64,000 bases of DNA from Pseudomonas tritici. Its GTDB lineage: Bacteria; Pseudomonadota; Gammaproteobacteria; Pseudomonadales; Pseudomonadaceae. The stretch spans positions 3,906,001 to 3,970,000 of the forward strand of contig NZ_CP077084.1 in the NCBI RefSeq assembly GCF_014268275.3, written 5' to 3'. Numbering within the stretch: the stretch's first letter is position 1; each line of letters starts with the position of its first letter. The position numbers and the translations under genes are program-made. Below the pieces are notes generated by a model. It was not told the DNA's origin. It saw only the letters and a list, made by a program, of their open reading frames with translations, and made no database searches. Below, in pieces: positions 1-64,000 of the stretch.

Positions 1-777
1 TATGACCCGATGATCAACCTGATCCTGCAGGGCAGTAAGTGCATGACCGTGGGCGACCGCACCTTGCACTACGACCCGGCGACGTATTTTGTGATGTCCA
101 TCGAGCTGCCTGCCGTGGGGGTGGTGAACCCGGCGAGCACCGGCGAACCTTACCTGGCGGTGAGCCTGACCCTGGACCCGAGCGTGCTGACCACACTGCT
201 CAATGACTTGCCGGCGCCCAGTGGTCGTCGCGAACAGGAAGCCGGTTTTTCAGTGGCGGCGGTGACGCCGGCCTTGATGGATGCCTGGGTGCGCATGCTG
301 CGCCTGATGGGTGACCCCGTGGCGATCGCCGCCCTGGCACCGGTGTATGAGCGGGAAATCCTCTACCACGTGTTGCAAGGCCCCCACGGCTGGATGTTGC
401 GCGAGATTGCTGCGCCGGATACCGCCATAGCGCGGGTCAGCCAGGCGATCCAGTGGATTCGCCGGGATTTTGCAGAGCCGATTCGAGTGGAAGCATTGGC
501 GCAGAAGGCGGCGATGAGTGTTTCGGCGTTTCACCGGCACTTCAAGGCGGTGACTAATCTGAGCCCGTTGCAGTATCAGAAGCGTGTGCGATTGTTGCAG
601 GCGCGCACGTTGATGGTGGCCAGCGCGAGCAGCGTGACAAGTGCGGCGTTTGAAGTGGGGTATGAAAGCGCGACCCAGTTCAGCCGGGACTATGCGCGGG
701 TGTTTGGGCTGCCGCCGGCGAGGGATACAGCGCGAATTTTAGGCGAGAACAAAAGCCGTCATTCAATGCAGGACTGA
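1..777 (+). CDS. AraC-family transcriptional regulator, 5' end missing
   Basis: The reading frame is open to the window edge (codons for Y-D-P precede the first visible Met), so the gene starts upstream and about 258 residues are seen. The N-terminal part, with LILQGSK near the start, resembles the AraC_N sensor domain (PF06719 type). The C-terminal 100 residues carry the two helix-turn-helix units of an AraC DNA-binding domain, with IRVEALAQKAAMSVSAFHRHFK followed by GYESATQFSRDYARVFG. Family members of this type are about 300 aa and often control neighbouring oxidoreductase genes. No effector can be read from the sequence. It is co-oriented with the YcaO operon but 430 bp away, so it is not obviously its regulator. 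Confidence 0.9.
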   Translation, partial: YDPMINLILQGSKCMTVGDRTLHYDPATYFVMSIELPAVGVVNPASTGEPYLAVSLTLDPSVLTTLLNDLPAPSGRREQEAGFSVAAVTPALMDAWVRMLRLMGDPVAIAALAPVYEREILYHVLQGPHGWMLREIAAPDTAIARVSQAIQWIRRDFAEPIRVEALAQKAAMSVSAFHRHFKAVTNLSPLQYQKRVRLLQARTLMVASASSVTSAAFEVGYESATQFSRDYARVFGLPPARDTARILGENKSRHSMQD

Positions 778-1207
778 TCTGGGCGTTAGGCGCACCGTGG
801 TGATGCCATCGCAGGCTAGCGAGCGCTCCTATCAATCTTTTTGCAAGCAAGCCCGACAGCGTCAGTAGTACATCAAACCAAGATCAATATCGGGACGGCC
901 ATCACCGCTTCACCACCGCGAAAATTCAACACCTCTGGAAGACTTACCCGCCCCTGCCCAGGGCAATGCCTACCGCCACTCCCCTTAGCGATGGATCTCA
1001 CCACAGACGCAGCCCCCCGGTTCCAAAGCAAAGCAACCTCTCCACAGCGGTCAAATATTGAAGTGAAAGAATTCATTTCCATAGCCCTCCGCCAACGCTT
1101 TTGCAACAGCTGCTCACATTTGCCCACGCCGGCCATTTTTAATAGGTTCTAGCCGTGCTCATCGAGAGCACGTCACCCTACCTTCAAACAAAAATGAGGC
1201 TTCAAAC
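778..1207. other. 430-bp gene-free leader of the YcaO operon
   Basis: I see no convincing gene here; the open frames on both strands have no ribosome-binding site and no family-like sequence. The downstream end holds a small hairpin at 1155-1171 (GTGCTC, five-base loop, GAGCAC) without a T run. A 9-bp direct repeat CTTCAAACA (1182-1190 and 1200-1208) flanks the Shine-Dalgarno GAGG at 1196-1199. A promoter for the operon should lie here, but I found no clear -35/-10 or -24/-12 pair. Confidence 0.5.
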
Positions 1208-1339
1208 ATGGGCTACATGGCTAGTGCAAACGCAAATAAAATCGCCGAGATGGAACAGCTGGAGCAGGAGCACGCGGATGATTTCATCGAGACCCTGCAG
1301 CTCACTGATACGGAAAGAGCGGAGCTGGAAGCCGAGTAA
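1208..1339 (+). CDS. Small acidic peptide, candidate RiPP precursor (43 aa)
   Basis: This is a 43-codon ORF with a well placed Shine-Dalgarno (GAGG at 1196-1199, 8 nt before the ATG), lying 49 bp upstream of a YcaO gene. The peptide starts MGYMASANANK and ends LTDTERAELEAE. It is strongly acidic (nine Glu, three Asp against one Lys and one Arg), probably helical, and has no Cys or Pro. The usual YcaO substrates for azoline formation are thus limited to one Ser and three Thr. Position, size and leader-like composition suggest a precursor peptide for the following enzymes; this is inference. It could instead be a scaffold or leader whose C-terminus is built upon, or a small regulatory peptide. 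A second in-frame Met lies at 1217. I recognise no family. Confidence 0.6.
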   Translation: MGYMASANANKIAEMEQLEQEHADDFIETLQLTDTERAELEAE

Positions 1340-1388
1340 GTGAGTCGAGGAGAGGCAATGCCTCTCCTCCTTCCCAGGAGTTACCTTC

Positions 1389-2633
1389 ATGAGCATTCCC
1401 CAAGCCATCGCCCCCGAACGCTGCCAGACACTCGTACTCGCCCACCATCAGATTCTCGCCCAGTTGAGTGCGTTGAATTTGCGCGCACACTTGCGCATCG
1501 TGGGTGAAGGCGAGCTGTGCGTCCAAGCCTGTTTGTACGACGCACATGCGATAGAGGTCGCACGCGGCGCGGGCAAGGGTCCTCCGGCAGCGGCACGTGT
1601 CGGCGCGTTATATGAGGCACTGGAACACTATTTGAGCGACGATCTGCATGCGTCGCCCCTTCACTGCCAGGCGTCCGGCTACTTTGTTGATCACCCACAG
1701 TTTGTCGATGACAGCGCGTTGGCATTGCTGGTCGCACAACAAGAAGACGCTGTCGTTTGCCGCACCTATCGCAGCTTGGTGGATGACCAGTCATTTTCCT
1801 ACCCGCTAGCGTTGACCTGCCCACGCTACTGCGAGCAGCCACTGCATAACGATCCGACAGACCTGCGCGTCCTGCGCCGTTATTCGAGCAACAGCGGAAC
1901 TGCCATCGGAGCCACGGCTGACGAAGCGCTTCTGCATGCCTTGAACGAGACTATCGAACGGGATGCCCTTTCACTGTTTCTGCTGGAGCATTTCTACTAC
2001 CAGCGCCCGCTCAGTCGTCTACGCCGCGTCTATCCGGACAGCCTTGGCCCCGAGGCCCGAGCCGTGTTGCAAACACTGAGTCAGCCCTTCGATGCAGAGG
2101 TGGTCTTGCTGGATATCAGCCGCGAATTCTGCGCGACCACCTGCCTGGCCTTTATCAACACGCCTTGCGCGATGCCAACCGTCTACGGCTCAGGCACCTC
2201 CCTGACGCCCGCGCACGCGGCCTGGCGTGCACTGACCGAACTAGCACAGTTGCAGGCGCTGGCGGTCGAACCGCCTTTGAGCCGTCATTTGCTCAATGCC
2301 CAGCGACACCTGGCACGATTCCCGCGCCTGCAACGCTGCCTGCAATTCGCCCCTGAGCGCCTGATGGCGCAACCCGTCGAATGGGTGCAACTCCACGAGC
2401 GGCCGGCGCCAACCGGTCTAGGCGAACAAATCACTCTCCTGGTGGGCGATATGGCCAGCCACAACCTGACACCCGGGGTGTGCCGCCTGTTTCAAAGCCA
2501 GCTTGGCACCACGCTCGTCCAGGTGGTGATCCCGGGGCTGGAGCGTTTTTTCCTGGTCTCCACCGGCAATATCGTGGTGCCGCAACAGCGCGGCAGGCGT
2601 CTATGCGGTGAATCGCAAGTTGCCACGCTATGA
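1389..2633 (+). CDS. YcaO-domain protein, stand-alone, putative RiPP cyclodehydratase-like enzyme
   Basis: This is a 414-aa protein with an AGGAG ribosome-binding site 8 nt before the ATG. YcaO signatures are present: an early E-x-x-E pair (YEALEHY, E76 and E79), NETIERDALS (E187, E190, R191) and the E-x-x-Q motif (ALTELAQLQAL, E284 and Q287). In known YcaO enzymes these glutamates bind Mg-ATP, which is used to phosphorylate a peptide amide during azoline, amidine or thioamide formation. Departures from the consensus are His80 where Arg is usual, and a C-terminus (VVIPGLERFF onwards) without the proline-rich PxPxP tail of azoline-forming members. No E1-like/ocin-ThiF partner, flavin dehydrogenase or TfuA is encoded nearby. 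Its last four bases overlap the next gene (ATGA), implying coupled translation. The product chemistry cannot be deduced. Confidence 0.88.
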   Translation: MSIPQAIAPERCQTLVLAHHQILAQLSALNLRAHLRIVGEGELCVQACLYDAHAIEVARGAGKGPPAAARVGALYEALEHYLSDDLHASPLHCQASGYFVDHPQFVDDSALALLVAQQEDAVVCRTYRSLVDDQSFSYPLALTCPRYCEQPLHNDPTDLRVLRRYSSNSGTAIGATADEALLHALNETIERDALSLFLLEHFYYQRPLSRLRRVYPDSLGPEARAVLQTLSQPFDAEVVLLDISREFCATTCLAFINTPCAMPTVYGSGTSLTPAHAAWRALTELAQLQALAVEPPLSRHLLNAQRHLARFPRLQRCLQFAPERLMAQPVEWVQLHERPAPTGLGEQITLLVGDMASHNLTPGVCRLFQSQLGTTLVQVVIPGLERFFLVSTGNIVVPQQRGRRLCGESQVATL

Positions 2634-3511
2634 ACCCCAGCACCGTGCAACGTCATTTTGAGCCATTGGGATTCGGGCTCAGTCAGCTGTTTGTACTCAA
2701 TACCGGGAGCCGCCACTGGGCAGGCCGCAACAGGCCGATGCCCGACGATCAGGGGCAACGCCGCCTGAGCAGCCTCTTGCGTCCCTCCATGCTGCTGGGC
2801 CCCCTCACCAGCCATCACTGGAGCAATGAAGGCGTTGCACTTTTCTATCAGGCCGCTACGCCTGCGGCCAAGCACCTGGCATTTATCGAAGCACAGCAGC
2901 AAATCCATAGCGACGTGTGCTTTCCGTATCCGCCGCTGGAGATGCACGCTGAGGAATTCGTCTGCCCGCCGAGCTTTTGGGAGTGTGACGATGAGCGCGC
3001 CACGCAGTTGAACATCGACGAAGCGCACTTTCGTGAACAGTGTGTCGCTGTGCTACGCGAGCGCCTCAAGCCTGGGGCGCTGATCCATGACCCGGCGTGC
3101 TCCACCGGCGAGTTGATCGCCCATCTGGCCCAGGCGCTGCCCCGTTGCCGGTGCCTGGGCTCGGACCTTTCGGCCTCGATGATTCGCTACGCATCGCAAC
3201 GCCACGTCGGTTCAACCGTGCGCTTCAGGCAAGCTGACGCTGCACGGGAAAACCCTGCCTGCGATGCCTTGATCCTACGCTTTCTCAACGCCGAGGTGGT
3301 CACGCGGCGCGACGCCGAAACCTTGTTGCGCACATTACTCGGCAGCCTCAAGCCGAGTGGCCTGGCCTTGGTTTTTGGTCATACGCCGGTACTGCCGGCA
3401 GTCCCCTGGATCGCACAAGCGCTGGGCATCACCTTGGAATCCTGTGTGGCAGCCCGGCCAGGACAGCTTGAGCTGTTTCAGTTTTACTTGCTCAGTCGCC
3501 CCTCGGCATGA
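2630..3511 (+). CDS. Divergent class I SAM-dependent methyltransferase
   Basis: This 293-aa protein starts inside the YcaO stop codon (ATGA overlap). The C-terminal half (about residues 145-290) is a Rossmann-type methyltransferase. Motif I is LIHDPACSTGEL (from residue 151), followed by LGSDLSASMIRYA (acidic residue for the ribose), an acidic motif RFRQADA and LKPSGLALVFGH. The first 140 residues match no family I know; they are rich in His, Trp and Phe and may position a peptide substrate. Its place between the YcaO and peptidase-like genes suggests methylation of a modified peptide, but a small-molecule substrate is possible. The stop overlaps the next start (ATGA at 3508). Confidence 0.8.
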   Translation: MNPSTVQRHFEPLGFGLSQLFVLNTGSRHWAGRNRPMPDDQGQRRLSSLLRPSMLLGPLTSHHWSNEGVALFYQAATPAAKHLAFIEAQQQIHSDVCFPYPPLEMHAEEFVCPPSFWECDDERATQLNIDEAHFREQCVAVLRERLKPGALIHDPACSTGELIAHLAQALPRCRCLGSDLSASMIRYASQRHVGSTVRFRQADAARENPACDALILRFLNAEVVTRRDAETLLRTLLGSLKPSGLALVFGHTPVLPAVPWIAQALGITLESCVAARPGQLELFQFYLLSRPSA

Positions 3512-4374
3512 AGCCTCTGTATCGCAGTGGGCACTTGCCGGTATCCGGCGGCCATCAGGTGTATTGGGAGCGGCACGGCCAGGAAGGTGGTGAACCGGTG
3601 TTCTTCTTGCACGGCGGGCCGGGCGGTAGTTCCAGCCACGATCACCTGGCGTTTTTTAACCTGGAACACTTCGAAGTCGTCCTGTTCGACCAGCGCGGTG
3701 GCGGACGCTCGAGTCCCCATGGCGAGTGGCAGAACAACGAAACGGCCCGGATCATCGAAGACATTGAAGCGTTGCGTAAGCATTTTGGCTTTACCCAGAT
3801 CACATTGCTGGGTATTTCCTGGGGTAGTTGGCTGGCGCTCAAATATGCTTGGCAGGCCCCATCGCGAGTATGCCGATTGGTGCTGGCATCACTGTTCGTA
3901 CCCACTCCCAATCACCTTGCCACCTACCATCGAGCACTAGCGTGCTACTTGAAGGCCGAGGCGGTTACATCGTTTGAACAAGTGTGCAAGGACCTCGAAC
4001 AATCTTGCGAACGCTTGCAACACAAGGCAGCGATGGCATGGGTCGGCGCAGCGCTGCGCCTGAATCGCCAGCGGATGGGCAAGGCAGCCTTGGAGCACTT
4101 CATTGATGAAGTCGCCTTGCGCGCAATCCGTCTGGAGGTGCACTACCATCGCGCCGGTTATTTTTTTTGCGAGGAGGATCAGGGGCTGACACTGAGCTGT
4201 GCGTGCCACGTGATACAGGGCATCAATGACCCTATCGGCCTGTCGAGCCTGCGTTGGTTGCGCCAACGAGCACTGCTGAAATGCAGACTATTGCGCGCCG
4301 GGCATGATGCGTTTGATCCCGTGCTGATGCGTGCAATTCAACAAAGCCTGATGCGGGCAAACTGCGGACAGTAA
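3508..4374 (+). CDS. Alpha/beta hydrolase, prolyl aminopeptidase (S33)-like
   Basis: This 288-aa protein is translationally coupled to the methyltransferase gene. Hallmarks of the proline iminopeptidase/S33 family are the oxyanion motif HGGPGG (H35 onward), FDQRGGGRSS, the nucleophile elbow GISWGSW (S104), an acid in QGINDPI (D241) and the catalytic His in AGHDAF (H266). Such enzymes remove N-terminal residues, often Pro, from peptides, and alpha/beta hydrolases in RiPP clusters trim or epimerise the product. A final trimming role here is inference. The cap region (about 130-220) is Cys-, Arg- and Leu-rich. The stop codon lies within the arm of the terminator hairpin that follows. Confidence 0.85.
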   Translation: MKPLYRSGHLPVSGGHQVYWERHGQEGGEPVFFLHGGPGGSSSHDHLAFFNLEHFEVVLFDQRGGGRSSPHGEWQNNETARIIEDIEALRKHFGFTQITLLGISWGSWLALKYAWQAPSRVCRLVLASLFVPTPNHLATYHRALACYLKAEAVTSFEQVCKDLEQSCERLQHKAAMAWVGAALRLNRQRMGKAALEHFIDEVALRAIRLEVHYHRAGYFFCEEDQGLTLSCACHVIQGINDPIGLSSLRWLRQRALLKCRLLRAGHDAFDPVLMRAIQQSLMRANCGQ

Positions 4375-4400
4375 AACGACACGCAAGCGTGTCGTTTTAC
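4371..4400. terminator. Perfect 14-bp inverted repeat, bidirectional terminator
   Basis: GTAAAACGACACGC (4371-4384) is exactly complementary to GCGTGTCGTTTTAC (4387-4400), with A and T runs on the two flanks. It lies between the convergent hydrolase and substrate-binding protein genes, so it should terminate transcription from both sides. The hydrolase TAA (4372-4374) is inside the left arm. Confidence 0.85.
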
Positions 4401-4418
4401 CCTTCTGCACTGGCGTTA

Positions 4419-6161
4419 TTACTTACGCGCCGCCTCCCACGACTTGAGCAGGTCGCTGTAGCTCACGGTCTCGCCTTTCGGCTTCTCATTCGCCAGTTTC
4501 GGTTTTGGCGCGCCCGGCTGGTCGAACCAGTACTGCGCGTCACGCTCGGGGTTCATTTTCGGACCGCACACCGGTTGCACCTTGGAGCGCTCCAGGCGCG
4601 TCATGATCGCATCCTGCTCCTTGGCCAGGTTGTCGAGGGCCTGCTGCGGGGTTTTCTCGCCGCTGGCGGCCGCGGCGATGTTGCTCCACCACAGTTGCGC
4701 CAGGCGCGGGTAGTCCGGCACGTTGGTGCCGGTTGGCGACCATTCGGTACGCGCCGGGCTGCGGTAGAACTCCACCAAACCACCCAGTTTCGGCGCCATG
4801 TCGGTCATGGCCTGGGAGTTGATGTCGGACTCACGAATCGGCGTCAGGCCAACGATGGTTTTCTTCAGCGAGACGGTCTTCGAGGTCACGAACTGCGCGT
4901 AAAGCCAGGCCGCGAGTTTCTGTTTCTCCGGCGTCGACTTGAGGAAGGTCCAGGAACCTACGTCCTGATAGCCCTTCTTCATGCCCTTTTCCCAGTACGG
5001 TCCGACAGGTGACGGCGCCATGCGCCATTTCGGCGTGCCGTCGGCATTCACCACCGGCAAGCCCGGTTTGACCATGTCGGCGGTAAACGCGGTGTACCAG
5101 AATATCTGCTGGGCGATGTTGCCTTGGGACGGCACCGGGCCGGATTCCGAGAAGGTCATGCCCGCCGCTTCCGGTGGCGCGTAGGCTTTCATCCAGTCCA
5201 CGTATTTCTGTGTGGCAAATACCGCGGCCGGGCCGTTTGTGTCGCCGCCACGGGTGACGCTGGAGCCCACCGGGTGGCAGTCCTCCACGCGAATGCCCCA
5301 CTCGTCCACCGGCAAGCCGTTGGGCAGGCCCTTGTCGCCGCCACCGGCCATGGAGAACCAGGCATCGGTGAAGCGCCAGCCCAGGGACGGGTCCTTCTTG
5401 CCGTAGTCCATATGCCCATAAATGCGCTTGCCGTCGATTTCCTTGACGTCTTCGCTGAAGAATTTGGCGATGTCTTCATAGGCCGACCAGTTCACCGGCA
5501 CACCGAGGTCGTAGCCGTATTTTTCCTTGAACTTGGCTTTCAGCTCGGGGCGCTCGAACCAGTCGGCGCGGAACCAGTAGAGGTTGGCAAACTGTTGGTC
5601 GGGCAATTGGTAGATCTTGCCGTCCGGCGCGGTGGTGAAGGAGATGCCGATGAAGTCCTTGATATCCAGGGTCGGCGAGGTGAAGTTCTTGCCTTCATTG
5701 GCCATCAGGTCGGTGATCGATTCGGTCTTGCCATAGCGAAAGTGTGTACCGATCAGGTCGGAGTCGTTGACCCAGCCGTCATAGATGTTTTTGTCGGACT
5801 GCATCTGGGTTTGCAGCTTCTCCACCACGTCGCCTTCCTGCAGCAGGTCGTGGGTCAGCTTGATCCCGGTGATCTCGGTGAAGGCCTTGGCCAGCACCTT
5901 GGACTCGTACTCGTGGGTGGTGAGGGTTTCCGACACCACGTTGATCTTCATCCCACGGAAGGGTTCGGCGGCTTTGATGAACCACTTCAACTCTTCGAGC
6001 TGTTGGGCTTCGGTGAGCGTCGACGGCTTGAACTCGCTGCCGATCCATTTTTTTGCGGCATCTTCATACGCATCGGCCCAGGCCGAGGCGCTCAAACCGC
6101 TGAGGGCCAGTACGGCGGCCAATGAAATGCTATGTCGCAGCTTATTGTTTTTATTCAACAT
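4419..6161 (-). CDS. glpV: ABC transporter substrate-binding protein, GlpV-like (glycerol/polyol)
   Basis: This 580-aa protein begins with a cleavable Sec signal (basic MLNKNNKLRHS, hydrophobic core, ASAWA/DAYED). The mature protein looks like a large extracellular solute-binding protein with aromatic-rich ligand motifs (NLYWFRADWF, GWRFTDAWFSMAGGG). Length, gene order and neighbours match GlpV, the periplasmic glycerol receptor of the glpSTPQUV importer described in Rhizobium leguminosarum. It is the last gene of the operon, 32 bp after the small membrane subunit. Substrate specificity (glycerol against another polyol or sugar) is inferred from synteny. Confidence 0.82.
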   Translation of the reverse strand: MLNKNNKLRHSISLAAVLALSGLSASAWADAYEDAAKKWIGSEFKPSTLTEAQQLEELKWFIKAAEPFRGMKINVVSETLTTHEYESKVLAKAFTEITGIKLTHDLLQEGDVVEKLQTQMQSDKNIYDGWVNDSDLIGTHFRYGKTESITDLMANEGKNFTSPTLDIKDFIGISFTTAPDGKIYQLPDQQFANLYWFRADWFERPELKAKFKEKYGYDLGVPVNWSAYEDIAKFFSEDVKEIDGKRIYGHMDYGKKDPSLGWRFTDAWFSMAGGGDKGLPNGLPVDEWGIRVEDCHPVGSSVTRGGDTNGPAAVFATQKYVDWMKAYAPPEAAGMTFSESGPVPSQGNIAQQIFWYTAFTADMVKPGLPVVNADGTPKWRMAPSPVGPYWEKGMKKGYQDVGSWTFLKSTPEKQKLAAWLYAQFVTSKTVSLKKTIVGLTPIRESDINSQAMTDMAPKLGGLVEFYRSPARTEWSPTGTNVPDYPRLAQLWWSNIAAAASGEKTPQQALDNLAKEQDAIMTRLERSKVQPVCGPKMNPERDAQYWFDQPGAPKPKLANEKPKGETVSYSDLLKSWEAARK

Positions 6162-6193
6162 AGAGACCTCCAGGTGGTTTATTCACAAGGGCA

Positions 6194-6466
6194 TCAGCCC
6201 CAACGCATCACACTCAACAGCCATACCAGGGAGAGCGCGGACGCCACCCAGATGCTCCAGTCGGTAACGCCGATAACCAGCAAATGCAGGTAGGCGCTAC
6301 CGAGAAGACCGATAAACAAGCGATCACCACGGGTGGTGCTGATCGGCAGAAAACCCCGCCGAGGGATACTCGGCGAGCGCAGTTCCCAAGTGGTCATGCC
6401 CGCCAGGATCAGGGCTATGCCGCCAAAGAACAGCGCCGTGGGGGTGGTCCAGGCCATCCATTCCAT
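6194..6466 (-). CDS. glpU: Small integral membrane protein of the transporter, DUF2160/GlpU-like
   Basis: This is a 90-aa protein with about three hydrophobic segments. The start chosen is the second of two adjacent ATGs (MEWMAWTTPT), because the GAGGAG ribosome-binding site lies only 3 nt from the first but 6 nt from the second; a longer open frame runs into the upstream permease gene. DUF2160 proteins accompany GlpPQ-type permeases and are called GlpU in Rhizobium. Their biochemical role is unknown; they may stabilise the membrane complex. Confidence 0.8.
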   Translation of the reverse strand: MEWMAWTTPTALFFGGIALILAGMTTWELRSPSIPRRGFLPISTTRGDRLFIGLLGSAYLHLLVIGVTDWSIWVASALSLVWLLSVMRWG

Positions 6467-6476
6467 CATCGACTCC

Positions 6477-7277
6477 TCAGACCCGGCCCAGGGCAAAGCC
6501 CTTGGCCACGTGATTGCGAACAAACCAGATCACCAGCATGCCGGGAAGGATAGTCAACACCCCCGCCGCCGCCAGTACGCCCCAATCGATACCCGACGCC
6601 GAGACCGTGCGCGTCATCACCGCCGCAATAGGCTTGGCGTTGACCGAGGTCAGGGTGCGCGCCAGCAGCAGTTCGACCCAGGAAAACATGAAGCAGAAAA
6701 ACGCGGTCACCCCAATGCCCGAGCCAATCAATGGGATAAAAATCTTCACGAAAAACTTAGGAAACGAGTAGCCATCGATGTAGGCGGTTTCGTCGATTTC
6801 CTTGGGCACGCCGGACATAAAGCCTTCGAGGATCCACACCGCCAACGGCACGTTGAACAAGCAGTGCGCCAAGGCGACGGCAATGTGCGTGTCAAACAGA
6901 CCGATCGACGAATACAGCTGGAAGAACGGCAGCAAAAACACCGCCGGCGGTGCCATACGGTTGGTCAGTAGCCAGAAAAACAGGTGCTTGTCGCCAAGAA
7001 AACGGTAGCGCGAAAACGCATAGGCCGCCGGCAGCGCCACGCTCAAGGAGATCACCGTGTTCAGGCTCACGTAGTACAGCGAGTTGAGGTAGCCGGTGTA
7101 CCAACTCGGGTCGGTGAAGATCACCTTGTAATTGGCCAGGGTGAAGTCCTGCGGAAACAACGTCAGCCCACCGAGGATTTCGGTGTTGCTCTTGAAGGAC
7201 ATGTTCAGCAGCCAGTAGATCGGCACCAGAAGGAACAGGATGTAGATCAGCAATGGAATCAGCTTGCGCTTGCTCAT
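6477..7277 (-). CDS. glpQ: ABC transporter permease, GlpQ-like
   Basis: This 266-aa inner-membrane permease has about six membrane segments and the MalG/UgpE-type EAA cytoplasmic loop (VPKEIDETAYIDGYSFPKFFVKIFIPLI), which couples to the ATPase. The N-terminus (RKLIPLLIYILFLLVPIYWLLNMSFK) is typical of carbohydrate uptake 1 permeases. It is the second permease of the importer, 10 bp after glpP. The name follows the Rhizobium glycerol operon and is unrelated to the glycerophosphodiesterase also called GlpQ. Confidence 0.87.
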   Translation of the reverse strand: MSKRKLIPLLIYILFLLVPIYWLLNMSFKSNTEILGGLTLFPQDFTLANYKVIFTDPSWYTGYLNSLYYVSLNTVISLSVALPAAYAFSRYRFLGDKHLFFWLLTNRMAPPAVFLLPFFQLYSSIGLFDTHIAVALAHCLFNVPLAVWILEGFMSGVPKEIDETAYIDGYSFPKFFVKIFIPLIGSGIGVTAFFCFMFSWVELLLARTLTSVNAKPIAAVMTRTVSASGIDWGVLAAAGVLTILPGMLVIWFVRNHVAKGFALGRV

Positions 7278-7287
7278 GTTGGCGGCC

Positions 7288-8150
7288 TCAGCGGTTGGCG
7301 TCGGAGTGGGTCATGGCGGTGTAGAACAGCCAGGACACCAACAGGATGATCAGGAAATACACCAGCGAGAATGCCGCCGCCGGGCCCAAGTCGAATTGGC
7401 CTACAGCCATCTGGGTCAGTGTCTGACTGAGGAAGGTGGTGGCGTTACCCGGTCCGCCGCCCGTGAGGACGAAGGGTTCGGTGTAGATCATGAAGCTGTC
7501 CATAAACCGCAGCATCACCGCGATCAGCAGCACGCTCTTCATCTTCGGCAACTGGATATGTCGGAAAACTGCCCAGGCGGATGCCCGATCAATCCGCGCA
7601 GCCTGGTAGTACACATCCGGAATGGCACGCAGTCCCGAATAACAGAGCAGCGCTACCAGTGAAGTCCAGTGCCACACGTCCATCACCAGCACGGTGACCC
7701 AGGCATCCGCCGTGTTGGCCGCGTAGTTGTAGCTGATCCCCAGGGCGTTGAGGCTGTAACCCAACAGGCCGATGTCGGCGCGCCCGAAAATCTGCCAGAT
7801 GGTGCCCACCACGTTCCATGGAATCAGCAGCGGAATGGCGAGGATGATCAACACCAGTGACGACCAGCGGCCCTTGGTCGGCATGGTCAGGGCGATGGCG
7901 ATGCCCAGCGGGATTTCGATCAGCAGCACGCAGGCCGAGTAGATGAACTGGCGCAGCAGCGAGTCATGCAGACGCGGGTCGAGCAGCACTTGCTTGTACC
8001 AGTCGGCGCCGACGAAGTAGCGGCTGGATTGGTCAAAGATGTCCTGCACCGAATAGTTGACCACGGTCATCATCGGGATCACCGCACTGAACGCTACCAG
8101 CAGGAACACCGGCAACACCAGCCACCAGGCCTTGTTGTTCTGCACCTTGT

Positions 8151-8154
<4 letters not shown>
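7288..8154 (-). CDS. glpP: ABC transporter permease, GlpP-like
   Basis: This 288-aa MalF/UgpA-type permease has six predicted membrane segments. Its EAA loop is AIPDVYYQAARIDRASAWAVFRHIQLPKMK. The start was set at MNKVQNNKAWW because it overlaps the upstream ATPase stop as ATGA (8151-8154). It pairs with GlpQ to form the channel through which the receptor delivers its ligand. Confidence 0.87.
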
Positions 8155-9247
<1,093 letters not shown>

Positions 9248-9248
<1 letters not shown>

Positions 9249-10342
9249 CAGGCAACCCTCGCGACACGGCGTCCGGGGGCCTGGACCAAACGGCCCTGGC
9301 CATCGAACACAAACAGTTTATGGGTGGGGATGTACACACGAATCGGCGCGTCGACGTCGTATTCGTGCACCCCCGACAGGTGCAGCACCAACAGGAAATG
9401 CTCGCTGCGTACGTGCAGGAAGGTTTCCGAGCCGCTGATCTCCGCGACTTCCACGGTCACCGCCAGCTCCAGGTCGTCGTCGTTGCTCGGTACCAGGCTG
9501 ATATGGCTGGGGCGTACGCCAAACCGGAACTCGCCTTCACCGATGGGGCGCAGGTCGACGTTCAGCGGGAAGTGCACGAAATTGGCGAAGCTCACTTCGT
9601 TGCCGCTGATACGCCCTGGCATCAGGTTGATCGGCGGTTCGGAAAACAGCTCAGCGGCCAGCACGGTCTGCGGCTGGTGATACACCTCGGCGGCTTTACC
9701 GCTCTGGACCACCCGGCCTTCGTGAAGAATGGTGGTGGTGCCACCGAGGGCCAACGCTTCATTGGGCTCGGTGGTGGCGTAGATGGCGATGGTGTGACGT
9801 GCCGCGAACAGTTCGCGCATTTCCTGACGCAGCTCTTCGCGCAGTTTGTAGTCCAGGTTCACCAAGGGCTCATCGAACAGGATCAATTCGGCGTCCTTGA
9901 CCAACGCGCGGGCCATGGCCGTGCGTTGCTGCTGGCCACCGGAGAGTTCAAGCGGGTGGCGCTGGAGGAATTTCTCGATGCGCAGCATCTTCGCGGTTTC
10001 CAGCACCTTGCCCTGGATCACCTCGTCGGACACACCGGCCTGGCGCAACGGTGAGGCGATGTTCTCGAAAACGGTCATGGTCGGGTAGTTGATGAACTGC
10101 TGATACACCATCGACACGTTGCGCAGGCGCACCGGCTTTTGCGTGACATCCACACCGTTCATCAGGATGCGGCCACTGCTGGGCTTGTCCAAGCCGGCCA
10201 TCAGGCGCATCAGGCTGGTCTTGCCTGACAGGGTGCGACCGAGCAGGACGTTAAAGGAACCGGCTTCGAAACGCAGGTTGGCGTCGTCGATCCAGGTTTG
10301 GCCTTCGACAACACGGGAGACATTTTCCAGGGTCAATGACAT
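9248..10342 (-). CDS. glpS: ABC transporter ATP-binding protein, GlpS-like
   Basis: This 364-aa ATPase is the first gene of the importer operon. Its Walker A is the unusual GRTLSGKTS, the signature [15 protein letters not shown] is canonical, and Walker B is [10 protein letters not shown]. The H-loop position reads YATTEP where His is usual (compare YVTHDQ in the partner). A C-terminal TOBE-like region follows (about 240-360). With its partner, which has a good Walker A and a poor signature, it suggests an asymmetric ATPase pair. Transcription should come from the sigma-54 promoter about 45 bp upstream. Confidence 0.87.
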
Positions 10343-10386
10343 GACACGACCTTTTTATTATTGGAATGAATCTGGCCAGATGTGAC

Positions 10387-10403
10387 AGCGAGTTTCGTGC
10401 CAA
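10387..10403 (-). promoter_or_regulatory. Sigma-54 (-24/-12) promoter of the glpSTPQUV-like operon
   Basis: On the minus strand the sequence reads TTGGCACG-AAAC-TCGCT, giving the invariant GG-N10-GC spacing and a perfect TGGCACG -24 element; the -12 element differs from TTGC(A/T) by one base. It sits about 45-60 bp upstream of glpS and faces a divergent gene for a sigma-54 activator. Confidence 0.85.
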
Positions 10404-10445
10404 AACGGCAAGTGCTTGATGCGCAAGGAAATGGCTTAAATGGGA

Positions 10446-10525
10446 TGTTCAGGAGTGAACAGAAATGAACAACGCAGGCTGAACAACTGAACACTCAGGG
10501 CCTTGACAATGAACAGTTCTGAACA
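10446..10525. promoter_or_regulatory. Array of seven TGAACA half-sites, probable activator binding region
   Basis: TGAACA occurs at 10456, 10466, 10480, 10488, 10510 and 10520, and its complement TGTTCA at 10446. The pair at 10446/10456 is a 16-bp palindrome with a GGAG spacer, and two direct pairs are spaced exactly 10 bp (one helical turn). The array lies 45-140 bp upstream of the -24/-12 promoter, the usual place for enhancer sites of AAA+ activators. It could also mediate autoregulation of the divergent activator gene. Confidence 0.7.
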
Positions 10526-10552
10526 ACACTCTCATCACCAACACAGGACAAA

Positions 10553-10643
10553 TGTGGGAGCGGGCTTGCTCGTGAATGCGGTGTGTCAGTCAATACATAG
10601 GTCGACTGGTCCACCGCTTTCGCGAGCAAGCCCGCTCCCACAT
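10553..10643. repeat. REPIN (inverted pair of REP sequences, GCGGGC type)
   Basis: Two REP arms (beginning GTGGGAGCGGGCTTGCTCG and ending CGAGCAAGCCCGCTCCCAC) face each other around a spacer of about 50 bp and could form a long hairpin. It separates the activator-site array from the activator gene. Confidence 0.85.
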
Positions 10644-10707
10644 TTTGATCCGGTTTCTTCAGGTAGATTGTGCAAGCCCAATAACAATAAAAACGAAGGT
10701 CGCCCCC

Positions 10708-12525
10708 ATGGCCGAACCCTTGGCTCACGACACCCTTATCCAGGAATCCTGGCGCCGTTGCCGCGCCTTCGGCCTGGACCACCAGAGCACGCCCAGCTTC
10801 GACCAACTGCCCGCCGAGGGCATCAGCCAATTGCTCGAAAGCCAGCACTCGCTGGTGCAAACCACCCATCAGGAAGTGCTGCCCTACTACGAGAACATCC
10901 TCAGCAACTCCAATTGCCTGATCATGTTGGCTGACAACCAGGGCCAGGTGCTGACCAGCTGGGGCACCCAGCGTTTTATCGAGCCCAAGCTGGCTCGGGG
11001 CTTCAACCCCGGCGCCAGTTGGATGGAGCGTTCCAGCGGCACCAACGCTATCGGCACCGCGCTGGCCTGTGCCCAGGCGGTGCATATCGAACACGATGAG
11101 CACTTTCTCAAGGCCAACCGCTTCATGACGGGCTCAGCGGCGCCGATCTTTGATGCCCAGCGCGAGATCATCGCGGTGCTGGATGTGTCCAGCGACAGCT
11201 ACCTGCCGCCCTCCCACACCCTGGGCATGGTCAAGATGATGAGCCAGACCGTGGAGAACCGGCTCATCCTCAACCTGTTTCGCGGTGAACATTTCCAACT
11301 GACCTTTAACACTGGCTTGAGCAATCTGGATAGCCAGTGGGCCGGTCTGCTGATTTTTGATGAGAGCGGCCAAGTGCTGTCGGCCAACCGTCGCGCCGAC
11401 AACCTGTTGGGCATCAGTTTGTCGCGGGTGATGATCGACAGTTTGTTCAAGGTGTCGTTGCTGGAGTTGTTGAACCAGCCGGAGGGGTTGCCCTTCTCGC
11501 TGCAAGCGGCGGGACGCAACCGGTTCCAGTGCGTGTTGAAGCGGCCTCAGCAGATGCCGGTGCAGGCCCGCGTATTCACGGAGCCGGTGCCGGCCAAACC
11601 CACGTCGATTGGCCTCAAGACCCTGCATTTTGGCGATGTGCGCGTGGAGAAAGCCGTGCGTCAGGCCGAGCGCTTACTGGAGAAGGACATCCCCCTGCTG
11701 ATCCACGGTGAAACCGGCGTGGGCAAGGAAGTGTTCGTCAAAGCCCTGCACCAGGCGAGCTCACGCAGCCAGAAAGCGTTTATTGCGGTGAACTGTGCCG
11801 CGATTCCGGCAGAGCTGGTGGAGTCGGAACTGTTCGGCTACGAAAAAGGCGCGTTCACCGGCGCCAATCAAAAAGGCAGCATCGGCCTGATCCGCAAGGC
11901 CGACAAGGGCACGCTGTTCCTGGATGAAATCGGTGATATGCCGCTGCCGACACAGGCCCGCCTGCTGCGGGTATTGCAGGAGCGTTGCGTGCAGCCGGTG
12001 GGCAGCAGCGAGTTGTTCCCGGTGGATTTACGCATCATTTCGGCCACCAACCGCACGTTACGCGAGCTGGTGCAGGCCGGGCGGTTTCGTGAGGATTTGT
12101 ACTACCGTATCGGCGGCCTGACGCTGGAGCTGCCGCCGTTGCGCGAGCGTACGGACAAGCAGGCGCTGTTCCAGCAACTGTGGCAGCAACACCGCGAGCC
12201 GACCCAATGGGCGGGCCTGAGCGCCGAAGTGCTGGCGCTGTTCGATCAGCACCCTTGGCCGGGGAACTTGCGCCAGGTCAGCAGCGTGTTGCAGGTGGCG
12301 CTAGCCATGGCCGAGGAGCAGCCGATCCGCCCGGAACACCTGCCGGATGATTTTTTTGTGGATTTGGACATGGCGGCGCCGCGGCCCGCCAGTGACGAGC
12401 TGGACGACAGCATCGACCTGAACCAGCGCTTGAAGGCTGCCGGCGGGAATATTTCCCACCTGGCGCGCGAGCTGGGCGTGAGCCGCAATACCTTGTACAA
12501 GCGCCTGCGCCAGAACGAAGGCTAG
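10708..12525 (+). CDS. Sigma-54-dependent transcriptional activator, GAF-AAA+-Fis (AcoR type)
   Basis: This is a 605-aa regulator. The start at MAEPLAHDTL is supported by GAAGG 8 nt upstream; a longer frame would run into the REPIN. An N-terminal GAF-like sensor (about 60-180) and a PAS-like segment (about 205-270) precede a central AAA+ domain. This has Walker A HGETGVGKE (about residue 333), the sigma-54-contacting loop GAFTGA (about 380), Walker B LFLDEIGD and the arginine finger region. The C-terminal Fis-type helix-turn-helix (about 570-600) contains NISHLARELGVSRNTLYKRLR. AcoR-like proteins respond to small alcohols or ketones such as acetoin. Divergence from a glycerol/polyol importer with a sigma-54 promoter makes it the likely activator of that operon. 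Confidence 0.9.
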   Translation: MAEPLAHDTLIQESWRRCRAFGLDHQSTPSFDQLPAEGISQLLESQHSLVQTTHQEVLPYYENILSNSNCLIMLADNQGQVLTSWGTQRFIEPKLARGFNPGASWMERSSGTNAIGTALACAQAVHIEHDEHFLKANRFMTGSAAPIFDAQREIIAVLDVSSDSYLPPSHTLGMVKMMSQTVENRLILNLFRGEHFQLTFNTGLSNLDSQWAGLLIFDESGQVLSANRRADNLLGISLSRVMIDSLFKVSLLELLNQPEGLPFSLQAAGRNRFQCVLKRPQQMPVQARVFTEPVPAKPTSIGLKTLHFGDVRVEKAVRQAERLLEKDIPLLIHGETGVGKEVFVKALHQASSRSQKAFIAVNCAAIPAELVESELFGYEKGAFTGANQKGSIGLIRKADKGTLFLDEIGDMPLPTQARLLRVLQERCVQPVGSSELFPVDLRIISATNRTLRELVQAGRFREDLYYRIGGLTLELPPLRERTDKQALFQQLWQQHREPTQWAGLSAEVLALFDQHPWPGNLRQVSSVLQVALAMAEEQPIRPEHLPDDFFVDLDMAAPRPASDELDDSIDLNQRLKAAGGNISHLARELGVSRNTLYKRLRQNEG

Positions 12526-13454
12526 CGCGGCTTGACCACCACCAGCAGGTCGGTGAAGTACTCCACTTGGATCGGCAGGTTATCCGCCAGTGACGACAGC
12601 GCCGCCGCCGTGTCATCCAGCTTGAAGACCCCCGATACCCGCAGGTTCTGCAGGGCCTGAGGGTCGAAGCGCAGCATCCCGTGGCGATAGCTGGCGAGGG
12701 TTTGCAGCACCTCGCTCAGGGGTTGGTCGTTGACTTTGAGCAGGCCGCGGGTCCAAGCGTCCGGGTCGGCATCGGCGATGGCTTGCGGCGGCTGGGCGCG
12801 GCCGTGGTCAAGGACCGAACGCTGGCCGGCCGTGACCTTGACCCCCTCGCTGGCTTCACCTTTGACCGCTACGCTGGACTCGATCACCGTGACGACCGTG
12901 GTGCCGTCTGCCGCCCGCTTGACCAGATAACGTGTACCCAATGCGGTGGCCGTGCCTTGGTCGGTGCGCACCACAAAAGGCCGTTGCGCATCCTTGGCCA
13001 CTTCGACCCAGAGTTCACCTTGCAACAGCTCTATCACGCGTTGATGCCCGTCGAATTTCACGTCGACTGCCGAGTTGCTGTTGAGCTGCAACTGGCTGCC
13101 GTCTTCGAGGGCAATCTGCCGGCGCTCGCCGACGGCGGTGCGCTGGTCGGCCATCCAGACCGGCACGTGTTGCAAGCCCAGCCAGCTGCACAAGACCACG
13201 CCGAGCAAGCCCGCCACCTGCGCACCACGCGGACGTTGCGGGGTAAACGCGCGGTTCAGGGCAACACGGGCGGGCTTGGCGGGCAAGGTGTCGAGGCTGC
13301 CCCACAAGGCGCGCATGCGTTCAATGGCCACGGCGTGACGCGGGTCGGCCTGGCACCAGGCATTAAACGCGTGACGGTCGGCGTCGCTGACGTCCTCGTC
13401 GTGCAGGCGGGTCAGCCACTGCGCCGCTTGCTGGATGATCTGCTCGGTGCTCAT
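12522..13454 (-). CDS. FecR-family sigma factor regulator (anti-sigma)
   Basis: This 310-aa protein starts at MSTEQIIQQAAQW, overlapping the sigma gene stop as ATGA. It has the usual order: a cytoplasmic DUF4880 anti-sigma region (WLTRLHDEDVSDADRHAFNAW), one membrane helix near residues 95-112 (VAGLLGVVLCSWLGL), and a periplasmic FecR domain (GERRQIALEDGSQLQLNSNSAV). The C-terminal segment VSGVFKLDDTAAALSSLADN in homologues contacts the receptor signalling domain. It would carry an iron/siderophore signal to the ECF sigma factor encoded just upstream. It converges on the sigma-54 activator gene, with overlapping stop codons. Confidence 0.92.
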   Translation of the reverse strand: MSTEQIIQQAAQWLTRLHDEDVSDADRHAFNAWCQADPRHAVAIERMRALWGSLDTLPAKPARVALNRAFTPQRPRGAQVAGLLGVVLCSWLGLQHVPVWMADQRTAVGERRQIALEDGSQLQLNSNSAVDVKFDGHQRVIELLQGELWVEVAKDAQRPFVVRTDQGTATALGTRYLVKRAADGTTVVTVIESSVAVKGEASEGVKVTAGQRSVLDHGRAQPPQAIADADPDAWTRGLLKVNDQPLSEVLQTLASYRHGMLRFDPQALQNLRVSGVFKLDDTAAALSSLADNLPIQVEYFTDLLVVVKPR

Positions 13455-13993
13455 ACCAGCGGGTCTGTCGGGTGCAGGCTGTGGTAGCAATGCACCAGGG
13501 CGCTGGAGATGTAGTTTTTGACGGTGCTGGAAGAGACGTCCAGGCGCGTGGCGATTTCGCTGTAGGTCAGCCCATCCAGGCGACTCAACAGGAAGGCTTC
13601 GCGGACTTTGGCAGGCAGGCCAGTGAGCATCTCGGCGATGCGTTCCAGGGCTTGCAGCGCCACATGAATCGCGGCTGGGTCGGGCATGCCGGCGTCTTCG
13701 CACTGGATCACCAACGCCTCCATGTAGGCTTTTTCGATACGGCGACGACGAGCGCCGTCGATCAACAACCGCCCTGCCGTGGTGGCCAGGAAGGCGCGGG
13801 GTTCCTTGATAGTTTGCGGTTCGGCCAGCATCAGTACGCGGATGAACGCGTCATGCGCCAGGTCGGCGGCATGCTGGGAGCACCCAAGTTTCTTGCGCAG
13901 CCAGCCGTGCAACCAGCCGTGGTGCTCGCTGTACATCGCCGTGAGAGTCTGCTGCCGGACGGAGTCGCCCAGCGCGGCGGGAATGTCATGCAT
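13451..13993 (-). CDS. ECF sigma factor, FecI-like
   Basis: This is a 180-aa RNA polymerase sigma-70 family protein. Region 2 includes AADLAHDAFIRVL (core binding and -10 recognition). Region 4 includes LTGLPAKVREAFLLSRLDGLTYSEIATRLDVSSSTVKNYI (the -35 helix-turn-helix). The ATG at 13993 is preferred; an in-frame TTG two codons upstream is possible. It lies between a TonB-dependent receptor and a FecR gene, the standard iron-starvation arrangement. It most likely drives transcription of the receptor gene. Confidence 0.92.
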   Translation of the reverse strand: MHDIPAALGDSVRQQTLTAMYSEHHGWLHGWLRKKLGCSQHAADLAHDAFIRVLMLAEPQTIKEPRAFLATTAGRLLIDGARRRRIEKAYMEALVIQCEDAGMPDPAAIHVALQALERIAEMLTGLPAKVREAFLLSRLDGLTYSEIATRLDVSSSTVKNYISSALVHCYHSLHPTDPLV

Positions 13994-14097
13994 GCGCAAA
14001 AAGATCTCAAATGGGAAGTGTTACCAATTGCGCAAACAATGCCAGTAAATCGGTGTAGGAGCAAGGGCCTGTCCCTCTCTGAAAGTAGCCCCGATCA

Positions 14098-14122
14098 AAT
14101 GTGGGAGCTGGCTTGCCTGTCA
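14098..14122 (+). repeat. Single REP sequence abutting the receptor stop codon
   Basis: GTGGGAGCTGGCTTGCCTG (14101-14119) is one REP arm without an inverted partner close by. It directly adjoins the receptor stop codon at 14120-14122. Confidence 0.7.
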
Positions 14123-16231
14123 GCGCCAGCTCCAGGAGACGCCGGTGTAGATGCCGCGGCCATCCGCTGGCGTCGAACGCGCTACATCCTGGCCCTTGTC
14201 GTCATAGCCCGGCGTGACCGTATTGGCGTAACGGCGGTTGGTGAGGTTGCGCAGGTCGACCCAGGCTTGCCAGTCTTGCTTTGGCGCGTCGTAGCCAAAG
14301 GTGGCGCCGAGGATGGTGTAGGACGCAGCGTAATAGGAGTTGGCGTAGTCGACCGCCACGCGCGAGGAATATTCGCTATTGAGGCTGGTAAAGAAACCCG
14401 TCGGGTGGCTGTAGCGCACTTGCGCCTGGTAGTAGTGCTTGGGGATGCCGGGCAAGGTGTTGTCGCCGAAACGGTCGTCGTCGCGGTAGTGGAAGTCGCT
14501 GAAGGTATAGGCCTGGCGCAGGGAGAGCTGGCCGTTGCGGCCGCCGTCCCACAAGGGGCTGAGCAGGCTCACTTCCAGGCCTTGGTGCACAGTGGGGCTG
14601 GCATTGGCTTCCGCGATAATGGCATTGCTGGTGGACGTTTGCGCCTGGGTTTCCACGGTGAGCAGTTCGTGGCGCACTTCAGAGCGGTACAGCGCCAGGT
14701 CCCATTGGCCGAGCCACGCTTCGCCACGCCCGCCGATTTCCAGGGTGGTGGCGGTCTGGTTTTCCAGGCTCACGCCTTCGCGCGCCAAACCTTTGGCCGG
14801 CCCACTCGTGAAGTATTTGTTGGAGCCCCAGATCATCGACCACGCGTGCGGCGGCTCGACCGAGCGGCTCAGGTTGCCGTACACCTGCAGTTGCGGATTG
14901 AAGTCATAACGCAGGCCGATGCGCGGCGCATAGTCCCAGTCGTGCTGGCTGAGCGGCGCCTGGCCTTCGGGGTAGGTGACCTGGGTTTCGCGCCGGGTGT
15001 AGATCGCGGCCAGGCCGGTCGTCAGCCACAGGTCAGGGACCAGCTCCAGGTCGTTGCCGATATGCAGCACGGTGTCGGAACCCAGATAGCTGTAGTCGCG
15101 GGTCTTGGTGCCCGGGGCGTAGCCAGCGGTATTGACGGCGGGCGTGCGCACATATTCCGCAGCGCCGTTGTTAGGCATCGCTTGGGTAGTGCGCAGGCCC
15201 AGCGTGGTTTTGCTGTCGTGGCCGAACAGCGTGTCCTGGCGGATGTAGTTGAGGGTGCCGCTGACATCGGTGTAGGCGACTTTAAGGCGGTTGGTGCCTT
15301 CGCGCAGGTCCATCGGGTAGTCGTGGTAGGCCAGCCCGACTTCGACCCGGGAATTGTCGTCCAACTGCAAGGTGGTCTTGTTGGCGATCCAGGTGGAGCC
15401 CGGTTGCAGGCGCTTGGAGTCGCGGGCGGCGTTGAGGCTGTTGGCCGCCCGCGGGTCATGGCTGATTTGCGCGCGCGTGAGCTTGCCGGGGGTGTCGTTG
15501 GTGGTTTCGCGGTAGCGGAAATAAAAGCGGGTTTCCAGGTCCGGGTTGAAGCGGTAGCCGAAGTTAGCGGCCACGCCCTTGCCGGTGGCGGCGCTCTGGT
15601 GCTGGTAGCCGTCAGACGCGGAGTCGGTGAGGCTGATGTAATAGTCGGCATCTCCCAAGACCTGGCCGGAACTGATCTCGCGCTGGGCGTAACCCTTGCT
15701 GCCCGCCTCGTATCGCACCTGCAACTTAGGCGCATCGTAGCCCGTGCGGGTCACGTAGTTGACCGCGCCACCGAGGGCCAGGGCGCCCTGGTCAAAACCA
15801 TTGGCGCCGCGCAGCACTTCGACGCGGCTTTGCCACAAGGGGTCTTTCAGCTCATAGGGGGTGCCACCAGGCCCGGTCAGTGGCAGACCGTCGAACATTT
15901 CATACAAGCCGGAGGCATGGGAACCGGGGCTGCGGTTCAGGCCAGAACCGCGAATCGAGAGTTTCACCCCTTCATTGTTCGCTGCCTTGGCGTACACCCC
16001 GGCCTGGTACTTGAACACGTCTTCGTTGGTGCTCACCCGCCCCTGCTGCACGCTGTTCATGTCGATGTAGTTAGTGCCGCCGGGGACGTTTCTGAGCTGC
16101 GCCTGCGCCATTTCACCGGCGCTGGCTTCGCTGCCGGTGACTTCGACCGGGGCCAATTGCAGGTCTTCGGCGTGCACCAGTGAGCTTAACGTCAGGGCGG
16201 CAAACAGGAACGGAGGGTGGCGCAACAGCAT
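14120..16231 (-). CDS. TonB-dependent outer-membrane receptor (siderophore-type), no STN domain
   Basis: This 703-aa protein has a Sec signal (MLLRHPPFLFAALTLSSLVHA/ED). A TonB-box-like LAPVEVTG follows, then a plug domain (about 45-155, with VKLSIRGSGLNRS and RVEVLRGANGFDQGALALGG) and a 22-strand barrel that ends in aromatic GVSWSWR. The plug starts within about 25 residues of the signal cleavage site. There is thus no room for the 80-residue N-terminal STN domain that classic FecA-type transducers use to signal to FecR. The ligand is unknown; the neighbouring sigma/FecR pair points to iron. No clear Fur box is seen upstream. Confidence 0.92.
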   Translation of the reverse strand: MLLRHPPFLFAALTLSSLVHAEDLQLAPVEVTGSEASAGEMAQAQLRNVPGGTNYIDMNSVQQGRVSTNEDVFKYQAGVYAKAANNEGVKLSIRGSGLNRSPGSHASGLYEMFDGLPLTGPGGTPYELKDPLWQSRVEVLRGANGFDQGALALGGAVNYVTRTGYDAPKLQVRYEAGSKGYAQREISSGQVLGDADYYISLTDSASDGYQHQSAATGKGVAANFGYRFNPDLETRFYFRYRETTNDTPGKLTRAQISHDPRAANSLNAARDSKRLQPGSTWIANKTTLQLDDNSRVEVGLAYHDYPMDLREGTNRLKVAYTDVSGTLNYIRQDTLFGHDSKTTLGLRTTQAMPNNGAAEYVRTPAVNTAGYAPGTKTRDYSYLGSDTVLHIGNDLELVPDLWLTTGLAAIYTRRETQVTYPEGQAPLSQHDWDYAPRIGLRYDFNPQLQVYGNLSRSVEPPHAWSMIWGSNKYFTSGPAKGLAREGVSLENQTATTLEIGGRGEAWLGQWDLALYRSEVRHELLTVETQAQTSTSNAIIAEANASPTVHQGLEVSLLSPLWDGGRNGQLSLRQAYTFSDFHYRDDDRFGDNTLPGIPKHYYQAQVRYSHPTGFFTSLNSEYSSRVAVDYANSYYAASYTILGATFGYDAPKQDWQAWVDLRNLTNRRYANTVTPGYDDKGQDVARSTPADGRGIYTGVSWSWR

Positions 16232-16375
16232 CGGGCAAGTCCTTGGAATTCGGGGGCACGTGGTGGGAAGACTGAGACGCCCGCCAGGTCACTCCCTATT
16301 AACGCACCAGCCCCTTCACAAAACAGCATCAACTGTAGCTGGTTCGCAGATACTGTCATTTCGGACGCAAAGAAC

Positions 16376-16645
16376 TCAGCCGCCAGGTTCGCCTAACGTC
16401 CGCATCAATTCCTCTGCTTCTGATCCTGGAGCAAACCTGAACCCAACCATTTCATCAGTGTCGAGAATTTCGCCCAACGTTCTCAATACCTGCGCCTCAG
16501 TGGGCGATTCACGCAGTAATTTGTGCGCTGGCAGCAACAACTCGGAGGAAACACCCTGAGCGCTTGCCGCGTCGATTACCGCGAAGAGGATAAAGCGCAG
16601 GCGTATTTCGCGTTCAGTCGGCCAAACCGTTTTTCGCTTACCCAT
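16376..16645 (-). CDS. Hypothetical protein (89 aa)
   Basis: The frame has protein-like composition: basic start MGKRKTVWPTEREIRLRF, then a hydrophobic stretch FILFAVIDAASAQG, and an acidic helical tail rich in Glu and Leu. I recognise no domain. The ribosome-binding site is weak (GAAG in GTGAAGCC), so the start and even the reality of the gene are uncertain. It stands alone between the TonB receptor and a small plus-strand gene. Confidence 0.5.
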   Translation of the reverse strand: MGKRKTVWPTEREIRLRFILFAVIDAASAQGVSSELLLPAHKLLRESPTEAQVLRTLGEILDTDEMVGFRFAPGSEAEELMRTLGEPGG

Positions 16646-16885
16646 CGTGAAGGCTTCACTTTCAGAAAAATCCGAGGCTATTGCCGGCAGACAGGTGTTT
16701 CAAGCCACGGGGTGCAAGATAGGCCGCCTCCTACATGCAAAAGTGAAACCCCCTACTGGCAGATAGGGCCGGCCATCCGGTTTTCTCTAAGGCCTTGCAT
16801 AACCGGCAATCACTCCGTGGAAACCTCTGGGTCAGGCAGGAGGTCTACCGCCTGAATCCGCCCGCTAATTAAAGGAAGCAATCTC

Positions 16886-17167
16886 ATGTCTCAAACTTAT
16901 CAGGGCACTGCCAGTGTGTTGTTGGCTTCTCGCCACTTGGGCGTGGAGCCAGACGAGTGCTTGAACGAAAATGTGACCGTGCGCCTTTCGGAAAGCGGCA
17001 CGCCGACCATCGCACGCCTGGAAGTCGATCAGCCCGTACAGTGGCCAGGACACGCTAACCACGTGGAAGTCAGGCTGCCTGATGGCAGCGTTGTGAAGGG
17101 TGTGATCGTGGAAATCAACCGTCAGGCTGAACACGCCGCATGGTTGACGTTCAGCCTGGACGATTGA
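16886..17167 (+). CDS. Conserved small hypothetical protein (93 aa)
   Basis: The ATG follows a good GGAAG ribosome-binding site. The protein looks like a small soluble beta-rich domain (VTVRLSESGTPTIARLEVDQ, then HVEVRLPDGSVVKGVIVEINR) of balanced composition. I do not recognise the family, and no operon partner follows within 230 bp. Confidence 0.75.
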   Translation: MSQTYQGTASVLLASRHLGVEPDECLNENVTVRLSESGTPTIARLEVDQPVQWPGHANHVEVRLPDGSVVKGVIVEINRQAEHAAWLTFSLDD

Positions 17168-17405
17168 CGGGATGGCGTCGTCAAGGCGCCGCTTTCAAGC
17201 GCGTCGTAAGCCGCAAGATAATGCTGGGACGAGGTGCGCTATTGCTCCGAGCGGTGTCGACGAGGCAAGCGCCCGCTTCCACCGCCGGCACAAGGCTGCA
17301 ACCCTGCACAATGATTTGCTATTGTCTTGATAGATAAATAGGTAATCCGGTAGGACACCGTAGCTGATAGGTTTCAGGCAAGTCTACGTATACGCAGGGG
17401 TCAAC

Positions 17406-19223
17406 ATGGACGAAGCAACTCCGACTTCAGACTATGAAGTACAACGCTTGCAGCGCGTCGCAGCCTTGTGCGCTCGCGATGCCGAACACGACGACGCCTT
17501 CGAAAAACTGGTCGCGATGACCTCGAACTATTTCGGTGCGCCCATCGCGCTGATTTCAATCATCGATGAGCATCAGCAGTGGTTCAAAGCACGCATCGGC
17601 ATTGAAGAAGAGCAAACCGCGCGCGAAATTTCATTTTGCGCCTATTCGCTGTTCGACCGGGTACCGCTTGAGATTCTCGACTCGCACAACGACGAGCGCT
17701 TTATAAACAATCCGATGGTCACCGGCACGCCCTACATTCGGTATTACGCCAGTGCGCCACTGATGACGGCTGACGGCTTCTCGCTGGGCAGTCTGTGTAT
17801 CATCGACACCGTGCCCCGCGAGCCAATGAGCGAGCGTGATTTTTCCATGCTGGTGTATTTCGCTGAGCTGGTGATGATGCACATCACTGGCGCGCGTGCT
17901 CGCATTTACATCGACCAGCCTACCGGGCTGTTCAACCGCCTGCGGTTTGAGGAAGACATCCGCCAGGCAGCGGCGACGTCCGAGCATTTTCACGTTTTTG
18001 CCGTTGATATTGTCTCCCCGGCCTTCTTGAACAACGTGGTCAAAGCGCTCGGCTACAACTTCGTCCAGGACCTGATCCTGGCGATCAAAGCACGTTTGCA
18101 CGCGCTGCTGCCCAGCCAATGCCTGTTATATAAAATCAGCCCGACGCGCTTCGGCTTTTTGTCAAAAGGCAGCGTGCCTCTGGAGGATGTGTGCGCCGGG
18201 ATTCTTGAAGATTTTCATACCCCCGTCGAGTGCCACGGGATCCCGATTCTCATGCATGCCGGTATTGGTGTCCTGGCAGTCACCAGTGGCGAGCCGCAGG
18301 ATTGGATCAGGCTCGTCGTTGCCGCAGCGGACGACGCCAGGGACAGAAACCTGGGGTGGTCGCTTTATCAACCGCACATCGATGCGGCGCAGCAGCGTGC
18401 TTTTATGCTCTTGAGTTCGTTGCCGGACGCTATGCGTGCCCGTCATCAATTAAGCCTGGTATTCCAGCCGAAGATCCAACTGCCGCAGGGTGAATGCAGC
18501 AGTGTCGAGGCATTGCTGCGTTGGGAGCATCCGCTATTCGGCGCGATCTCCCCTTCGGAATTTATTCCCTTGGCGGAAACAACCGCGCTGATGCATTCGA
18601 TCAGTTTTTGGGTACTCGACGCAGTCCTCCATCAGGCACTGTCCTGGAAACAGCAAGGGCTGGTGATTCGCATCGCCATGAACGTCACCGCGGGCGACCT
18701 GGAAACACCGCGATTTATCGACAAGATGATCGATGACATCCACAGGCTCCAACTCGACCCTGCCACGTTCGAGCTGGAGTTTACCGAAAGCGCGTTGATG
18801 ACTGATGCAGACACGGTCAGCCGGCAACTTGAACGAGCCCGCGGATACGGCATAGGCGTTGCTATTGATGACTTCGGCACGGGCTATAGCAATTGGACGT
18901 ACTTGCGCCAATTGCCCATTGATTCGGTCAAGCTGGACCAGTCATTGATCAGCAACATAAAAACCCATGAAAAAGATGCGCGTCTGGTCAAAACCCTGAT
19001 CGAATTGGCAAGGGGACTCAGCTACAAGGTAGTCGCAGAGGGCGTGGAAAACGCGGATACCCTCGAATTGATCACTCAATGGGGATGCTCGGAGGCCCAG
19101 GGTTTCTTGATCTCCAAGCCAATGGGGGCAGACGCCCTCGCCGATTGGTTTCAGGCAGGCGGCTACCGCACGATTACTGCACCGGCAGAAAATTCATCAG
19201 CAACAAGCTCTGCGCGTAGTTGA
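17406..19223 (+). CDS. GAF - degenerate GGDEF - EAL protein, probable c-di-GMP phosphodiesterase
   Basis: This is a 605-aa cytoplasmic protein. A GAF domain (about 15-165, with FGAPIALISIIDEHQQWFKARIG) is followed by a GGDEF-like domain (about 175-320) whose active-site loop reads SPTRFGFL, so it cannot be a cyclase. The EAL domain (about 345-590) keeps its catalytic set: EALLRW, the Asn of MNVTAG, ELEFTES, IDDFGTGYS, the Lys of VKLDQSL and AEGVE. It should therefore hydrolyse c-di-GMP, with the GAF domain sensing a ligand. The 3' end overlaps the convergent lipoprotein gene by about 50 bp. Confidence 0.9.
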   Translation: MDEATPTSDYEVQRLQRVAALCARDAEHDDAFEKLVAMTSNYFGAPIALISIIDEHQQWFKARIGIEEEQTAREISFCAYSLFDRVPLEILDSHNDERFINNPMVTGTPYIRYYASAPLMTADGFSLGSLCIIDTVPREPMSERDFSMLVYFAELVMMHITGARARIYIDQPTGLFNRLRFEEDIRQAAATSEHFHVFAVDIVSPAFLNNVVKALGYNFVQDLILAIKARLHALLPSQCLLYKISPTRFGFLSKGSVPLEDVCAGILEDFHTPVECHGIPILMHAGIGVLAVTSGEPQDWIRLVVAAADDARDRNLGWSLYQPHIDAAQQRAFMLLSSLPDAMRARHQLSLVFQPKIQLPQGECSSVEALLRWEHPLFGAISPSEFIPLAETTALMHSISFWVLDAVLHQALSWKQQGLVIRIAMNVTAGDLETPRFIDKMIDDIHRLQLDPATFELEFTESALMTDADTVSRQLERARGYGIGVAIDDFGTGYSNWTYLRQLPIDSVKLDQSLISNIKTHEKDARLVKTLIELARGLSYKVVAEGVENADTLELITQWGCSEAQGFLISKPMGADALADWFQAGGYRTITAPAENSSATSSARS

Positions 19224-19923
19224 CACCTATGCGCCGGTAGCGCTCATCGAGCATCTGGGTCAGCAGATCGAGGCGAGCGACAATCTTGCCGAACTCCACC
19301 GCGAAACTCAGGTTGCTGCCCTCCTCCGATATCTCGTTGGAAAACAGCAGCAACACCCCATTCGCATCCTGGCGCTTGCTCAGCAGCCAGGTGGCCTTCT
19401 CGATATTGCGCGCAGCATTGCTGACGAATTCAGGGTTGATCGCATCGGTGATGTAAAACTCCGTGCGCCCACCGTGAGCAGTCACGATCATGCTGCCGAT
19501 GGCATAGATAAAAGCGCCGACGCGGTCGCCTTTGAATTCCGGGCTCAAGGAATAGCTCAGCGCCGCCAAGTCACGGCGCTCCCCCAGCGCTGGAAGGGAT
19601 CGGCGTTGCTCGATGGCCTGGCGAATCTCCCGCGCAGCGGTCACCGCATCCGGGTAACCCGACTGACGCCACTGGCTGGGATTACGCAGATAGAGCTTGT
19701 TCATGAGCAAATACAGGCTTTGCAAATTGTCGCGCATGCCCAGTGTTGCCATGCGATCGACACTGGTCTGGAAGAATTCATCAGGTTTGCCATTGCTGAA
19801 CTGCTTGGCGATATCCCGACCCTGTTGCTGGCTGCAACCGCTGGCGCAGAGCATCAGCACGGCAGCCAGCAGCATGGGCTGGCGTAGCCGTCGAATATTG
19901 AAACGAGGAAACGTGCGATCCAT
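19174..19923 (-). CDS. Putative lipoprotein (about 249 aa)
   Basis: A basic start MDRTFPRFNIRRLRQP leads into a hydrophobic core and the lipobox CASGC, so the mature protein should be an acylated lipoprotein. The rest is helical, with TEFYITDAINPEFVSNAARNIEKA and GKIVARLDLLTQMLDERYRR. I do not recognise the family. An in-frame ATG lies two codons further upstream. The 3' end overlaps the EAL gene on the other strand. Confidence 0.8.
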   Translation of the reverse strand: MDRTFPRFNIRRLRQPMLLAAVLMLCASGCSQQQGRDIAKQFSNGKPDEFFQTSVDRMATLGMRDNLQSLYLLMNKLYLRNPSQWRQSGYPDAVTAAREIRQAIEQRRSLPALGERRDLAALSYSLSPEFKGDRVGAFIYAIGSMIVTAHGGRTEFYITDAINPEFVSNAARNIEKATWLLSKRQDANGVLLLFSNEISEEGSNLSFAVEFGKIVARLDLLTQMLDERYRRIGVNYAQSLLLMNFLPVQ

Positions 19924-20215
19924 CGGCACCCGATCTGGCTCATCTGCCCACGCGGGAATCGGCGGGGCTGGGACAAGGATAGAGCTAAGAAATCAAAAAA
20001 AGTGCAATGGCCGTGGCTAGATAGTTGTAAGCAGATACCGTCCGGCCGGTGAACGGGCTCAAACGTGAAGAATTTTTTTTAGGCTCTATACTGTTTGCAA
20101 CAGCTGCGTGTGTTGTTGGCGATCCAGGGTGGCATTTCAACCTTTGAACGGCTTGGCGCGTTTTTCTATATCGCCCCGGCATACTCACCAGCAGCTGTAC
20201 ATGAGGGAGACGGCA

Positions 20216-20290
20216 ATGAAACATCCAATTCGCGCTCAAATGGTTGTTCAGGTGATTTGCCTGCTTTCGGTGGCTCAGCTTTTTTGTTGA
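20216..20290 (+). CDS. Possible 24-aa hydrophobic micropeptide
   Basis: ATG is preceded by the strong ribosome-binding sequence GAGGGAGA with suitable spacing. The product starts MKHPIRAQMVVQVICLL and ends SVAQLFC, a basic N-terminus plus one short hydrophobic segment, like a single-pass membrane micropeptide. A TATACT -10-like hexamer lies at 20087-20092. A strong hairpin follows at 20362-20391. Nothing else in 19930-20400 looks coding. Confidence 0.4.
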   Translation: MKHPIRAQMVVQVICLLSVAQLFC

Positions 20291-20348
20291 GCGGCGTGTG
20301 ACTGCCTTCACATTCAGCTGCAGTTGCGGCAGTGAGAGGTATTGCCAG

Positions 20349-20406
20349 CTATAAGCCATCATCTGGCCCGACAGTCGATTGCCGGGCCAGAGCGTGCAGC
20401 TATAGC
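20349..20406. terminator. Inverted repeat between convergent units, possible terminator
   Basis: TCTGGCCCG (20362-20370) pairs with CGGGCCAGA (20383-20391), and outer arms GCTATA (20349-20354) and TATAGC (20401-20406) extend the structure. It lies just beyond the stop of the minus-strand membrane protein gene and downstream of the possible micropeptide. It has no long T run, so its role as a terminator is uncertain. Confidence 0.5.
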
Positions 20407-20756
20407 AAGATCGTGGACAACATACCTAAGGCGCCCAGGCAAAACCCGATCAATGCGCCTCGACCGGGGAACTCCTGAAACAGCGCCCAGATTACGATAG
20501 GCTCCAGCAGCAATAAGGAGGTAACGGACACAACCGTCACCACCCAAATGTCACCGACCGCAAGATACCCCAGCCAATAAGCCCCCAGCAGACAAAGCCC
20601 GGCAAAGCACATCAACACAACAGGCATGATGAAAGCGTGCCATGAGCCGTCGCCCGCTTGAGCTAACTTGGCGGTCACCACCTCACTGTAGATTGCACAA
20701 AACTCACCGATGATCATCAACCCTAGAGCAGAAACTCCGAGTAGTTCTTTGGACAT
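20400..20756 (-). CDS. Small four-helix membrane protein, SMR/DMT-like
   Basis: This 118-aa protein has AAGGAG 8 nt before the ATG. It has four predicted membrane helices. The middle part GAYWLGYLAVGDIWVVTVVSVTSLLLLEPIVIWALFQE and the end GALIGFCLGALGMLSTILL resemble the repeat unit of small multidrug-resistance or EamA-type exporters. The family assignment is tentative because the membrane-embedded Glu expected near residue 14-18 (GEFCAIYSE) is only roughly placed. A 53-codon ORF overlaps its start out of frame, suggesting a peptide/exporter or peptide/immunity pair; that is inference. Confidence 0.7.
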   Translation of the reverse strand: MSKELLGVSALGLMIIGEFCAIYSEVVTAKLAQAGDGSWHAFIMPVVLMCFAGLCLLGAYWLGYLAVGDIWVVTVVSVTSLLLLEPIVIWALFQEFPGRGALIGFCLGALGMLSTILL

Positions 20757-20884
20757 ATCAAAAACTCCTTCGTATTCAACGCAATATTCTTCAACTCCCA
20801 GTGGGCAATGCCGCTGCCCAGAGTTTCGTTGCAGTGAGACGAAGCAGCCTTGAACAGGCCTGAATTACCGAAGTGCTTTTCCAT
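20723..20884 (-). CDS. Small ORF (53 aa) overlapping the start of the membrane protein gene
   Basis: The ATG at 20884 has AGGA 7 nt upstream; another ATG at 20890 is too close to that site. The product starts MEKHFGNSGLFKAASSHC and ends CPKNYSEFLL. It contains Ser, Thr, Gly and two Cys but no membrane segment. It overlaps the downstream gene by 34 bp in another frame, an arrangement typical of coupled translation. No family is recognised. It might be a precursor or secreted peptide, a leader ORF, or chance. Confidence 0.45.
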   Translation of the reverse strand: MEKHFGNSGLFKAASSHCNETLGSGIAHWELKNIALNTKEFLICPKNYSEFLL

Positions 20885-21059
20885 GCTCATGTCCTTTATA
20901 GAAGGTGAGGCTTTAGCGACCAGATGAGGCGCTCGGCCTGATCATACGTTTCGGCGGGCATCAGTAACAACCTTGGCCGTGGAACCGCCGCAACGGCCTG
21001 TTTATTTCTCGGTGTTTGTATAAGCTTGCCGTTCGTTTTTTCGGGACCAGGAAAGGTAA

Positions 21060-21461
21060 ATGAGTGACGACAATGGAAAGCGCTTGCTGATTAACCAGAA
21101 GCACATTTGCATGGCTGCAATCTCGCTGGTTTTCTCCTGCACCTGTGTTGCCGCAGACACTTACTCGGAGCTGAGCACGCCTGATAAATCGGGATTCATG
21201 TGGGGGCAGGTCTACCAGCATACAAAAGCCGCATGTGGCACTCTCCCGCAAGACCTTGAAGACGATTACGCGAAGGCGATCCGATTCCTTTCAGAGGCCA
21301 GCCCAGAATTTGGACCGACCTTTAAGGACGGCCTGAAGCCCAGCCTTAAGAAGGCGCCTCCAAAATCAGCCGAGGAACTGGAGGACGTATGTGTCAAAGG
21401 TCAGACAGGCCTCAGAAACCAAGTGAAACTCGCCAGATACTGGTTTACCGAAAAATGGTGA
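21060..21461 (+). CDS. Hypothetical secreted protein (133 aa)
   Basis: ATG follows AAAGG at suitable distance. The N-terminus (about 1-32) is basic and then hydrophobic (HICMAAISLVFSCTCVAA/DTYSE), a likely signal peptide. The mature part is small, has two Cys (ACGTL and DVCVK) that could form a disulfide, and is helical. The family is not recognised. Confidence 0.75.
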   Translation: MSDDNGKRLLINQKHICMAAISLVFSCTCVAADTYSELSTPDKSGFMWGQVYQHTKAACGTLPQDLEDDYAKAIRFLSEASPEFGPTFKDGLKPSLKKAPPKSAEELEDVCVKGQTGLRNQVKLARYWFTEKW

Positions 21462-21689
21462 GTGTGGAATAGCGAGACGGCGAGAGTTGCTATCAGGCGC
21501 TACTTTCAGTGCCTTCCACCGTCTATGCTCGTGAGGTCGGCATCTGCGTTTCAATGTCAGATTTAATTTCGCGAGTCGGGGGCCAGCATGCTTGCCATAT
21601 GCCGCCCGCGCAGAACTTCGAGCTTTTGTTTTAATCCCAAGCGTGCTTTAAAGATTAACGCCTGCTGACAGCCCATAGAGGTTCACAAA

Positions 21690-22121
21690 ATGAAAATGAC
21701 ACTACCCGCCCTGGTGTTGGGTGTTCTGATATCGCAAGGAGCGATAGCCGCCGGTGATGGTACAGCCGCTCTTGGAGGTGGCGTTGGTGGTGCACTTGGC
21801 AATATCGTCGGCCAACAGCTTGGCGGCTCAACGGGTGCAGCGGTAGGCGCAGGCTTAGGGGGGGCCGCCGGTGGAGCAGTCGGTGCCCAGAAGGGTAAGA
21901 GGACAGAAGCTGCGATAGGCGGCGGAGTTGGCTCTGCGGGTGGGTCACTTATAGGCAATCGTCTGGGCGGCACAACTGGTTCGACTATCGGAGCGGGTCT
22001 CGGTGGCGCTGCAGGTGGCGCGCTCGGCAACAACCTGGCGGATGATGAGAGCAATCATCGATCTGACGGGAAAAAGCACAAAGGCAACAATAAGCACAAG
22101 CATAAGAACAAGCGCCATTGA
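21690..22121 (+). CDS. Glycine-zipper protein with Lys/His-rich tail (143 aa)
   Basis: A signal peptide (MKMTLPALVLGVLISQGAIAA) is followed by three glycine-zipper blocks (about 25-110) with GxxxG spacing, for example GGALGNIVGQQLGG, GAAVGAGLGGAAGG and GSTIGAGLGGAAGG. Such motifs form membrane-inserting helix bundles in outer-membrane or YMGG-like proteins. The last 25 residues are almost only Lys, His, Asn and Gly, a very basic tail that could bind metal, LPS or nucleic acid. Its role is unknown. Confidence 0.82.
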   Translation: MKMTLPALVLGVLISQGAIAAGDGTAALGGGVGGALGNIVGQQLGGSTGAAVGAGLGGAAGGAVGAQKGKRTEAAIGGGVGSAGGSLIGNRLGGTTGSTIGAGLGGAAGGALGNNLADDESNHRSDGKKHKGNNKHKHKNKRH

Positions 22122-22313
22122 TGAGCCATGGCTCGTGCTTGCAGTAGGCGCCAATAAATGCAGACGCCGTTTGGCGGGTCAGCTTAGCGAACAAGTGAGG
22201 GGCTGGGCCTGATCATATGTGTGAGCACCTGTTTTGAATAACCGGGGTTCGACGAGTATGAACGGTATTAAAAACTCGCAGGACTCCCCGCCGCCGCCCG
22301 TCATGATTGGGCT

Positions 22314-23213
22314 ATGATCAGGCCATCTGAACCGGACGCCCAATGCCCCATGCCCGTTGACCTACAAGCGCTCTATCCAAAACTGATCCACTTGATGCTG
22401 GATACGGTATTCGTCGTCGACAGCGACAACCAGATTGTCTTCGTGAGCGACGCCTGTGAGTCACTGCTCGGCTACCGCGCCGAAGAGCTGATCGGCACCC
22501 TGATCATCCACTACATGCACCCTGAAGACCTCGCGCGCACCCGCGCCTCAATAGTTCGGGTCATGAATGGCCAAGCCCACGTCGACTTCCGCAACCGTTA
22601 TCTGCGCAAGGATGGCAGCGTCGTACACATTTTGTGGGCGGCCTTCTGGTCCAAAGAAGTCGGTGCGCGGATCGGTGTCGCGCGGGACGTAACGGCGCTC
22701 ACCCAGGCCGAGGAAGAGTTACGCTTCCTCGCCCATCATGACCCGCTGACGGCCCTCACCAACCGATCGCTGTTCAACGATCGGCTCGACAGTGCGCTGC
22801 AAAGTGCACAGAGCCATGACCGGAGCTTGGCGTTGCTGTTTCTGGACATCAACGACTTCAAGTGCATCAACGATGTGCATGGTCATGCCATGGGCGATCG
22901 CGTGCTCTGTGTGATTGCACGACGGCTAGAGCGCTGTGTGCACGAAGGCGATCTAGTGGCCCGGATGGGCGGTGATGAATTCACGGTACTGATCACGGAT
23001 ATCCAGTCGCCGGATGCGGTTGCCGGGAAGGTGGCGCAGATACTTGCGGTCATGGCTGAGCCACTGGGAGCCGAGTTTGGCGGAGTGAAAATGCCGTCTT
23101 GCAGCGTCGGCGTGGCGTTTTATCCGGAGGATGGAGAGGATGCGGATACGCTGTTGAGTCATGCGGATGGGGAGATGTATCGGGTGAAGAGGCTGCGGGT
23201 TGCGAGTGAGTGA
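22314..23213 (+). CDS. PAS-GGDEF diguanylate cyclase
   Basis: This 299-aa cytoplasmic protein has a PAS domain (about 22-140, TVFVVDSDNQIVFVSDACESLLGY, with a PAC-like VGARIGVARDVT) joined to a GGDEF domain (about 145-295). The active site MGGDEF (residues 219-223) is intact, so it should make c-di-GMP. The RxxD inhibitory site five residues upstream is absent (HEGD there). The start is uncertain; an in-frame ATG lies 12 codons downstream. A strong terminator follows. Confidence 0.88.
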   Translation: MIRPSEPDAQCPMPVDLQALYPKLIHLMLDTVFVVDSDNQIVFVSDACESLLGYRAEELIGTLIIHYMHPEDLARTRASIVRVMNGQAHVDFRNRYLRKDGSVVHILWAAFWSKEVGARIGVARDVTALTQAEEELRFLAHHDPLTALTNRSLFNDRLDSALQSAQSHDRSLALLFLDINDFKCINDVHGHAMGDRVLCVIARRLERCVHEGDLVARMGGDEFTVLITDIQSPDAVAGKVAQILAVMAEPLGAEFGGVKMPSCSVGVAFYPEDGEDADTLLSHADGEMYRVKRLRVASE

Positions 23214-23263
23214 AGATATGAAGTACACCGTAGCGTAGGGTCTCGCAACCCGCGTCGGTAAAG

Positions 23264-23299
23264 AGCCAATGCCCCGACGAGTCGGGGCATTGGCTTTTA
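23264..23299 (+). terminator. Rho-independent terminator after the diguanylate cyclase gene
   Basis: AGCCAATGCCCCGAC (23264-23278) and GTCGGGGCATTGGCT (23281-23295) form a perfect 15-bp stem followed by TTTT. Confidence 0.9.
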
Positions 23300-23371
23300 T
23301 GGTCTTGGATAAATCAAAGGGCTTTTCAGCCTTACGGGTGAAGAACCGCTTGCTGACCATCATGCACGAGG

Positions 23372-23869
23372 CTATTTGGCTTGGCGAAGCACAAGTTCCG
23401 ATAGACGGGTCTTAACGCGGAAGCAGAACTCACGAATTTGAAATTGATAAGCGGGCATAACCATGTAGTTCAAGTCAGGACCTAATGAGTCTTTGATTTC
23501 CATATATTTAGCGGTCTTGGCAGCAATGGCTTGGTACTCCGCCTCGTATTTAACGTAAGACGCTTTGTTGTAAACCTTCAAAACGTCCAGTTCTTTACGG
23601 CATTGCTCTGCGCGATTTTGGTTTAAGTCTGTTTCTGATTCTGACTGAGCAGCTTCCGCAGAGGCAGGGACGTGGGAGTCAGCACTGGTGCCCGCAGGTG
23701 CAGCCTCATATCGCACAGTCCAATTAGGTGGTGTCGAAGACGCGACTTCAGGGGGGGCTTCCTGGACGACGGCAGGAGGCGGAGTCACGTTAGATTTTTC
23801 TGGCGTTTTCGTAGCGCATCCAGAGAGGGCAAGTCCTACCACTACAGCGATGCCACACAGTTTATACAT
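23372..23869 (-). CDS. Hypothetical lipoprotein (165 aa)
   Basis: The start is placed at MYKLCGIAVVVGLALSGCATK because it gives a clean lipoprotein signal with lipobox LSGC; the open frame continues upstream without signal-like sequence. After a Pro/Ala/Ser-rich linker (about 22-75) comes a helical domain with QCRKELDVLKVYNKASYVKYEAEYQ and two further Cys. Family unknown. Confidence 0.75.
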   Translation of the reverse strand: MYKLCGIAVVVGLALSGCATKTPEKSNVTPPPAVVQEAPPEVASSTPPNWTVRYEAAPAGTSADSHVPASAEAAQSESETDLNQNRAEQCRKELDVLKVYNKASYVKYEAEYQAIAAKTAKYMEIKDSLGPDLNYMVMPAYQFQIREFCFRVKTRLSELVLRQAK

Positions 23870-24225
23870 CGGTTTCACCAAGACGTAATTATGGTTGGCT
23901 GAGTCGTTAGGTTCTGGGTAAAAGTAATAACTCACTCGATGATCGAGTATAAATTTTCTACCAGACTCAAGGCGCTCAGCCTCTCTTCCTTGAGTGCGCA
24001 GGTGAGTGATAATAGTAAAAAAACAAAGAGATGACGAGTAAAAGCTCGTCAGAAAAGCCACAGATTTAACGGGACAATTGCGGTGGGTCCAAGCTGAGCA
24101 TGGACCCTCATTGTGCCGTGTTCGGATCGCAGGGCAAGATGAGGCGACTCATGCAATAGGTGCAATCGCCAAGCCTTTCAAATAGGCAACGTTTCGGAAC
24201 GCCTACGAAAAACCGTGTTCCGCCA
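23870..24225. other. Intergenic stretch upstream of the tRNA-Ser partial copy
   Basis: About 350 bp with no gene I can support. The open frame continuing upstream of the lipoprotein lacks a ribosome-binding site and a plausible N-terminus. The sequence is more AT-rich than its surroundings around 23920-24070. Confidence 0.4.
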
Positions 24226-24341
24226 CCAAACCCCAGAAACACAAAAGCCCCGCTTTCGCGAGGCTTTCGTTTGAATCTTGGCGGGAAACCAGGGATTCGA
24301 ACCCTGGAGACGCTATTAACATCCGCCGGTTTTCAAGACCG
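24226..24341 (-). repeat. Partial tRNA-Ser copy with terminator, distal attachment-site repeat
   Basis: This 116-bp block matches 27770-27885 at 113 positions. It contains the 3' 63 nt of tRNA-Ser (including CCA and TpsiC arm, 24279-24341) and the tRNA terminator. Beyond 24341 the tRNA sequence breaks off, so this is not a functional tRNA. It marks the far end of an inserted element. Confidence 0.85.
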
Positions 24342-24571
24342 ATAGGCAAATTCAAGCGGGCCGACGCCCTGAAGGCCGTCGGCGTTCCATTACTCATGGC
24401 AACCGGTCAGTCTACAGACCGCATTCTGCAGGGGGGGCGTTTTGAGTTTGGGAACCGTTTTTGCCCTCCCAAGCATCCTGTCGAATGAAGGCAAGCCACA
24501 GCATTGCCCAACGATTTACGAAATACATCGTGACTGTTTTGGGCCAGAAGCGGACCCGCACCGAACACCCC

Positions 24572-25015
24572 TCACGCTTGGCGCTTATACGTCAGGTAAT
24601 CATGGGCACCGGTACCGGTGCATAAAAACCCTGCCTTCTCGTACATCCTCTTCGCGGGGTTATCAGGTCGCACACTCAACCGCAACTGCGTAAATCCGTG
24701 CCGTGCCGCGTCCAGTGCATAGGCTTCCAAGAGGGCCATTCCCACCCCGCTACGCCGATGTTCTGGACTTACATGGATAGTGCAAAGTTCTGCGTAACTC
24801 TGCTCAGGTATCCAGAGTGAGTAACCTGCGAAGGCATTACCCATGAACGCGACGTTCAGACGTTCAAAATTCTCTACCCAACGCGTCAGGTGCCGTTCCA
24901 GTTGGGCTCGCCACGATGCTTCATGCTCGGGCTCCCAACAGCGGATATAGCTCTCCTCGCCTCTGTAGATGGCCGGAAGATCGGTAACACGTGCTTGTCT
25001 GAGTTGTAGTGCCAT
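24572..25015 (-). CDS. GNAT-family N-acetyltransferase
   Basis: This 147-aa protein starts at MALQLRQARVTD, supported by AAAGG 8 nt upstream. It has the GNAT core: AELCTIHVSPEHRRSGVGMALLEAYALDAARHG (acetyl-CoA pyrophosphate loop R/Q-x-x-G-x-G/A as RRSGVG) and LSVRPDNPAKRMYEKAGF near the C-terminus. The acceptor substrate is unknown. It is the outermost gene of the integrated element, or cargo captured with it. Confidence 0.87.
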   Translation of the reverse strand: MALQLRQARVTDLPAIYRGEESYIRCWEPEHEASWRAQLERHLTRWVENFERLNVAFMGNAFAGYSLWIPEQSYAELCTIHVSPEHRRSGVGMALLEAYALDAARHGFTQLRLSVRPDNPAKRMYEKAGFLCTGTGAHDYLTYKRQA

Positions 25016-25182
25016 TCCATTAGCCTTTGATGACGTGAAGGTATGGTATGGCTTGCCTGACATTTCGCAAAGCCGGACGATGGGTCGCGATCCGGGTGCA
25101 GCGCGAGGTTACAGGTGGCTAACAGCCGATCATGAAAGGCTGCTTCTGGCCGATTTCTGCCAGTTAGGGCCACCCAGTGTAC

Positions 25183-25251
25183 TGGTCAAACCCGATGCAA
25201 ATGACTGGTCAAGTCGAATGCAAATGTGTGGTCAGGTGGAGTGCAATTACC
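25183..25251. repeat. Three 23-bp tandem repeats, resembling an IS21-type element end
   Basis: Units beginning TGGTCAA at 25183 and 25206 and TGGTCAG at 25229 repeat at exactly 23 bp and share a TGCAAAT/TGCAATT core. Multiple short subterminal repeats of this kind are found at ends of IS21-family insertion sequences. No istA/istB gene is present, so it would be a solo end or remnant. Confidence 0.55.
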
Positions 25252-25263
25252 CACGTGCTTCGT

Positions 25264-25896
25264 TCATTTGTCCAGATTCAGTAGTTCATGCATCCGTTCG
25301 CCAATTATTCCTCGCAACCACGCCGAATGAAATTCGATTTCTTCCAGAGAAGTACCCTCAGCAAATCGGTATTCGAACACTTTGTCCTTCGGCCCCTTAT
25401 ACACAACGCTAAAATGGCCATCGCGATCAAACATGGCGAGCTGGTAGGGGCAGATATAAAGGATGTCGCTAAACGGCACGCGCAATTCGGAGGGTTTACG
25501 GCCGCGACGGGTGACCGTGAGGGTAAGCAGTTGCTGACCTTCGTCAAACGTGAAGGCTTGCACGCTAGGCGCAGAGAAAAACCACCCGAAGACCAGCCCC
25601 ATGAGCACAACAAAACCAAGCAGGAACAGGATGAGCGACGACGTCGTAAAACTCGACTCATCGCTGGACGGCACATCCTGCATCGCGCCAAGTCCGAGAA
25701 GAAGCAATATCGCCAGGCCAAAAGCCGGCAACAACATAAGCAGCGCAAAGCAGAAACCCAAAATGCCCGAACCCGTGCTGCCAATGATCGGTAAATCCGG
25801 ACCACTATGCCAAATAGGTGGGTGGACGACAGGGGCTTGAGTGCCTGGCGCGACTTGAGTCGTTGCGACATGGCGAGGTGGGCTTTGAGGATTCAT
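25264..25896 (-). CDS. Hypothetical membrane protein (210 aa)
   Basis: A proline-rich N-terminus (about 1-40) is followed by two membrane helices (GILGFCFALLMLLPAFGLAILLLLGL and SLILFLLGFVVLMGLVFGWFF) and a cytoplasmic or periplasmic beta-rich domain with a PH-like look (FTFDEGQQLLTLTVTRRGRKPSELRVPFSDI). No family is recognised. It lies inside the decayed element. Confidence 0.75.
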   Translation of the reverse strand: MNPQSPPRHVATTQVAPGTQAPVVHPPIWHSGPDLPIIGSTGSGILGFCFALLMLLPAFGLAILLLLGLGAMQDVPSSDESSFTTSSLILFLLGFVVLMGLVFGWFFSAPSVQAFTFDEGQQLLTLTVTRRGRKPSELRVPFSDILYICPYQLAMFDRDGHFSVVYKGPKDKVFEYRFAEGTSLEEIEFHSAWLRGIIGERMHELLNLDK

Positions 25897-25988
25897 CCAG
25901 CAGGCTCCAGGGGTGCAGCGTAGGTATTACCAATGACGCACACCCTCGATGCTGACTCAAGGAAGCGCCAGCCATCCACTCGCTATGA

Positions 25989-26360
25989 TTACTGGGCGCT
26001 AACGCTTGGAACCCATAAAGTGCACGAAGTCGCAGCTTGGGCAATGAGCCAATCATGCTCACGCTTCGCGAAGGGCCGAGGCATCCCGTAAGAAATCCGG
26101 AGAGCAAAGTTGTAGGCACCCCTGACTTCATTTCCAGTGGGTGTAGCTTCTTTCAACGTTGTGTTGGTTTTGAGCCCTTCTACCGCTCCATGTAGCGCCA
26201 GCGCCTGCTTGGAGGTGTCCGCGCTTTCCTCCAGGATCTGTACCGCGATAAAGGCCGCATTCGAGCAGCGATCCATCTTTTCCCACTGCTTCATTTGGGC
26301 TTCATCGCCGAGCGCTACAGCAGAGGTGAGCAACATCAATGAGCCAATCAAAAAACGCAT
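25989..26360 (-). CDS. Hypothetical secreted protein (123 aa), possibly Rap1a/Tai-like
   Basis: It has a signal peptide (MRFLIGSLMLLTSAVALG/DEAQ) and a small helical mature domain with two Cys (DRCSNAAF and ATSCTLW). Size, export signal and paired Cys recall small periplasmic Rap1a/Tai-type immunity proteins, but the resemblance is general and no effector gene is adjacent. Confidence 0.65.
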   Translation of the reverse strand: MRFLIGSLMLLTSAVALGDEAQMKQWEKMDRCSNAAFIAVQILEESADTSKQALALHGAVEGLKTNTTLKEATPTGNEVRGAYNFALRISYGMPRPFAKREHDWLIAQAATSCTLWVPSVSAQ

Positions 26361-26530
26361 TGCTTTGATCCTTCAAATTAGTTTGCGTAGTAATACATCA
26401 ACCTATACCCAATCGCTACCACGGTATTCGTCCGATAACAGCCAGCAAAATGCTGGGTTTGCACGGAGCCAGTCGCTTACTGCGGCATACCGACAGCCGA
26501 CCACCGGGCTAGTGAGCAAAGCGAGTGCCG

Positions 26531-26959
26531 TTACTCTTCAATCCTTGGCCAATTGAACTTGTAATTCAGCGGAGGCAGCTCGTAATGTTCAGCCAGATAC
26601 AACGCCAGCATTTCCCCTTCCTTCGCGTACGCAGCCGCTTTATCAGAAGTCGGATACCAACTCACCCAAAGCGTTTCTAGAGGGAAGACTTTCTCAAACG
26701 CCGCATAGTTGAAACGCCAGCCAGCCATATGCCCGGCTGCTCCAGGATTTTTTGCGCATCGAACAAATGCAGAGAGGCGGCGCCTAAGATTATCTGACTC
26801 TCCAATGGTCAATATTCCGTTCTCATCCACGCCTATCGCGCGATTGAGCGCCCTGTCTGCGCAAATAATATATGCCCCGGGGACAACAGGTGCGCTCTTA
26901 TAGTGTTCCGTGAGCTTTAACCACTCAGGCTCCCATCCCTGCCAGTTTTTGACGTTCAT
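26531..26959 (-). CDS. GIY-YIG-like protein (142 aa)
   Basis: The start at MNVKNWQGWEPEW is supported by GGAGG 6 nt upstream. VPGAYIICADR and ILTIGESDNLRRRLSAF resemble the two halves of a GIY-YIG nuclease core (GAY and TIG in place of GIY and YIG, followed by the conserved Arg). A later Glu (KEGEMLALYL) could be the metal ligand. Activity is unproven because both signature triplets deviate. Confidence 0.65.
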   Translation of the reverse strand: MNVKNWQGWEPEWLKLTEHYKSAPVVPGAYIICADRALNRAIGVDENGILTIGESDNLRRRLSAFVRCAKNPGAAGHMAGWRFNYAAFEKVFPLETLWVSWYPTSDKAAAYAKEGEMLALYLAEHYELPPLNYKFNWPRIEE

Positions 26960-27211
26960 CTGCTGCCTCCACCAATAGAGGCAAAACGATATCACGCCCC
27001 ATAGCGACTCTAGTAGCTTGGGTTGTCAGGGAAGCTCTCTAAAGCCTGAAAAAGTGGCACATTGCCGGTATTGGTGAGCAAATTTTTACTCGCAAGGAAG
27101 CCCACCCTCATGTCCTTTGCTCTTGTTAGCGCTGCTGCAACCTGCCTACTGACTGCGGTAACTCTCCTTCGGATGCGCCAGTCCCCCGACAGAGGGTAGT
27201 GAGCGCGAAAA

Positions 27212-27442
27212 TCACCTGACGTTGTTCTGTTCTCGCGCATCGCTTGCTTCCTTATTAACTTGAGCCTGACGGCGCTGTTCTTCTTTCCGGGCCACATTGC
27301 CAGCCTCGGTGATAGCAAGCGCTTGGGCCTCGCCAATGCCAGCCAGCTTTTCCCCATAACGCCAGTCCTGTACGCGCCAAGTCCCACCAGTGCTGACCAC
27401 CATCGCCAGCAGGATCGACGCCAGGCAATTCACGGGCGTCAT
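27212..27442 (-). pseudogene. Truncated phage lysis protein, Rz/DUF2514-like
   Basis: This frame of 76 residues starts MTPVNCLASILLAMVV, with an N-terminal membrane anchor, then QDWRYGEKLAGIGEAQALAITEAGNVARKEEQRR, the beginning of the coiled-coil periplasmic region typical of Rz/DUF2514 spanins. Homologues are roughly twice this length, so the C-terminal half is missing. The frame downstream (27010-27210) has no phage-like content. Confidence 0.6.
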
Positions 27443-27527
27443 GGCAGCACCTTCAGAGCTCTTTCGTACAGTGCTTGGCGATCCTGCGCACCGTTCGGCA
27501 CACGCCCACGTCGACCTGTATTGATGA

Positions 27528-27695
27528 GTGTTGGCAGCCAGCATTCGAAAGTTCCAGTTCCGCGACATCCGCCCCAAGGCCGCAAGCGAGATCCTCGACC
27601 TAGGAGATGCAAGCCGGCTCCTGGGACTCACAGACAAGCGGATAACCGAGACCGTATATCGACGCGTTGGGGAGATCGTGAAGCCGACTCGCTGA
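27528..27695 (+). pseudogene. int: C-terminal fragment of a tyrosine integrase
   Basis: The frame reads FQFRDIRPKAASEILDLG, then RLLGLTDKRITETVYRR and ends VGEIVKPTR. It contains the second catalytic Arg (DIR) and the nucleophile Tyr (VYRR) of phage-type tyrosine recombinases. An in-frame TGA at 27525-27527 cuts it off and the N-terminal three quarters are absent. It points toward the adjacent tRNA-Ser, the expected integrase position beside an attachment site. Confidence 0.75.
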
Positions 27696-27769
27696 CCGCA
27701 ATTTGCAACGAGTTGCGGAAACCGCCTGAAAGGATGCGGAAACTATCAGCCTGTACGCTGATGGCTTTG

Positions 27770-27885
27770 CCAAACCCCAAAAACACAAAAGCCCCGCTTT
27801 CGCGAGGCTTTCGTGTGAATCTTGGCGGGAAACCAGGGATTCGAACCCTGGAGACGCTATTAACGTCCGCCGGTTTTCAAGACCG
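27770..27885 (-). repeat. Proximal attachment-site repeat (tRNA-Ser 3' end plus terminator)
   Basis: This is the second copy of the 116-bp direct repeat; three mismatches separate it from 24226-24341. It includes the tRNA terminator hairpin (AAGCCTCGCGAAAGCGGGGCTT on the minus strand), which serves the tRNA. Confidence 0.85.
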
Positions 27886-27913
27886 GTGCATTCAACCACT
27901 CTGCCAATTTCCC
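27823..27913 (-). tRNA. tRNA-Ser (anticodon TGA)
   Basis: The minus strand reads GGGAAATTGGCAGAGTGG at the 5' end. The anticodon stem-loop is CCGGTCTTGAAAACCGG (anticodon TGA), followed by a long variable arm typical of serine tRNAs, the TpsiC arm GGGTTCGAATCCC, and acceptor TTTCCC, G73 and encoded CCA. At 91 nt it is the intact host gene of the attachment site. Confidence 0.95.
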
Positions 27914-28065
27914 TTGTGCATCACAGGATTATAGTAGCCCATCCTGTCTCAGCGGGCGCCATAATACCCGAATGAAACACACTGTCAAACTCTCGGCATC
28001 GCTTGTTACAGAGCGTCTGTTATGATCTTTGCGACTGAACGTTTCAAAACCGAAGGAGTGTCGCC

Positions 28066-28737
28066 ATGCGCGAACAGAATTACGCAGTGAATGGCAACGC
28101 GCAGGCTGAGCAGCTTGAAGTCAGCCGCGTGTTGCGCAACACCTATGGCTTGCTCGCCCTTACCCTCGCATTCAGCGGCGTAATGGCGTTTGTGGCTCAG
28201 CAGATGCGCGTCGGCTACCCGAACATCTTTGTCGTGCTGATCGGCTTCTACGGGCTGTTCTTCCTGACCAACAAGCTGCGCGACTCGGCCTGGGGCTTGG
28301 TGTCGGCGTTTGCCTTGACCGGTTTCATGGGCTTTATCCTCGGCCCGATCCTCAACCGTTACCTCGGCATGGCCGGCGGTGCGGAAGTGGTCAGCTCGGC
28401 GTTTGCCATGACGGCCCTGGTGTTTGGTGGTCTGTCGGCCTACGTGCTGATCACCCGTAAGGACATGAGCTTCCTGGGTGGCTTCATCACCGCAGGCTTC
28501 TTTGTGCTGCTGGCGGCTGTGGTTGCAGGTATGTTCTTCCAGATCAGTGGCCTGCAACTGGCGATCAGCGCGGGTTTTGTGCTGTTCTCCTCGGTGTGCA
28601 TCCTGTTCCAGACCAGCGCCATCATCCACGGCGGTGAGCGTAACTACATCATGGCGACCGTGAGCCTGTATGTGTCGATCTACAACCTGTTTATCAGCCT
28701 GTTGCAGATCTTCGGCATCATGAGCCGCGACGATTGA
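28066..28737 (+). CDS. Bax inhibitor-1/YccA family membrane protein
   Basis: This 223-aa protein follows GAAGGAG 9 nt before the ATG and has seven hydrophobic helices. An N-terminal cytoplasmic stretch (MREQNYAVNGNAQAEQLEVSRVLRNTYGLLAL) and C-terminal NLFISLLQIFGIMSRDD match YccA/BI-1 (TMBIM) proteins. In E. coli, YccA interacts with FtsH protease and modulates degradation of jammed SecY. A strong terminator follows. Confidence 0.92.
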   Translation: MREQNYAVNGNAQAEQLEVSRVLRNTYGLLALTLAFSGVMAFVAQQMRVGYPNIFVVLIGFYGLFFLTNKLRDSAWGLVSAFALTGFMGFILGPILNRYLGMAGGAEVVSSAFAMTALVFGGLSAYVLITRKDMSFLGGFITAGFFVLLAAVVAGMFFQISGLQLAISAGFVLFSSVCILFQTSAIIHGGERNYIMATVSLYVSIYNLFISLLQIFGIMSRDD

Positions 28738-28751
28738 TTAGTTAACGCAAT

Positions 28752-28787
28752 AAAAATGCCCCGTATCGAAAGATACGGGGCATTTTT
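28752..28787 (+). terminator. Rho-independent terminator after the YccA-like gene
   Basis: AAAAATGCCCCGTATC (28752-28767) and GATACGGGGCATTTTT (28772-28787) form a 16-bp stem with a GAAA loop and flanking T run. It can also stop the convergent murB operon. Confidence 0.93.
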
Positions 28788-28812
28788 GTTTTTAGGCTGT
28801 TAAGAGCCGGTT

Positions 28813-29832
28813 TCAGTATTTGTTGGGTTCCATCTCCAGATCAACCTTGAAACGCTGCGCAATATCCTGCTGGATCCGCTGAGCCAGGTTGGCAATATCG
28901 TGCCCCGAGGCACCGCCATAGTTGACCAACACCAGCGCCTGCAGTTTGTGCACACCTGCATCCCCCTCACGAAAGCCTTTCCAGCCAGCCTTGTCGATCA
29001 GCCAACCGGCCGCGAGCTTCATCTGCCCATCGGGCTGCGGATAAGCCACCAGGTCCGGGTACAGCGCCTGCAGCTCAGCTGCCAACACCTGGGACACCAA
29101 TGGGTTCTTGAAGAAGCTTCCCGCATTGCCAAGCTCTGCCGGGTCCGGCAGTTTTTCGCGGCGGATGCTGCAGATCGCACGGCTGACGTCACTCGGCGTC
29201 GCTTCAGTGATCCCCTGCCCCGCCAGGCGCTGCTGCACCGGGCCGTAGTCAAGTTTCAGGTGGCTGGTGCGGCTCAGGGCGAAGCGCACCCGCAGGATCA
29301 GCCAGCGGCCGGTTTCGTGCTTGAACAGGCTGTCACGGTAGGCAAAGTTGCATTCTTCCAGGCTGAATTCGCGCAGTTCGCCGGTGTGGCGATCCAGGGC
29401 GGTCAGCCCGGCGAATACGTCCTTGATCTCCACGCCGTAGGCGCCGATGTTCTGCATCGGTGCTGCGCCAACAGTACCGGGGATGAGGCTGAGATTTTCC
29501 AGGCCGCAGAAACCCTGTTCCAGGGTCCATAGCACGAAGGGGTGCCAGGCTTCGCCCGCTTGCGCCTCGACCACCACCTGCGTGCCGTCATCGTGGACCA
29601 CGCGGATGCCTTGGGTCGCCATGCGCAAGACCAGCGCAGGAATGTCCTGGGTCAGCAGCAAGTTGCTGCCACCACCGATCACCAGCAGTGGCACCGCATG
29701 TGCGGCTGAATAAGCCAGGGCCTCGCGGACGTCATCGTCGCTGTGAGCCTCGGCGAACAACTGGGCGCGTACGTCGATGCCAAAGCTATTGAAGGGCTTG
29801 AGCGATACCTGTGAGAGCACCTGCAAGGTCAT
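28813..29832 (-). CDS. murB: UDP-N-acetylenolpyruvoylglucosamine reductase
   Basis: This 339-aa cytoplasmic flavoenzyme reduces the enolpyruvyl group to make UDP-MurNAc in peptidoglycan synthesis. The FAD-binding part contains VPLLVIGGGSNLLLT and NLSLIPGTVGAAPMQNIGAYG; the catalytic Ser lies in GNAGSFFKNP. Length and ending match the E. coli-type (type I) MurB. It is the last gene of the comEC-to-murB operon, with its ATG overlapping the ptp stop (ATGA). Confidence 0.97.
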   Translation of the reverse strand: MTLQVLSQVSLKPFNSFGIDVRAQLFAEAHSDDDVREALAYSAAHAVPLLVIGGGSNLLLTQDIPALVLRMATQGIRVVHDDGTQVVVEAQAGEAWHPFVLWTLEQGFCGLENLSLIPGTVGAAPMQNIGAYGVEIKDVFAGLTALDRHTGELREFSLEECNFAYRDSLFKHETGRWLILRVRFALSRTSHLKLDYGPVQQRLAGQGITEATPSDVSRAICSIRREKLPDPAELGNAGSFFKNPLVSQVLAAELQALYPDLVAYPQPDGQMKLAAGWLIDKAGWKGFREGDAGVHKLQALVLVNYGGASGHDIANLAQRIQQDIAQRFKVDLEMEPNKY

Positions 29833-30293
29833 AACCGCCCCTTCAATTCGATCACCAATAAATCACAGGCGCGTTCGATCAGGTCCAGAACCCGCTCGAA
29901 GCCTTGTTCACCTTCGTAATACGGGTCTGGCACTTCGTCCACTTCGCCGTCGTAGCGGCGCAGGAACAGGTCCAGCTCCGCTGTGCCCTGGCCCGGCTGC
30001 ATGGCCTTGAGGTTGCGCAGGTTGCTGTGGTCCATGGCCAGGATCAGGTCATAGCGCGCAAAGTCGGCGCGGGAGACCTGCTGGGCCCGCTGGGCCGACA
30101 AGTCATAGCCGCGCACCAGCGCCGCACGTTGGCTGCGCTTATCCGGTGGGTTGCCAATATGCCATTCACCCGTACCGGCGGACGCGACCTCGACCTGCCC
30201 TGCCAAACCCGCTTCGCGCAATTTATGGCGCAGCACGCCTTCTGCGGTGGGCGAGCGACAGATATTGCCCAGGCAGACAAACAAGACCTCCAT
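29829..30293 (-). CDS. Low-molecular-weight protein-tyrosine phosphatase
   Basis: This 154-aa protein has the phosphate-binding loop at its very start (VCLGNICRSPTAEG, nucleophile C7, R13) and the general acid in PDPYYEG. Bacterial homologues dephosphorylate tyrosine kinases that control exopolysaccharide export; here it sits in an LPS/peptidoglycan operon between kdsB and murB, with overlapping ends. Confidence 0.95.
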   Translation of the reverse strand: MEVLFVCLGNICRSPTAEGVLRHKLREAGLAGQVEVASAGTGEWHIGNPPDKRSQRAALVRGYDLSAQRAQQVSRADFARYDLILAMDHSNLRNLKAMQPGQGTAELDLFLRRYDGEVDEVPDPYYEGEQGFERVLDLIERACDLLVIELKGRL

Positions 30294-31057
30294 CAGGCCC
30301 CCAGCAGGCGACGGACGCGCTCAAGGTCTTCCGGAGTGTCGACACCCGCTGGCGGCGCTTCCAGCGCATCGCCCACATGAATGCGCACGCCGTGCCACAA
30401 GGCACGCAGTTGCTCCAGCGATTCGGTGTTTTCCAGCCAGCATGGGCCCCAACTGACGAAGTCATGCAGGAAACCGGCACGGTAGGCATAGATGCCGATA
30501 TGACGGCGATACGGCACGCCTTCCGGCAATACGTCGGGGTGCTTAGCGAAAGCATCGCGCGCCCACGGCAAGGTCGAACGGCTGAACGTCAGCGCCAGGC
30601 CATTGATGTCGCTGACCACTTTCACCACGTTCGGGTTGAACAAGGTGTCGATGTCTTCAATCGGTTCGGCCAGGGTCGCCATGCGCGCCTCGCCATGGGC
30701 GGCCAGGTTGGCGGCCACTTGGTCGATCACGCTCGGCGGAATCAACGGCTCGTCACCTTGCACGTTGACCACGATGGCATCAGGTGCCAGGCCGAGTTTC
30801 GTGGCCACTTCGGCCAGGCGGTCGGTGCCGGAGTTATGGTCTTCGCGAGTCAGCACTGCCTCAGCGCCGAAGCCTTTGCAGGCTTCGATGATGCGTGGAT
30901 CATCGGTGGCCACCACCACGCGCTCGGCGCTGCTTTTACAGGCCTGTTCCCACACCAACTGGATCATCGGCTTGTCGCCGATCAGTTGCAGCGGCTTGCC
31001 CGGCAAGCGGGTCGACGCGTAGCGGGAGGGAATGACAACGGTAAAGGCTGTGGTCAT
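30293..31057 (-). CDS. kdsB: 3-deoxy-manno-octulosonate cytidylyltransferase
   Basis: This 254-aa enzyme activates Kdo as CMP-Kdo for the LPS inner core. Nucleotide-binding [16 protein letters not shown] opens the protein; VQGDEPLI and the [14 protein letters not shown] loop ([13 protein letters not shown]) are characteristic. It overlaps trm112 by four bases and abuts the phosphatase gene. Confidence 0.97.
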
Positions 31058-31239
31058 TTATCCAAGCGCTCATCGGTGGTCAGGGTGCGGGCTTCGCTTT
31101 CCAGCATTACCGGGATGCCATCACGGATCGGGTAAGCCAGGCCGGCGCCTTTGCTGATCAGCTCGGTTTTGTCGGCGCTGAGCTTGAGCGGGCCTTTGCA
31201 GATCGGGCAAGCGAGGATATCGAGCAGTTTGGTGTCCAT
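31054..31239 (-). CDS. Trm112/YcaR family small protein
   Basis: This 61-aa protein starts [20 protein letters not shown] with one CPxC pair and ends with the conserved [14 protein letters not shown]. Trm112-like proteins act as small zinc-ribbon partners of other enzymes; in proteobacteria they lie beside lpxK and kdsB, as here. Its partner in this setting is not known. Confidence 0.93.
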
Positions 31240-31263
31240 GAGTGTTTCCTGGAAAGAAGCGAT

Positions 31264-32274
31264 TTAAGGCAAGAGACGGGCAGGCAACAGGCGCATCAGC
31301 TGCGTGTCGAACCAGGCGACAAACGCCGGCGACGGCAGCGCATCCACCGCAAGGTACCACCAGTCGGGCTGGGCAAAGGCGCGGCACTTCACCGCGTCCT
31401 TTTCGGTCATGACCAGCGGCAATGACGGTGAAAAATTCAGGACTTCGGCGCTGTACGGCGCGTGGTCGGCAAACGCATGGGGTATCGGCTGCCAGTGTAG
31501 CGTTTCGAGGGTGTTGAAGAAACGCTGCGGGTTGCCGATACCGGCGACCGCATGCACCTGCTGGCCCGCCGCAAAGTGATCGACCGGCTGGCGCTCGCCG
31601 GTCTTCAGATTGACCAGTGCGGAAGGCTGTAAGCGAAAGGCAAAACCATCGTCTCGGTCGCTTGCGGCGCCGTTATACAACAGCGCATCGACACTCTGCA
31701 GCCGCTCCACGGGTTCGCGCAACGGCCCCGCCGGCAGGCAACGGCGATTGCCCAGGCCACGGGCGGCGTCGATCAGCACCAATTCAAGGTCGCGGGCCAG
31801 GCGGTAATGCTGCAGGCCATCGTCGGAGAGGATCAGGTCCAGGGTTTCACTGGCCAGCAGCGCCTTGACCGCACGGCTGCGATCGGGGTCGATCACTAAC
31901 GGTACGCCGCAGCGCTGCACGATCAATAAGGGTTCGTCGCCCGCCACTTCGGCACTGTGGTTAGCTTCGACCCGCCACGGCAACCGCGGCGGCTTGGCCC
32001 CATAACCCCGGCTGACCACCCCCACGCGCAAGCCGCTGCGTCGGCAGTGCTCTATCAACCACAGGATCAACGGGGTCTTGCCGGTGCCACCCACGGTGAT
32101 ATTACCGACCACCACCACGGGCACGGGCGACTGATAGATCTCGCCCTCACCCGCAAGGAAACGTGCGCGCTTGCGCTGCACCACTCGGCGGTACAAGGAC
32201 TCCAGCGGCCGCAGCAACGTGAGCGCCGGATGGCCCTCGTACCAGGCCTTGAGCAAACGATCGGACATGACCAT
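31264..32274 (-). CDS. lpxK: Tetraacyldisaccharide 4'-kinase
   Basis: This 336-aa inner-membrane kinase phosphorylates the lipid A disaccharide. The P-loop is [13 protein letters not shown], preceded by an N-terminal amphipathic anchor ([26 protein letters not shown]); VISRGYG-like [11 protein letters not shown] follows. The ATG at 32274 overlaps the exbD stop (TGATG); an alternative ATG two codons later would also serve. Confidence 0.96.
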
Positions 32275-32702
32275 CAGGGTTGGCTCGCTGCCTCGACGGT
32301 GGTCATGCGCAGGTGGCTGAAACCGAGCTTGCCGGCGGCATCCATGGCAGTGATCACGGCTTGGTGCTGGGTCTTGCCATCGGCACTGATCGACAGCGGC
32401 AGCTTGGTATCGCCGCCGGACTCTTTCTGCAAGGCCTCCATCAGGCTGTTGAGATCGTTCTTTTCGAGCAACTGGTTATTCACTGAAAACACCCCGTCGG
32501 CGCTGATGGCGATGTCCAGTTGCTTGACCTCCTGGTCTTCGGCCGGCGAACCGCTCACGGCTTCCGGCAGGTCAACGCGCAGCTCGGTTTGCCGGGTAAA
32601 GGTGGTGGTAACGACAAAAAACAGCAGCAGGATAAACACCACGTCGATCAGCGACGCGAGGTTGATATCGACATTTTCCCGTTGCTTGCGGCGAAATTTC
32701 AC
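32274..32702 (-). CDS. exbD: ExbD/TolR-type biopolymer transport protein
   Basis: This 142-aa protein has a cytoplasmic stub ([14 protein letters not shown]), one membrane helix containing the proton-carrying Asp ([19 protein letters not shown]) and a periplasmic domain. With ExbB it uses proton motive force. This copy belongs to the lpxK operon rather than to a tonB operon, a common Pseudomonas arrangement whose partner is unclear. Confidence 0.93.
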
Positions 32703-33334
32703 GCTTTGCCCCCAACCAGATCAACGTCACGGTCACCCTGCACGACTTCCACCAGTTTGATGGCTTCCTGCTCCATGCCGACCACCAGCTCATCGATGCG
32801 CCGTTGCAGGAAACGGTGGAAGAATACCGAAGGAATACCGACCATCAGGCCCGCTGCCGTGGTGATCAGCGCCTTGGAGATACCACCGGCCAATACGGCC
32901 GCGTTGGTGGTCATGCCGGAGCCCATGAACGAGCTGAAAATATCGATCATGCCCAGCACCGTCCCCAGCAAACCGAGCAACGGCGCCATGGCAGCGATGG
33001 TGCCGAGGGCATTGATGTAGCGCTCCAGTTCATGAATGACACGGGCGGCAGCCTCCTCGATGCACTCTTTCATGATCTCGCGACCATGCTTGGAGTTGGC
33101 CAGGCCGGCGGCAAGGATTTCACCCAACGGGGAGTTGGCGCGCAGTTCCTTGAGTTTTTCCTTGTCCAGTTGCTTGTTCTTGATCCAGGCCCAGACCTGC
33201 CCCAATAGGTGCTCGGGGGTGACGCGACTGGCGCGCAGGGTCCACAGGCGTTCGGCGACGATGCCGAGTGCGGCGATAGAACTCATGATGATCGGCAACA
33301 TCATCCAGCCGCCGGATTTGACCAATTCCCACAC
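32699..33334 (-). CDS. exbB: ExbB/TolQ-type proton channel protein
   Basis: The GTG at 33334 (MWELVKSGGWMMLP) is preferred because GAGGGG lies 9 nt upstream; the longer frame lacks a site. The 211-aa protein has three membrane helices and the conserved block LGTIAAMAPLLGLLGTVLGMIDIF. It overlaps exbD by ATGA. It forms the ion-driven motor with ExbD. Confidence 0.93.
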   Translation of the reverse strand: MWELVKSGGWMMLPIIMSSIAALGIVAERLWTLRASRVTPEHLLGQVWAWIKNKQLDKEKLKELRANSPLGEILAAGLANSKHGREIMKECIEEAAARVIHELERYINALGTIAAMAPLLGLLGTVLGMIDIFSSFMGSGMTTNAAVLAGGISKALITTAAGLMVGIPSVFFHRFLQRRIDELVVGMEQEAIKLVEVVQGDRDVDLVGGKA

Positions 33335-33417
33335 AGTGAATGTCCCCTCGAAAAAGTGCGCCACTTTACCATATAGGTTCGTCGACCACAGACCCCATCG
33401 GCTGCGGCCACAAGCGC

Positions 33418-35643
33418 CTAAGGTAACCGTTCACGCCAGAACCTGCGTTGACTGCGCGCAACAACCGGTGGTGCAAATGCCCCCAGTTGCAGGCGCACGG
33501 CGCCCTGCTCGGCGCTGTCATAGACCTGGCTGCCCAACCGCTGGTAGCGTGCCATCACCTGCGGATGCGGATGGCCGAACGCATTGCTGCGCCCTCGTGA
33601 AATGAGCACCGAACGAGGGGCAAGGTGTTCCACAAACGCCCAGGACGAAGAACTGCGACTGCCATGGTGTGGCGCCTGCAACCAATCGGTGGGCACTGCC
33701 AGAGGTGAGGCGAGCATTGCCTGTTCCGCCGCGCGGTCGATATCGCCGGTCAACAGTAAGCGCTCACCATTGGCCTGCACCTGCAACACGCAGGACTTCG
33801 GGTTGCCACTGATAGCGTCCGGCCACTGCCACAGCTCGAACGTCACACCGTCCCAGGTCCATCGCTCGCCACTGTTGCACGACTGCGTACCGAGAAACGC
33901 CGGCAGGCCCTCGGTTTCCCCGCCCACCACGCGTTTGATTGGCATCCCCTTGGCAATCGCCCCCGCGCCGCCGGCATGATCCGCATCGGCATGGCTGATC
34001 AACATCATGTCTAACGCCTTTACCCCGAGTTTTTGCAACGACGGCAATACCACCCGCGCACCCAGGTCAAAGGTTCCGGAGCGCGGGCCGGCGTCGTAGA
34101 GCAAGGTGTGATGGCGAGTACGCAAGATCAGCGACTGCCCCTGGCCGACGTCCAACTGCACCACCTCCACTTGCCCATGGGGCACCAGTTCACGCGGGGG
34201 AAACACCGCCAGCAACAGCATCGGCAAGCCCAGCACACGAAATGGCACGCCCTTGGGTAATAGCAATAGCAGCGCACCGATCAGGCTCAGCAGCCAATAC
34301 CGCTGCGGTACCTCGGCCGGAATCCAGGCAGGCAGTTGTCCGGCAAGCCATGCCAAGCCCTTGAACAACCCATCCAACGCACCGCCCGCGAGCCATAGCA
34401 CTCCCTCCCCTATAAACGGCAGCGGCAGCAACGCTGTCCCCAGCAACGCCAGCGGTAACACCACCAGGCTGATCCAGGGCACGGCAACCAGATTGGCCAG
34501 CGGCGCACTCAGGCTGATGGGCAACCCCAGCACCAGCAAGACAGGTAACAATCCAACGGCAATCAACCACTGGGGGCGGGTCCACGCCTGCCACACGCTC
34601 CACGCCCCCAGCCGCCCACCAAACGCCAGGATCAGCACTGCCACCGCCGCAAACGACAACCAGAACCCCGACTGTAAACTGGCCAACGGCTCCAGGACCA
34701 ACACCCCATCGAGTGCCAACAGCAACGGCCACCACAGCCCCAGGTGCCGGAAGCGCAGCCGCCATAACAACACCAGCCCCACCATCACACAGGCGCGCTG
34801 CACCGGCACGCCAAACCCGGCCAGCAAGCCGTAACTCAGCGCGGCCGTGAACGCCAGGCCACACGCCCACGGCAGCCACGGCCAGGTTCGGGGCCAAAGC
34901 CCATAACGTGCCAACCCGGCGATCAACCCGTAGATCAAGCCCGCCAGCATGCCGATGTGCTGGCCGGATATAACCAGCAGATGCACAGTGCCGGTGTCCT
35001 GTAGCACCTGCCAATCAGCGGCGGCCAATCCAGAGCCGTCTCCCAGCACCAGGGCGATCAAGCCTGCTTCCCGACCAAAGGCATCCACCGCCATCAAGCG
35101 CTGGCGCACGCCATCCCGCCAGGCGCTGCGCGCCGCAGCCAGACGTTCGCCGTCCTTCACCGTGCCGGTGGCACCAATACGTTGGGCGAGCAGCCAGGCT
35201 TCCTGGTCAAATCCGTGAAAATTCAGCAGACCGGCCGGCCGCTTCAGGGTGATTGCCAGGCGCCAGCGCTCACCGCTGTGCACAGGCGGCCCGCCACGCC
35301 AGGACACTCGGATGCGTTTGGGCAACCGGGCATTTCGCGACCGGCTGTCGGCCAATTCGAAACGCACCCCTTCGCCCGTCTGCTGCGGCAGCCCAATGAC
35401 TCGCCCCTCCACCCAACGTGTCTGGCCGTCCAGGGTCGGCTTGAGGCGATCATCCAGCGCCCACTGCGCACTGATGCATGCCCAGCTCAGCCCCAGCAGG
35501 AAAAACGCCAGTGGGTAAGTGCGAAACGGCAACAGCATCAACGCCAGCACCAGCAAGGCGATCAGCCATCCCGCAGGCGGCAATGCCGGTAAAAAACGCA
35601 GGGCCAGTAACCCCAGCGCCAACGCGAACATCCCTGTCCTCAT
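33418..35643 (-). CDS. comEC: ComEC/Rec2 DNA internalisation protein
   Basis: This 741-aa protein has an N-terminal DUF4131 region, a competence domain of about ten membrane helices (VISGQHIGMLAGLIYGLIAGL) and a C-terminal metallo-beta-lactamase-like domain with LLYDAGPRSG and ISHADADHAGG. ComEC carries single-stranded DNA across the inner membrane in natural transformation and its lactamase domain is thought to degrade one strand. The gene appears full length and heads the minus-strand operon. Confidence 0.95.
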   Translation of the reverse strand: MRTGMFALALGLLALRFLPALPPAGWLIALLVLALMLLPFRTYPLAFFLLGLSWACISAQWALDDRLKPTLDGQTRWVEGRVIGLPQQTGEGVRFELADSRSRNARLPKRIRVSWRGGPPVHSGERWRLAITLKRPAGLLNFHGFDQEAWLLAQRIGATGTVKDGERLAAARSAWRDGVRQRLMAVDAFGREAGLIALVLGDGSGLAAADWQVLQDTGTVHLLVISGQHIGMLAGLIYGLIAGLARYGLWPRTWPWLPWACGLAFTAALSYGLLAGFGVPVQRACVMVGLVLLWRLRFRHLGLWWPLLLALDGVLVLEPLASLQSGFWLSFAAVAVLILAFGGRLGAWSVWQAWTRPQWLIAVGLLPVLLVLGLPISLSAPLANLVAVPWISLVVLPLALLGTALLPLPFIGEGVLWLAGGALDGLFKGLAWLAGQLPAWIPAEVPQRYWLLSLIGALLLLLPKGVPFRVLGLPMLLLAVFPPRELVPHGQVEVVQLDVGQGQSLILRTRHHTLLYDAGPRSGTFDLGARVVLPSLQKLGVKALDMMLISHADADHAGGAGAIAKGMPIKRVVGGETEGLPAFLGTQSCNSGERWTWDGVTFELWQWPDAISGNPKSCVLQVQANGERLLLTGDIDRAAEQAMLASPLAVPTDWLQAPHHGSRSSSSWAFVEHLAPRSVLISRGRSNAFGHPHPQVMARYQRLGSQVYDSAEQGAVRLQLGAFAPPVVARSQRRFWRERLP

Positions 35644-35778
35644 GAATCATCCCTTTCAAGTGATCCACTCAGTCTTAGCCGGGCGTCCGACATTGCCTAT
35701 GATGTTTTGTCACAAAGTCTGAATTTTCTGTTTATAGAATGCGGGCATACTTGCCCCTCGAACTGACCTGGACCCCTT

Positions 35779-36294
35779 ATGCCACGGCGCTTATTCAAAC
35801 GGTACATGCCTGACCCCAGCAGTATCAGGGAACACAAGTCATTACAGTTTCTCGGCACATTGCTGCATGACCCGAACCTCTGGCACCTCAACCGGCACTC
35901 GGTCGCGCGCGCGATGGCCGTAGGTTTGTTCGCGGCCTTTATCCCGATTCCCTTGCAGATGCTGCTGGCGGCCGTCCTGGCGATTACCGTGCGCGGCAAC
36001 ATGCCCATCGCGGTCAGCCTGGTGTGGCTGACCAACCCGATCACCATGCCGGTGGTGTTTATCTGCACCTACATGACCGGCGCCTGGCTGATGAACGTGC
36101 CACCCCGCAGCCTGCCCGATGACCTGACCTGGGAATGGATCAGCGGGCAACTGAGTACGTTGTGGCAGCCGTTCCTGCTCGGTTCAGTGGTATTGGGACT
36201 GGTGCTGGGCGCCCTCGCCTACTGCCTGACCATGGGCTATTGGCGCTGGTGGGTTGCCCATCAGTGGAAAAAGCGCAAACAACGCCGCGCTTAG
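35779..36294 (+). CDS. DUF2062 domain membrane protein
   Basis: This 171-aa protein has a basic N-terminus (MPRRLFKRYMPDP) and DUF2062 features: SVARAMAVGLFAAFIPIPLQMLLAAVLAI and NMPIAVSLVWLTNPITMPVVF, with two to three membrane segments. Function is unknown. It diverges from comEC, and its stop overlaps the end of the converging two-component pseudogene. Confidence 0.9.
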   Translation: MPRRLFKRYMPDPSSIREHKSLQFLGTLLHDPNLWHLNRHSVARAMAVGLFAAFIPIPLQMLLAAVLAITVRGNMPIAVSLVWLTNPITMPVVFICTYMTGAWLMNVPPRSLPDDLTWEWISGQLSTLWQPFLLGSVVLGLVLGALAYCLTMGYWRWWVAHQWKKRKQRRA

Positions 36295-37011
36295 CAGGCC
36301 CGCAAGCGCAAATGCACGCGCAGCCCTTGCCCGGTGTTTTACGCCCACAGGCTGCCGTCCTGGCGTTGCACGGCGTTGCGGGCAATGCTCAAGCCCAGGC
36401 CGAAGCCACCATCGCCGGGGCGTGAACCGTCCAGGCGGGTAAAGGGCGCGAAGATCCGTTCCAGGTCCCCGTCATCGATCCCGCCGCCCTGATCCTCCAG
36501 CCACACATGCCAATAATCCCCTTCACGCCGGCCATCCAGGCTGACCACGCCGCCCACAGGCGAATGGCGAATAGCGTTGCGCAGGATGTTTTCCAGGGCC
36601 TGGGCCAACGCATTCAGGTTGCCCCGTACCCAGCACTCCGTACCTAGCAGGCAAGGCAGGCGCGACGCCGGCCAATCGCTTTCAAAACACGCGTTTTCGC
36701 GCAACATGTCCCATAACGCCTGAAGCTGGATATCCTCCTGGGGCAGCGGCCCGCGCTCGGTGTCCAGCCAGGCCAGTTGCAGGCTGTCTTCGACTAGGCG
36801 CTGCATGGCGTCGATCTCACGCCCCAACCGCTCGCGCAGTTGCGCCAGGTCTTGCTCACTGTCCCGCGCCATCTGCAGGCCCTGCTGGCCGTTCTGGCAC
36901 CAGGTCACCTGGAACCCACAGCGCCCCAGGTACTCATGGACCTAGGCGCCCAGCACGGGGGTCATCTTCGATGGTCAGGATACTGGGCAGGCCGATTGAT
37001 GCGGGATTCAT
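36291..37011 (-). pseudogene. Fused remnant of a two-component system (response regulator start joined to histidine kinase end)
   Basis: From the ATG at 37011 the frame reads a receiver-domain start (SILTIEDDPRAG). A one-base frameshift near 36945 then leads into VHEYLGRCGFQVTWCQNGQQGLQMA, still receiver. This runs directly into kinase sequence (dimerisation helix REIDAMQRLVEDSLQLAWLD, N box NILRNAIRHSP, G boxes DQGGGIDDGDL and GGFGLGLSIA). A TAA at 36339-36341 interrupts the final strand, after which the frame continues as NTGQGLRVHLRL to a second stop. So most of the regulator and the kinase sensor half are deleted, and two point lesions follow. It cannot signal. Confidence 0.85.
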
Positions 37012-37216
37012 TAGTATCTGCAAGTCATTCTCAATGGCCGATTATTCAAGATTGCCTTGCCGCAGGCAATCGCCACCGGGCGCCAAATGACTTCAAGATT
37101 GCCGTATGTCATTAATTTGCAAGATTCCACGCCGCGCAAATGGCTACACTGCGCAGGTGGCGCGGGCCGGATGCCCGTGCCGATCATAGATATCAATGTG
37201 GTAGCAGGAGAGTAGC

Positions 37217-39970
37217 GTGCTGACAAGAATGGGGATAAAAGGCCGCGTACTGTTGCTGACCTTATTACCGACCAGCCTGATGGCCTCGTTGCTGGGGGGC
37301 TACTTCACCTGGATGCAGCTCTCGGAACTGCAGACCCAATTGCTGCAACGCGGCGAAATGATCGCGGAGCAATTGGCTCCGCTGGTGGCGCCGGCCCTGA
37401 GCGCCCGCAACACCGACCTGCTGGAGCGCATCGCCACTCAATCCCTGGAGCAGCCGGACGTGCGCACCGTGGCGTTCCTCAGTCCGGACCGCATCTCCCT
37501 GGCCCATGCGGGCCCGACCATGCTCAACCAGGCGCCCATCGGCAACAGTTCCCATTTGTTGCAGCGCACCGGCAATGACGCCACCCGCTACCTGCTGCCG
37601 GTGTTTGGTCGTCATCGCAACCTTGCGGGCGACCTGATCCCGGATGAAGCCGACCGCCTGCTGGGCTGGGTCGAGGTGGAACTCTCCCACAACGGCATGT
37701 TGCTGCGCGGCTACCGCAGCCTGTTCGCCAGCCTGCTGCTGATCGCCATCGGCTTGATCTGCACCGCGGCATTGGCTTTGCGCATCAGCCGCACGATCAA
37801 CTCGCCAATCGGCCAGATCAAGCAGGCGGTGGCCCAACTCAAGGACGGCAACCTGCAAACCCGCTTGCCTGCGTTGGGCAGCCAGGAGCTGGACCAGCTC
37901 GCGTCGGGCATCAACCGCATGGCCGAGACCCTGCAGAACGCCCAGGAAGAACTGCAACACAGCATCGACCAGGCCACCGAAGACGTGCGCCAGAACCTGG
38001 AAACCATCGAGATCCAGAACATCGAGCTGGACCTGGCGCGTAAGGAAGCCCTGGAGGCCAGCCGCATCAAGTCGGAGTTCCTGGCCAACATGAGCCATGA
38101 GATCCGCACGCCGCTCAACGGTATCCTCGGCTTTACTCACCTGCTGCAAAAAAGCGAACTGACCCCACGCCAGCTCGATTACCTGGGCACCATCGAAAAG
38201 TCCGCCGACAACCTGCTGGGCATCATCAACGAGATCCTCGATTTTTCGAAAATCGAAGCCGGCAAGCTGGTGCTCGACAGCATCCCGTTCAACCTGCGCG
38301 ATTTGCTGCAGGACACCCTGACCATCCTCGCTCCCGCCGCCCATGCCAAACAGCTGGAGCTGGTCAGCCTCGTCTACCGCGACACGCCGCTGGCGCTGGT
38401 CGGCGACCCGCTGCGCCTGAAGCAGATCCTGACCAACCTGATCAGCAACGCGATCAAGTTCACCCGTGAAGGCACCATCGTGGCCAGGGCGATGATCGAG
38501 GACGAGCAGGAAGACAGCGTGCAACTGCGCATCAGCGTGCAGGACACCGGCATCGGCCTGTCCAGCCAGGACGTGCGCGCGTTGTTCCAGGCGTTCAGCC
38601 AGGCCGATAACTCACTGTCGCGCCAGCCCGGCGGCACCGGGTTGGGCCTGGTGATTTCCAAGCGCCTGATCGAGCAGATGGGCGGTGAAATCGGCGTCGA
38701 CAGTACGCCGGGCGAAGGTTCGGAGTTCTGGATCAGCCTGAACCTGCCCAAGACCCGTGACGATGTCGAGGATTTGCCTTGCGCGCCGCTGCTCGGCCGT
38801 CGCGTGGCGGTGCTGGAAAACCATGAACTGGCGCGCCAGGCGCTGCAACATCAGTTGGAAGACTGCGGCCTGGAAGTTACCCCGTTCAACAGTCTGGAAA
38901 GCCTGACCAACGGCATCACCAGTGCCCATCAGACCGATCAGGCGATTGACCTGGCGGTACTTGGCGTAACCGCCAATGACATCCCGCCCGAGCGCCTCAA
39001 CCAGCATCTATGGGACCTTGAGCACCTGGGCTGCAAGGTGCTGGTGCTGTGCCCCACCACTGAACAGATGCTGTTCAACCAGTCCGTACCCAACCCCAAT
39101 AGCCAATTGCAGGCCAAGCCGGCGTGTACGCGCAAGCTGCGCCGCGCGCTGTCCGACCTGATCAGCCCGCGACCATCGCGCAGCGAACCGGGCGAGCCGC
39201 TGTCCAGCCGGGCGCCGCGCGTATTGTGCGTGGATGACAACCCGGCGAACCTGCTGCTGGTCCAAACCCTGCTGGAAGACATGGGCGCGCGGGTGCGTGC
39301 AGTGGAAAGCGGGTATGCGGCCGTCGACGCCGTGAAACAGGACACTTTCGACCTGGTGCTGATGGACGTGCAAATGCCTGGCATGGACGGCCGCCAAAGC
39401 ACCGAGGCGATCCGCCAGTGGGAAAGCGAGCGCAGCGGCACGCCATTGCCGGTGGTCGCCCTCACCGCCCACGCCATGGCCAACGAAAAGCGCGCCTTGC
39501 TGCAAAGCGGCATGGACGACTACCTGACCAAACCCATCAGCGAACGGCAACTGGCCCAAGTGGTGTTGAAATGGACCGGCCTGGCCCTGCGTAACCAAGG
39601 CCCGGAACGCCCAACGGACGGCCTCGGCCCTGGCGTGAAATTGCCGGTGCTCGACCATGAAGAGGGCCTGCGCCTGGCCGCCGGCAAGGCTGACCTGGCG
39701 GCGGACATGCTCGCCATGTTGCTGGCCTCCCTGGAAGCCGACCGCCTGGCCATCACCATCGCCCGCGAAGCCAATGACAACAACGCCCTGATCGAACGTG
39801 TGCACCGCCTGCACGGCGCAACCCGTTACTGCGGCGTACCGCAACTGCGTGCCGCCTGCCACCGCGCCGAGACCCTGCTCAAACAGGACGACGCCAAGGC
39901 CCTGCACGCGCTGGACGAACTGGACATGGCGATTGCCCGGCTGGCGAGTGAAGCAAGGGTCAATGCCTAA
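37217..39970 (+). CDS. gacS: GacS hybrid sensor histidine kinase
   Basis: This is a 917-aa tripartite kinase. GTG at 37217 is chosen (AGGAG 6-7 nt upstream); ATG at 37229 is possible. The order is: membrane helix (about 12-30), periplasmic loop, helix (about 168-188), HAMP, HisKA (FLANMSHEIRTPL, H294), HATPase (GGTGLGLVISKRL), receiver (LVLMDVQMPG, D717) and HPt (VHRLHGATRYCG, H863). GacS phosphorylates GacA, which activates small RNAs that titrate RsmA/RsmE; this pathway controls secondary metabolites, exoenzymes and biofilm in pseudomonads. The gene is intact; gacS is known to mutate often in culture. Confidence 0.97.
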   Translation: MLTRMGIKGRVLLLTLLPTSLMASLLGGYFTWMQLSELQTQLLQRGEMIAEQLAPLVAPALSARNTDLLERIATQSLEQPDVRTVAFLSPDRISLAHAGPTMLNQAPIGNSSHLLQRTGNDATRYLLPVFGRHRNLAGDLIPDEADRLLGWVEVELSHNGMLLRGYRSLFASLLLIAIGLICTAALALRISRTINSPIGQIKQAVAQLKDGNLQTRLPALGSQELDQLASGINRMAETLQNAQEELQHSIDQATEDVRQNLETIEIQNIELDLARKEALEASRIKSEFLANMSHEIRTPLNGILGFTHLLQKSELTPRQLDYLGTIEKSADNLLGIINEILDFSKIEAGKLVLDSIPFNLRDLLQDTLTILAPAAHAKQLELVSLVYRDTPLALVGDPLRLKQILTNLISNAIKFTREGTIVARAMIEDEQEDSVQLRISVQDTGIGLSSQDVRALFQAFSQADNSLSRQPGGTGLGLVISKRLIEQMGGEIGVDSTPGEGSEFWISLNLPKTRDDVEDLPCAPLLGRRVAVLENHELARQALQHQLEDCGLEVTPFNSLESLTNGITSAHQTDQAIDLAVLGVTANDIPPERLNQHLWDLEHLGCKVLVLCPTTEQMLFNQSVPNPNSQLQAKPACTRKLRRALSDLISPRPSRSEPGEPLSSRAPRVLCVDDNPANLLLVQTLLEDMGARVRAVESGYAAVDAVKQDTFDLVLMDVQMPGMDGRQSTEAIRQWESERSGTPLPVVALTAHAMANEKRALLQSGMDDYLTKPISERQLAQVVLKWTGLALRNQGPERPTDGLGPGVKLPVLDHEEGLRLAAGKADLAADMLAMLLASLEADRLAITIAREANDNNALIERVHRLHGATRYCGVPQLRAACHRAETLLKQDDAKALHALDELDMAIARLASEARVNA

Positions 39971-40076
39971 TGCTCCGCTTTGGATCTGCTTTTGATCTTA
40001 ATCTCAGGCGCCCCGTCAACCACGCTGGCCGCTTACTTTTGGGTCTTTCCAAACCCCCGTCGCCTGACAGGCCGTA

Positions 40077-40101
40077 ATCGCAGGCAAGCCAGCTCCCACA
40101 G
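40077..40101 (-). repeat. Single REP sequence
   Basis: ATCGCAGGCAAGCCAGCTCC and following bases form one REP arm of the GCTGGC type, between gacS and ldhA. Confidence 0.75.
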
Positions 40102-40148
40102 GGTTTATGTATTTATTCAGTCAGTCAGTTAGTGCAGAGAGCATTCCA

Positions 40149-41138
40149 ATGCGCGTCATTCTTTTCAGTAGCCAGACCTACGACCGCGACAGTTTTCTCG
40201 GCGAACCGCTGCCACCCGGCCTGGAGCTGCAATTCCAGCCTGCACGGCTCAACCTCGACACCGTGGCCCTGACCGAGCATCACGAAGTGGTGTGCGCCTT
40301 CATCAATGACGACCTCAGCGCCGCGGTGCTGGAGCACTTGGCCAAGGGCGGTACGCGGTTGATCGCCCTGCGCTCGGCGGGCTACAACCATGTGGACCTG
40401 GCCGCCGCCAAGCGCCTGGGCCTGACCATCGTGCGCGTGCCGGCCTACTCGCCCCACGCGGTGGCCGAACACGCGGTCGCACTGATCCTCGCCCTCAACC
40501 GCCGCCTGCATCGCGCCTACAATCGCACCCGCGACGGCGACTTCAGCCTGCATGGCCTCACCGGTTTCGACCTGGTGGGCAAGACCGTCGGCGTGGTCGG
40601 CACCGGGCAGATCGGCGCGACGTTCGCCAAGATAATGGCCGGTTTCGGTTGCCAACTGCTCGCCTACGACCCCTTCCCAAACCCGCAGGTCCTGGCCTTG
40701 GGGGCGCGCTACGTGAGCCTGCCTGAGTTGCTGGCCCAAGCGCAGATCATCAGCCTGCACTGCCCGCTGACCGCCGACAGTAAACACTTGATCAACGCCT
40801 GCTCGCTGGCACAGATGCAGCCGGGTGCGATGCTGATCAACACCGGTCGCGGGGGGTTGGTCGACACCCCGGCACTGATCGAGGCACTCAAGGAGGGCCA
40901 ACTCGGCTACCTCGGGCTGGATGTGTATGAGGAGGAAGCGCAGCTGTTTTTCGAGGACCGCTCCGACCTGCCCCTGCAAGATGACGTACTCGCGCGTCTG
41001 CTGACCTTTCCCAATGTGATCATCACCGCGCACCAGGCATTTCTTACCCGCGAAGCCCTGGCGGCCATCGCCGGCACCACCTTGGCCAACATTGCCGCAT
41101 GGGCCGATGGCCGGGCGCAGAACCTTGTCGAAGGATGA
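40149..41138 (+). CDS. ldhA: D-lactate dehydrogenase, fermentative type
   Basis: This 329-aa protein starts at MRVILFSSQTYDRDSF; the upstream extension lacks a ribosome-binding site. It is a D-2-hydroxyacid dehydrogenase: catalytic Arg in ALRSAGYNHVDL, NAD-binding VGVVGTGQIGATFAKIMAGFG, Glu in LGLDVYEEEAQLFFED and His in NVIITAHQAFLT. It reduces pyruvate to D-lactate with NADH. Confidence 0.95.
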   Translation: MRVILFSSQTYDRDSFLGEPLPPGLELQFQPARLNLDTVALTEHHEVVCAFINDDLSAAVLEHLAKGGTRLIALRSAGYNHVDLAAAKRLGLTIVRVPAYSPHAVAEHAVALILALNRRLHRAYNRTRDGDFSLHGLTGFDLVGKTVGVVGTGQIGATFAKIMAGFGCQLLAYDPFPNPQVLALGARYVSLPELLAQAQIISLHCPLTADSKHLINACSLAQMQPGAMLINTGRGGLVDTPALIEALKEGQLGYLGLDVYEEEAQLFFEDRSDLPLQDDVLARLLTFPNVIITAHQAFLTREALAAIAGTTLANIAAWADGRAQNLVEG

Positions 41139-41209
41139 TCAGCGGTCACATACCAGGCTCATGATAGGCCAGCACCCGTGATAGGATGCCGCGCCTATTT
41201 GGAGGATCC

Positions 41210-41650
41210 ATGGCCGAACACGATTTCCGCTTCAGTTTGCTGAGCCCGCAACACACCCTGATCGAATGCCGCGCCCTGGTGCCGGGCCGTTACCAGGTGA
41301 CTGGCAACGGTGGTTCGATCAAGCATGGCGACGTGCTGATCGTCACCCTGCGTGGCAGTAAAACCCTGTCGATGCGCCTTACCGTCGAAGGTGACGCACG
41401 CTACTCCATCCGCCCGGCCGGCCAATGGGTCGCCATGGCCCAGGGGCCGAAATTCGGCGAGTTGGAGATTCACACCTGGAAGGTCAACTGCGACAGCTGC
41501 GATGCGGTGCTGGAGTTCGAGTTTGCGGTGGAAACCAAGCTGACCAAAGAACCCCTGCAACCGGCCGCCAACGCGCGCATTGCCGAGTTGGGCTGGGCCA
41601 GCGAAGGCGACAAGCACCGCTGCCCGAAATGCCAAAAGGCCGCGCAATGA
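41210..41650 (+). CDS. Conserved hypothetical protein with C-terminal zinc-ribbon-like CxxC (146 aa)
   Basis: The start at MAEHDFRFSLLSP is supported by GGAGG just upstream. The protein is beta-rich with WKVNCDSCDAVLEFEFAVE and ends KHRCPKCQKAAQ; the two CxxC pairs could bind zinc. The family is not recognised. It overlaps the next gene by ATGA. Confidence 0.8.
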   Translation: MAEHDFRFSLLSPQHTLIECRALVPGRYQVTGNGGSIKHGDVLIVTLRGSKTLSMRLTVEGDARYSIRPAGQWVAMAQGPKFGELEIHTWKVNCDSCDAVLEFEFAVETKLTKEPLQPAANARIAELGWASEGDKHRCPKCQKAAQ

Positions 41651-42051
41651 GAGGCCTGCTCTTGCTCGCCGCCCTCGGGGCGGCCCTGACGGGTTGCGCC
41701 GGGGACGCGGTCAAGCTCAAGCGGGATCATAGCTACGTGGTGGAATGGATTGGTGAGCGGCCGTTGATGGATTACGCGCACCTGACCGTCACCCTCGGCA
41801 CCGATGGCCGCGCCTACGGCAATGGCGGTTGCAACCACTGGTTTGCGCCGTACACCGTCGAAGGCGACAAGATCAGCTTCGGCAAGATCGGCAGCACCCG
41901 CAAGCTGTGCGCCGAAGCCTTGATGGAGCAGGAACACCGCTTCTTCCAGGCCCTGCAGGGGGTGCAGCGCTGGGATATCTCACCGATTGACCAAACGCGC
42001 TTCTGGCCGGCCGAGGGCAAGCCGATTCGCCTGTGGCTGGAAGAAGGCTGA
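41647..42051 (+). CDS. META-domain (HslJ-like) lipoprotein
   Basis: This 134-aa protein has a lipoprotein signal (LLLLAALGAALTGCAGD). The META/HslJ domain shows GRAYGNGGCNHWFAPYTVEGDKISFGKIGSTRKLC and EHRFFQALQGV. HslJ in E. coli is heat-induced and linked to novobiocin resistance. Translation is coupled to the preceding gene. Confidence 0.9.
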   Translation: MRGLLLLAALGAALTGCAGDAVKLKRDHSYVVEWIGERPLMDYAHLTVTLGTDGRAYGNGGCNHWFAPYTVEGDKISFGKIGSTRKLCAEALMEQEHRFFQALQGVQRWDISPIDQTRFWPAEGKPIRLWLEEG

Positions 42052-42074
42052 TTTCACTGCGGATTGGCTTTTCT

Positions 42075-42159
42075 GTGGGAGCTGGCTTGCCTGCGATCAC
42101 ATCGACTCGGTACCACAGACACATTGAGTCGCCTGCATCGCAGGCAAGCCAGCGCCTAC
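42075..42159. repeat. REPIN (GCTGGC type)
   Basis: Inverted arms start GTGGGAGCTGGCTTGCCTGC at 42075 and end with the complement at 42159 (right arm carries GCGCCTAC, two changes). It lies between convergent META-lipoprotein and tlpA-like genes. Confidence 0.85.
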
Positions 42160-42163
42160 CAAA

Positions 42164-42625
42164 TCAGCCGCGTAAAGCCTTGAGCTTAGCCAACACCCCT
42201 TCCGCCGTCTGCTCACCCATCAGCTGCTCGCGCACCTTGCCCTTGTCATCAATGATGTAGGTCACCGGCAACGCTTCGCTGCGCGGGATATCAAAAATCC
42301 CCTCCGGGTTCTGCGCCAGCACGGTGAACTTGATGCCCAGTTTGTCACTGGCGGCTTTCAGCTCTTCACCCTGCACGTTGTCGAAATTGACCCCGAACAC
42401 CCCTACGTTCTGCGCCTTCAGCTGTTCGGCCAAGGCATTGAGCTCAGGAATTTCCGTGCGGCACGGGCCACACCATTCGGCCCAGTAATTGACCACCAGC
42501 CACTGTTTGTCCAAGCGTTCGGCCGCCACTTTCTGGCCATACTGGTCAACGCCGTAGTCATTACCGCAGCCGCTGAGCAGCAGGGTTGTGATGATCGCCA
42601 ATGCACCGATCAGTCGCCTAGTCAT
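42164..42625 (-). CDS. TlpA-family thioredoxin-like lipoprotein
   Basis: This 153-aa protein has lipobox LSGC (MTRRLIGALAIITTLLLSGCGND) and a thioredoxin fold with active site WAEWCGPCRTEIPEL. Membrane-anchored TlpA-type proteins reduce disulfides in the periplasm, for example during cytochrome c maturation. The cis-Pro is in SEALPVTYI. It is divergent from arsC. Confidence 0.93.
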   Translation of the reverse strand: MTRRLIGALAIITTLLLSGCGNDYGVDQYGQKVAAERLDKQWLVVNYWAEWCGPCRTEIPELNALAEQLKAQNVGVFGVNFDNVQGEELKAASDKLGIKFTVLAQNPEGIFDIPRSEALPVTYIIDDKGKVREQLMGEQTAEGVLAKLKALRG

Positions 42626-42740
42626 GGGGTAATCCTTCGCAAAAATGAACGTTGACTGCGACCTATCGCCTCTTACGGTTTAAGGACGGGCCGCAGCGCG
42701 GGTAGAATACCCGCCACCTTACGCAAGATGCGACCCGCAC

Positions 42741-44108
<1,368 letters not shown>

Positions 44109-44116
44109 CGTCCGCT

Positions 44117-44181
44117 ATCGCAGGCAAGCCAGCTCCCACATTTGGAATGCATTCCCCTGTGGGAGCTGGCTTGCCTGCGAT
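44117..44181. repeat. REPIN (GCTGGC type, arms pointing outward)
   Basis: Left arm ATCGCAGGCAAGCCAGCTCC (44117-44139) and right arm GTGGGAGCTGGCTTGCCTGC (44159-44181) are separated by a 19-bp spacer. It lies between convergent genes. Confidence 0.88.
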
Positions 44182-44196
44182 GGCCTCACCTCGGTC

Positions 44197-44868
44197 TCAA
44201 TGATTCACCGTATAGGCCAACATCATCGACAACTGACACATCGGCCGCCCGCTCTCGGCATGCCACTGGTTGAACGCCCCCTGCACCGCCGCCAGGTCGC
44301 GCAGGCTGGTCGGCGCCTTGTCGACGATTTTCTGCGCGTTCAACGCCGCGACCACGTCATAACTCGGCACAAACGTGTCCTTGCCCACCATGCGCAAAAA
44401 GCGCGGCGCTGACAGCCCGCCCAGTTGGTGGCCGTGCTTGCTCAGGTACTTCCACAGCCCAACGATATCGGTCACCGGCCAATCGGCGACAAACGCACCA
44501 AAGCTGCCTTTCTCCTGCTCAATGTCGAGGATCATCTGCGCATTGCGCGGCACGCTCTTGAGCTTGCCCAGGTGGCGGATGATTCGCGTGTCCTGCATCA
44601 ACCGCTCCAGGTGTTCGGCGCCCATCAGCACGACTTTTTCCGGATCGAAGCCGAAGAACACTTGCTCGAACGCCGGCCACTTGGCGTCTACCACGCTGTG
44701 CTTCAAACCCGCGCGAAATACCCGCAGCGCCAATGTCGACAGGTAGCGGTCATCACTGATCTTGCGTAACTGCGCCGGGGTCTTGGGTACAGGCAGGTGG
44801 GCTTCCAGCTCGGCCGCCGAACCGAAGCGGTTCAGACAATATTCGTGCAGCCACTTGTAATCGCGCAT
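44197..44868 (-). CDS. DNA-3-methyladenine glycosylase I family protein
   Basis: This 223-aa protein shows helical repair-glycosylase features: YLSTLALRVFRAGLKHSVVDAKWPAFEQVFFGF and a C-terminal segment with PRFLRMVGKDTFVPSYDVVAAL, where the conserved Asp would be catalytic. It probably excises alkylated purines. Specificity is inferred only from the family resemblance. Confidence 0.82.
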   Translation of the reverse strand: MRDYKWLHEYCLNRFGSAAELEAHLPVPKTPAQLRKISDDRYLSTLALRVFRAGLKHSVVDAKWPAFEQVFFGFDPEKVVLMGAEHLERLMQDTRIIRHLGKLKSVPRNAQMILDIEQEKGSFGAFVADWPVTDIVGLWKYLSKHGHQLGGLSAPRFLRMVGKDTFVPSYDVVAALNAQKIVDKAPTSLRDLAAVQGAFNQWHAESGRPMCQLSMMLAYTVNH

Positions 44869-44891
44869 GCCCTCTCCTGGGATTCGAATTG

Positions 44892-44914
44892 AAAACGGCG
44901 CCCGCGAGCGCCGT
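44892..44914 (-). terminator. Terminator of ttcA
   Basis: On the minus strand ACGGCGC and GCGCCGT arms (44908-44914 and 44895-44901) form a GC-rich hairpin followed by TTTT, just after the ttcA stop. Confidence 0.75.
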
Positions 44915-44935
44915 GTGTCAGAGCATTGAACAGGC

Positions 44936-45760
44936 TCAGAGGTTCACAACATTAACGAAGCGCGAAGCGGCGCTCTCATCAATTTTCAGGCTGGTGAAGT
45001 CGAACAGGCTGCGGTCGGCCAACTGCGACGGCTGCACGTTCTGCAGGCTGCGGAAGATACTTTCGGTGCGACCGGGCGTCTTGCGCTCCCAGTCCAGCAG
45101 CATCTCCTTGACCACCTGGCGCTGCAGGTTTTCCTGGGAGCCACACAGGTTGCACGGGATGATCGGGAATTGCTTGAGGTCGGAGTAGGCCTGGATGTCC
45201 TTCTCGTTGCAATACGCCAGCGGGCGGATTACCACGTTGCGCCCGTCATCGGCGCGCAGCTTGGGTGGCATGGCTTTGAGCGAGCCATTGAAGAACATAT
45301 TGAGGAAGAAGGTTTCGACGATGTCATCGCGATGATGACCCAGGGCCATCTTGGTCGCGCCGATCTCATCGGCGAAGGTGTACAGCGTGCCACGGCGCAG
45401 GCGCGAGCACAGCGAGCAGGTGGTCTTGCCTTCCGGGATCAGTTCCTTGACCACCGAATAGGTGTCTTTTTCGACGATGTGGTAATCGACGCCCAACGCC
45501 TTGAGGTAGGCCGGCAGCACATGCTCGGGGAAGCCCGGTTGTTTCTGGTCCATGTTGACGGCAACGATCTCAAACGTGATCGGCGCGACCTTTTGCAGGT
45601 GCAGCAGCACATCAAGCAAGGTGTAGCTGTCTTTGCCGCCGGAGAGGCAGACCATGACCTTGTCGCCGTCCTCGATCATGTTGAAATCGGCGACCGCTTC
45701 ACCGGCCAGGCGACGCAGGCGTTTTTGCAGTTTGTTCTGGTTGACCGTAAGAGTGCCCAT
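44936..45760 (-). CDS. ttcA: tRNA 2-thiocytidine(32) synthetase
   Basis: This 274-aa PP-loop ATPase has the ATP loop [13 protein letters not shown] and two CxxC pairs ([12 protein letters not shown] and PCNLCGSQ) that ligate an iron-sulfur cluster. It thiolates C32 in a subset of tRNAs. The start [18 protein letters not shown] is the usual one for the family. Confidence 0.96.
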
Positions 45761-45832
45761 GGCGCTTGGATCCGCTGGAGGTGTGTGACGAAAAGCCGGG
45801 TATTTTACCGTTATGAGCGACCGAGTTCCAAT

Positions 45833-45919
45833 GTGGGAGCTGGCTTGCCTGCGATAGCGGTGGGCCAGTTAACGTATCGGTTTCTGACAGGTCGCCATCG
45901 CAGGCAAGCCAGCTCCCAC
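45833..45919. repeat. REPIN (GCTGGC type)
   Basis: Arms GTGGGAGCTGGCTTGCCTGC (from 45833) and its complement (to 45919) face each other. The rest of 45761-46124, upstream of the Yip1 gene, holds no gene; a TATACT hexamer at 46021-46026 may be a -10 box. Confidence 0.85.
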
Positions 45920-46124
45920 AGTCGACCGAGTGGCGCCTGACAGACCTCACCGCGATTAAGCCCAATGTTTACAGCGCAATTTGCTCTAAAGGCCCTACAG
46001 TTATTCCGGGCATCTCTTCCTATACTGCGACTAGAGGTCGCACAGCTATCCGGGACCTTTGAGGCCATTTGGCCCGTGGGCGCTCCGATGGGGGGCGATG
46101 GCAATAACGACAGGAGTGACCGGC

Positions 46125-46727
46125 ATGATCCATCACGTCGTGGGGCTTTTTACCCATCCCGACCAGGAATGGCGGGAAATTCGTGGCGATAAAGAAGAAA
46201 GCATCAGCCACATGTACCTCACTCACACACTGATTCTCGCGGCGATCCCCGCCGTATCAGCCTTTATCGGTACCACCCAGGTTGGCTGGGTCATCGGCAA
46301 CCGCTCGCCAGTGATGCTGACCCAGGAAAGCGCCCTGTGGATGACGCTCATGTCCTACGCCGCCATGCTTGGCGGTGTGGCGGTGATGGGCGCGTTCATC
46401 CACTGGATGGCGCGTACCTACGACGCCAACCCCAGCATGGCGCGCTGCGTGGCGTTTGCCACCTACACCGCCACGCCGCTGTTTATCGGCGGGCTGGCGG
46501 CGCTCTACCCACATATGTGGCTGGGCATGGTCGTGGGCACGGCGGCGATTTGCTACACGGTGTACCTGCTGTACGTGGGGCTGCCGACCTTCATGAACAT
46601 CGACCCGGATGAGGGTTTCCTGTTTTCCAGCTCGGTGCTGGCCGTAGGCCTAGTGGTACTGGTGGCGATCATGGCGTTTACCGTGATTGTCTGGGGCCTC
46701 GGCGTAGGGCCGATCTATACCAACTGA
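46125..46727 (+). CDS. Yip1-family membrane protein
   Basis: The start MIHHVVGLFTHPDQEW has AGGAG 8 nt upstream. This 200-aa protein has a short cytoplasmic N-terminus with the HPDQEWREI pattern common in bacterial YIP1 proteins and five membrane helices. Function unknown. A short hairpin (GCCACC/GGTGGC, 46749-46764) follows. Confidence 0.9.
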   Translation: MIHHVVGLFTHPDQEWREIRGDKEESISHMYLTHTLILAAIPAVSAFIGTTQVGWVIGNRSPVMLTQESALWMTLMSYAAMLGGVAVMGAFIHWMARTYDANPSMARCVAFATYTATPLFIGGLAALYPHMWLGMVVGTAAICYTVYLLYVGLPTFMNIDPDEGFLFSSSVLAVGLVVLVAIMAFTVIVWGLGVGPIYTN

Positions 46728-46855
46728 TCCGATTAAACCGTAGGAAAGGCCACCGCAAGGTGGCTTTGTGCGTTATGCATGACCATTCGGCGCCTGACAG
46801 ATTCGGAAACACTCAGCTTTGCGGCATACTGGGGGTCTCTGGAGATATGTACAGC

Positions 46856-47350
46856 ATGCCCGAGCAACTCAATACCCGCGTCGAAGATTGTTTCCAACAA
46901 GCCGAATCCTTTTTCAAACGAAGCTTCAAACGCCCCCAGGTCAGCCTCAAGCTGCGGGGCCAGAAGGCCGGTGTCGCGCATTTGCACGAGAACCTGCTGC
47001 GCTTCAACCCACAGTTGTACCGTGAAAACAGCCAGCATTTCCTGAAACAGACCGTGGCCCACGAAGTGGCGCACTTGATCGCCCACCAATTGTTCGGCGA
47101 GCGCATCCAGCCGCATGGCGAGGAATGGCAATTGATCATGCGCGGGGTTTACGAACTGCCACCTGACCGTTGCCATACGTATGAGGTGAAGCGCCGCCAG
47201 GTGACTCGCTATATTTACCGATGCCCGTGTGCCGATAGCGACTTTCCGTTTTCGTCGCAGCGACATGGCATGGTGGCGCAGGGGCGGCGGTATTTGTGTC
47301 GGCGGTGTCGGCAGACGTTGGTGTTTACCGGGGAAACTCGGGTGGAGTGA
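46856..47350 (+). CDS. sprT: SprT-family zinc metalloprotease-like protein
   Basis: The 164-aa frame starts at MPEQLNTRVEDCF, with GGAGA about 10 nt upstream; an ATG three codons earlier is too close to that site. It carries the HEVAHLIAHQLFGER zincin motif and a C-terminal zinc ribbon (YRCPCADSDF and YLCRRCRQTL). Eukaryotic relatives (Spartan) cleave DNA-protein crosslinks; the bacterial role is not settled. Confidence 0.93.
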   Translation: MPEQLNTRVEDCFQQAESFFKRSFKRPQVSLKLRGQKAGVAHLHENLLRFNPQLYRENSQHFLKQTVAHEVAHLIAHQLFGERIQPHGEEWQLIMRGVYELPPDRCHTYEVKRRQVTRYIYRCPCADSDFPFSSQRHGMVAQGRRYLCRRCRQTLVFTGETRVE

Positions 47351-47357
47351 GGGCCTC

Positions 47358-47428
47358 ATCGCAGGCAAGCTAGCTCCCACACTTTGACCGCGCCGCCTAT
47401 CAAATGTGGGCGCTGGCTTGCCTGCGAT
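47358..47428. repeat. REPIN (GCTGGC type, outward arms)
   Basis: Left arm ATCGCAGGCAAGCTAGCTCC (47358-47380) and right arm GTGGGCGCTGGCTTGCCTGC (47406-47428), each with one substitution, lie between convergent genes. Confidence 0.85.
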
Positions 47429-47442
47429 AGCGTCAGCTCAGG

Positions 47443-48624
47443 CTACCCAACCACCTTGGCCTGTCGCAGCTCGCTTATCCGCTGAGCACTAAGCCCCAAC
47501 TCCGCCAACACTTCATCACTGTGTGCGCCCACTGCAACCCCAATATGCCGAGGCGCTGGCACCCCCTCGGAAAACTTCAGCGGGCACGCCAGTTGCGCCT
47601 GGGTCGAACCGTCACCCCGAGGCACCTGGCTGATCAATTCGCGCGCCTTTAACTGCGGATGCTCCACCGCCTCGCTCAGGCTCAGCACCGGTTCGACACA
47701 AGCGTCGACCCCGGCAAACAACTCACACAACTCGTCGAAGCTACGCTTTTCAAACTCGACTTTCAGCGCCTGCTTGAGGGACTTTTGCTGCTCCGGCTTG
47801 GGCGACAAGCCTTGTGCCGCCAACTCCGGCCGTCCCAGCGTTTCACAGAGTTGTTGCATGAACCCTGGCTCCAAACTGCCCACCGCCATCCAGCGCCCCT
47901 CCCGCGAGCGGTAATAGTCGTAGAAACTCCCGCCGTTAAGCACATGGCTCTCCCACTCCGGCTCCACCCCACACGCCAGGTAACCCGCGCCGGCCATGGC
48001 ATTCAGGCTGAACGAGCAGTCGGTCATGCTCACATCCAGGTATTGGCCGACCCCGCTCTGCTGTCGGGCGATAACAGCCGCTAACAACCCCACCACCGCA
48101 TGCAGCGACCCTCCTCCCACGTCCGCCAGTTGCACGCCCAACGGCAGCGGCCCACTGTCGGCACGACCGGTGTAGCTGGCCACGCCGGCCAGTGCCAGGT
48201 AATTGATATCGTGCCCGGCGCGGTCCTTATAGGGCCCGGTCTGGCCGTAACCGGTGATAGACACGTAAATCAGCTTTGGGTTGATCGCCTTCAACGCCTC
48301 ATACCCCAAGCCCAGACGTTCCATCACCCCTGGCCGGAACTGTTCGAGCACGATGTCGTACGCCTTGACCAACGCCCGCACGATCTCCAGCGCTTCAGGC
48401 TGCTTGAGGTCAAGCGCCAGGCTGCGCTTATTGCGATTGAGGTAGGCATGGCTCGCCGAAACACCCTGATCATGGGGCAGTAATACCCGCAGCAGGTCCG
48501 GGCGCGTGGGCGATTCGATACGCAGCACCTCGGCGCCCATGTCCGCCAGCATCAACGATGCAAACGGGCCCGGCAGCAAGGTGGAAAAATCCAACACTTT
48601 GAGGGACGCCAAGGGACCTGACAT
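47443..48624 (-). CDS. CaiB/BaiF family CoA-transferase
   Basis: This 393-aa class III CoA-transferase starts at MSGPLASLKVLDFSTLLPGPFAS, after GGAG. Typical blocks are ADMGAEVLRIESP, NRNKRSLALDLK, YVSITGYGQTGPYKDRAGHDINYLALAG (Asp that forms the acyl anhydride lies in the GHD segment) and GGSLHAVVGLLAAV. Substrates are unknown; AMACR-like racemase activity is also possible in this family. Confidence 0.9.
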   Translation of the reverse strand: MSGPLASLKVLDFSTLLPGPFASLMLADMGAEVLRIESPTRPDLLRVLLPHDQGVSASHAYLNRNKRSLALDLKQPEALEIVRALVKAYDIVLEQFRPGVMERLGLGYEALKAINPKLIYVSITGYGQTGPYKDRAGHDINYLALAGVASYTGRADSGPLPLGVQLADVGGGSLHAVVGLLAAVIARQQSGVGQYLDVSMTDCSFSLNAMAGAGYLACGVEPEWESHVLNGGSFYDYYRSREGRWMAVGSLEPGFMQQLCETLGRPELAAQGLSPKPEQQKSLKQALKVEFEKRSFDELCELFAGVDACVEPVLSLSEAVEHPQLKARELISQVPRGDGSTQAQLACPLKFSEGVPAPRHIGVAVGAHSDEVLAELGLSAQRISELRQAKVVG

Positions 48625-48781
48625 GGGCACTCCATTTTTGTTTTGAATGCACACAGACTAGGCAGCCTTGCGCTTACCGGCAATCGCCGGAACGGTCACC
48701 AACAGTGACCGTTTTGATCACGGCGGGCTTTTTCGTGGCAGCGGCTTTATCATTGCCCCACGTTTGCTTGCAGAGTGTTCC

Positions 48782-49174
48782 ATGAAGTTCGCGATTGCAC
48801 TGTTTTCCGCCGCCCACGCGCCCTCTTCGCGCCGTGCCCTGCTGTTCGCCCAAGCGGCGTTGGCCGGCGGGCATGAGATTGTGCGGCTGTTTTTCTACCA
48901 GGACGGCGTGTACAGCGCGTCCAATAACATCGTTGCGCCCCAGGATGAGCAAGACATCGCCCGCCAATGGCGTGAGTTTGTCAGCCAGCACCAGCTCGAC
49001 GGCGTGGTGTGCATCGCCGCCGCCTTGCGCCGTGGCGTGCTTAACCAGGAAGAAGCCACGCGCTATCAACGCAGCGCGGTAAACCTGGATACGCCGTGGG
49101 CGCTGTCGGGCCTGGGTCAGTTGCATGACGCCGCCCAGGCCGCCGACCGCCTGATCTGCTTTGGAGGGCCGTGA
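48782..49174 (+). CDS. tusD: Sulfurtransferase complex subunit TusD
   Basis: This 130-aa protein has the catalytic Cys in GVVCIAAALRRGVL. TusBCD relays persulfide sulfur from TusA toward TusE and MnmA for 2-thiouridine in tRNA. It is the first gene of tusDCBE-ybiB. The start MKFAIALFSAAHAPSSRRALLFA is the family norm. Confidence 0.95.
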   Translation: MKFAIALFSAAHAPSSRRALLFAQAALAGGHEIVRLFFYQDGVYSASNNIVAPQDEQDIARQWREFVSQHQLDGVVCIAAALRRGVLNQEEATRYQRSAVNLDTPWALSGLGQLHDAAQAADRLICFGGP

Positions 49175-49175
49175 C

Positions 49176-49526
49176 ATGTCCAAATCCTTGTTGGTGATCA
49201 GCCGCCAGCCGCCATGGTCCGGGCCGAGTGCCCGGGAAGCCTTGGATATCGTCCTGGCCGGTGGCGCCTTCGATCTACCGATTGGCCTGCTGTTCCTTGA
49301 TGACGGCGTGTTCCAACTGGCGCCGCACCAGGATGCCAAGGCCGTGCAGCAAAAAGACCTCAGCGCCAACTTGCAGGCATTGGGCCTTTTTGGCATCGAT
49401 GACGTATTTGCCTGCCGCCACAGCCTGGCCGAGCGCGGCCTCGCGCCGCCCGCCAGCGCCCAGCCGCTGGACAGCGAAGCGATCTCCCAGTTGATTGACC
49501 GTTACGACCAGGTGATGACCCTCTGA
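49176..49526 (+). CDS. tusC: Sulfurtransferase complex subunit TusC
   Basis: This 116-aa protein starts at MSKSLLVISRQPPW, one base after the tusD stop. FLDDGVFQL and GIDDVFACRHSLAERGL are typical of TusC, the non-catalytic subunit of the TusBCD hexamer. Confidence 0.94.
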   Translation: MSKSLLVISRQPPWSGPSAREALDIVLAGGAFDLPIGLLFLDDGVFQLAPHQDAKAVQQKDLSANLQALGLFGIDDVFACRHSLAERGLAPPASAQPLDSEAISQLIDRYDQVMTL

Positions 49527-49804
49527 TGTCGACTCTCCATGTGGTTTCCCACTCCCCGTTTACCGATAGCCGCCTCGACAGCTGCCTGCGCATCTGTGGC
49601 ACCAAGGACGCCATCCTGCTCTGCGGCGATGGCGCCTACGCGCTGCACAACCCGGCGCTGCAAACCAAGGGCGTGAAGGTCTTTGTGCTGGCCGAAGACA
49701 TGCAGGCGCGCCATTTGCCTCTGCCGGACTGGGCCGACAGCGTGGACTACCCAGGTTTCGTGCAGTTGTCGATCGACTACGACAAGGTCAACACCTGGCT
49801 ATGA
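49526..49804 (+). CDS. tusB: Sulfurtransferase complex subunit TusB
   Basis: This 92-aa protein starts MSTLHVVSHSPFTDSRLDSCLR and contains DAILLCGDGAYAL. It overlaps tusC by one base and tusE by four (ATGA). Confidence 0.93.
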   Translation: MSTLHVVSHSPFTDSRLDSCLRICGTKDAILLCGDGAYALHNPALQTKGVKVFVLAEDMQARHLPLPDWADSVDYPGFVQLSIDYDKVNTWL

Positions 49805-50136
49805 ACACCCTGACCGTCGGCGCACGCACCCTGGAACTGGACAAGGACGGCTACCTCGTTGACCTGAACGAGTGGTCCGATGAGGTGGCAATCGCCCTGG
49901 CCGCCACTGAGACGCTGGAGCTTACCCCGGACCATTGGGAAATCCTCCAGCTGCTGCGCCAGTTCTACGCCGAATTCCAGCTGTCGCCCGCCACCCGCCC
50001 GCTGATCAAGTACACCGCCTTGAAGCTGGGCCCGGAAAAGGGCAACAGCCTGCACCTCAACAAACTGTTCAACGGCACTCCCGCCAAACTCGCCGCCAAG
50101 CTGGCGGGCCTGCCCAGGCCGACGAATTGCTTATGA
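49801..50136 (+). CDS. tusE: Sulfur relay protein TusE
   Basis: This 111-aa DsrC-family protein has WSDEVAIALAATE, LTPDHWEILQLLRQFYAEF and the C-terminal PRPTNCL, whose Cys at the penultimate position accepts sulfur from TusD. It overlaps ybiB by ATGA. Confidence 0.95.
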   Translation: MNTLTVGARTLELDKDGYLVDLNEWSDEVAIALAATETLELTPDHWEILQLLRQFYAEFQLSPATRPLIKYTALKLGPEKGNSLHLNKLFNGTPAKLAAKLAGLPRPTNCL

Positions 50137-51134
50137 CCGACTTTGCCCCGCTGCCCCTTGAAACCCCTGCCGAGCACCCGTTTGCGCCGTTCGTGCGCAT
50201 CCTGGGCAAAGGCAAGCGCGGCGCGCGCAACCTCACCCGCGAGGAAGCCCGCGAAGCCATGGGCATGCTGCTCGACGAAAAAGTCGAAGACACCCAGCTC
50301 GGCGCCTTCTTGATGCTGTTGCGCCACAAGGAAGAAAGCCCGGAAGAACTCGCCGGCTTCACCGAAGCCGTGCGCGAACGCCTCAACGCCCCGGCGCTGA
50401 ACGTGGATGTCGACTGGCCCACCTACGCCGGCAAGAAGCGTCACCTGCCGTGGTACCTGCTTGCCGCCAAGTGCCTGGCACAAAATGGCGTGCGCATCCT
50501 GATGCACGGCGGCGGCCCGCATACGGCGGGGCGGCTGTACACCGAGCAATTAGTGGAAACGTTGGAGATTCCGCTGTGCCGTAACTGGCAGCAGGTGGAG
50601 ACCGCCTATGAGCGAGGCAACCTGGCATTTATCCCACTGGGCGATTGGGCGCCGCAGTTGCAGCGCATGATCGACCTGCGCAACACCCTGGGCCTGCGCT
50701 CACCGATCCATTCCCTGGCGCGCCTGCTCAACCCGCTGAATGCGCGGCTTGGCCTGCAAAGCATCTTCCACCCCGGCTACCAGGGCGTGCACCGCGATGC
50801 CAGCGGCTTGCTCGGCGACAATGTGATTGTCGTGAAGGGCGATGGCGGCGAAATCGAGATCAACCCCGACTCGGCCAGCCATTTGTACGGCACCACCGGT
50901 GGCGAAAGCTGGGACGAGGAATGGCCCGCCCTCTCCGCCCAACGCCACGTCAAACCTGCCACGTTGGAACCCGAACACCTGAAGGCCGTGTGGCGCGGGG
51001 ATGTCGAAGACAGCTACCCACAACTGGCCCTGATCGCCACCATGGCCCTGGCCTTGCGCGGCTTGGGTCACTCACGGGAACAGGCGTTCGTGGTGGCCCA
51101 GCAATACTGGGACGTGCGAGATAAATCGATTTAA
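50133..51134 (+). CDS. ybiB: YbiB-like protein (anthranilate phosphoribosyltransferase fold)
   Basis: This 333-aa protein starts MTDFAPLPLETPAEHPFAPF and is translationally coupled to tusE. Segments REEAREAMGMLLDEKVEDTQLGAFLMLLRHKEESPEEL and VRILMHGGGPHTAGR are like the TrpD/nucleoside phosphorylase fold. E. coli YbiB binds nucleic acid and lacks TrpD activity. Its link with tRNA thiolation genes suggests an RNA-related role; that is inference. Confidence 0.9.
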   Translation: MTDFAPLPLETPAEHPFAPFVRILGKGKRGARNLTREEAREAMGMLLDEKVEDTQLGAFLMLLRHKEESPEELAGFTEAVRERLNAPALNVDVDWPTYAGKKRHLPWYLLAAKCLAQNGVRILMHGGGPHTAGRLYTEQLVETLEIPLCRNWQQVETAYERGNLAFIPLGDWAPQLQRMIDLRNTLGLRSPIHSLARLLNPLNARLGLQSIFHPGYQGVHRDASGLLGDNVIVVKGDGGEIEINPDSASHLYGTTGGESWDEEWPALSAQRHVKPATLEPEHLKAVWRGDVEDSYPQLALIATMALALRGLGHSREQAFVVAQQYWDVRDKSI

Positions 51135-51222
51135 TCGATCATTCACCTGCAGTCTTTGCGCTTTTAAATCGAACTCAGCCCTTTAGACTGGCCTCCAACG
51201 CTTAATAGCAGAGGAGCCAGTC

Positions 51223-52218
51223 ATGGGTTTGCTGATTGAAGGACGCTGGAAAGACCAGTGGTACGAAAGTAGCGCAGACGGCGCATTCCAACGGGAACAG
51301 GCGCAACGCCGCAACTGGGTGACCGCCGACGGTTCGCCAGGCCCGAGCGGCGAAGGCGGCTTCAAGGCCGAGGCCGGTCGCTACCACCTCTACGTGTCCC
51401 TCGCCTGCCCGTGGGCCCATCGCACCCTGATCCTGCGCAAGCTCAAGGGCCTCGAACGCTTGATCGACGTGTCCGTGGTCAGTTGGTTGATGCTGGAAAA
51501 CGGCTGGACGTTCGACAAGGCCCACGGCTCGACCGGCGACGCGCTCGACGATTTCGCCTTCATGCACCAACGCTACACGGCCGACACCGCCGACTACAGC
51601 GGGCGCGTCACCGTGCCGGTGCTGTGGGACAAAAAGCTGAAGCGCATCGTGAACAATGAATCGGCGGAAATCATCCGCATGTTCAACAGCGCGTTCAACG
51701 GGATGACCGGCAACACCCTGGATTTTTACCCCGAAGCGCTGCGCCCTACCATTGACGCGCTGAACGAGCGCATTTATCCCGCCGTGAACAACGGCGTGTA
51801 CCGCGCAGGCTTTGCCACTTCGCAGCGGGCGTATGAAAGTGCGTTTGATGATGTGTTTGCCGAACTGGATCACCTGGAACAGCATCTAGGCGATCATCGC
51901 TACCTGGCCGGTGAGCACCTGACCGAAGCCGATGTGCGCCTGTTCACCACGCTGATTCGCTTTGATGCGGTGTATTACAGCCACTTCAAATGCAATTTGC
52001 GGCGGATTGCGGATTATTCGAATCTGTCGAATTGGCTGAGGGAGATGTATCAGTGGCCAGGTGTGGCTGAGACGGTGGATTTTGAGCATATCAAGGGGCA
52101 TTACTACGCCAGCCATCGCACGATCAATCCGACGGGGATTGTGCCGAAGGGGCCGTTGCAGGTGTTTGATGCGCAGCATGATCGGCTGCGTTTGAGCGGC
52201 AAAGGTGTCCGGAACTGA
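51223..52218 (+). CDS. yqjG: Glutathionyl-hydroquinone reductase (GST Xi class, YqjG-like)
   Basis: This 331-aa protein has the active Cys in SLACPWAHRTLILRKLKGL (C62) and the C-terminal GST helical domain ending NPTGIVPKGP, as in YqjG/ECM4. Such enzymes reduce glutathionyl-hydroquinones to hydroquinones. A GGAG site precedes the ATG. Confidence 0.94.
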   Translation: MGLLIEGRWKDQWYESSADGAFQREQAQRRNWVTADGSPGPSGEGGFKAEAGRYHLYVSLACPWAHRTLILRKLKGLERLIDVSVVSWLMLENGWTFDKAHGSTGDALDDFAFMHQRYTADTADYSGRVTVPVLWDKKLKRIVNNESAEIIRMFNSAFNGMTGNTLDFYPEALRPTIDALNERIYPAVNNGVYRAGFATSQRAYESAFDDVFAELDHLEQHLGDHRYLAGEHLTEADVRLFTTLIRFDAVYYSHFKCNLRRIADYSNLSNWLREMYQWPGVAETVDFEHIKGHYYASHRTINPTGIVPKGPLQVFDAQHDRLRLSGKGVRN

Positions 52219-52247
52219 TCCGAATTATGACCTGGCTTTGAAGCACC

Positions 52248-52311
52248 ATCGCGGGCAAGCCCGCTCCCACATTGGAATGCAATCCCCTGTGGGAGCGGGC
52301 TTGCCCGCGAT
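52248..52311. repeat. REPIN (GCGGGC type, outward arms)
   Basis: Arms ATCGCGGGCAAGCCCGCTCC (52248-52270) and GTGGGAGCGGGCTTGCCCGC (52289-52311) are fully complementary, with an 18-bp spacer, between convergent genes. Confidence 0.9.
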
Positions 52312-52322
52312 GCTTTTAAGGC

Positions 52323-53717
52323 TTAAACCTGTGCCTGGGCGCCTTCAAACCACTTCAGCTTCTCACGCAACATCACCACTTCACCGACGATCACCAGTGT
52401 CGGCGCATGCACTTCATGCTCCGCCACCATGCGCGGCAAGTCGGCCAGCGTGCCAGTAAACACACGCTGGTTAGATGTGGTGCCCTGCTGGATCAATGCT
52501 GCCGGGGTATCCGCTGCCCGCCCATGCTTGATCAGCTGTTCGCAGATGATCGGCAAACCAATCAAGCCCATGTAGAACACCAAGGTCTGCGAGGGGCCTA
52601 CCAAGTCATCCCAAGGCAGGTCCGACGTACCGTTCTTCAAATGCCCGGTGATAAATCGCACTGACTGCGCATAGTCACGGTGGGTCAGCGGAATGCCCGC
52701 ATACGCTGCGCAACCGCTGGCCGCCGTGATCCCCGGCACCACTTGGAACGGGATGCCGTGGGCTGCCAGTTCCTCAATCTCTTCACCACCTCGCCCAAAG
52801 ATGAATGGATCGCCACCTTTGAGGCGCAGCACGCGTTTGCCTTGCTTGGCCAGGTCAACCAGTTGCTGGTTGATCTGATCTTGCGGCACAGCATGGTCGG
52901 CGCGACGCTTGCCGACGTACACGCGCTCGGCATCACGGCGGCACAGCTCGAGAATTGCCGGCGCAACCAAGCGGTCGTACAGCACCACGTCGGCTTGCTG
53001 CATCAGGCGCAGGGCGCGGAAGGTCAGCAGGTCAGGATCACCCGGTCCTGCGCCCACCAGGTAAACCTCACCCGGCGCATAAGGCGGCGCTCCGTTGACC
53101 TTTTCGATCAGTAAACGCTCGGCTTCAGCCCCCTGCCCGGCCAGCTGGCGATCGGCAATCGGGCCTTGAAACACCTCTTCCCAGAACGCGCGACGTTGCT
53201 GCACATCCGGGTACAAACCTTTGACCTGGGCACGAAAACGCGCCGCCAACCCGGCCAACTGACCGTAGGTGGAAGGAATCCAGGTTTCCAGCTTGGCGCG
53301 GATCAGGCGCGCCAGCACCGGCGCATCGCCGCCGCTGGACACCGCGATCACCAAAGGCGAACGGTCGACAATCGCCGGGAAGATCACGCTGCACAAGGCC
53401 GGCGCATCCACCACATTGACCGGCACGCAACGACGCTTGGCATCGCTGGACACTTGCGCGTTCAGCGGCTCGTCGTCCGTTGCCGCGATGATCAGGGTGC
53501 AACCGTCGAGGTCGGCCTCCTGATAACCGCGCAACATCAGTTCCCCGCCACTGCCCTGCACCAGCTCACGCAACTGGTCTTCGATCTGGGGAGCAACCAC
53601 CCGCAACACCGCACCGGCGTCGGCCAGCAGCCGGGATTTGCGCAAGGCAATCTCCCCACCACCGACGACCAACACACGACTGCCGCGCAGGTTATGAAAC
53701 AGCGGCAGAAATTCCAT
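52323..53717 (-). CDS. cysG: Siroheme synthase, trifunctional
   Basis: This 464-aa fusion has an N-terminal dehydrogenase/ferrochelatase ([17 protein letters not shown]; Ser in [16 protein letters not shown]) and a C-terminal uroporphyrinogen III methyltransferase ([35 protein letters not shown]). It makes siroheme for sulfite and nitrite reductases. It follows serS with no gap. Confidence 0.97.
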
Positions 53718-55388
<1,671 letters not shown>

Positions 55389-55389
<1 letters not shown>

Positions 55390-56711
55390 TACTTTCTCCG
55401 CTGTTTTGGGCTGAGTCGATCGAGTTGGGCGAGGTGATTGAGCTTTTCACCGATCTTCAGCTCCAGGCCACGGGGCACCGGCTGGTAGAACGGTTGTGGC
55501 TCAAGGTCGTCGGGGAAGTAATCTTCACCGGCAGCATAGGCGTCCGGTTCATCGTGGGCATAACGGTATTCATCGCCGTAACCCAGTTGTTTCATCAGCT
55601 TGGTCGGGGCGTTGCGCAGGTGCAGCGGCACTTCCAGGGAGCCGTGTTCGGCCGCGGCGCGCAGCGCGGACTTGAAGCCCATGTACACCGCGTTGCTTTT
55701 AGGTGCGCAGGCCAAATAGGTAATGGCCTGGGCCACTGCCAATTCGCCTTCCGGGCTGCCCAGGCGCTCCTGAACTTCCCACGCCGCCAGGCACAGGCTC
55801 AGCGCACGCGGGTCGGCGTTGCCGATGTCTTCGCTGGCCATGCGCACCACACGGCGGGCAAGGTAAAGCGGGTCGCAGCCGCCGTCGATCATGCGCGCGA
55901 ACCAGTACAGCGCGCCGTCCGGGTTGGAACCGCGTACGGATTTGTGCAGCGCCGATATCTGGTCGTAGAAGGCTTCGCCGCCCTTGTCGAAGCGCCGACG
56001 CGTATCGCCGAGCAGGCTTTGCAGGAGGTCGACGCCAATTTCATTGCCGTCTTCGGCGAGGTCCGAGGCGTTTTCCAGCAGGTTGAGAAAGCGGCGCCCG
56101 TCACCGTCGGCGGCGCTCATCAGTATCTTGAAGCCTTCATCGCTGAGACTCAGCTGGCGCTTGCCCAGACCCTTGTCTTCGCTTAACGCACGCCGCAACA
56201 GCTTTCGCATCGCCGCCTCGTCCAGGCTTTTCAGCACATAGACGCGCGCCCGCGAAAGCAAGGCGTTGTTCAATTCAAAAGAAGGGTTCTCGGTGGTGGC
56301 ACCGATAAAGATCAGCGTGCCGTCTTCCACATAGGGCAGGAACGCATCCTGCTGCGATTTGTTGAAGCGATGCACTTCATCGACAAACAGGATGGTGCGC
56401 TTGCCGTATTGCCCGGCCTGCTGCTTGGCGACTTCCACCGCCTGGCGGATCTCCTTGACCCCGGCGAGCACCGCGGAGACCGTCTCGAAGTGTGCATCCG
56501 AGACCTTCGCCAGCAGCCGCGCCAGGGTGGTTTTACCCACGCCCGGCGGCCCCCAGAAGATCATCGAATGCAGTGCGCCCTGCTCCAAGGCTTCGCGCAG
56601 GGGCTTACCGCGCGCGAGCAGGTGTTCCTGACCGACGTACTCATCCAGGTTGGTCGAGCGCAAGCGCGCGGCCAGGGGCTGGGCAATCGGGTCACTTCGA
56701 AACAGGTCCAT
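55389..56711 (-). CDS. rarA: Replication-associated recombination protein A
   Basis: This 440-aa AAA+ ATPase (MgsA/WRNIP1 type) has Walker [15 protein letters not shown], Walker [18 protein letters not shown], sensor 1 GATTENPSF, and a C-terminal tetramerisation region. It acts at stalled replication forks with SSB and RecA. Confidence 0.96.
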
Positions 56712-56738
56712 GGGCAGCGTTTGAAACCTCTGGGGGAT

Positions 56739-57362
56739 TTATTCCTGGATCACATCGGCACCCTTGGGGATGTCGAACTTGAACTTGGACGCCGGCACCG
56801 GCTGGTTGGCCTTGACCCCGGAGAACAGGATATCGGTGCGTTGGCCGACGCTGTCGACCAGGCGCATGTTATTGATCACGCCGTTGCCAAACGACAGGGA
56901 CAGTGTGTCAAACAGGGTGTCCTTGGATTTCGGCTTGAGGGTGAACTCAATGACGTTGCTGGTTTGCTTGGACGTGATGTCGAAGCTGTCGTTGATTTTC
57001 GACACATCGCCCGACAGCAACAGCGCCGGGGTCTGGTTCAGGCGCGGGTCGAGCTTCTTGATGGTCGCCTGTTCCAGGTCCGGGTCCCACAGGGTGACCT
57101 TCTGGCCATCGGACACGATGGTCTGCTCAGCCTTGCCTTCCGTATGCCAGTAGAACAGGCCCGGGCGCTGCACGGCCATTTCGCCTGCAGTTTCCTGCAA
57201 CTGGGTGCCGCCGGCATCCAGGGTCAGCTGGGAAAAGCGCGCAGTCAGCGTTTGGGATTTGTCCAACAGGTTCTTCAGGCTGGCGACGGAAGCCGGGTCA
57301 GCGTGAGCCGAAACAGCGGTCAGGGCCAGTGCCGGCAACAACAGCATGCGGATAAGACGCAT
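56739..57362 (-). CDS. lolA: Outer-membrane lipoprotein carrier protein LolA
   Basis: The start at [21 protein letters not shown] is preferred (AGGA 6 nt upstream; the ATG four codons earlier has none). The protein of about 207 aa has a Sec signal and LolA features: [30 protein letters not shown] and [14 protein letters not shown]. It ferries lipoproteins from LolCDE to LolB across the periplasm. Confidence 0.96.
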
Positions 57363-57416
57363 GGGAGTCCTCATTGAGTAGTCAGGGCGCGCCGCGTGCT
57401 GCCACGCGGCACGGGG

Positions 57417-59822
57417 TCAGTCGCGCATCTGCCCGGGGGCAATGACTTCGCGCGAGCCGTTGGTGTTCATTGCGGTGACGACGCCGGCATTTTCCATGGA
57501 TTCGATCATGCGGGCGGCGCGGTTGTAGCCAATCTTGAGTTTGCGTTGCACGGCAGAAATCGACGCGCGACGGCTTTCCAGCACGAAGGCCACGGCTTCG
57601 TCGTACAGCGCGTCGGTCTCGGCATCATCGTCGCCACTGCTGCCGCCGTCGAAGCCACTGCCGGCTTCTTCAACGCCTGCGAGGATGTCGTCGTTGTATT
57701 CCGGCGCGCCGCGCAGTTTCCAGGCTTCCACCACGCGGTGTACTTCATCGTCGGAAACAAACGCGCCGTGCACCCGGATCGGCAGGCTGGTGCCTGGCGG
57801 CATGTAGAGCATGTCACCGTGGCCCAGCAGTTGCTCGGCGCCGCCCTGGTCGATGATGGTCCGCGAGTCGATCTTGCTCGACACCTGGAACGCCATGCGC
57901 GTCGGGATGTTGGCCTTGATCAGGCCGGTGATCACGTCCACCGACGGACGCTGGGTCGCGAGGATCAAGTGGATACCGGCCGCCCGAGCTTTCTGGGCGA
58001 TACGTGCGATGAGTTCTTCGACCTTCTTGCCGACGATCATCATCATGTCGGCAAATTCGTCGACCACCACCACGATGGTCGGCAGCTTGGTCAGCAGCGG
58101 CGCTTCGTCGTGGATGCTTTCGCGCTTGTACAGCGGGTCGGCCAGCGGTGTGCCGGCGTCCTGGGCTTCCTTGACCTTGGCGTTGAAGCCCGACAGGTTA
58201 CGTACGCCCATCTTCGCCATCAACTTGTAGCGGCGCTCCATCTCGGCAACGCTCCAACGCAACGCGTTGGCGGCGTCCTTCATGTCAGTGACCACAGGGC
58301 ACAGCAGGTGCGGGATGCCCTCGTAGATCGACAATTCCAACATCTTCGGGTCGATCATGATCAGCTTGGCGTCATCCGGGCCGGACTTGAACAGGATCGA
58401 CAGGATCATCGCGTTCACGCCCACCGACTTACCGGAACCGGTGGTACCCGCGACCAGCAGATGAGGCATTTTCGCCAGGTCAGTGATTACCGGCTTGCCG
58501 CCGATGTCGTGACCCAGGGCCAGGGTGACCGGCGATTTGAAGTTATCGTATTCCGGCGTCGACAGGACTTCGGAGAAGCGCACGATCTGGCGGTCTTCGT
58601 TGGGGATTTCGATACCCACGGTGGTTTTGCCGGGGATCACTTCCACCACGCGCACGCTGGTCACGGCCAGGGAACGCGCCAAGTCTTTCGCCAGGTTGGA
58701 AATACGGCTGACCTTGACGCCCGCAGCCGGCTGGATCTCGTAACGGGTAATCACCGGGCCGGGGTGGATCGAGTCCACCGTCACTTCGACGCCGAATTCC
58801 TTGAGCTTGATTTCCAGCAGGTGGCCGACGGCCGCCAGCGACTCTGGGGAATAATTGAGTTGTTTCTTTTCGGCCGGGTCGAGAATCGAGATCGGCGGCA
58901 AGGTACCTTCGACGGCGCTGTCGACGAACAACGGCGCCTGTTTCTCTTTTTGCACGCGAGCGCTGGGCTCGGGGGCCTTGGGCGGTGCCGGGGCAATCAC
59001 TGGCGGCACCTGCTTCTCGCGGTCCGACATGTGCTTGCTCAGGGCTTGCTCGCGTTCGATCAGGCGTTCCTTGACCTTGGCCTGTTCGCGTCGGTCCGGC
59101 GTGCTCGGGGCCACCACCTCGTTGACGCGGGTGTCCACCTCACGCAGTTGGGCCACCATGCGTTTGCGGTCCACACGGGCCGACCACCAGCGATTGGCCG
59201 CGCCCTGGAACAACTCCAGCAGGTCGAGGGTGATCTTGCCTGTCACGTCCATCACCTTGAACCACGACAGATCGGTGAACACGGTGAGGCCGAACAGGAA
59301 CAGCGCAATAAACATCAGGGTGCTGCCCTGGATATTCAGGCTCTTGCGCGCCAGGTCGCCGAGGCTTTCGCCCAGCGCACCGCCCGCACCCGCCGGCAAG
59401 CCGGTCGGTGCATGAAAATGGATATGGGCCAGGGCCGCGCCGGACAGCACCAGAAACACCAGGCCGATCAGGCGCCACGAAAACAGCCAACCGCTCCACT
59501 CCCAGGGTTCGTGACGCTGGCGGAAGATCTGCCAGGTCTTTATCGCCAGCAGCAACGGGAAGATATACGCGAAGTAACCCAGCACCATAAACAGGATATC
59601 GGCGCTGTAGGAACCGGCGGGGCCGCCGAAGTTCTGCACGTCTTCGATCTTGCTGTTATGGCTCCAGCCCGGATCGTCTTTGCCATACGTGAGCAAGGCC
59701 ATCATCAGGAACAGGCACAGCGCGCCGATAGCGATCAGCGCACCTTCCTTGAGGCGATAATGCAGGTGCTGGCGCCAGGCCGGCACGACTGCTGCTTTAG
59801 GTGTTGCGGCGGATTTCTTCAA
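57417..59822 (-). CDS. ftsK: DNA translocase FtsK
   Basis: This 801-aa protein has four N-terminal membrane helices, a linker rich in charged residues, the ATPase motor ([19 protein letters not shown]; Walker [14 protein letters not shown]) and the KOPS-binding gamma winged helix ([28 protein letters not shown]). It clears chromosomes from the septum and activates XerCD. The only suitable start is TTG at 59822, with AGGAAAAG upstream and an in-frame stop eight codons before it. Confidence 0.96.
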
Positions 59823-60318
59823 AACGGGTCTTTTCCTGCGCCTTTAGCGCGTCCATCTGTTGAATGACTGCAAATGCTGCCCAATCCGAGCAGCTGAAAA
59901 ATGAACGAGTGTCGTTGAATCTACTTTTACCATTGGGCGATTGCTGGATGAAATGAGGAAAGCGCCACAATGCCCGCATTGTACGGGTTTGTGACTGCGA
60001 TGCCACGCCCTGGCCCTTCACCCGGCAGCCTAGCCAATCGCGTCTCACAACATGTTCAATTTGAGCATGCATTGTCTTTGCTGACAAAGGCTTATGAGCT
60101 GTTTTTATCAATCCAGGCCAGCTTGGCAAATGGCCTGCATCGAACCGACCCGATTACGACCGCGTCCCCGACACAGAGTTGCAGAAACACCTGCTCACGC
60201 TAATACGCCTGAAAGGCCGATTCGGGCTGGCCCGATGGCGCCAGGTCGACAATAATCAGCACTGCGCAAGCAGGTGTCACACCTGTCACTCCCCTCCCCT
60301 TCCGTAAGCCTGGATGCC
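59823..60318. other. Intergenic region between divergent ftsK and aat
   Basis: About 500 bp with no supported gene. The short open frames on both strands have no ribosome-binding site and mostly contain low-complexity Arg/Pro/Ser translation. It should hold the divergent promoters of ftsK and aat, but I could not fix -35/-10 pairs with confidence. Confidence 0.45.
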
Positions 60319-60999
60319 ATGCTGACCTGGTTACAACGCGATTCACTGACCTTCCCTCCGCTGGCCAAGGCCATGCGCGAGCCCAATGGCCTGCTCGCGG
60401 CCGGTGGCGACCTCTCGGCCGAACGGCTGGTGCAAGCCTACCGTCATGGCTGCTTCCCTTGGTTCTCGGAGGGCCAGCCGATCCTCTGGTGGTCGCCTGA
60501 CCCACGCACCGTCATATTCCCCGACGAACTGCATGTGTCTCGCAGCCTGGGCAAACTGTTGCGCCAGCAGCGCTACAGTGTCACCTTCGACCAGGACTTC
60601 GCTGCGGTCATCCAGGCCTGCGCCGCACCGCGCGCCTATGCCGATGGGACCTGGATCACTGAAGGCATACAGAGCGCCTACCTGGCACTTCACCAGCGCG
60701 GCTTCGCCCACTCGGTCGAGGTCTGGGACGGCGGCGAACTGGTGGGCGGCCTGTATGGCCTGGCGATGGGCCAATTGTTTTTCGGCGAATCGATGTTCAG
60801 CCGCGCCGACAACGCTTCGAAATTCGGCTTCGCCACGTTGACCCGCCAATTGCAGGCCTGGGGTTTCGTGCTGGTCGACTGCCAGATGCCCAACGACCAC
60901 CTGCACAGCCTGGGTGCCCGCGCCCTATCCCGCAGCGAATTCGCAGGTTTCCTGCGTGACCATCTGGACCAGCCCAACGCCGGACCGTGGGTTTCTTAA
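60319..60999 (+). CDS. aat: Leucyl/phenylalanyl-tRNA-protein transferase
   Basis: This 226-aa protein starts [18 protein letters not shown] and contains [22 protein letters not shown] and [15 protein letters not shown], characteristic of Aat. It adds Leu or Phe to proteins with N-terminal Arg or Lys, making them substrates of ClpS-ClpAP. The next gene, bpt, does a parallel job. Confidence 0.97.
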
Positions 61000-61054
61000 G
61001 CGACTTGCGCACTCCTGGCTTACACTTATTTCAAAGCTTATCCGAGGGTTGATC

Positions 61055-61762
61055 ATGACCGAGTTGGCGCGTTTGAAGTTTTATGCCACTCAACCCCACT
61101 CTTGCAGCTATCTGCCCGACGAGCAGGCCACCACACTGTTCCTCGACCCCAGCCAGCCGATGGACGTGCATGTGTATGCCGACCTCTCGGAAATGGGCTT
61201 TCGGCGCAGTGGCGATCATTTGTACCGGCCGCATTGCCAGAACTGTAATGCCTGCGTGCCGGCACGCATCCCTGTGGCGCAGTTTCTGCCGGACCGTAAC
61301 CAGAAACGCATCCTCAAGCGCAACGCCGATCTGACGGTAATGCCAGCCAAGCCGCGCTTCACCGAAGAATACTTCGACCTGTACCAGCGTTATATCGAGG
61401 AGCGGCACGCCGACGGCGATATGTTCCCGCCCAGTCGCGACCAGTTTTCCACGTTCCTGGTGCGCGACCTGCCCTTCTCACGCTTCTACGAGTTTCGTGC
61501 GGACGGCCGCCTGGTGGCCGTCGCCGTGACCGATTTGCTGCCAAACGGGCTTTCAGCGGTCTATACCTTTTATGAGCCTGCGGAAGAACGCCGTAGCCTG
61601 GGACGCTTCGCGATCCTCTGGCAAATTGGCGAAGCGCTGCGCCAGGAACTGGAGGCGGTGTACCTCGGCTACTGGATCAAGAACTGCAAAAAGATGAATT
61701 ACAAGACCCAATATCGACCGATTGAACTGCTGATTAATCAAAGATGGGTCACACTTAACTAG
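61055..61762 (+). CDS. bpt: Aspartate/glutamate leucyltransferase (Bpt)
   Basis: This 235-aa ATE1-like enzyme starts [26 protein letters not shown]. The Cys cluster is [15 protein letters not shown] and the C-terminal block [24 protein letters not shown]. Bpt transfers Leu to N-terminal Asp or Glu, giving an N-degron. Older annotation calls it arginyltransferase. Confidence 0.96.
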
Positions 61763-61862
61763 AACCCCTTGGCTTAAACACCCTTTTTCGGGCACAATGC
61801 ACGCCGCTTTTGCCTGGCGCAGTTGCACCGGGCCATTCACTGGATACCGAGGGCTTTACTGC

Positions 61863-62081
61863 ATGTCGAAAGAAGACAGCTTCGAAATGGAAGGCACTGT
61901 CGTCGACACCCTGCCCAACACCATGTTTCGTGTGGAGTTGGAAAATGGGCACGTCGTAACCGCGCATATCTCCGGCAAGATGCGCAAGAACTACATTCGT
62001 ATTCTTACCGGCGACAAAGTGCGCGTCGAGCTGACGCCCTATGACTTGAGCAAAGGGCGCATCACTTACCGCGCTCGCTAA
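61863..62081 (+). CDS. infA: Translation initiation factor IF-1
   Basis: This 72-aa OB-fold protein ([19 protein letters not shown], ending [12 protein letters not shown]) has the standard IF-1 length and sequence. It sits in the A site during 30S initiation. It is followed by its own terminator and converges on clpA. Confidence 0.98.
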
Positions 62082-62093
62082 GCAAGTCAATAC

Positions 62094-62121
62094 AAAACGC
62101 CCGGTTATGCCGGGCGTTTTT
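62094..62121 (+). terminator. Terminator of infA
   Basis: AAAACGCCCGG (62094-62104), loop, CCGGGCGTTTT (62110-62120) and more T: a rho-independent terminator. Confidence 0.93.
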
Positions 62122-62151
62122 GTGTGTGTGCGATTTAACAGATACTGGTTA

Positions 62152-62166
62152 AGCCAGCTCCCACAT
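62152..62166 (-). repeat. Truncated REP arm
   Basis: AAGCCAGCTCCCACA is the inner part of a GCTGGC-type REP without its outer half or partner. Confidence 0.5.
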
Positions 62167-62213
62167 TTGGTCTTTATTGACCTGAAGACTGCATTGCACA
62201 ATCAGAGACAGCA

Positions 62214-62237
62214 AAAAGGCGCCTTTCGGCGCCTTTT
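62214..62237 (-). terminator. Terminator of clpA
   Basis: AAAAGGCGCC (62214-62223) and GGCGCCTTTT (62228-62237) form a 10-bp stem with a four-base loop; on the minus strand it ends in a T run just beyond the clpA stop. Confidence 0.9.
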
Positions 62238-62256
62238 GCTTTGTTGCAGTCAGCTA

Positions 62257-64000
62257 TCAGGCCATTTCAGCCGTGGTTTCGAAGTCAAAGGTCAGCTCGC
62301 CGTCCTTCAGATCGATGTGCACCACGCCACCATGGTCGGAAAGCTCGCCAAACAGGATCTCTTCGGCCAGCGGCCGCTTGATCTTGTCCTGGATCAGACG
62401 CGCCATCGGGCGTGCGCCCATTGCCGCATCGTAGCCGCCTTCGGCGATCCAGCTGCGCGCCGCTTCCGAAACCTCCAGTTGCACGCGCTTGTCTTCCAAC
62501 TGCGCCTGGAGCTCGGTGAGGAACTTGTCCACCACACTTTTGATGACCTCATGGCTGAGGCGACCAAATTGGATAATGGTATCCAGGCGGTTGCGGAACT
62601 CAGGCGTAAAGCTCTTCTTGATCACTTCCATGGCATCAGAAGAGTGATCTTGATGACTGAAGCCAATCGAAGCGCGCGCGGCCGTTTCGGCACCGGCGTT
62701 GGTGGTCATGATCACGATCACGTTGCGGAAGTCCGCTTTGCGCCCGTTGTTGTCGGTCAGGGTCCCGTGGTCCATCACCTGCAACAGCAGGTTGAAGACT
62801 TCCGGGTGGGCCTTCTCGATTTCATCGAGCAGCAACACGCAATGCGGCTGCTTGGTGATCGCCTCGGTCAACAGTCCGCCCTGGTCGAAACCGACATAGC
62901 CAGGAGGCGCACCGATCAGGCGCGACACGGTGTGCCGCTCCATGTATTCGGACATGTCGAAGCGCACCAGCTCGATCCCCATGGCCTTGGCCAACTGCCG
63001 CGCCGCTTCGGTCTTGCCGACGCCGGTCGGGCCTGCGAACAGGAACGAACCGACAGGCTTGTCCGGCGACTTGAGGCCCGCACGCGACAGCTTGATCGCA
63101 GTGGACAGCGCGTCGATGGCCGCGTCCTGGCCAAATACGGTGAGCTTGAGGTCGCGCTCCAGGTTACGCAGCAGTTCCTTATCAGAACTGTTGACGTGTT
63201 TAGGTGGAATCCGCGCAATCTTCGCCACGATATCCTCGACTTGAGGCACGTCAATGCGTTTTACGCGTTTCTCGACCGGCTGCAGGCGCTGGTAAGCACC
63301 CGCCTCGTCAATCACATCGATGGCCTTGTCCGGCATGTGCCGGTCATTGATGTAGCGCGACGCCAGCTCAGCCGCCGCACGTAAGGCTTCATCGGTGTAC
63401 TCGATACCGTGGTGCGCTTCGAAGCGCCCCTTGAGCCCGCGCAGGATGCCGATGGTGTCTTCCACCGAAGGCTCGGACACATCGACTTTCTGGAAGCGAC
63501 GCGCCAAGGCACGGTCTTTCTCGAAGATGCCGCGAAATTCCTGGAACGTGGTCGAGCCGATGCAACGGATATCACCCGAGGACAACAACGGCTTGAGCAG
63601 GTTGGAGGCGTCCATCACCCCACCGGAGGCCGCACCGGCACCAATGATCGTGTGGATCTCGTCGATGAACAGGATGGCCTGCGGGCGTTTTTTCAGCTCG
63701 CCGAGCAACGCCTTGAAGCGCTTCTCGAAATCGCCCCGATACTTGGTCCCGGCGAGCAAAGCGCCGAGATCAAGGGAGTAGACGACGCTGTTGGCCAGCA
63801 GGTCCGGCACCTGGTTATCCACGATGCGCTTGGCCAGGCCTTCGGCGATCGCGGTTTTACCCACGCCCGCCTCACCCACCAGCAACGGGTTGTTCTTGCG
63901 ACGACGCGCAAGGATCTGCGCGACGCGCTCAACTTCAAGCTCACGCCCCACCAGCGGATCGATCCGCCCCTGGCGCGCCAGTTCATTGAGGTTGCTGGCA
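62257..64000 (-). CDS. clpA: ATP-dependent Clp protease ATPase subunit ClpA, N-terminus outside the window
   Basis: The frame runs to the window edge, so about 580 of roughly 755 residues are seen and the N-terminal ClpS-binding domain is missing. D1 shows [16 protein letters not shown] and [16 protein letters not shown]2 shows [29 protein letters not shown] and a C-terminal ClpP-contacting region. It unfolds N-degron substrates delivered by ClpS, fitting with the neighbouring aat and bpt. clpS is expected just upstream, outside the window. Confidence 0.97.

Follow-up and report, generated by a model that had tools for sequence, protein, structure and literature searches.

Bottromycin is, to our knowledge, the sole known case of a YcaO enzyme forming a macrocyclic amidine. 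Its pathway employs two YcaOs, BtmF for the macroamidine and BtmE for a thiazoline, together with radical SAM methylases, an M17 peptidase, a BtmI-type amidohydrolase and a P450. The account in PMC5103208 gives O-methylation as the last biosynthetic step. Smaller amidine rings are described for klebsazolicin and for streptamidine, a YcaO-dependent RiPP with an N-terminal amidine whose ami cluster in Streptomyces albidoflavus includes a hydrolase gene (PMC8442711).

Isonocardicin synthase (NAT) acts on a nonribosomal β-lactam in nocardicin biosynthesis, and nocardicin G is bound in structure 8zhv. The acceptor of MccD in microcin C is a phosphate-linked peptidyl nucleotide. Microcin C is a peptide antibiotic described in PMC10491745 as receiving an aminocarboxypropyl/aminopropyl group from SAM, and that source presents NAT as apparently not homologous to MccD.

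The operon analysed here lies in a 64,000-nucleotide stretch of Pseudomonas tritici DNA (the window). On balance, and by a modest lean, we take it to make a bottromycin-type RiPP without azoles in which a SAM-dependent enzyme modifies Tyr2 of the precursor.

The operon, its precursor and their distribution

An ORF check of the window recovered all four ORFs of the sequence-only reading at the same coordinates, and its picture of a compact operon with tight junctions and a perfect terminal hairpin holds: ATGA overlaps join the YcaO gene to the SAM enzyme gene and the latter to the hydrolase gene, and the operon ends in a perfect 14-bp inverted repeat, a putative (bidirectional) terminator located by repeat search and folding (4371..4400, + strand).

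The first gene (1208..1339, + strand) is an ORF of 43 codons, MGYMASANANKIAEMEQLEQEHADDFIETLQLTDTERAELEAE, with homologues upstream of YcaO in other loci. The peptide has no Cys. Removal of Met would expose the putative core Gly-Tyr-Met-Ala-Ser-Ala-Asn-Ala-Asn (1211..1237, + strand), proposed from the bottromycin layout and from residue conservation in group-1 precursors, its C-terminal limit being inferred: Tyr is conserved in 20/20 of these precursors, residue 5 (counted after Met) is Ser in 17/20, and Asn, Ala and Asn are found at residues 7-9 in 17/20, 16/20 and 17/20. A putative C-terminal follower motif, LQLTDTERAELEAE (1295..1336, + strand), is common to the Pseudomonas, Yersinia and actinobacterial precursors and to ELSALEMEELE of BtmD. 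The peptide thus resembles the bottromycin precursor in its Met-Gly start, N-terminal core and C-terminal follower with L-S-x-x-E-x-x-x-L, and differs from it in lacking a core Cys. Direct homology to BtmD by profile was rejected, as the precursor profile did not detect BtmD significantly (1.2 bits; E 0.025 in a one-sequence search), and the peptide gave no match to NF033414, the bottromycin-family precursor model, at E up to 1.

With a carrier defined as a genome encoding the YcaO at 479 bits or more, 22/398 sampled Pseudomonas genomes are carriers, the window's own genome included. The peptide lies upstream of the YcaO gene in 20/22 of them and was found without requiring Met-Gly, which makes the small ORF a conserved YcaO partner, as the earlier reading required; the SAM enzyme adjoins the YcaO in 21/22, so that the gene set does co-occur. 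This retention of peptide and SAM enzyme is beyond chance. It argues against the reading, which we consider unlikely, that no secreted natural product is made, with the peptide serving as a scaffold of a regulatory or cofactor-like kind, or the operon being in decay. That reading would account for the patchy distribution, for a cassette that contains neither a transporter nor an immunity gene, and for loci L143 and L017, which keep the YcaO and are missing both the peptide and the SAM enzyme.

A BtmF-like stand-alone YcaO

The second gene (1389..2633, + strand) encodes a stand-alone YcaO of 414 aa, a proposed N-terminal amidine/macroamidine synthase. It matches PF02624 at 121.5 bits (cut-off 25.7), and its structure model displays the YcaO fold (pLDDT 90.3). 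Among the characterised YcaOs compared, BtmF is the nearest in profile score, in the tree and in residue signature, and the H-Y-N signature is present in both. The sequence-only reading had found that the operon fits no RiPP class; the YcaO does group with the bottromycin macroamidine enzyme, if loosely at 29% identity, and the precursor layout is bottromycin-like. Bottromycin had been set aside because the peptide and gene set differ, as indeed they do: there is one YcaO here in place of two, and no radical SAM methylase, M17 peptidase, BtmI-type amidohydrolase or P450. The YcaO grouping and the precursor layout nevertheless indicate a variant of the bottromycin-type pathway, not an unrelated system.

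The looseness of the grouping is apparent in the trees: when BtmE was included, the split uniting the family with BtmF had a support of 27, and when it was left out the family formed no separate clade, BtmF and P0146/P0147 being nested inside it. Profile score and H-Y-N signature mark a wider group, because the uncharacterised lineages L069-L079 also have both (113-188 bits; signature in 7/7 aligned). The highest-scoring outsiders, P0146 (308 bits) and P0147 (249 bits), do not have the signature. Conservation of N186 among loci is partly by construction, since this residue belongs to one of the two locus search patterns. The only other YcaO in the genome lies ~300 kb away in a frame of 732-739 aa and gives no match to the family profile; it may be of the uL16-thioamidating, E. 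coli YcaO type.

Pfam scans of 17 flanking genes (9 in the window and 8 in the upstream stretch L158, with part of the small ORFs covered), taken with the four operon genes, revealed no E1-like/ocin-ThiF partner, no TfuA, no radical SAM C-methyltransferase and no nitroreductase-type (flavin) dehydrogenase, in agreement with the earlier reading. The operon thereby differs from the linear azol(in)e peptide systems, as it has neither the partner nor the dehydrogenase nor a Cys/Ser/Thr-rich core, no heterocyclisable residue being conserved throughout the family when judged by eye, and from the thioamitides and other TfuA-YcaO systems, as there is no TfuA beside the YcaO. Streptamidine, with its YcaO and hydrolase genes and an N-terminal amidine like the one proposed here, was compared and rejected as the same class: as far as PMC8442711 describes it, its cluster has a TruD-like partner (AmiB), a dehydrogenase and transporters, its AmiD has a Pro-rich C-terminus, and its precursor consists of a leader, the core HLSATH and a follower.

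Two other products of the YcaO can be weighed against an amidine. A thioamide in the backbone, at Gly for instance, would agree with the constancy of that residue and with the YcaOs tied to Gly thioamidation in McrA in the account of PMC5589413 and to uL16 thioamidation in that of PMC13063428; the YcaO also matches TIGR03266 (McrA thioamidation YcaO) weakly (44.8 bits, cut-off 365), and its best PDB sequence match is MJ1094 (26.7 bits). The scanned neighbours contain no TfuA or sulfur-delivery gene, however, and profile, tree and signature favour BtmF, which leaves a thioamide rather improbable. An oxazoline made on the core Ser without a partner, comparable to the BtmE thiazoline, could draw on the conservation of Ser in group 1, but by eye the cores of group 2, Yersinia and the actinobacteria taken together show no conserved Ser, Thr or Cys, and no nitroreductase-type dehydrogenase was found among the scanned neighbours. 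BtmE scores only 39-48 bits, on which a BtmE-like azoline route was rejected; we regard an oxazoline as highly improbable.

An isonocardicin-synthase-like enzyme and Tyr2

The third gene (2630..3511, + strand) had been read as a methyltransferase with an unassigned N-terminal domain. It proves to encode a full-length homologue of isonocardicin synthase (8zhu/8zhv), the one protein in the PDB strongly related to it in sequence and whole-length fold, and one in which the N-terminal domain is also present; "methyltransferase" was dropped as a working name on this match. The two enzymes have the stretches ACSTG, LNA and GHTPVL in common. In nocardicin biosynthesis NAT meets a nonribosomal substrate, whereas this operon offers a ribosomal precursor in which a Tyr is conserved, and we propose a 3-amino-3-carboxypropyl transferase acting on Tyr2, as judged from the match and from co-occurrence with YcaO and Tyr. 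The enzyme appears suited to adding an amino-acid-like side chain onto a tyrosine, and its likeness to isonocardicin synthase sets the operon apart from bottromycin.

The NAT fold is no proof of aminocarboxypropyl over methyl transfer. In the same RiPP, the enzyme could be an ordinary O-methyltransferase on Tyr or an acidic side chain, as BtmB is on bottromycin Asp: it has a Methyltransf_25 domain above cut-off, many homologues among the matches listed are named "class I SAM-dependent methyltransferase" by NCBI, and bottromycin itself ends with O-methylation. Against this stand the shared stretches and the fact that the only strong relative is an aminocarboxypropyl transferase; we hold this alternative to be credible but somewhat unlikely.

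The association between Tyr and the SAM enzyme is confounded by phylogeny, all 27 being Pseudomonas. At L016 Tyr is kept and the SAM enzyme and hairpin are missing, and at L065 Tyr2 occurs without the SAM enzyme in one of four precursors, the count having taken the first precursor only. The Yersinia loci have no homologue of the SAM enzyme or the hydrolase. A constant pairing of NAT-like enzymes with YcaO was rejected, since a NAT-like homologue turned up in one Streptomyces genome out of 246 sampled, and the 19.9 kb read there contained no YcaO.

Proposed pathway, hydrolase and flanking elements

Alongside the observed gene content, peptide conservation, enzyme families and co-occurrence, we propose the following pathway. 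Host methionine aminopeptidase would cleave Met1 of the translated precursor and expose Gly, and the acidic C-terminal segment, to go by its conservation, would serve as the follower bound by the modifying enzymes. The BtmF-like YcaO would probably activate, at the expense of ATP, an amide of the backbone close to the N-terminus, which the Gly amine would attack to give a cyclic amidine, either Gly1 onto residue 4 as in bottromycin or a smaller ring. The SAM enzyme would probably add a 3-amino-3-carboxypropyl group to Tyr2. A peptidase, perhaps the hydrolase together with host proteases, might then trim the product.

That hydrolase (3508..4374, + strand), previously called S33-like, can be placed more precisely as a proline-iminopeptidase-like α/β hydrolase, a proposed accessory trimming peptidase. 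Its PDB relatives are 1azw/1qtr, it matches TIGR01249 (prolyl aminopeptidase equivalog) at 157.1 bits, below the cut-off of 259.75, and motifs in its homologues are further evidence for the assignment. An α/β-hydrolase gene is a further likeness to bottromycin, but the enzyme here is iminopeptidase-like and is 32% identical to a bottromycin-cluster hydrolase over 72 residues only.

More broadly, and more tentatively, with somewhat less than even confidence, we suggest an undescribed class of azole-free N-terminal macroamidine RiPPs that spans Pseudomonadota and Actinomycetota on a minimal module of Met-Gly peptide and BtmF-like YcaO, in which Pseudomonas recruited the isonocardicin-synthase-like enzyme to form a 3-amino-3-carboxypropyl ether on Tyr2, the first ribosomal peptide so modified. 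If true, aminocarboxypropylation of a peptide tyrosine would be a type of modification new to RiPPs, with potential use in labelling peptides. A wide family of small precursors and related stand-alone YcaOs, in Pseudomonas species and in operons of 2-4 genes, would make the YcaO's choice of nucleophile (amine versus thiol, hydroxyl or sulfide) directly testable.

In eight Pseudomonas loci (one Pfam-scanned) a TonB-receptor homologue adjoins the cassette, and the window genome has an orthologue at 14120-16231. A metallophore reading, and with it this neighbour as cluster evidence, was dropped because the orthologue is present in 265/398 Pseudomonas genomes and the upstream regions gave no convincing Fur-box-like site (8-12/19 matches at best, 28 loci).

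A second perfect inverted repeat, absent from the sequence-only reading, lies between the precursor stop and the YcaO gene (11-bp arms; 1347..1369, + strand; repeat search, folding and comparison across loci). Among actinobacterial relatives only 1/31 has a perfect stem of at least 9 bp behind the precursor, and the hairpin was rejected as a trait of that group. Such a stem is present in 20/32 proteobacterial loci, with differing sequences. A hairpin behind the precursor is also found in bottromycin, and the one in the window is likely an attenuator or mRNA-stabilising element.

The four-gene operon and its peptide

On the 6.24 Mb Pseudomonas chromosome G000, a precursor peptide gene (1208-1339, 43 codons), a YcaO gene (1389-2633, 414 aa), a SAM-enzyme gene (2630-3511, 293 aa) and an alpha/beta hydrolase gene (3508-4374, 288 aa) are co-directional, with ATGA overlaps joining YcaO to SAM enzyme and SAM enzyme to hydrolase. 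Perfect inverted repeats lie 3' of the peptide gene (1347-1369) and at the 3' end of the operon (4371-4400). On one side of the operon an AraC-type regulator ends at 777; on the other, an ABC-transporter operon with a solute-binding protein at 4419-6161 runs convergently. The sequence-only reading had described this operon, and its coordinates, ATGA junctions and terminal repeat are all confirmed. It had also held that the usual YcaO partners are missing: Pfam, run on 9 window genes flanking the operon and on 8 further upstream (L158), returned regulators, transporters, a dehydrogenase/reductase and a glyoxalase, and none of those partners among the 17. A TonB-dependent receptor gene (14120-16231, minus strand), about 10 kb from the operon and near a FecR protein gene (12522-13703, minus strand), partially resembles PqqU and is common across the genus.

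Scanning genome contigs with YcaO alignment A1 yielded 77 loci. Tblastn, with no Met-Gly requirement, recovered the window peptide from 18 further loci, and every copy starts in frame with M-G-Y. A strict precursor pattern (M-G start, Shine-Dalgarno and the motif L-[STA]-x-x-[ED]-x-x-x-[LIMA]) occurs upstream of the YcaO gene in 51 of the 67 family loci (the window and L003-L068), and two more times in the rest of this DNA (1.86 million strand-bases, both strands). Twelve further precursors outside this pattern, some with N or P within the motif or a weak Shine-Dalgarno, bring the total to 63/67, a count in which Met-Gly is partly by construction. Among the remaining four, a Met-Gly reading exists in L025, the L067 and L068 peptides start with M-A and M-S and have a motif-like end, and inspection of L017 found no precursor peptide. 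In 398 sampled Pseudomonas genomes, the family profile matched 55 at E 0.001 and 22, including the window's own, strongly (at least 479 bits). Searched without the M-G requirement, 20 of these 22 carry an acidic follower-bearing peptide and two (L140 and L143) do not; M-G-Y is among the listed starts of all 20 peptides, three of which have alternative starts (in L144, one upstream of M-G-Y). The peptide is a conserved partner of the YcaO, and the earlier concern that the small ORF might not be retained in relatives is answered by these counts. L143 and L017, of P. putida type, have a YcaO frame with no detected precursor or SAM enzyme; these cassettes have apparently decayed.

A perfect stem within 45 bases 3' of the peptide is present in 20/32 proteobacterial loci at a minimum of 9 bp and in 23/32 at a minimum of 7 bp. 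Its sequence differs among loci; 7 of the 9 loci lacking such a stem showed long imperfect ones on folding. The hairpin is rare in actinobacterial loci (1/31). BtmD, the bottromycin precursor, has a 7-bp perfect stem directly 3' of its stop, and PMC7113386 reports a putative terminator that separates btmD from btmE. Plausibly, the hairpin causes more precursor than enzyme to be made.

Relation of the YcaO to BtmF

A search of 392 Streptomyces genomes located two bottromycin clusters, and both were read out. Gene order served to assign the pair of YcaO genes that follow BtmD: BtmE adjoins BtmD, and the other is BtmF. This agrees with the orientation of btmC-btmM and the overlap from btmE on reported in PMC7113386. 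In PMC5103208, macrocyclisation is linked to BtmF and BtmI and the thiazoline to BtmE. Against the family profile, 8 BtmF sequences reached 198-210 bits and BtmE 39-48; the highest score among six other YcaOs was 64.4 bits, and among 30 further ones 70.6 (29 from Streptomyces and the second G000 copy; two without a reported score). Uncharacterised lineages L069-L079 scored 113-188 bits, and the uncharacterised outsiders P0146 (308 bits) and P0147 (249 bits) scored above BtmF. YcaOs in the PDB match the window protein weakly by sequence (MJ1094, 26.7 bits; LynD, TruD and MusD lower). The second G000 YcaO, the genome's sole other copy, is a long protein about 300 kb away that looks like the E. 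coli type, an assignment we infer; that type thioamidates uL16 (PMC13063428).

In a tree of 91 sequences, the family forms a clade (support 82), and together with BtmF, BtmE, P0146/P0147 and L069-L079 it splits from all other YcaOs with support 100, the inner order of this group being weakly supported (27-44). In a second tree of 84 sequences, with BtmE and other long branches left out, the family, P0146/P0147 and BtmF group with support 85; BtmF is placed with P0146/P0147 (93), and here the family does not form a separate clade. The triple H80, Y165 and N186 is found in 35/35 family sequences, 8/8 BtmF, 0/2 BtmE and 0/35 other YcaOs, 29 of which have Arg at position 80; N186 lies inside one of the two locus search patterns, so for the loci its presence is partly by construction, while H80 and Y165 lie outside both. 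The triple also occurs in 7/7 aligned L069-L079 sequences and is absent from P0146 and P0147. E76, E79 and E284, which we take to be ATP-site residues, are retained in nearly all of these sequences. The predicted structure (pLDDT 90.3) matches YcaO structures over its whole length, and a fused recognition domain would not seem to fit in the 414 residues.

Another Pseudomonas YcaO lineage (L149-L152, L070-L078) is 26-31% identical to the query. The H-Y-N signature is common to five aligned L070-type sequences, and a scan of the four loci L149-L152 found no comparable follower peptide upstream of the YcaO gene.

A likely bottromycin-type pathway

The precursor layout matches bottromycin's. BtmD starts Met-Gly-Pro-Val-Val-Val-Phe and has ELSALEMEELE near its C-terminal end, Nonomuraea-type precursors read MGNVVDYV...LTxAELxxLEEL, and the window precursor reads MGYMASANAN...LQLTDTERAELEAE. 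In bottromycin (PMC5103208), Gly1 is thought to attack the Val4-Val5 amide after a dedicated peptidase removes Met, Met-Gly-Pro being a poor substrate for host enzymes. A housekeeping aminopeptidase alone should suffice for the window precursor because its residue 2 is not Pro, which would fit the absence of an M17 gene.

The hydrolase, at 157.1 bits against TIGR01249 (under the cut-off) and with PDB matches 1qtr and 1azw, is a proline-iminopeptidase relative. Among 18 aligned homologues, G-x-S-W-G and the His motif are each kept in 17 and one amine-binding-region Glu in 16, the second Glu not being retained; the Asp is kept in 12/12 displayed homologues (the roles of these Ser, His, Asp and Glu residues are presumed). 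Since it is present in only 19/27 loci bearing the SAM enzyme, the hydrolase is accessory; that it trims the product is a guess.

The operon probably encodes a RiPP pathway of the bottromycin type that lacks azoles and includes an unusual SAM enzyme. The proposal of a new minimal system outside the RiPP classes is supported as to the conserved peptide partner and the lack of usual partners among the scanned genes, not as to lying outside those classes. We are confident of a RiPP pathway of bottromycin-like layout; formation of an N-terminal amidine is somewhat favoured, as, to the same degree, is placement of an aminocarboxypropyl group on Tyr, and a product carrying both is a more tentative proposal. 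Open-licence PMC records, judged mostly from titles and abstract openings, showed no publication that links a YcaO to an isonocardicin-synthase-like enzyme or that covers the Pseudomonas four-gene operon. Stand-alone actinobacterial YcaOs were the subject of the streptamidine survey (PMC8442711), which may include the actinobacterial relatives, unlabelled.

Variable partners in relatives

The constant module is peptide plus YcaO, and relatives build on it differently. Pseudomonas loci have the SAM enzyme, and often the hydrolase, beside it; four loci from Yersinia and one from Stenotrophomonas gave no hit to either. In 20 actinobacterial loci (L034, L036-L038, L040, L041, L044-L053, L056, L057, L059, L060) a NACHT-domain protein follows the YcaO. 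This protein of about 733 aa has N-terminal hydrophobic segments, judged by eye, and PF05729 in the two scanned; a NACHT NTPase would not be expected beside a RiPP enzyme, and PADLOC gave nothing clear on loci of this type. The Streptomyces stretch L163 has an isonocardicin-synthase-like gene (9262-10257, minus strand); the 19.9 kb examined there contain no YcaO, and the start of a neighbouring gene product resembles, by eye, a secreted subtilisin-type protease. In L065 (Actinomadura sp. J1-007; upstream of 7001, and 8904-9536), one YcaO is preceded by a tandem array of four Met-Gly precursors whose followers are alike and whose cores vary, and a nitroreductase-type gene lies 3' of the YcaO.
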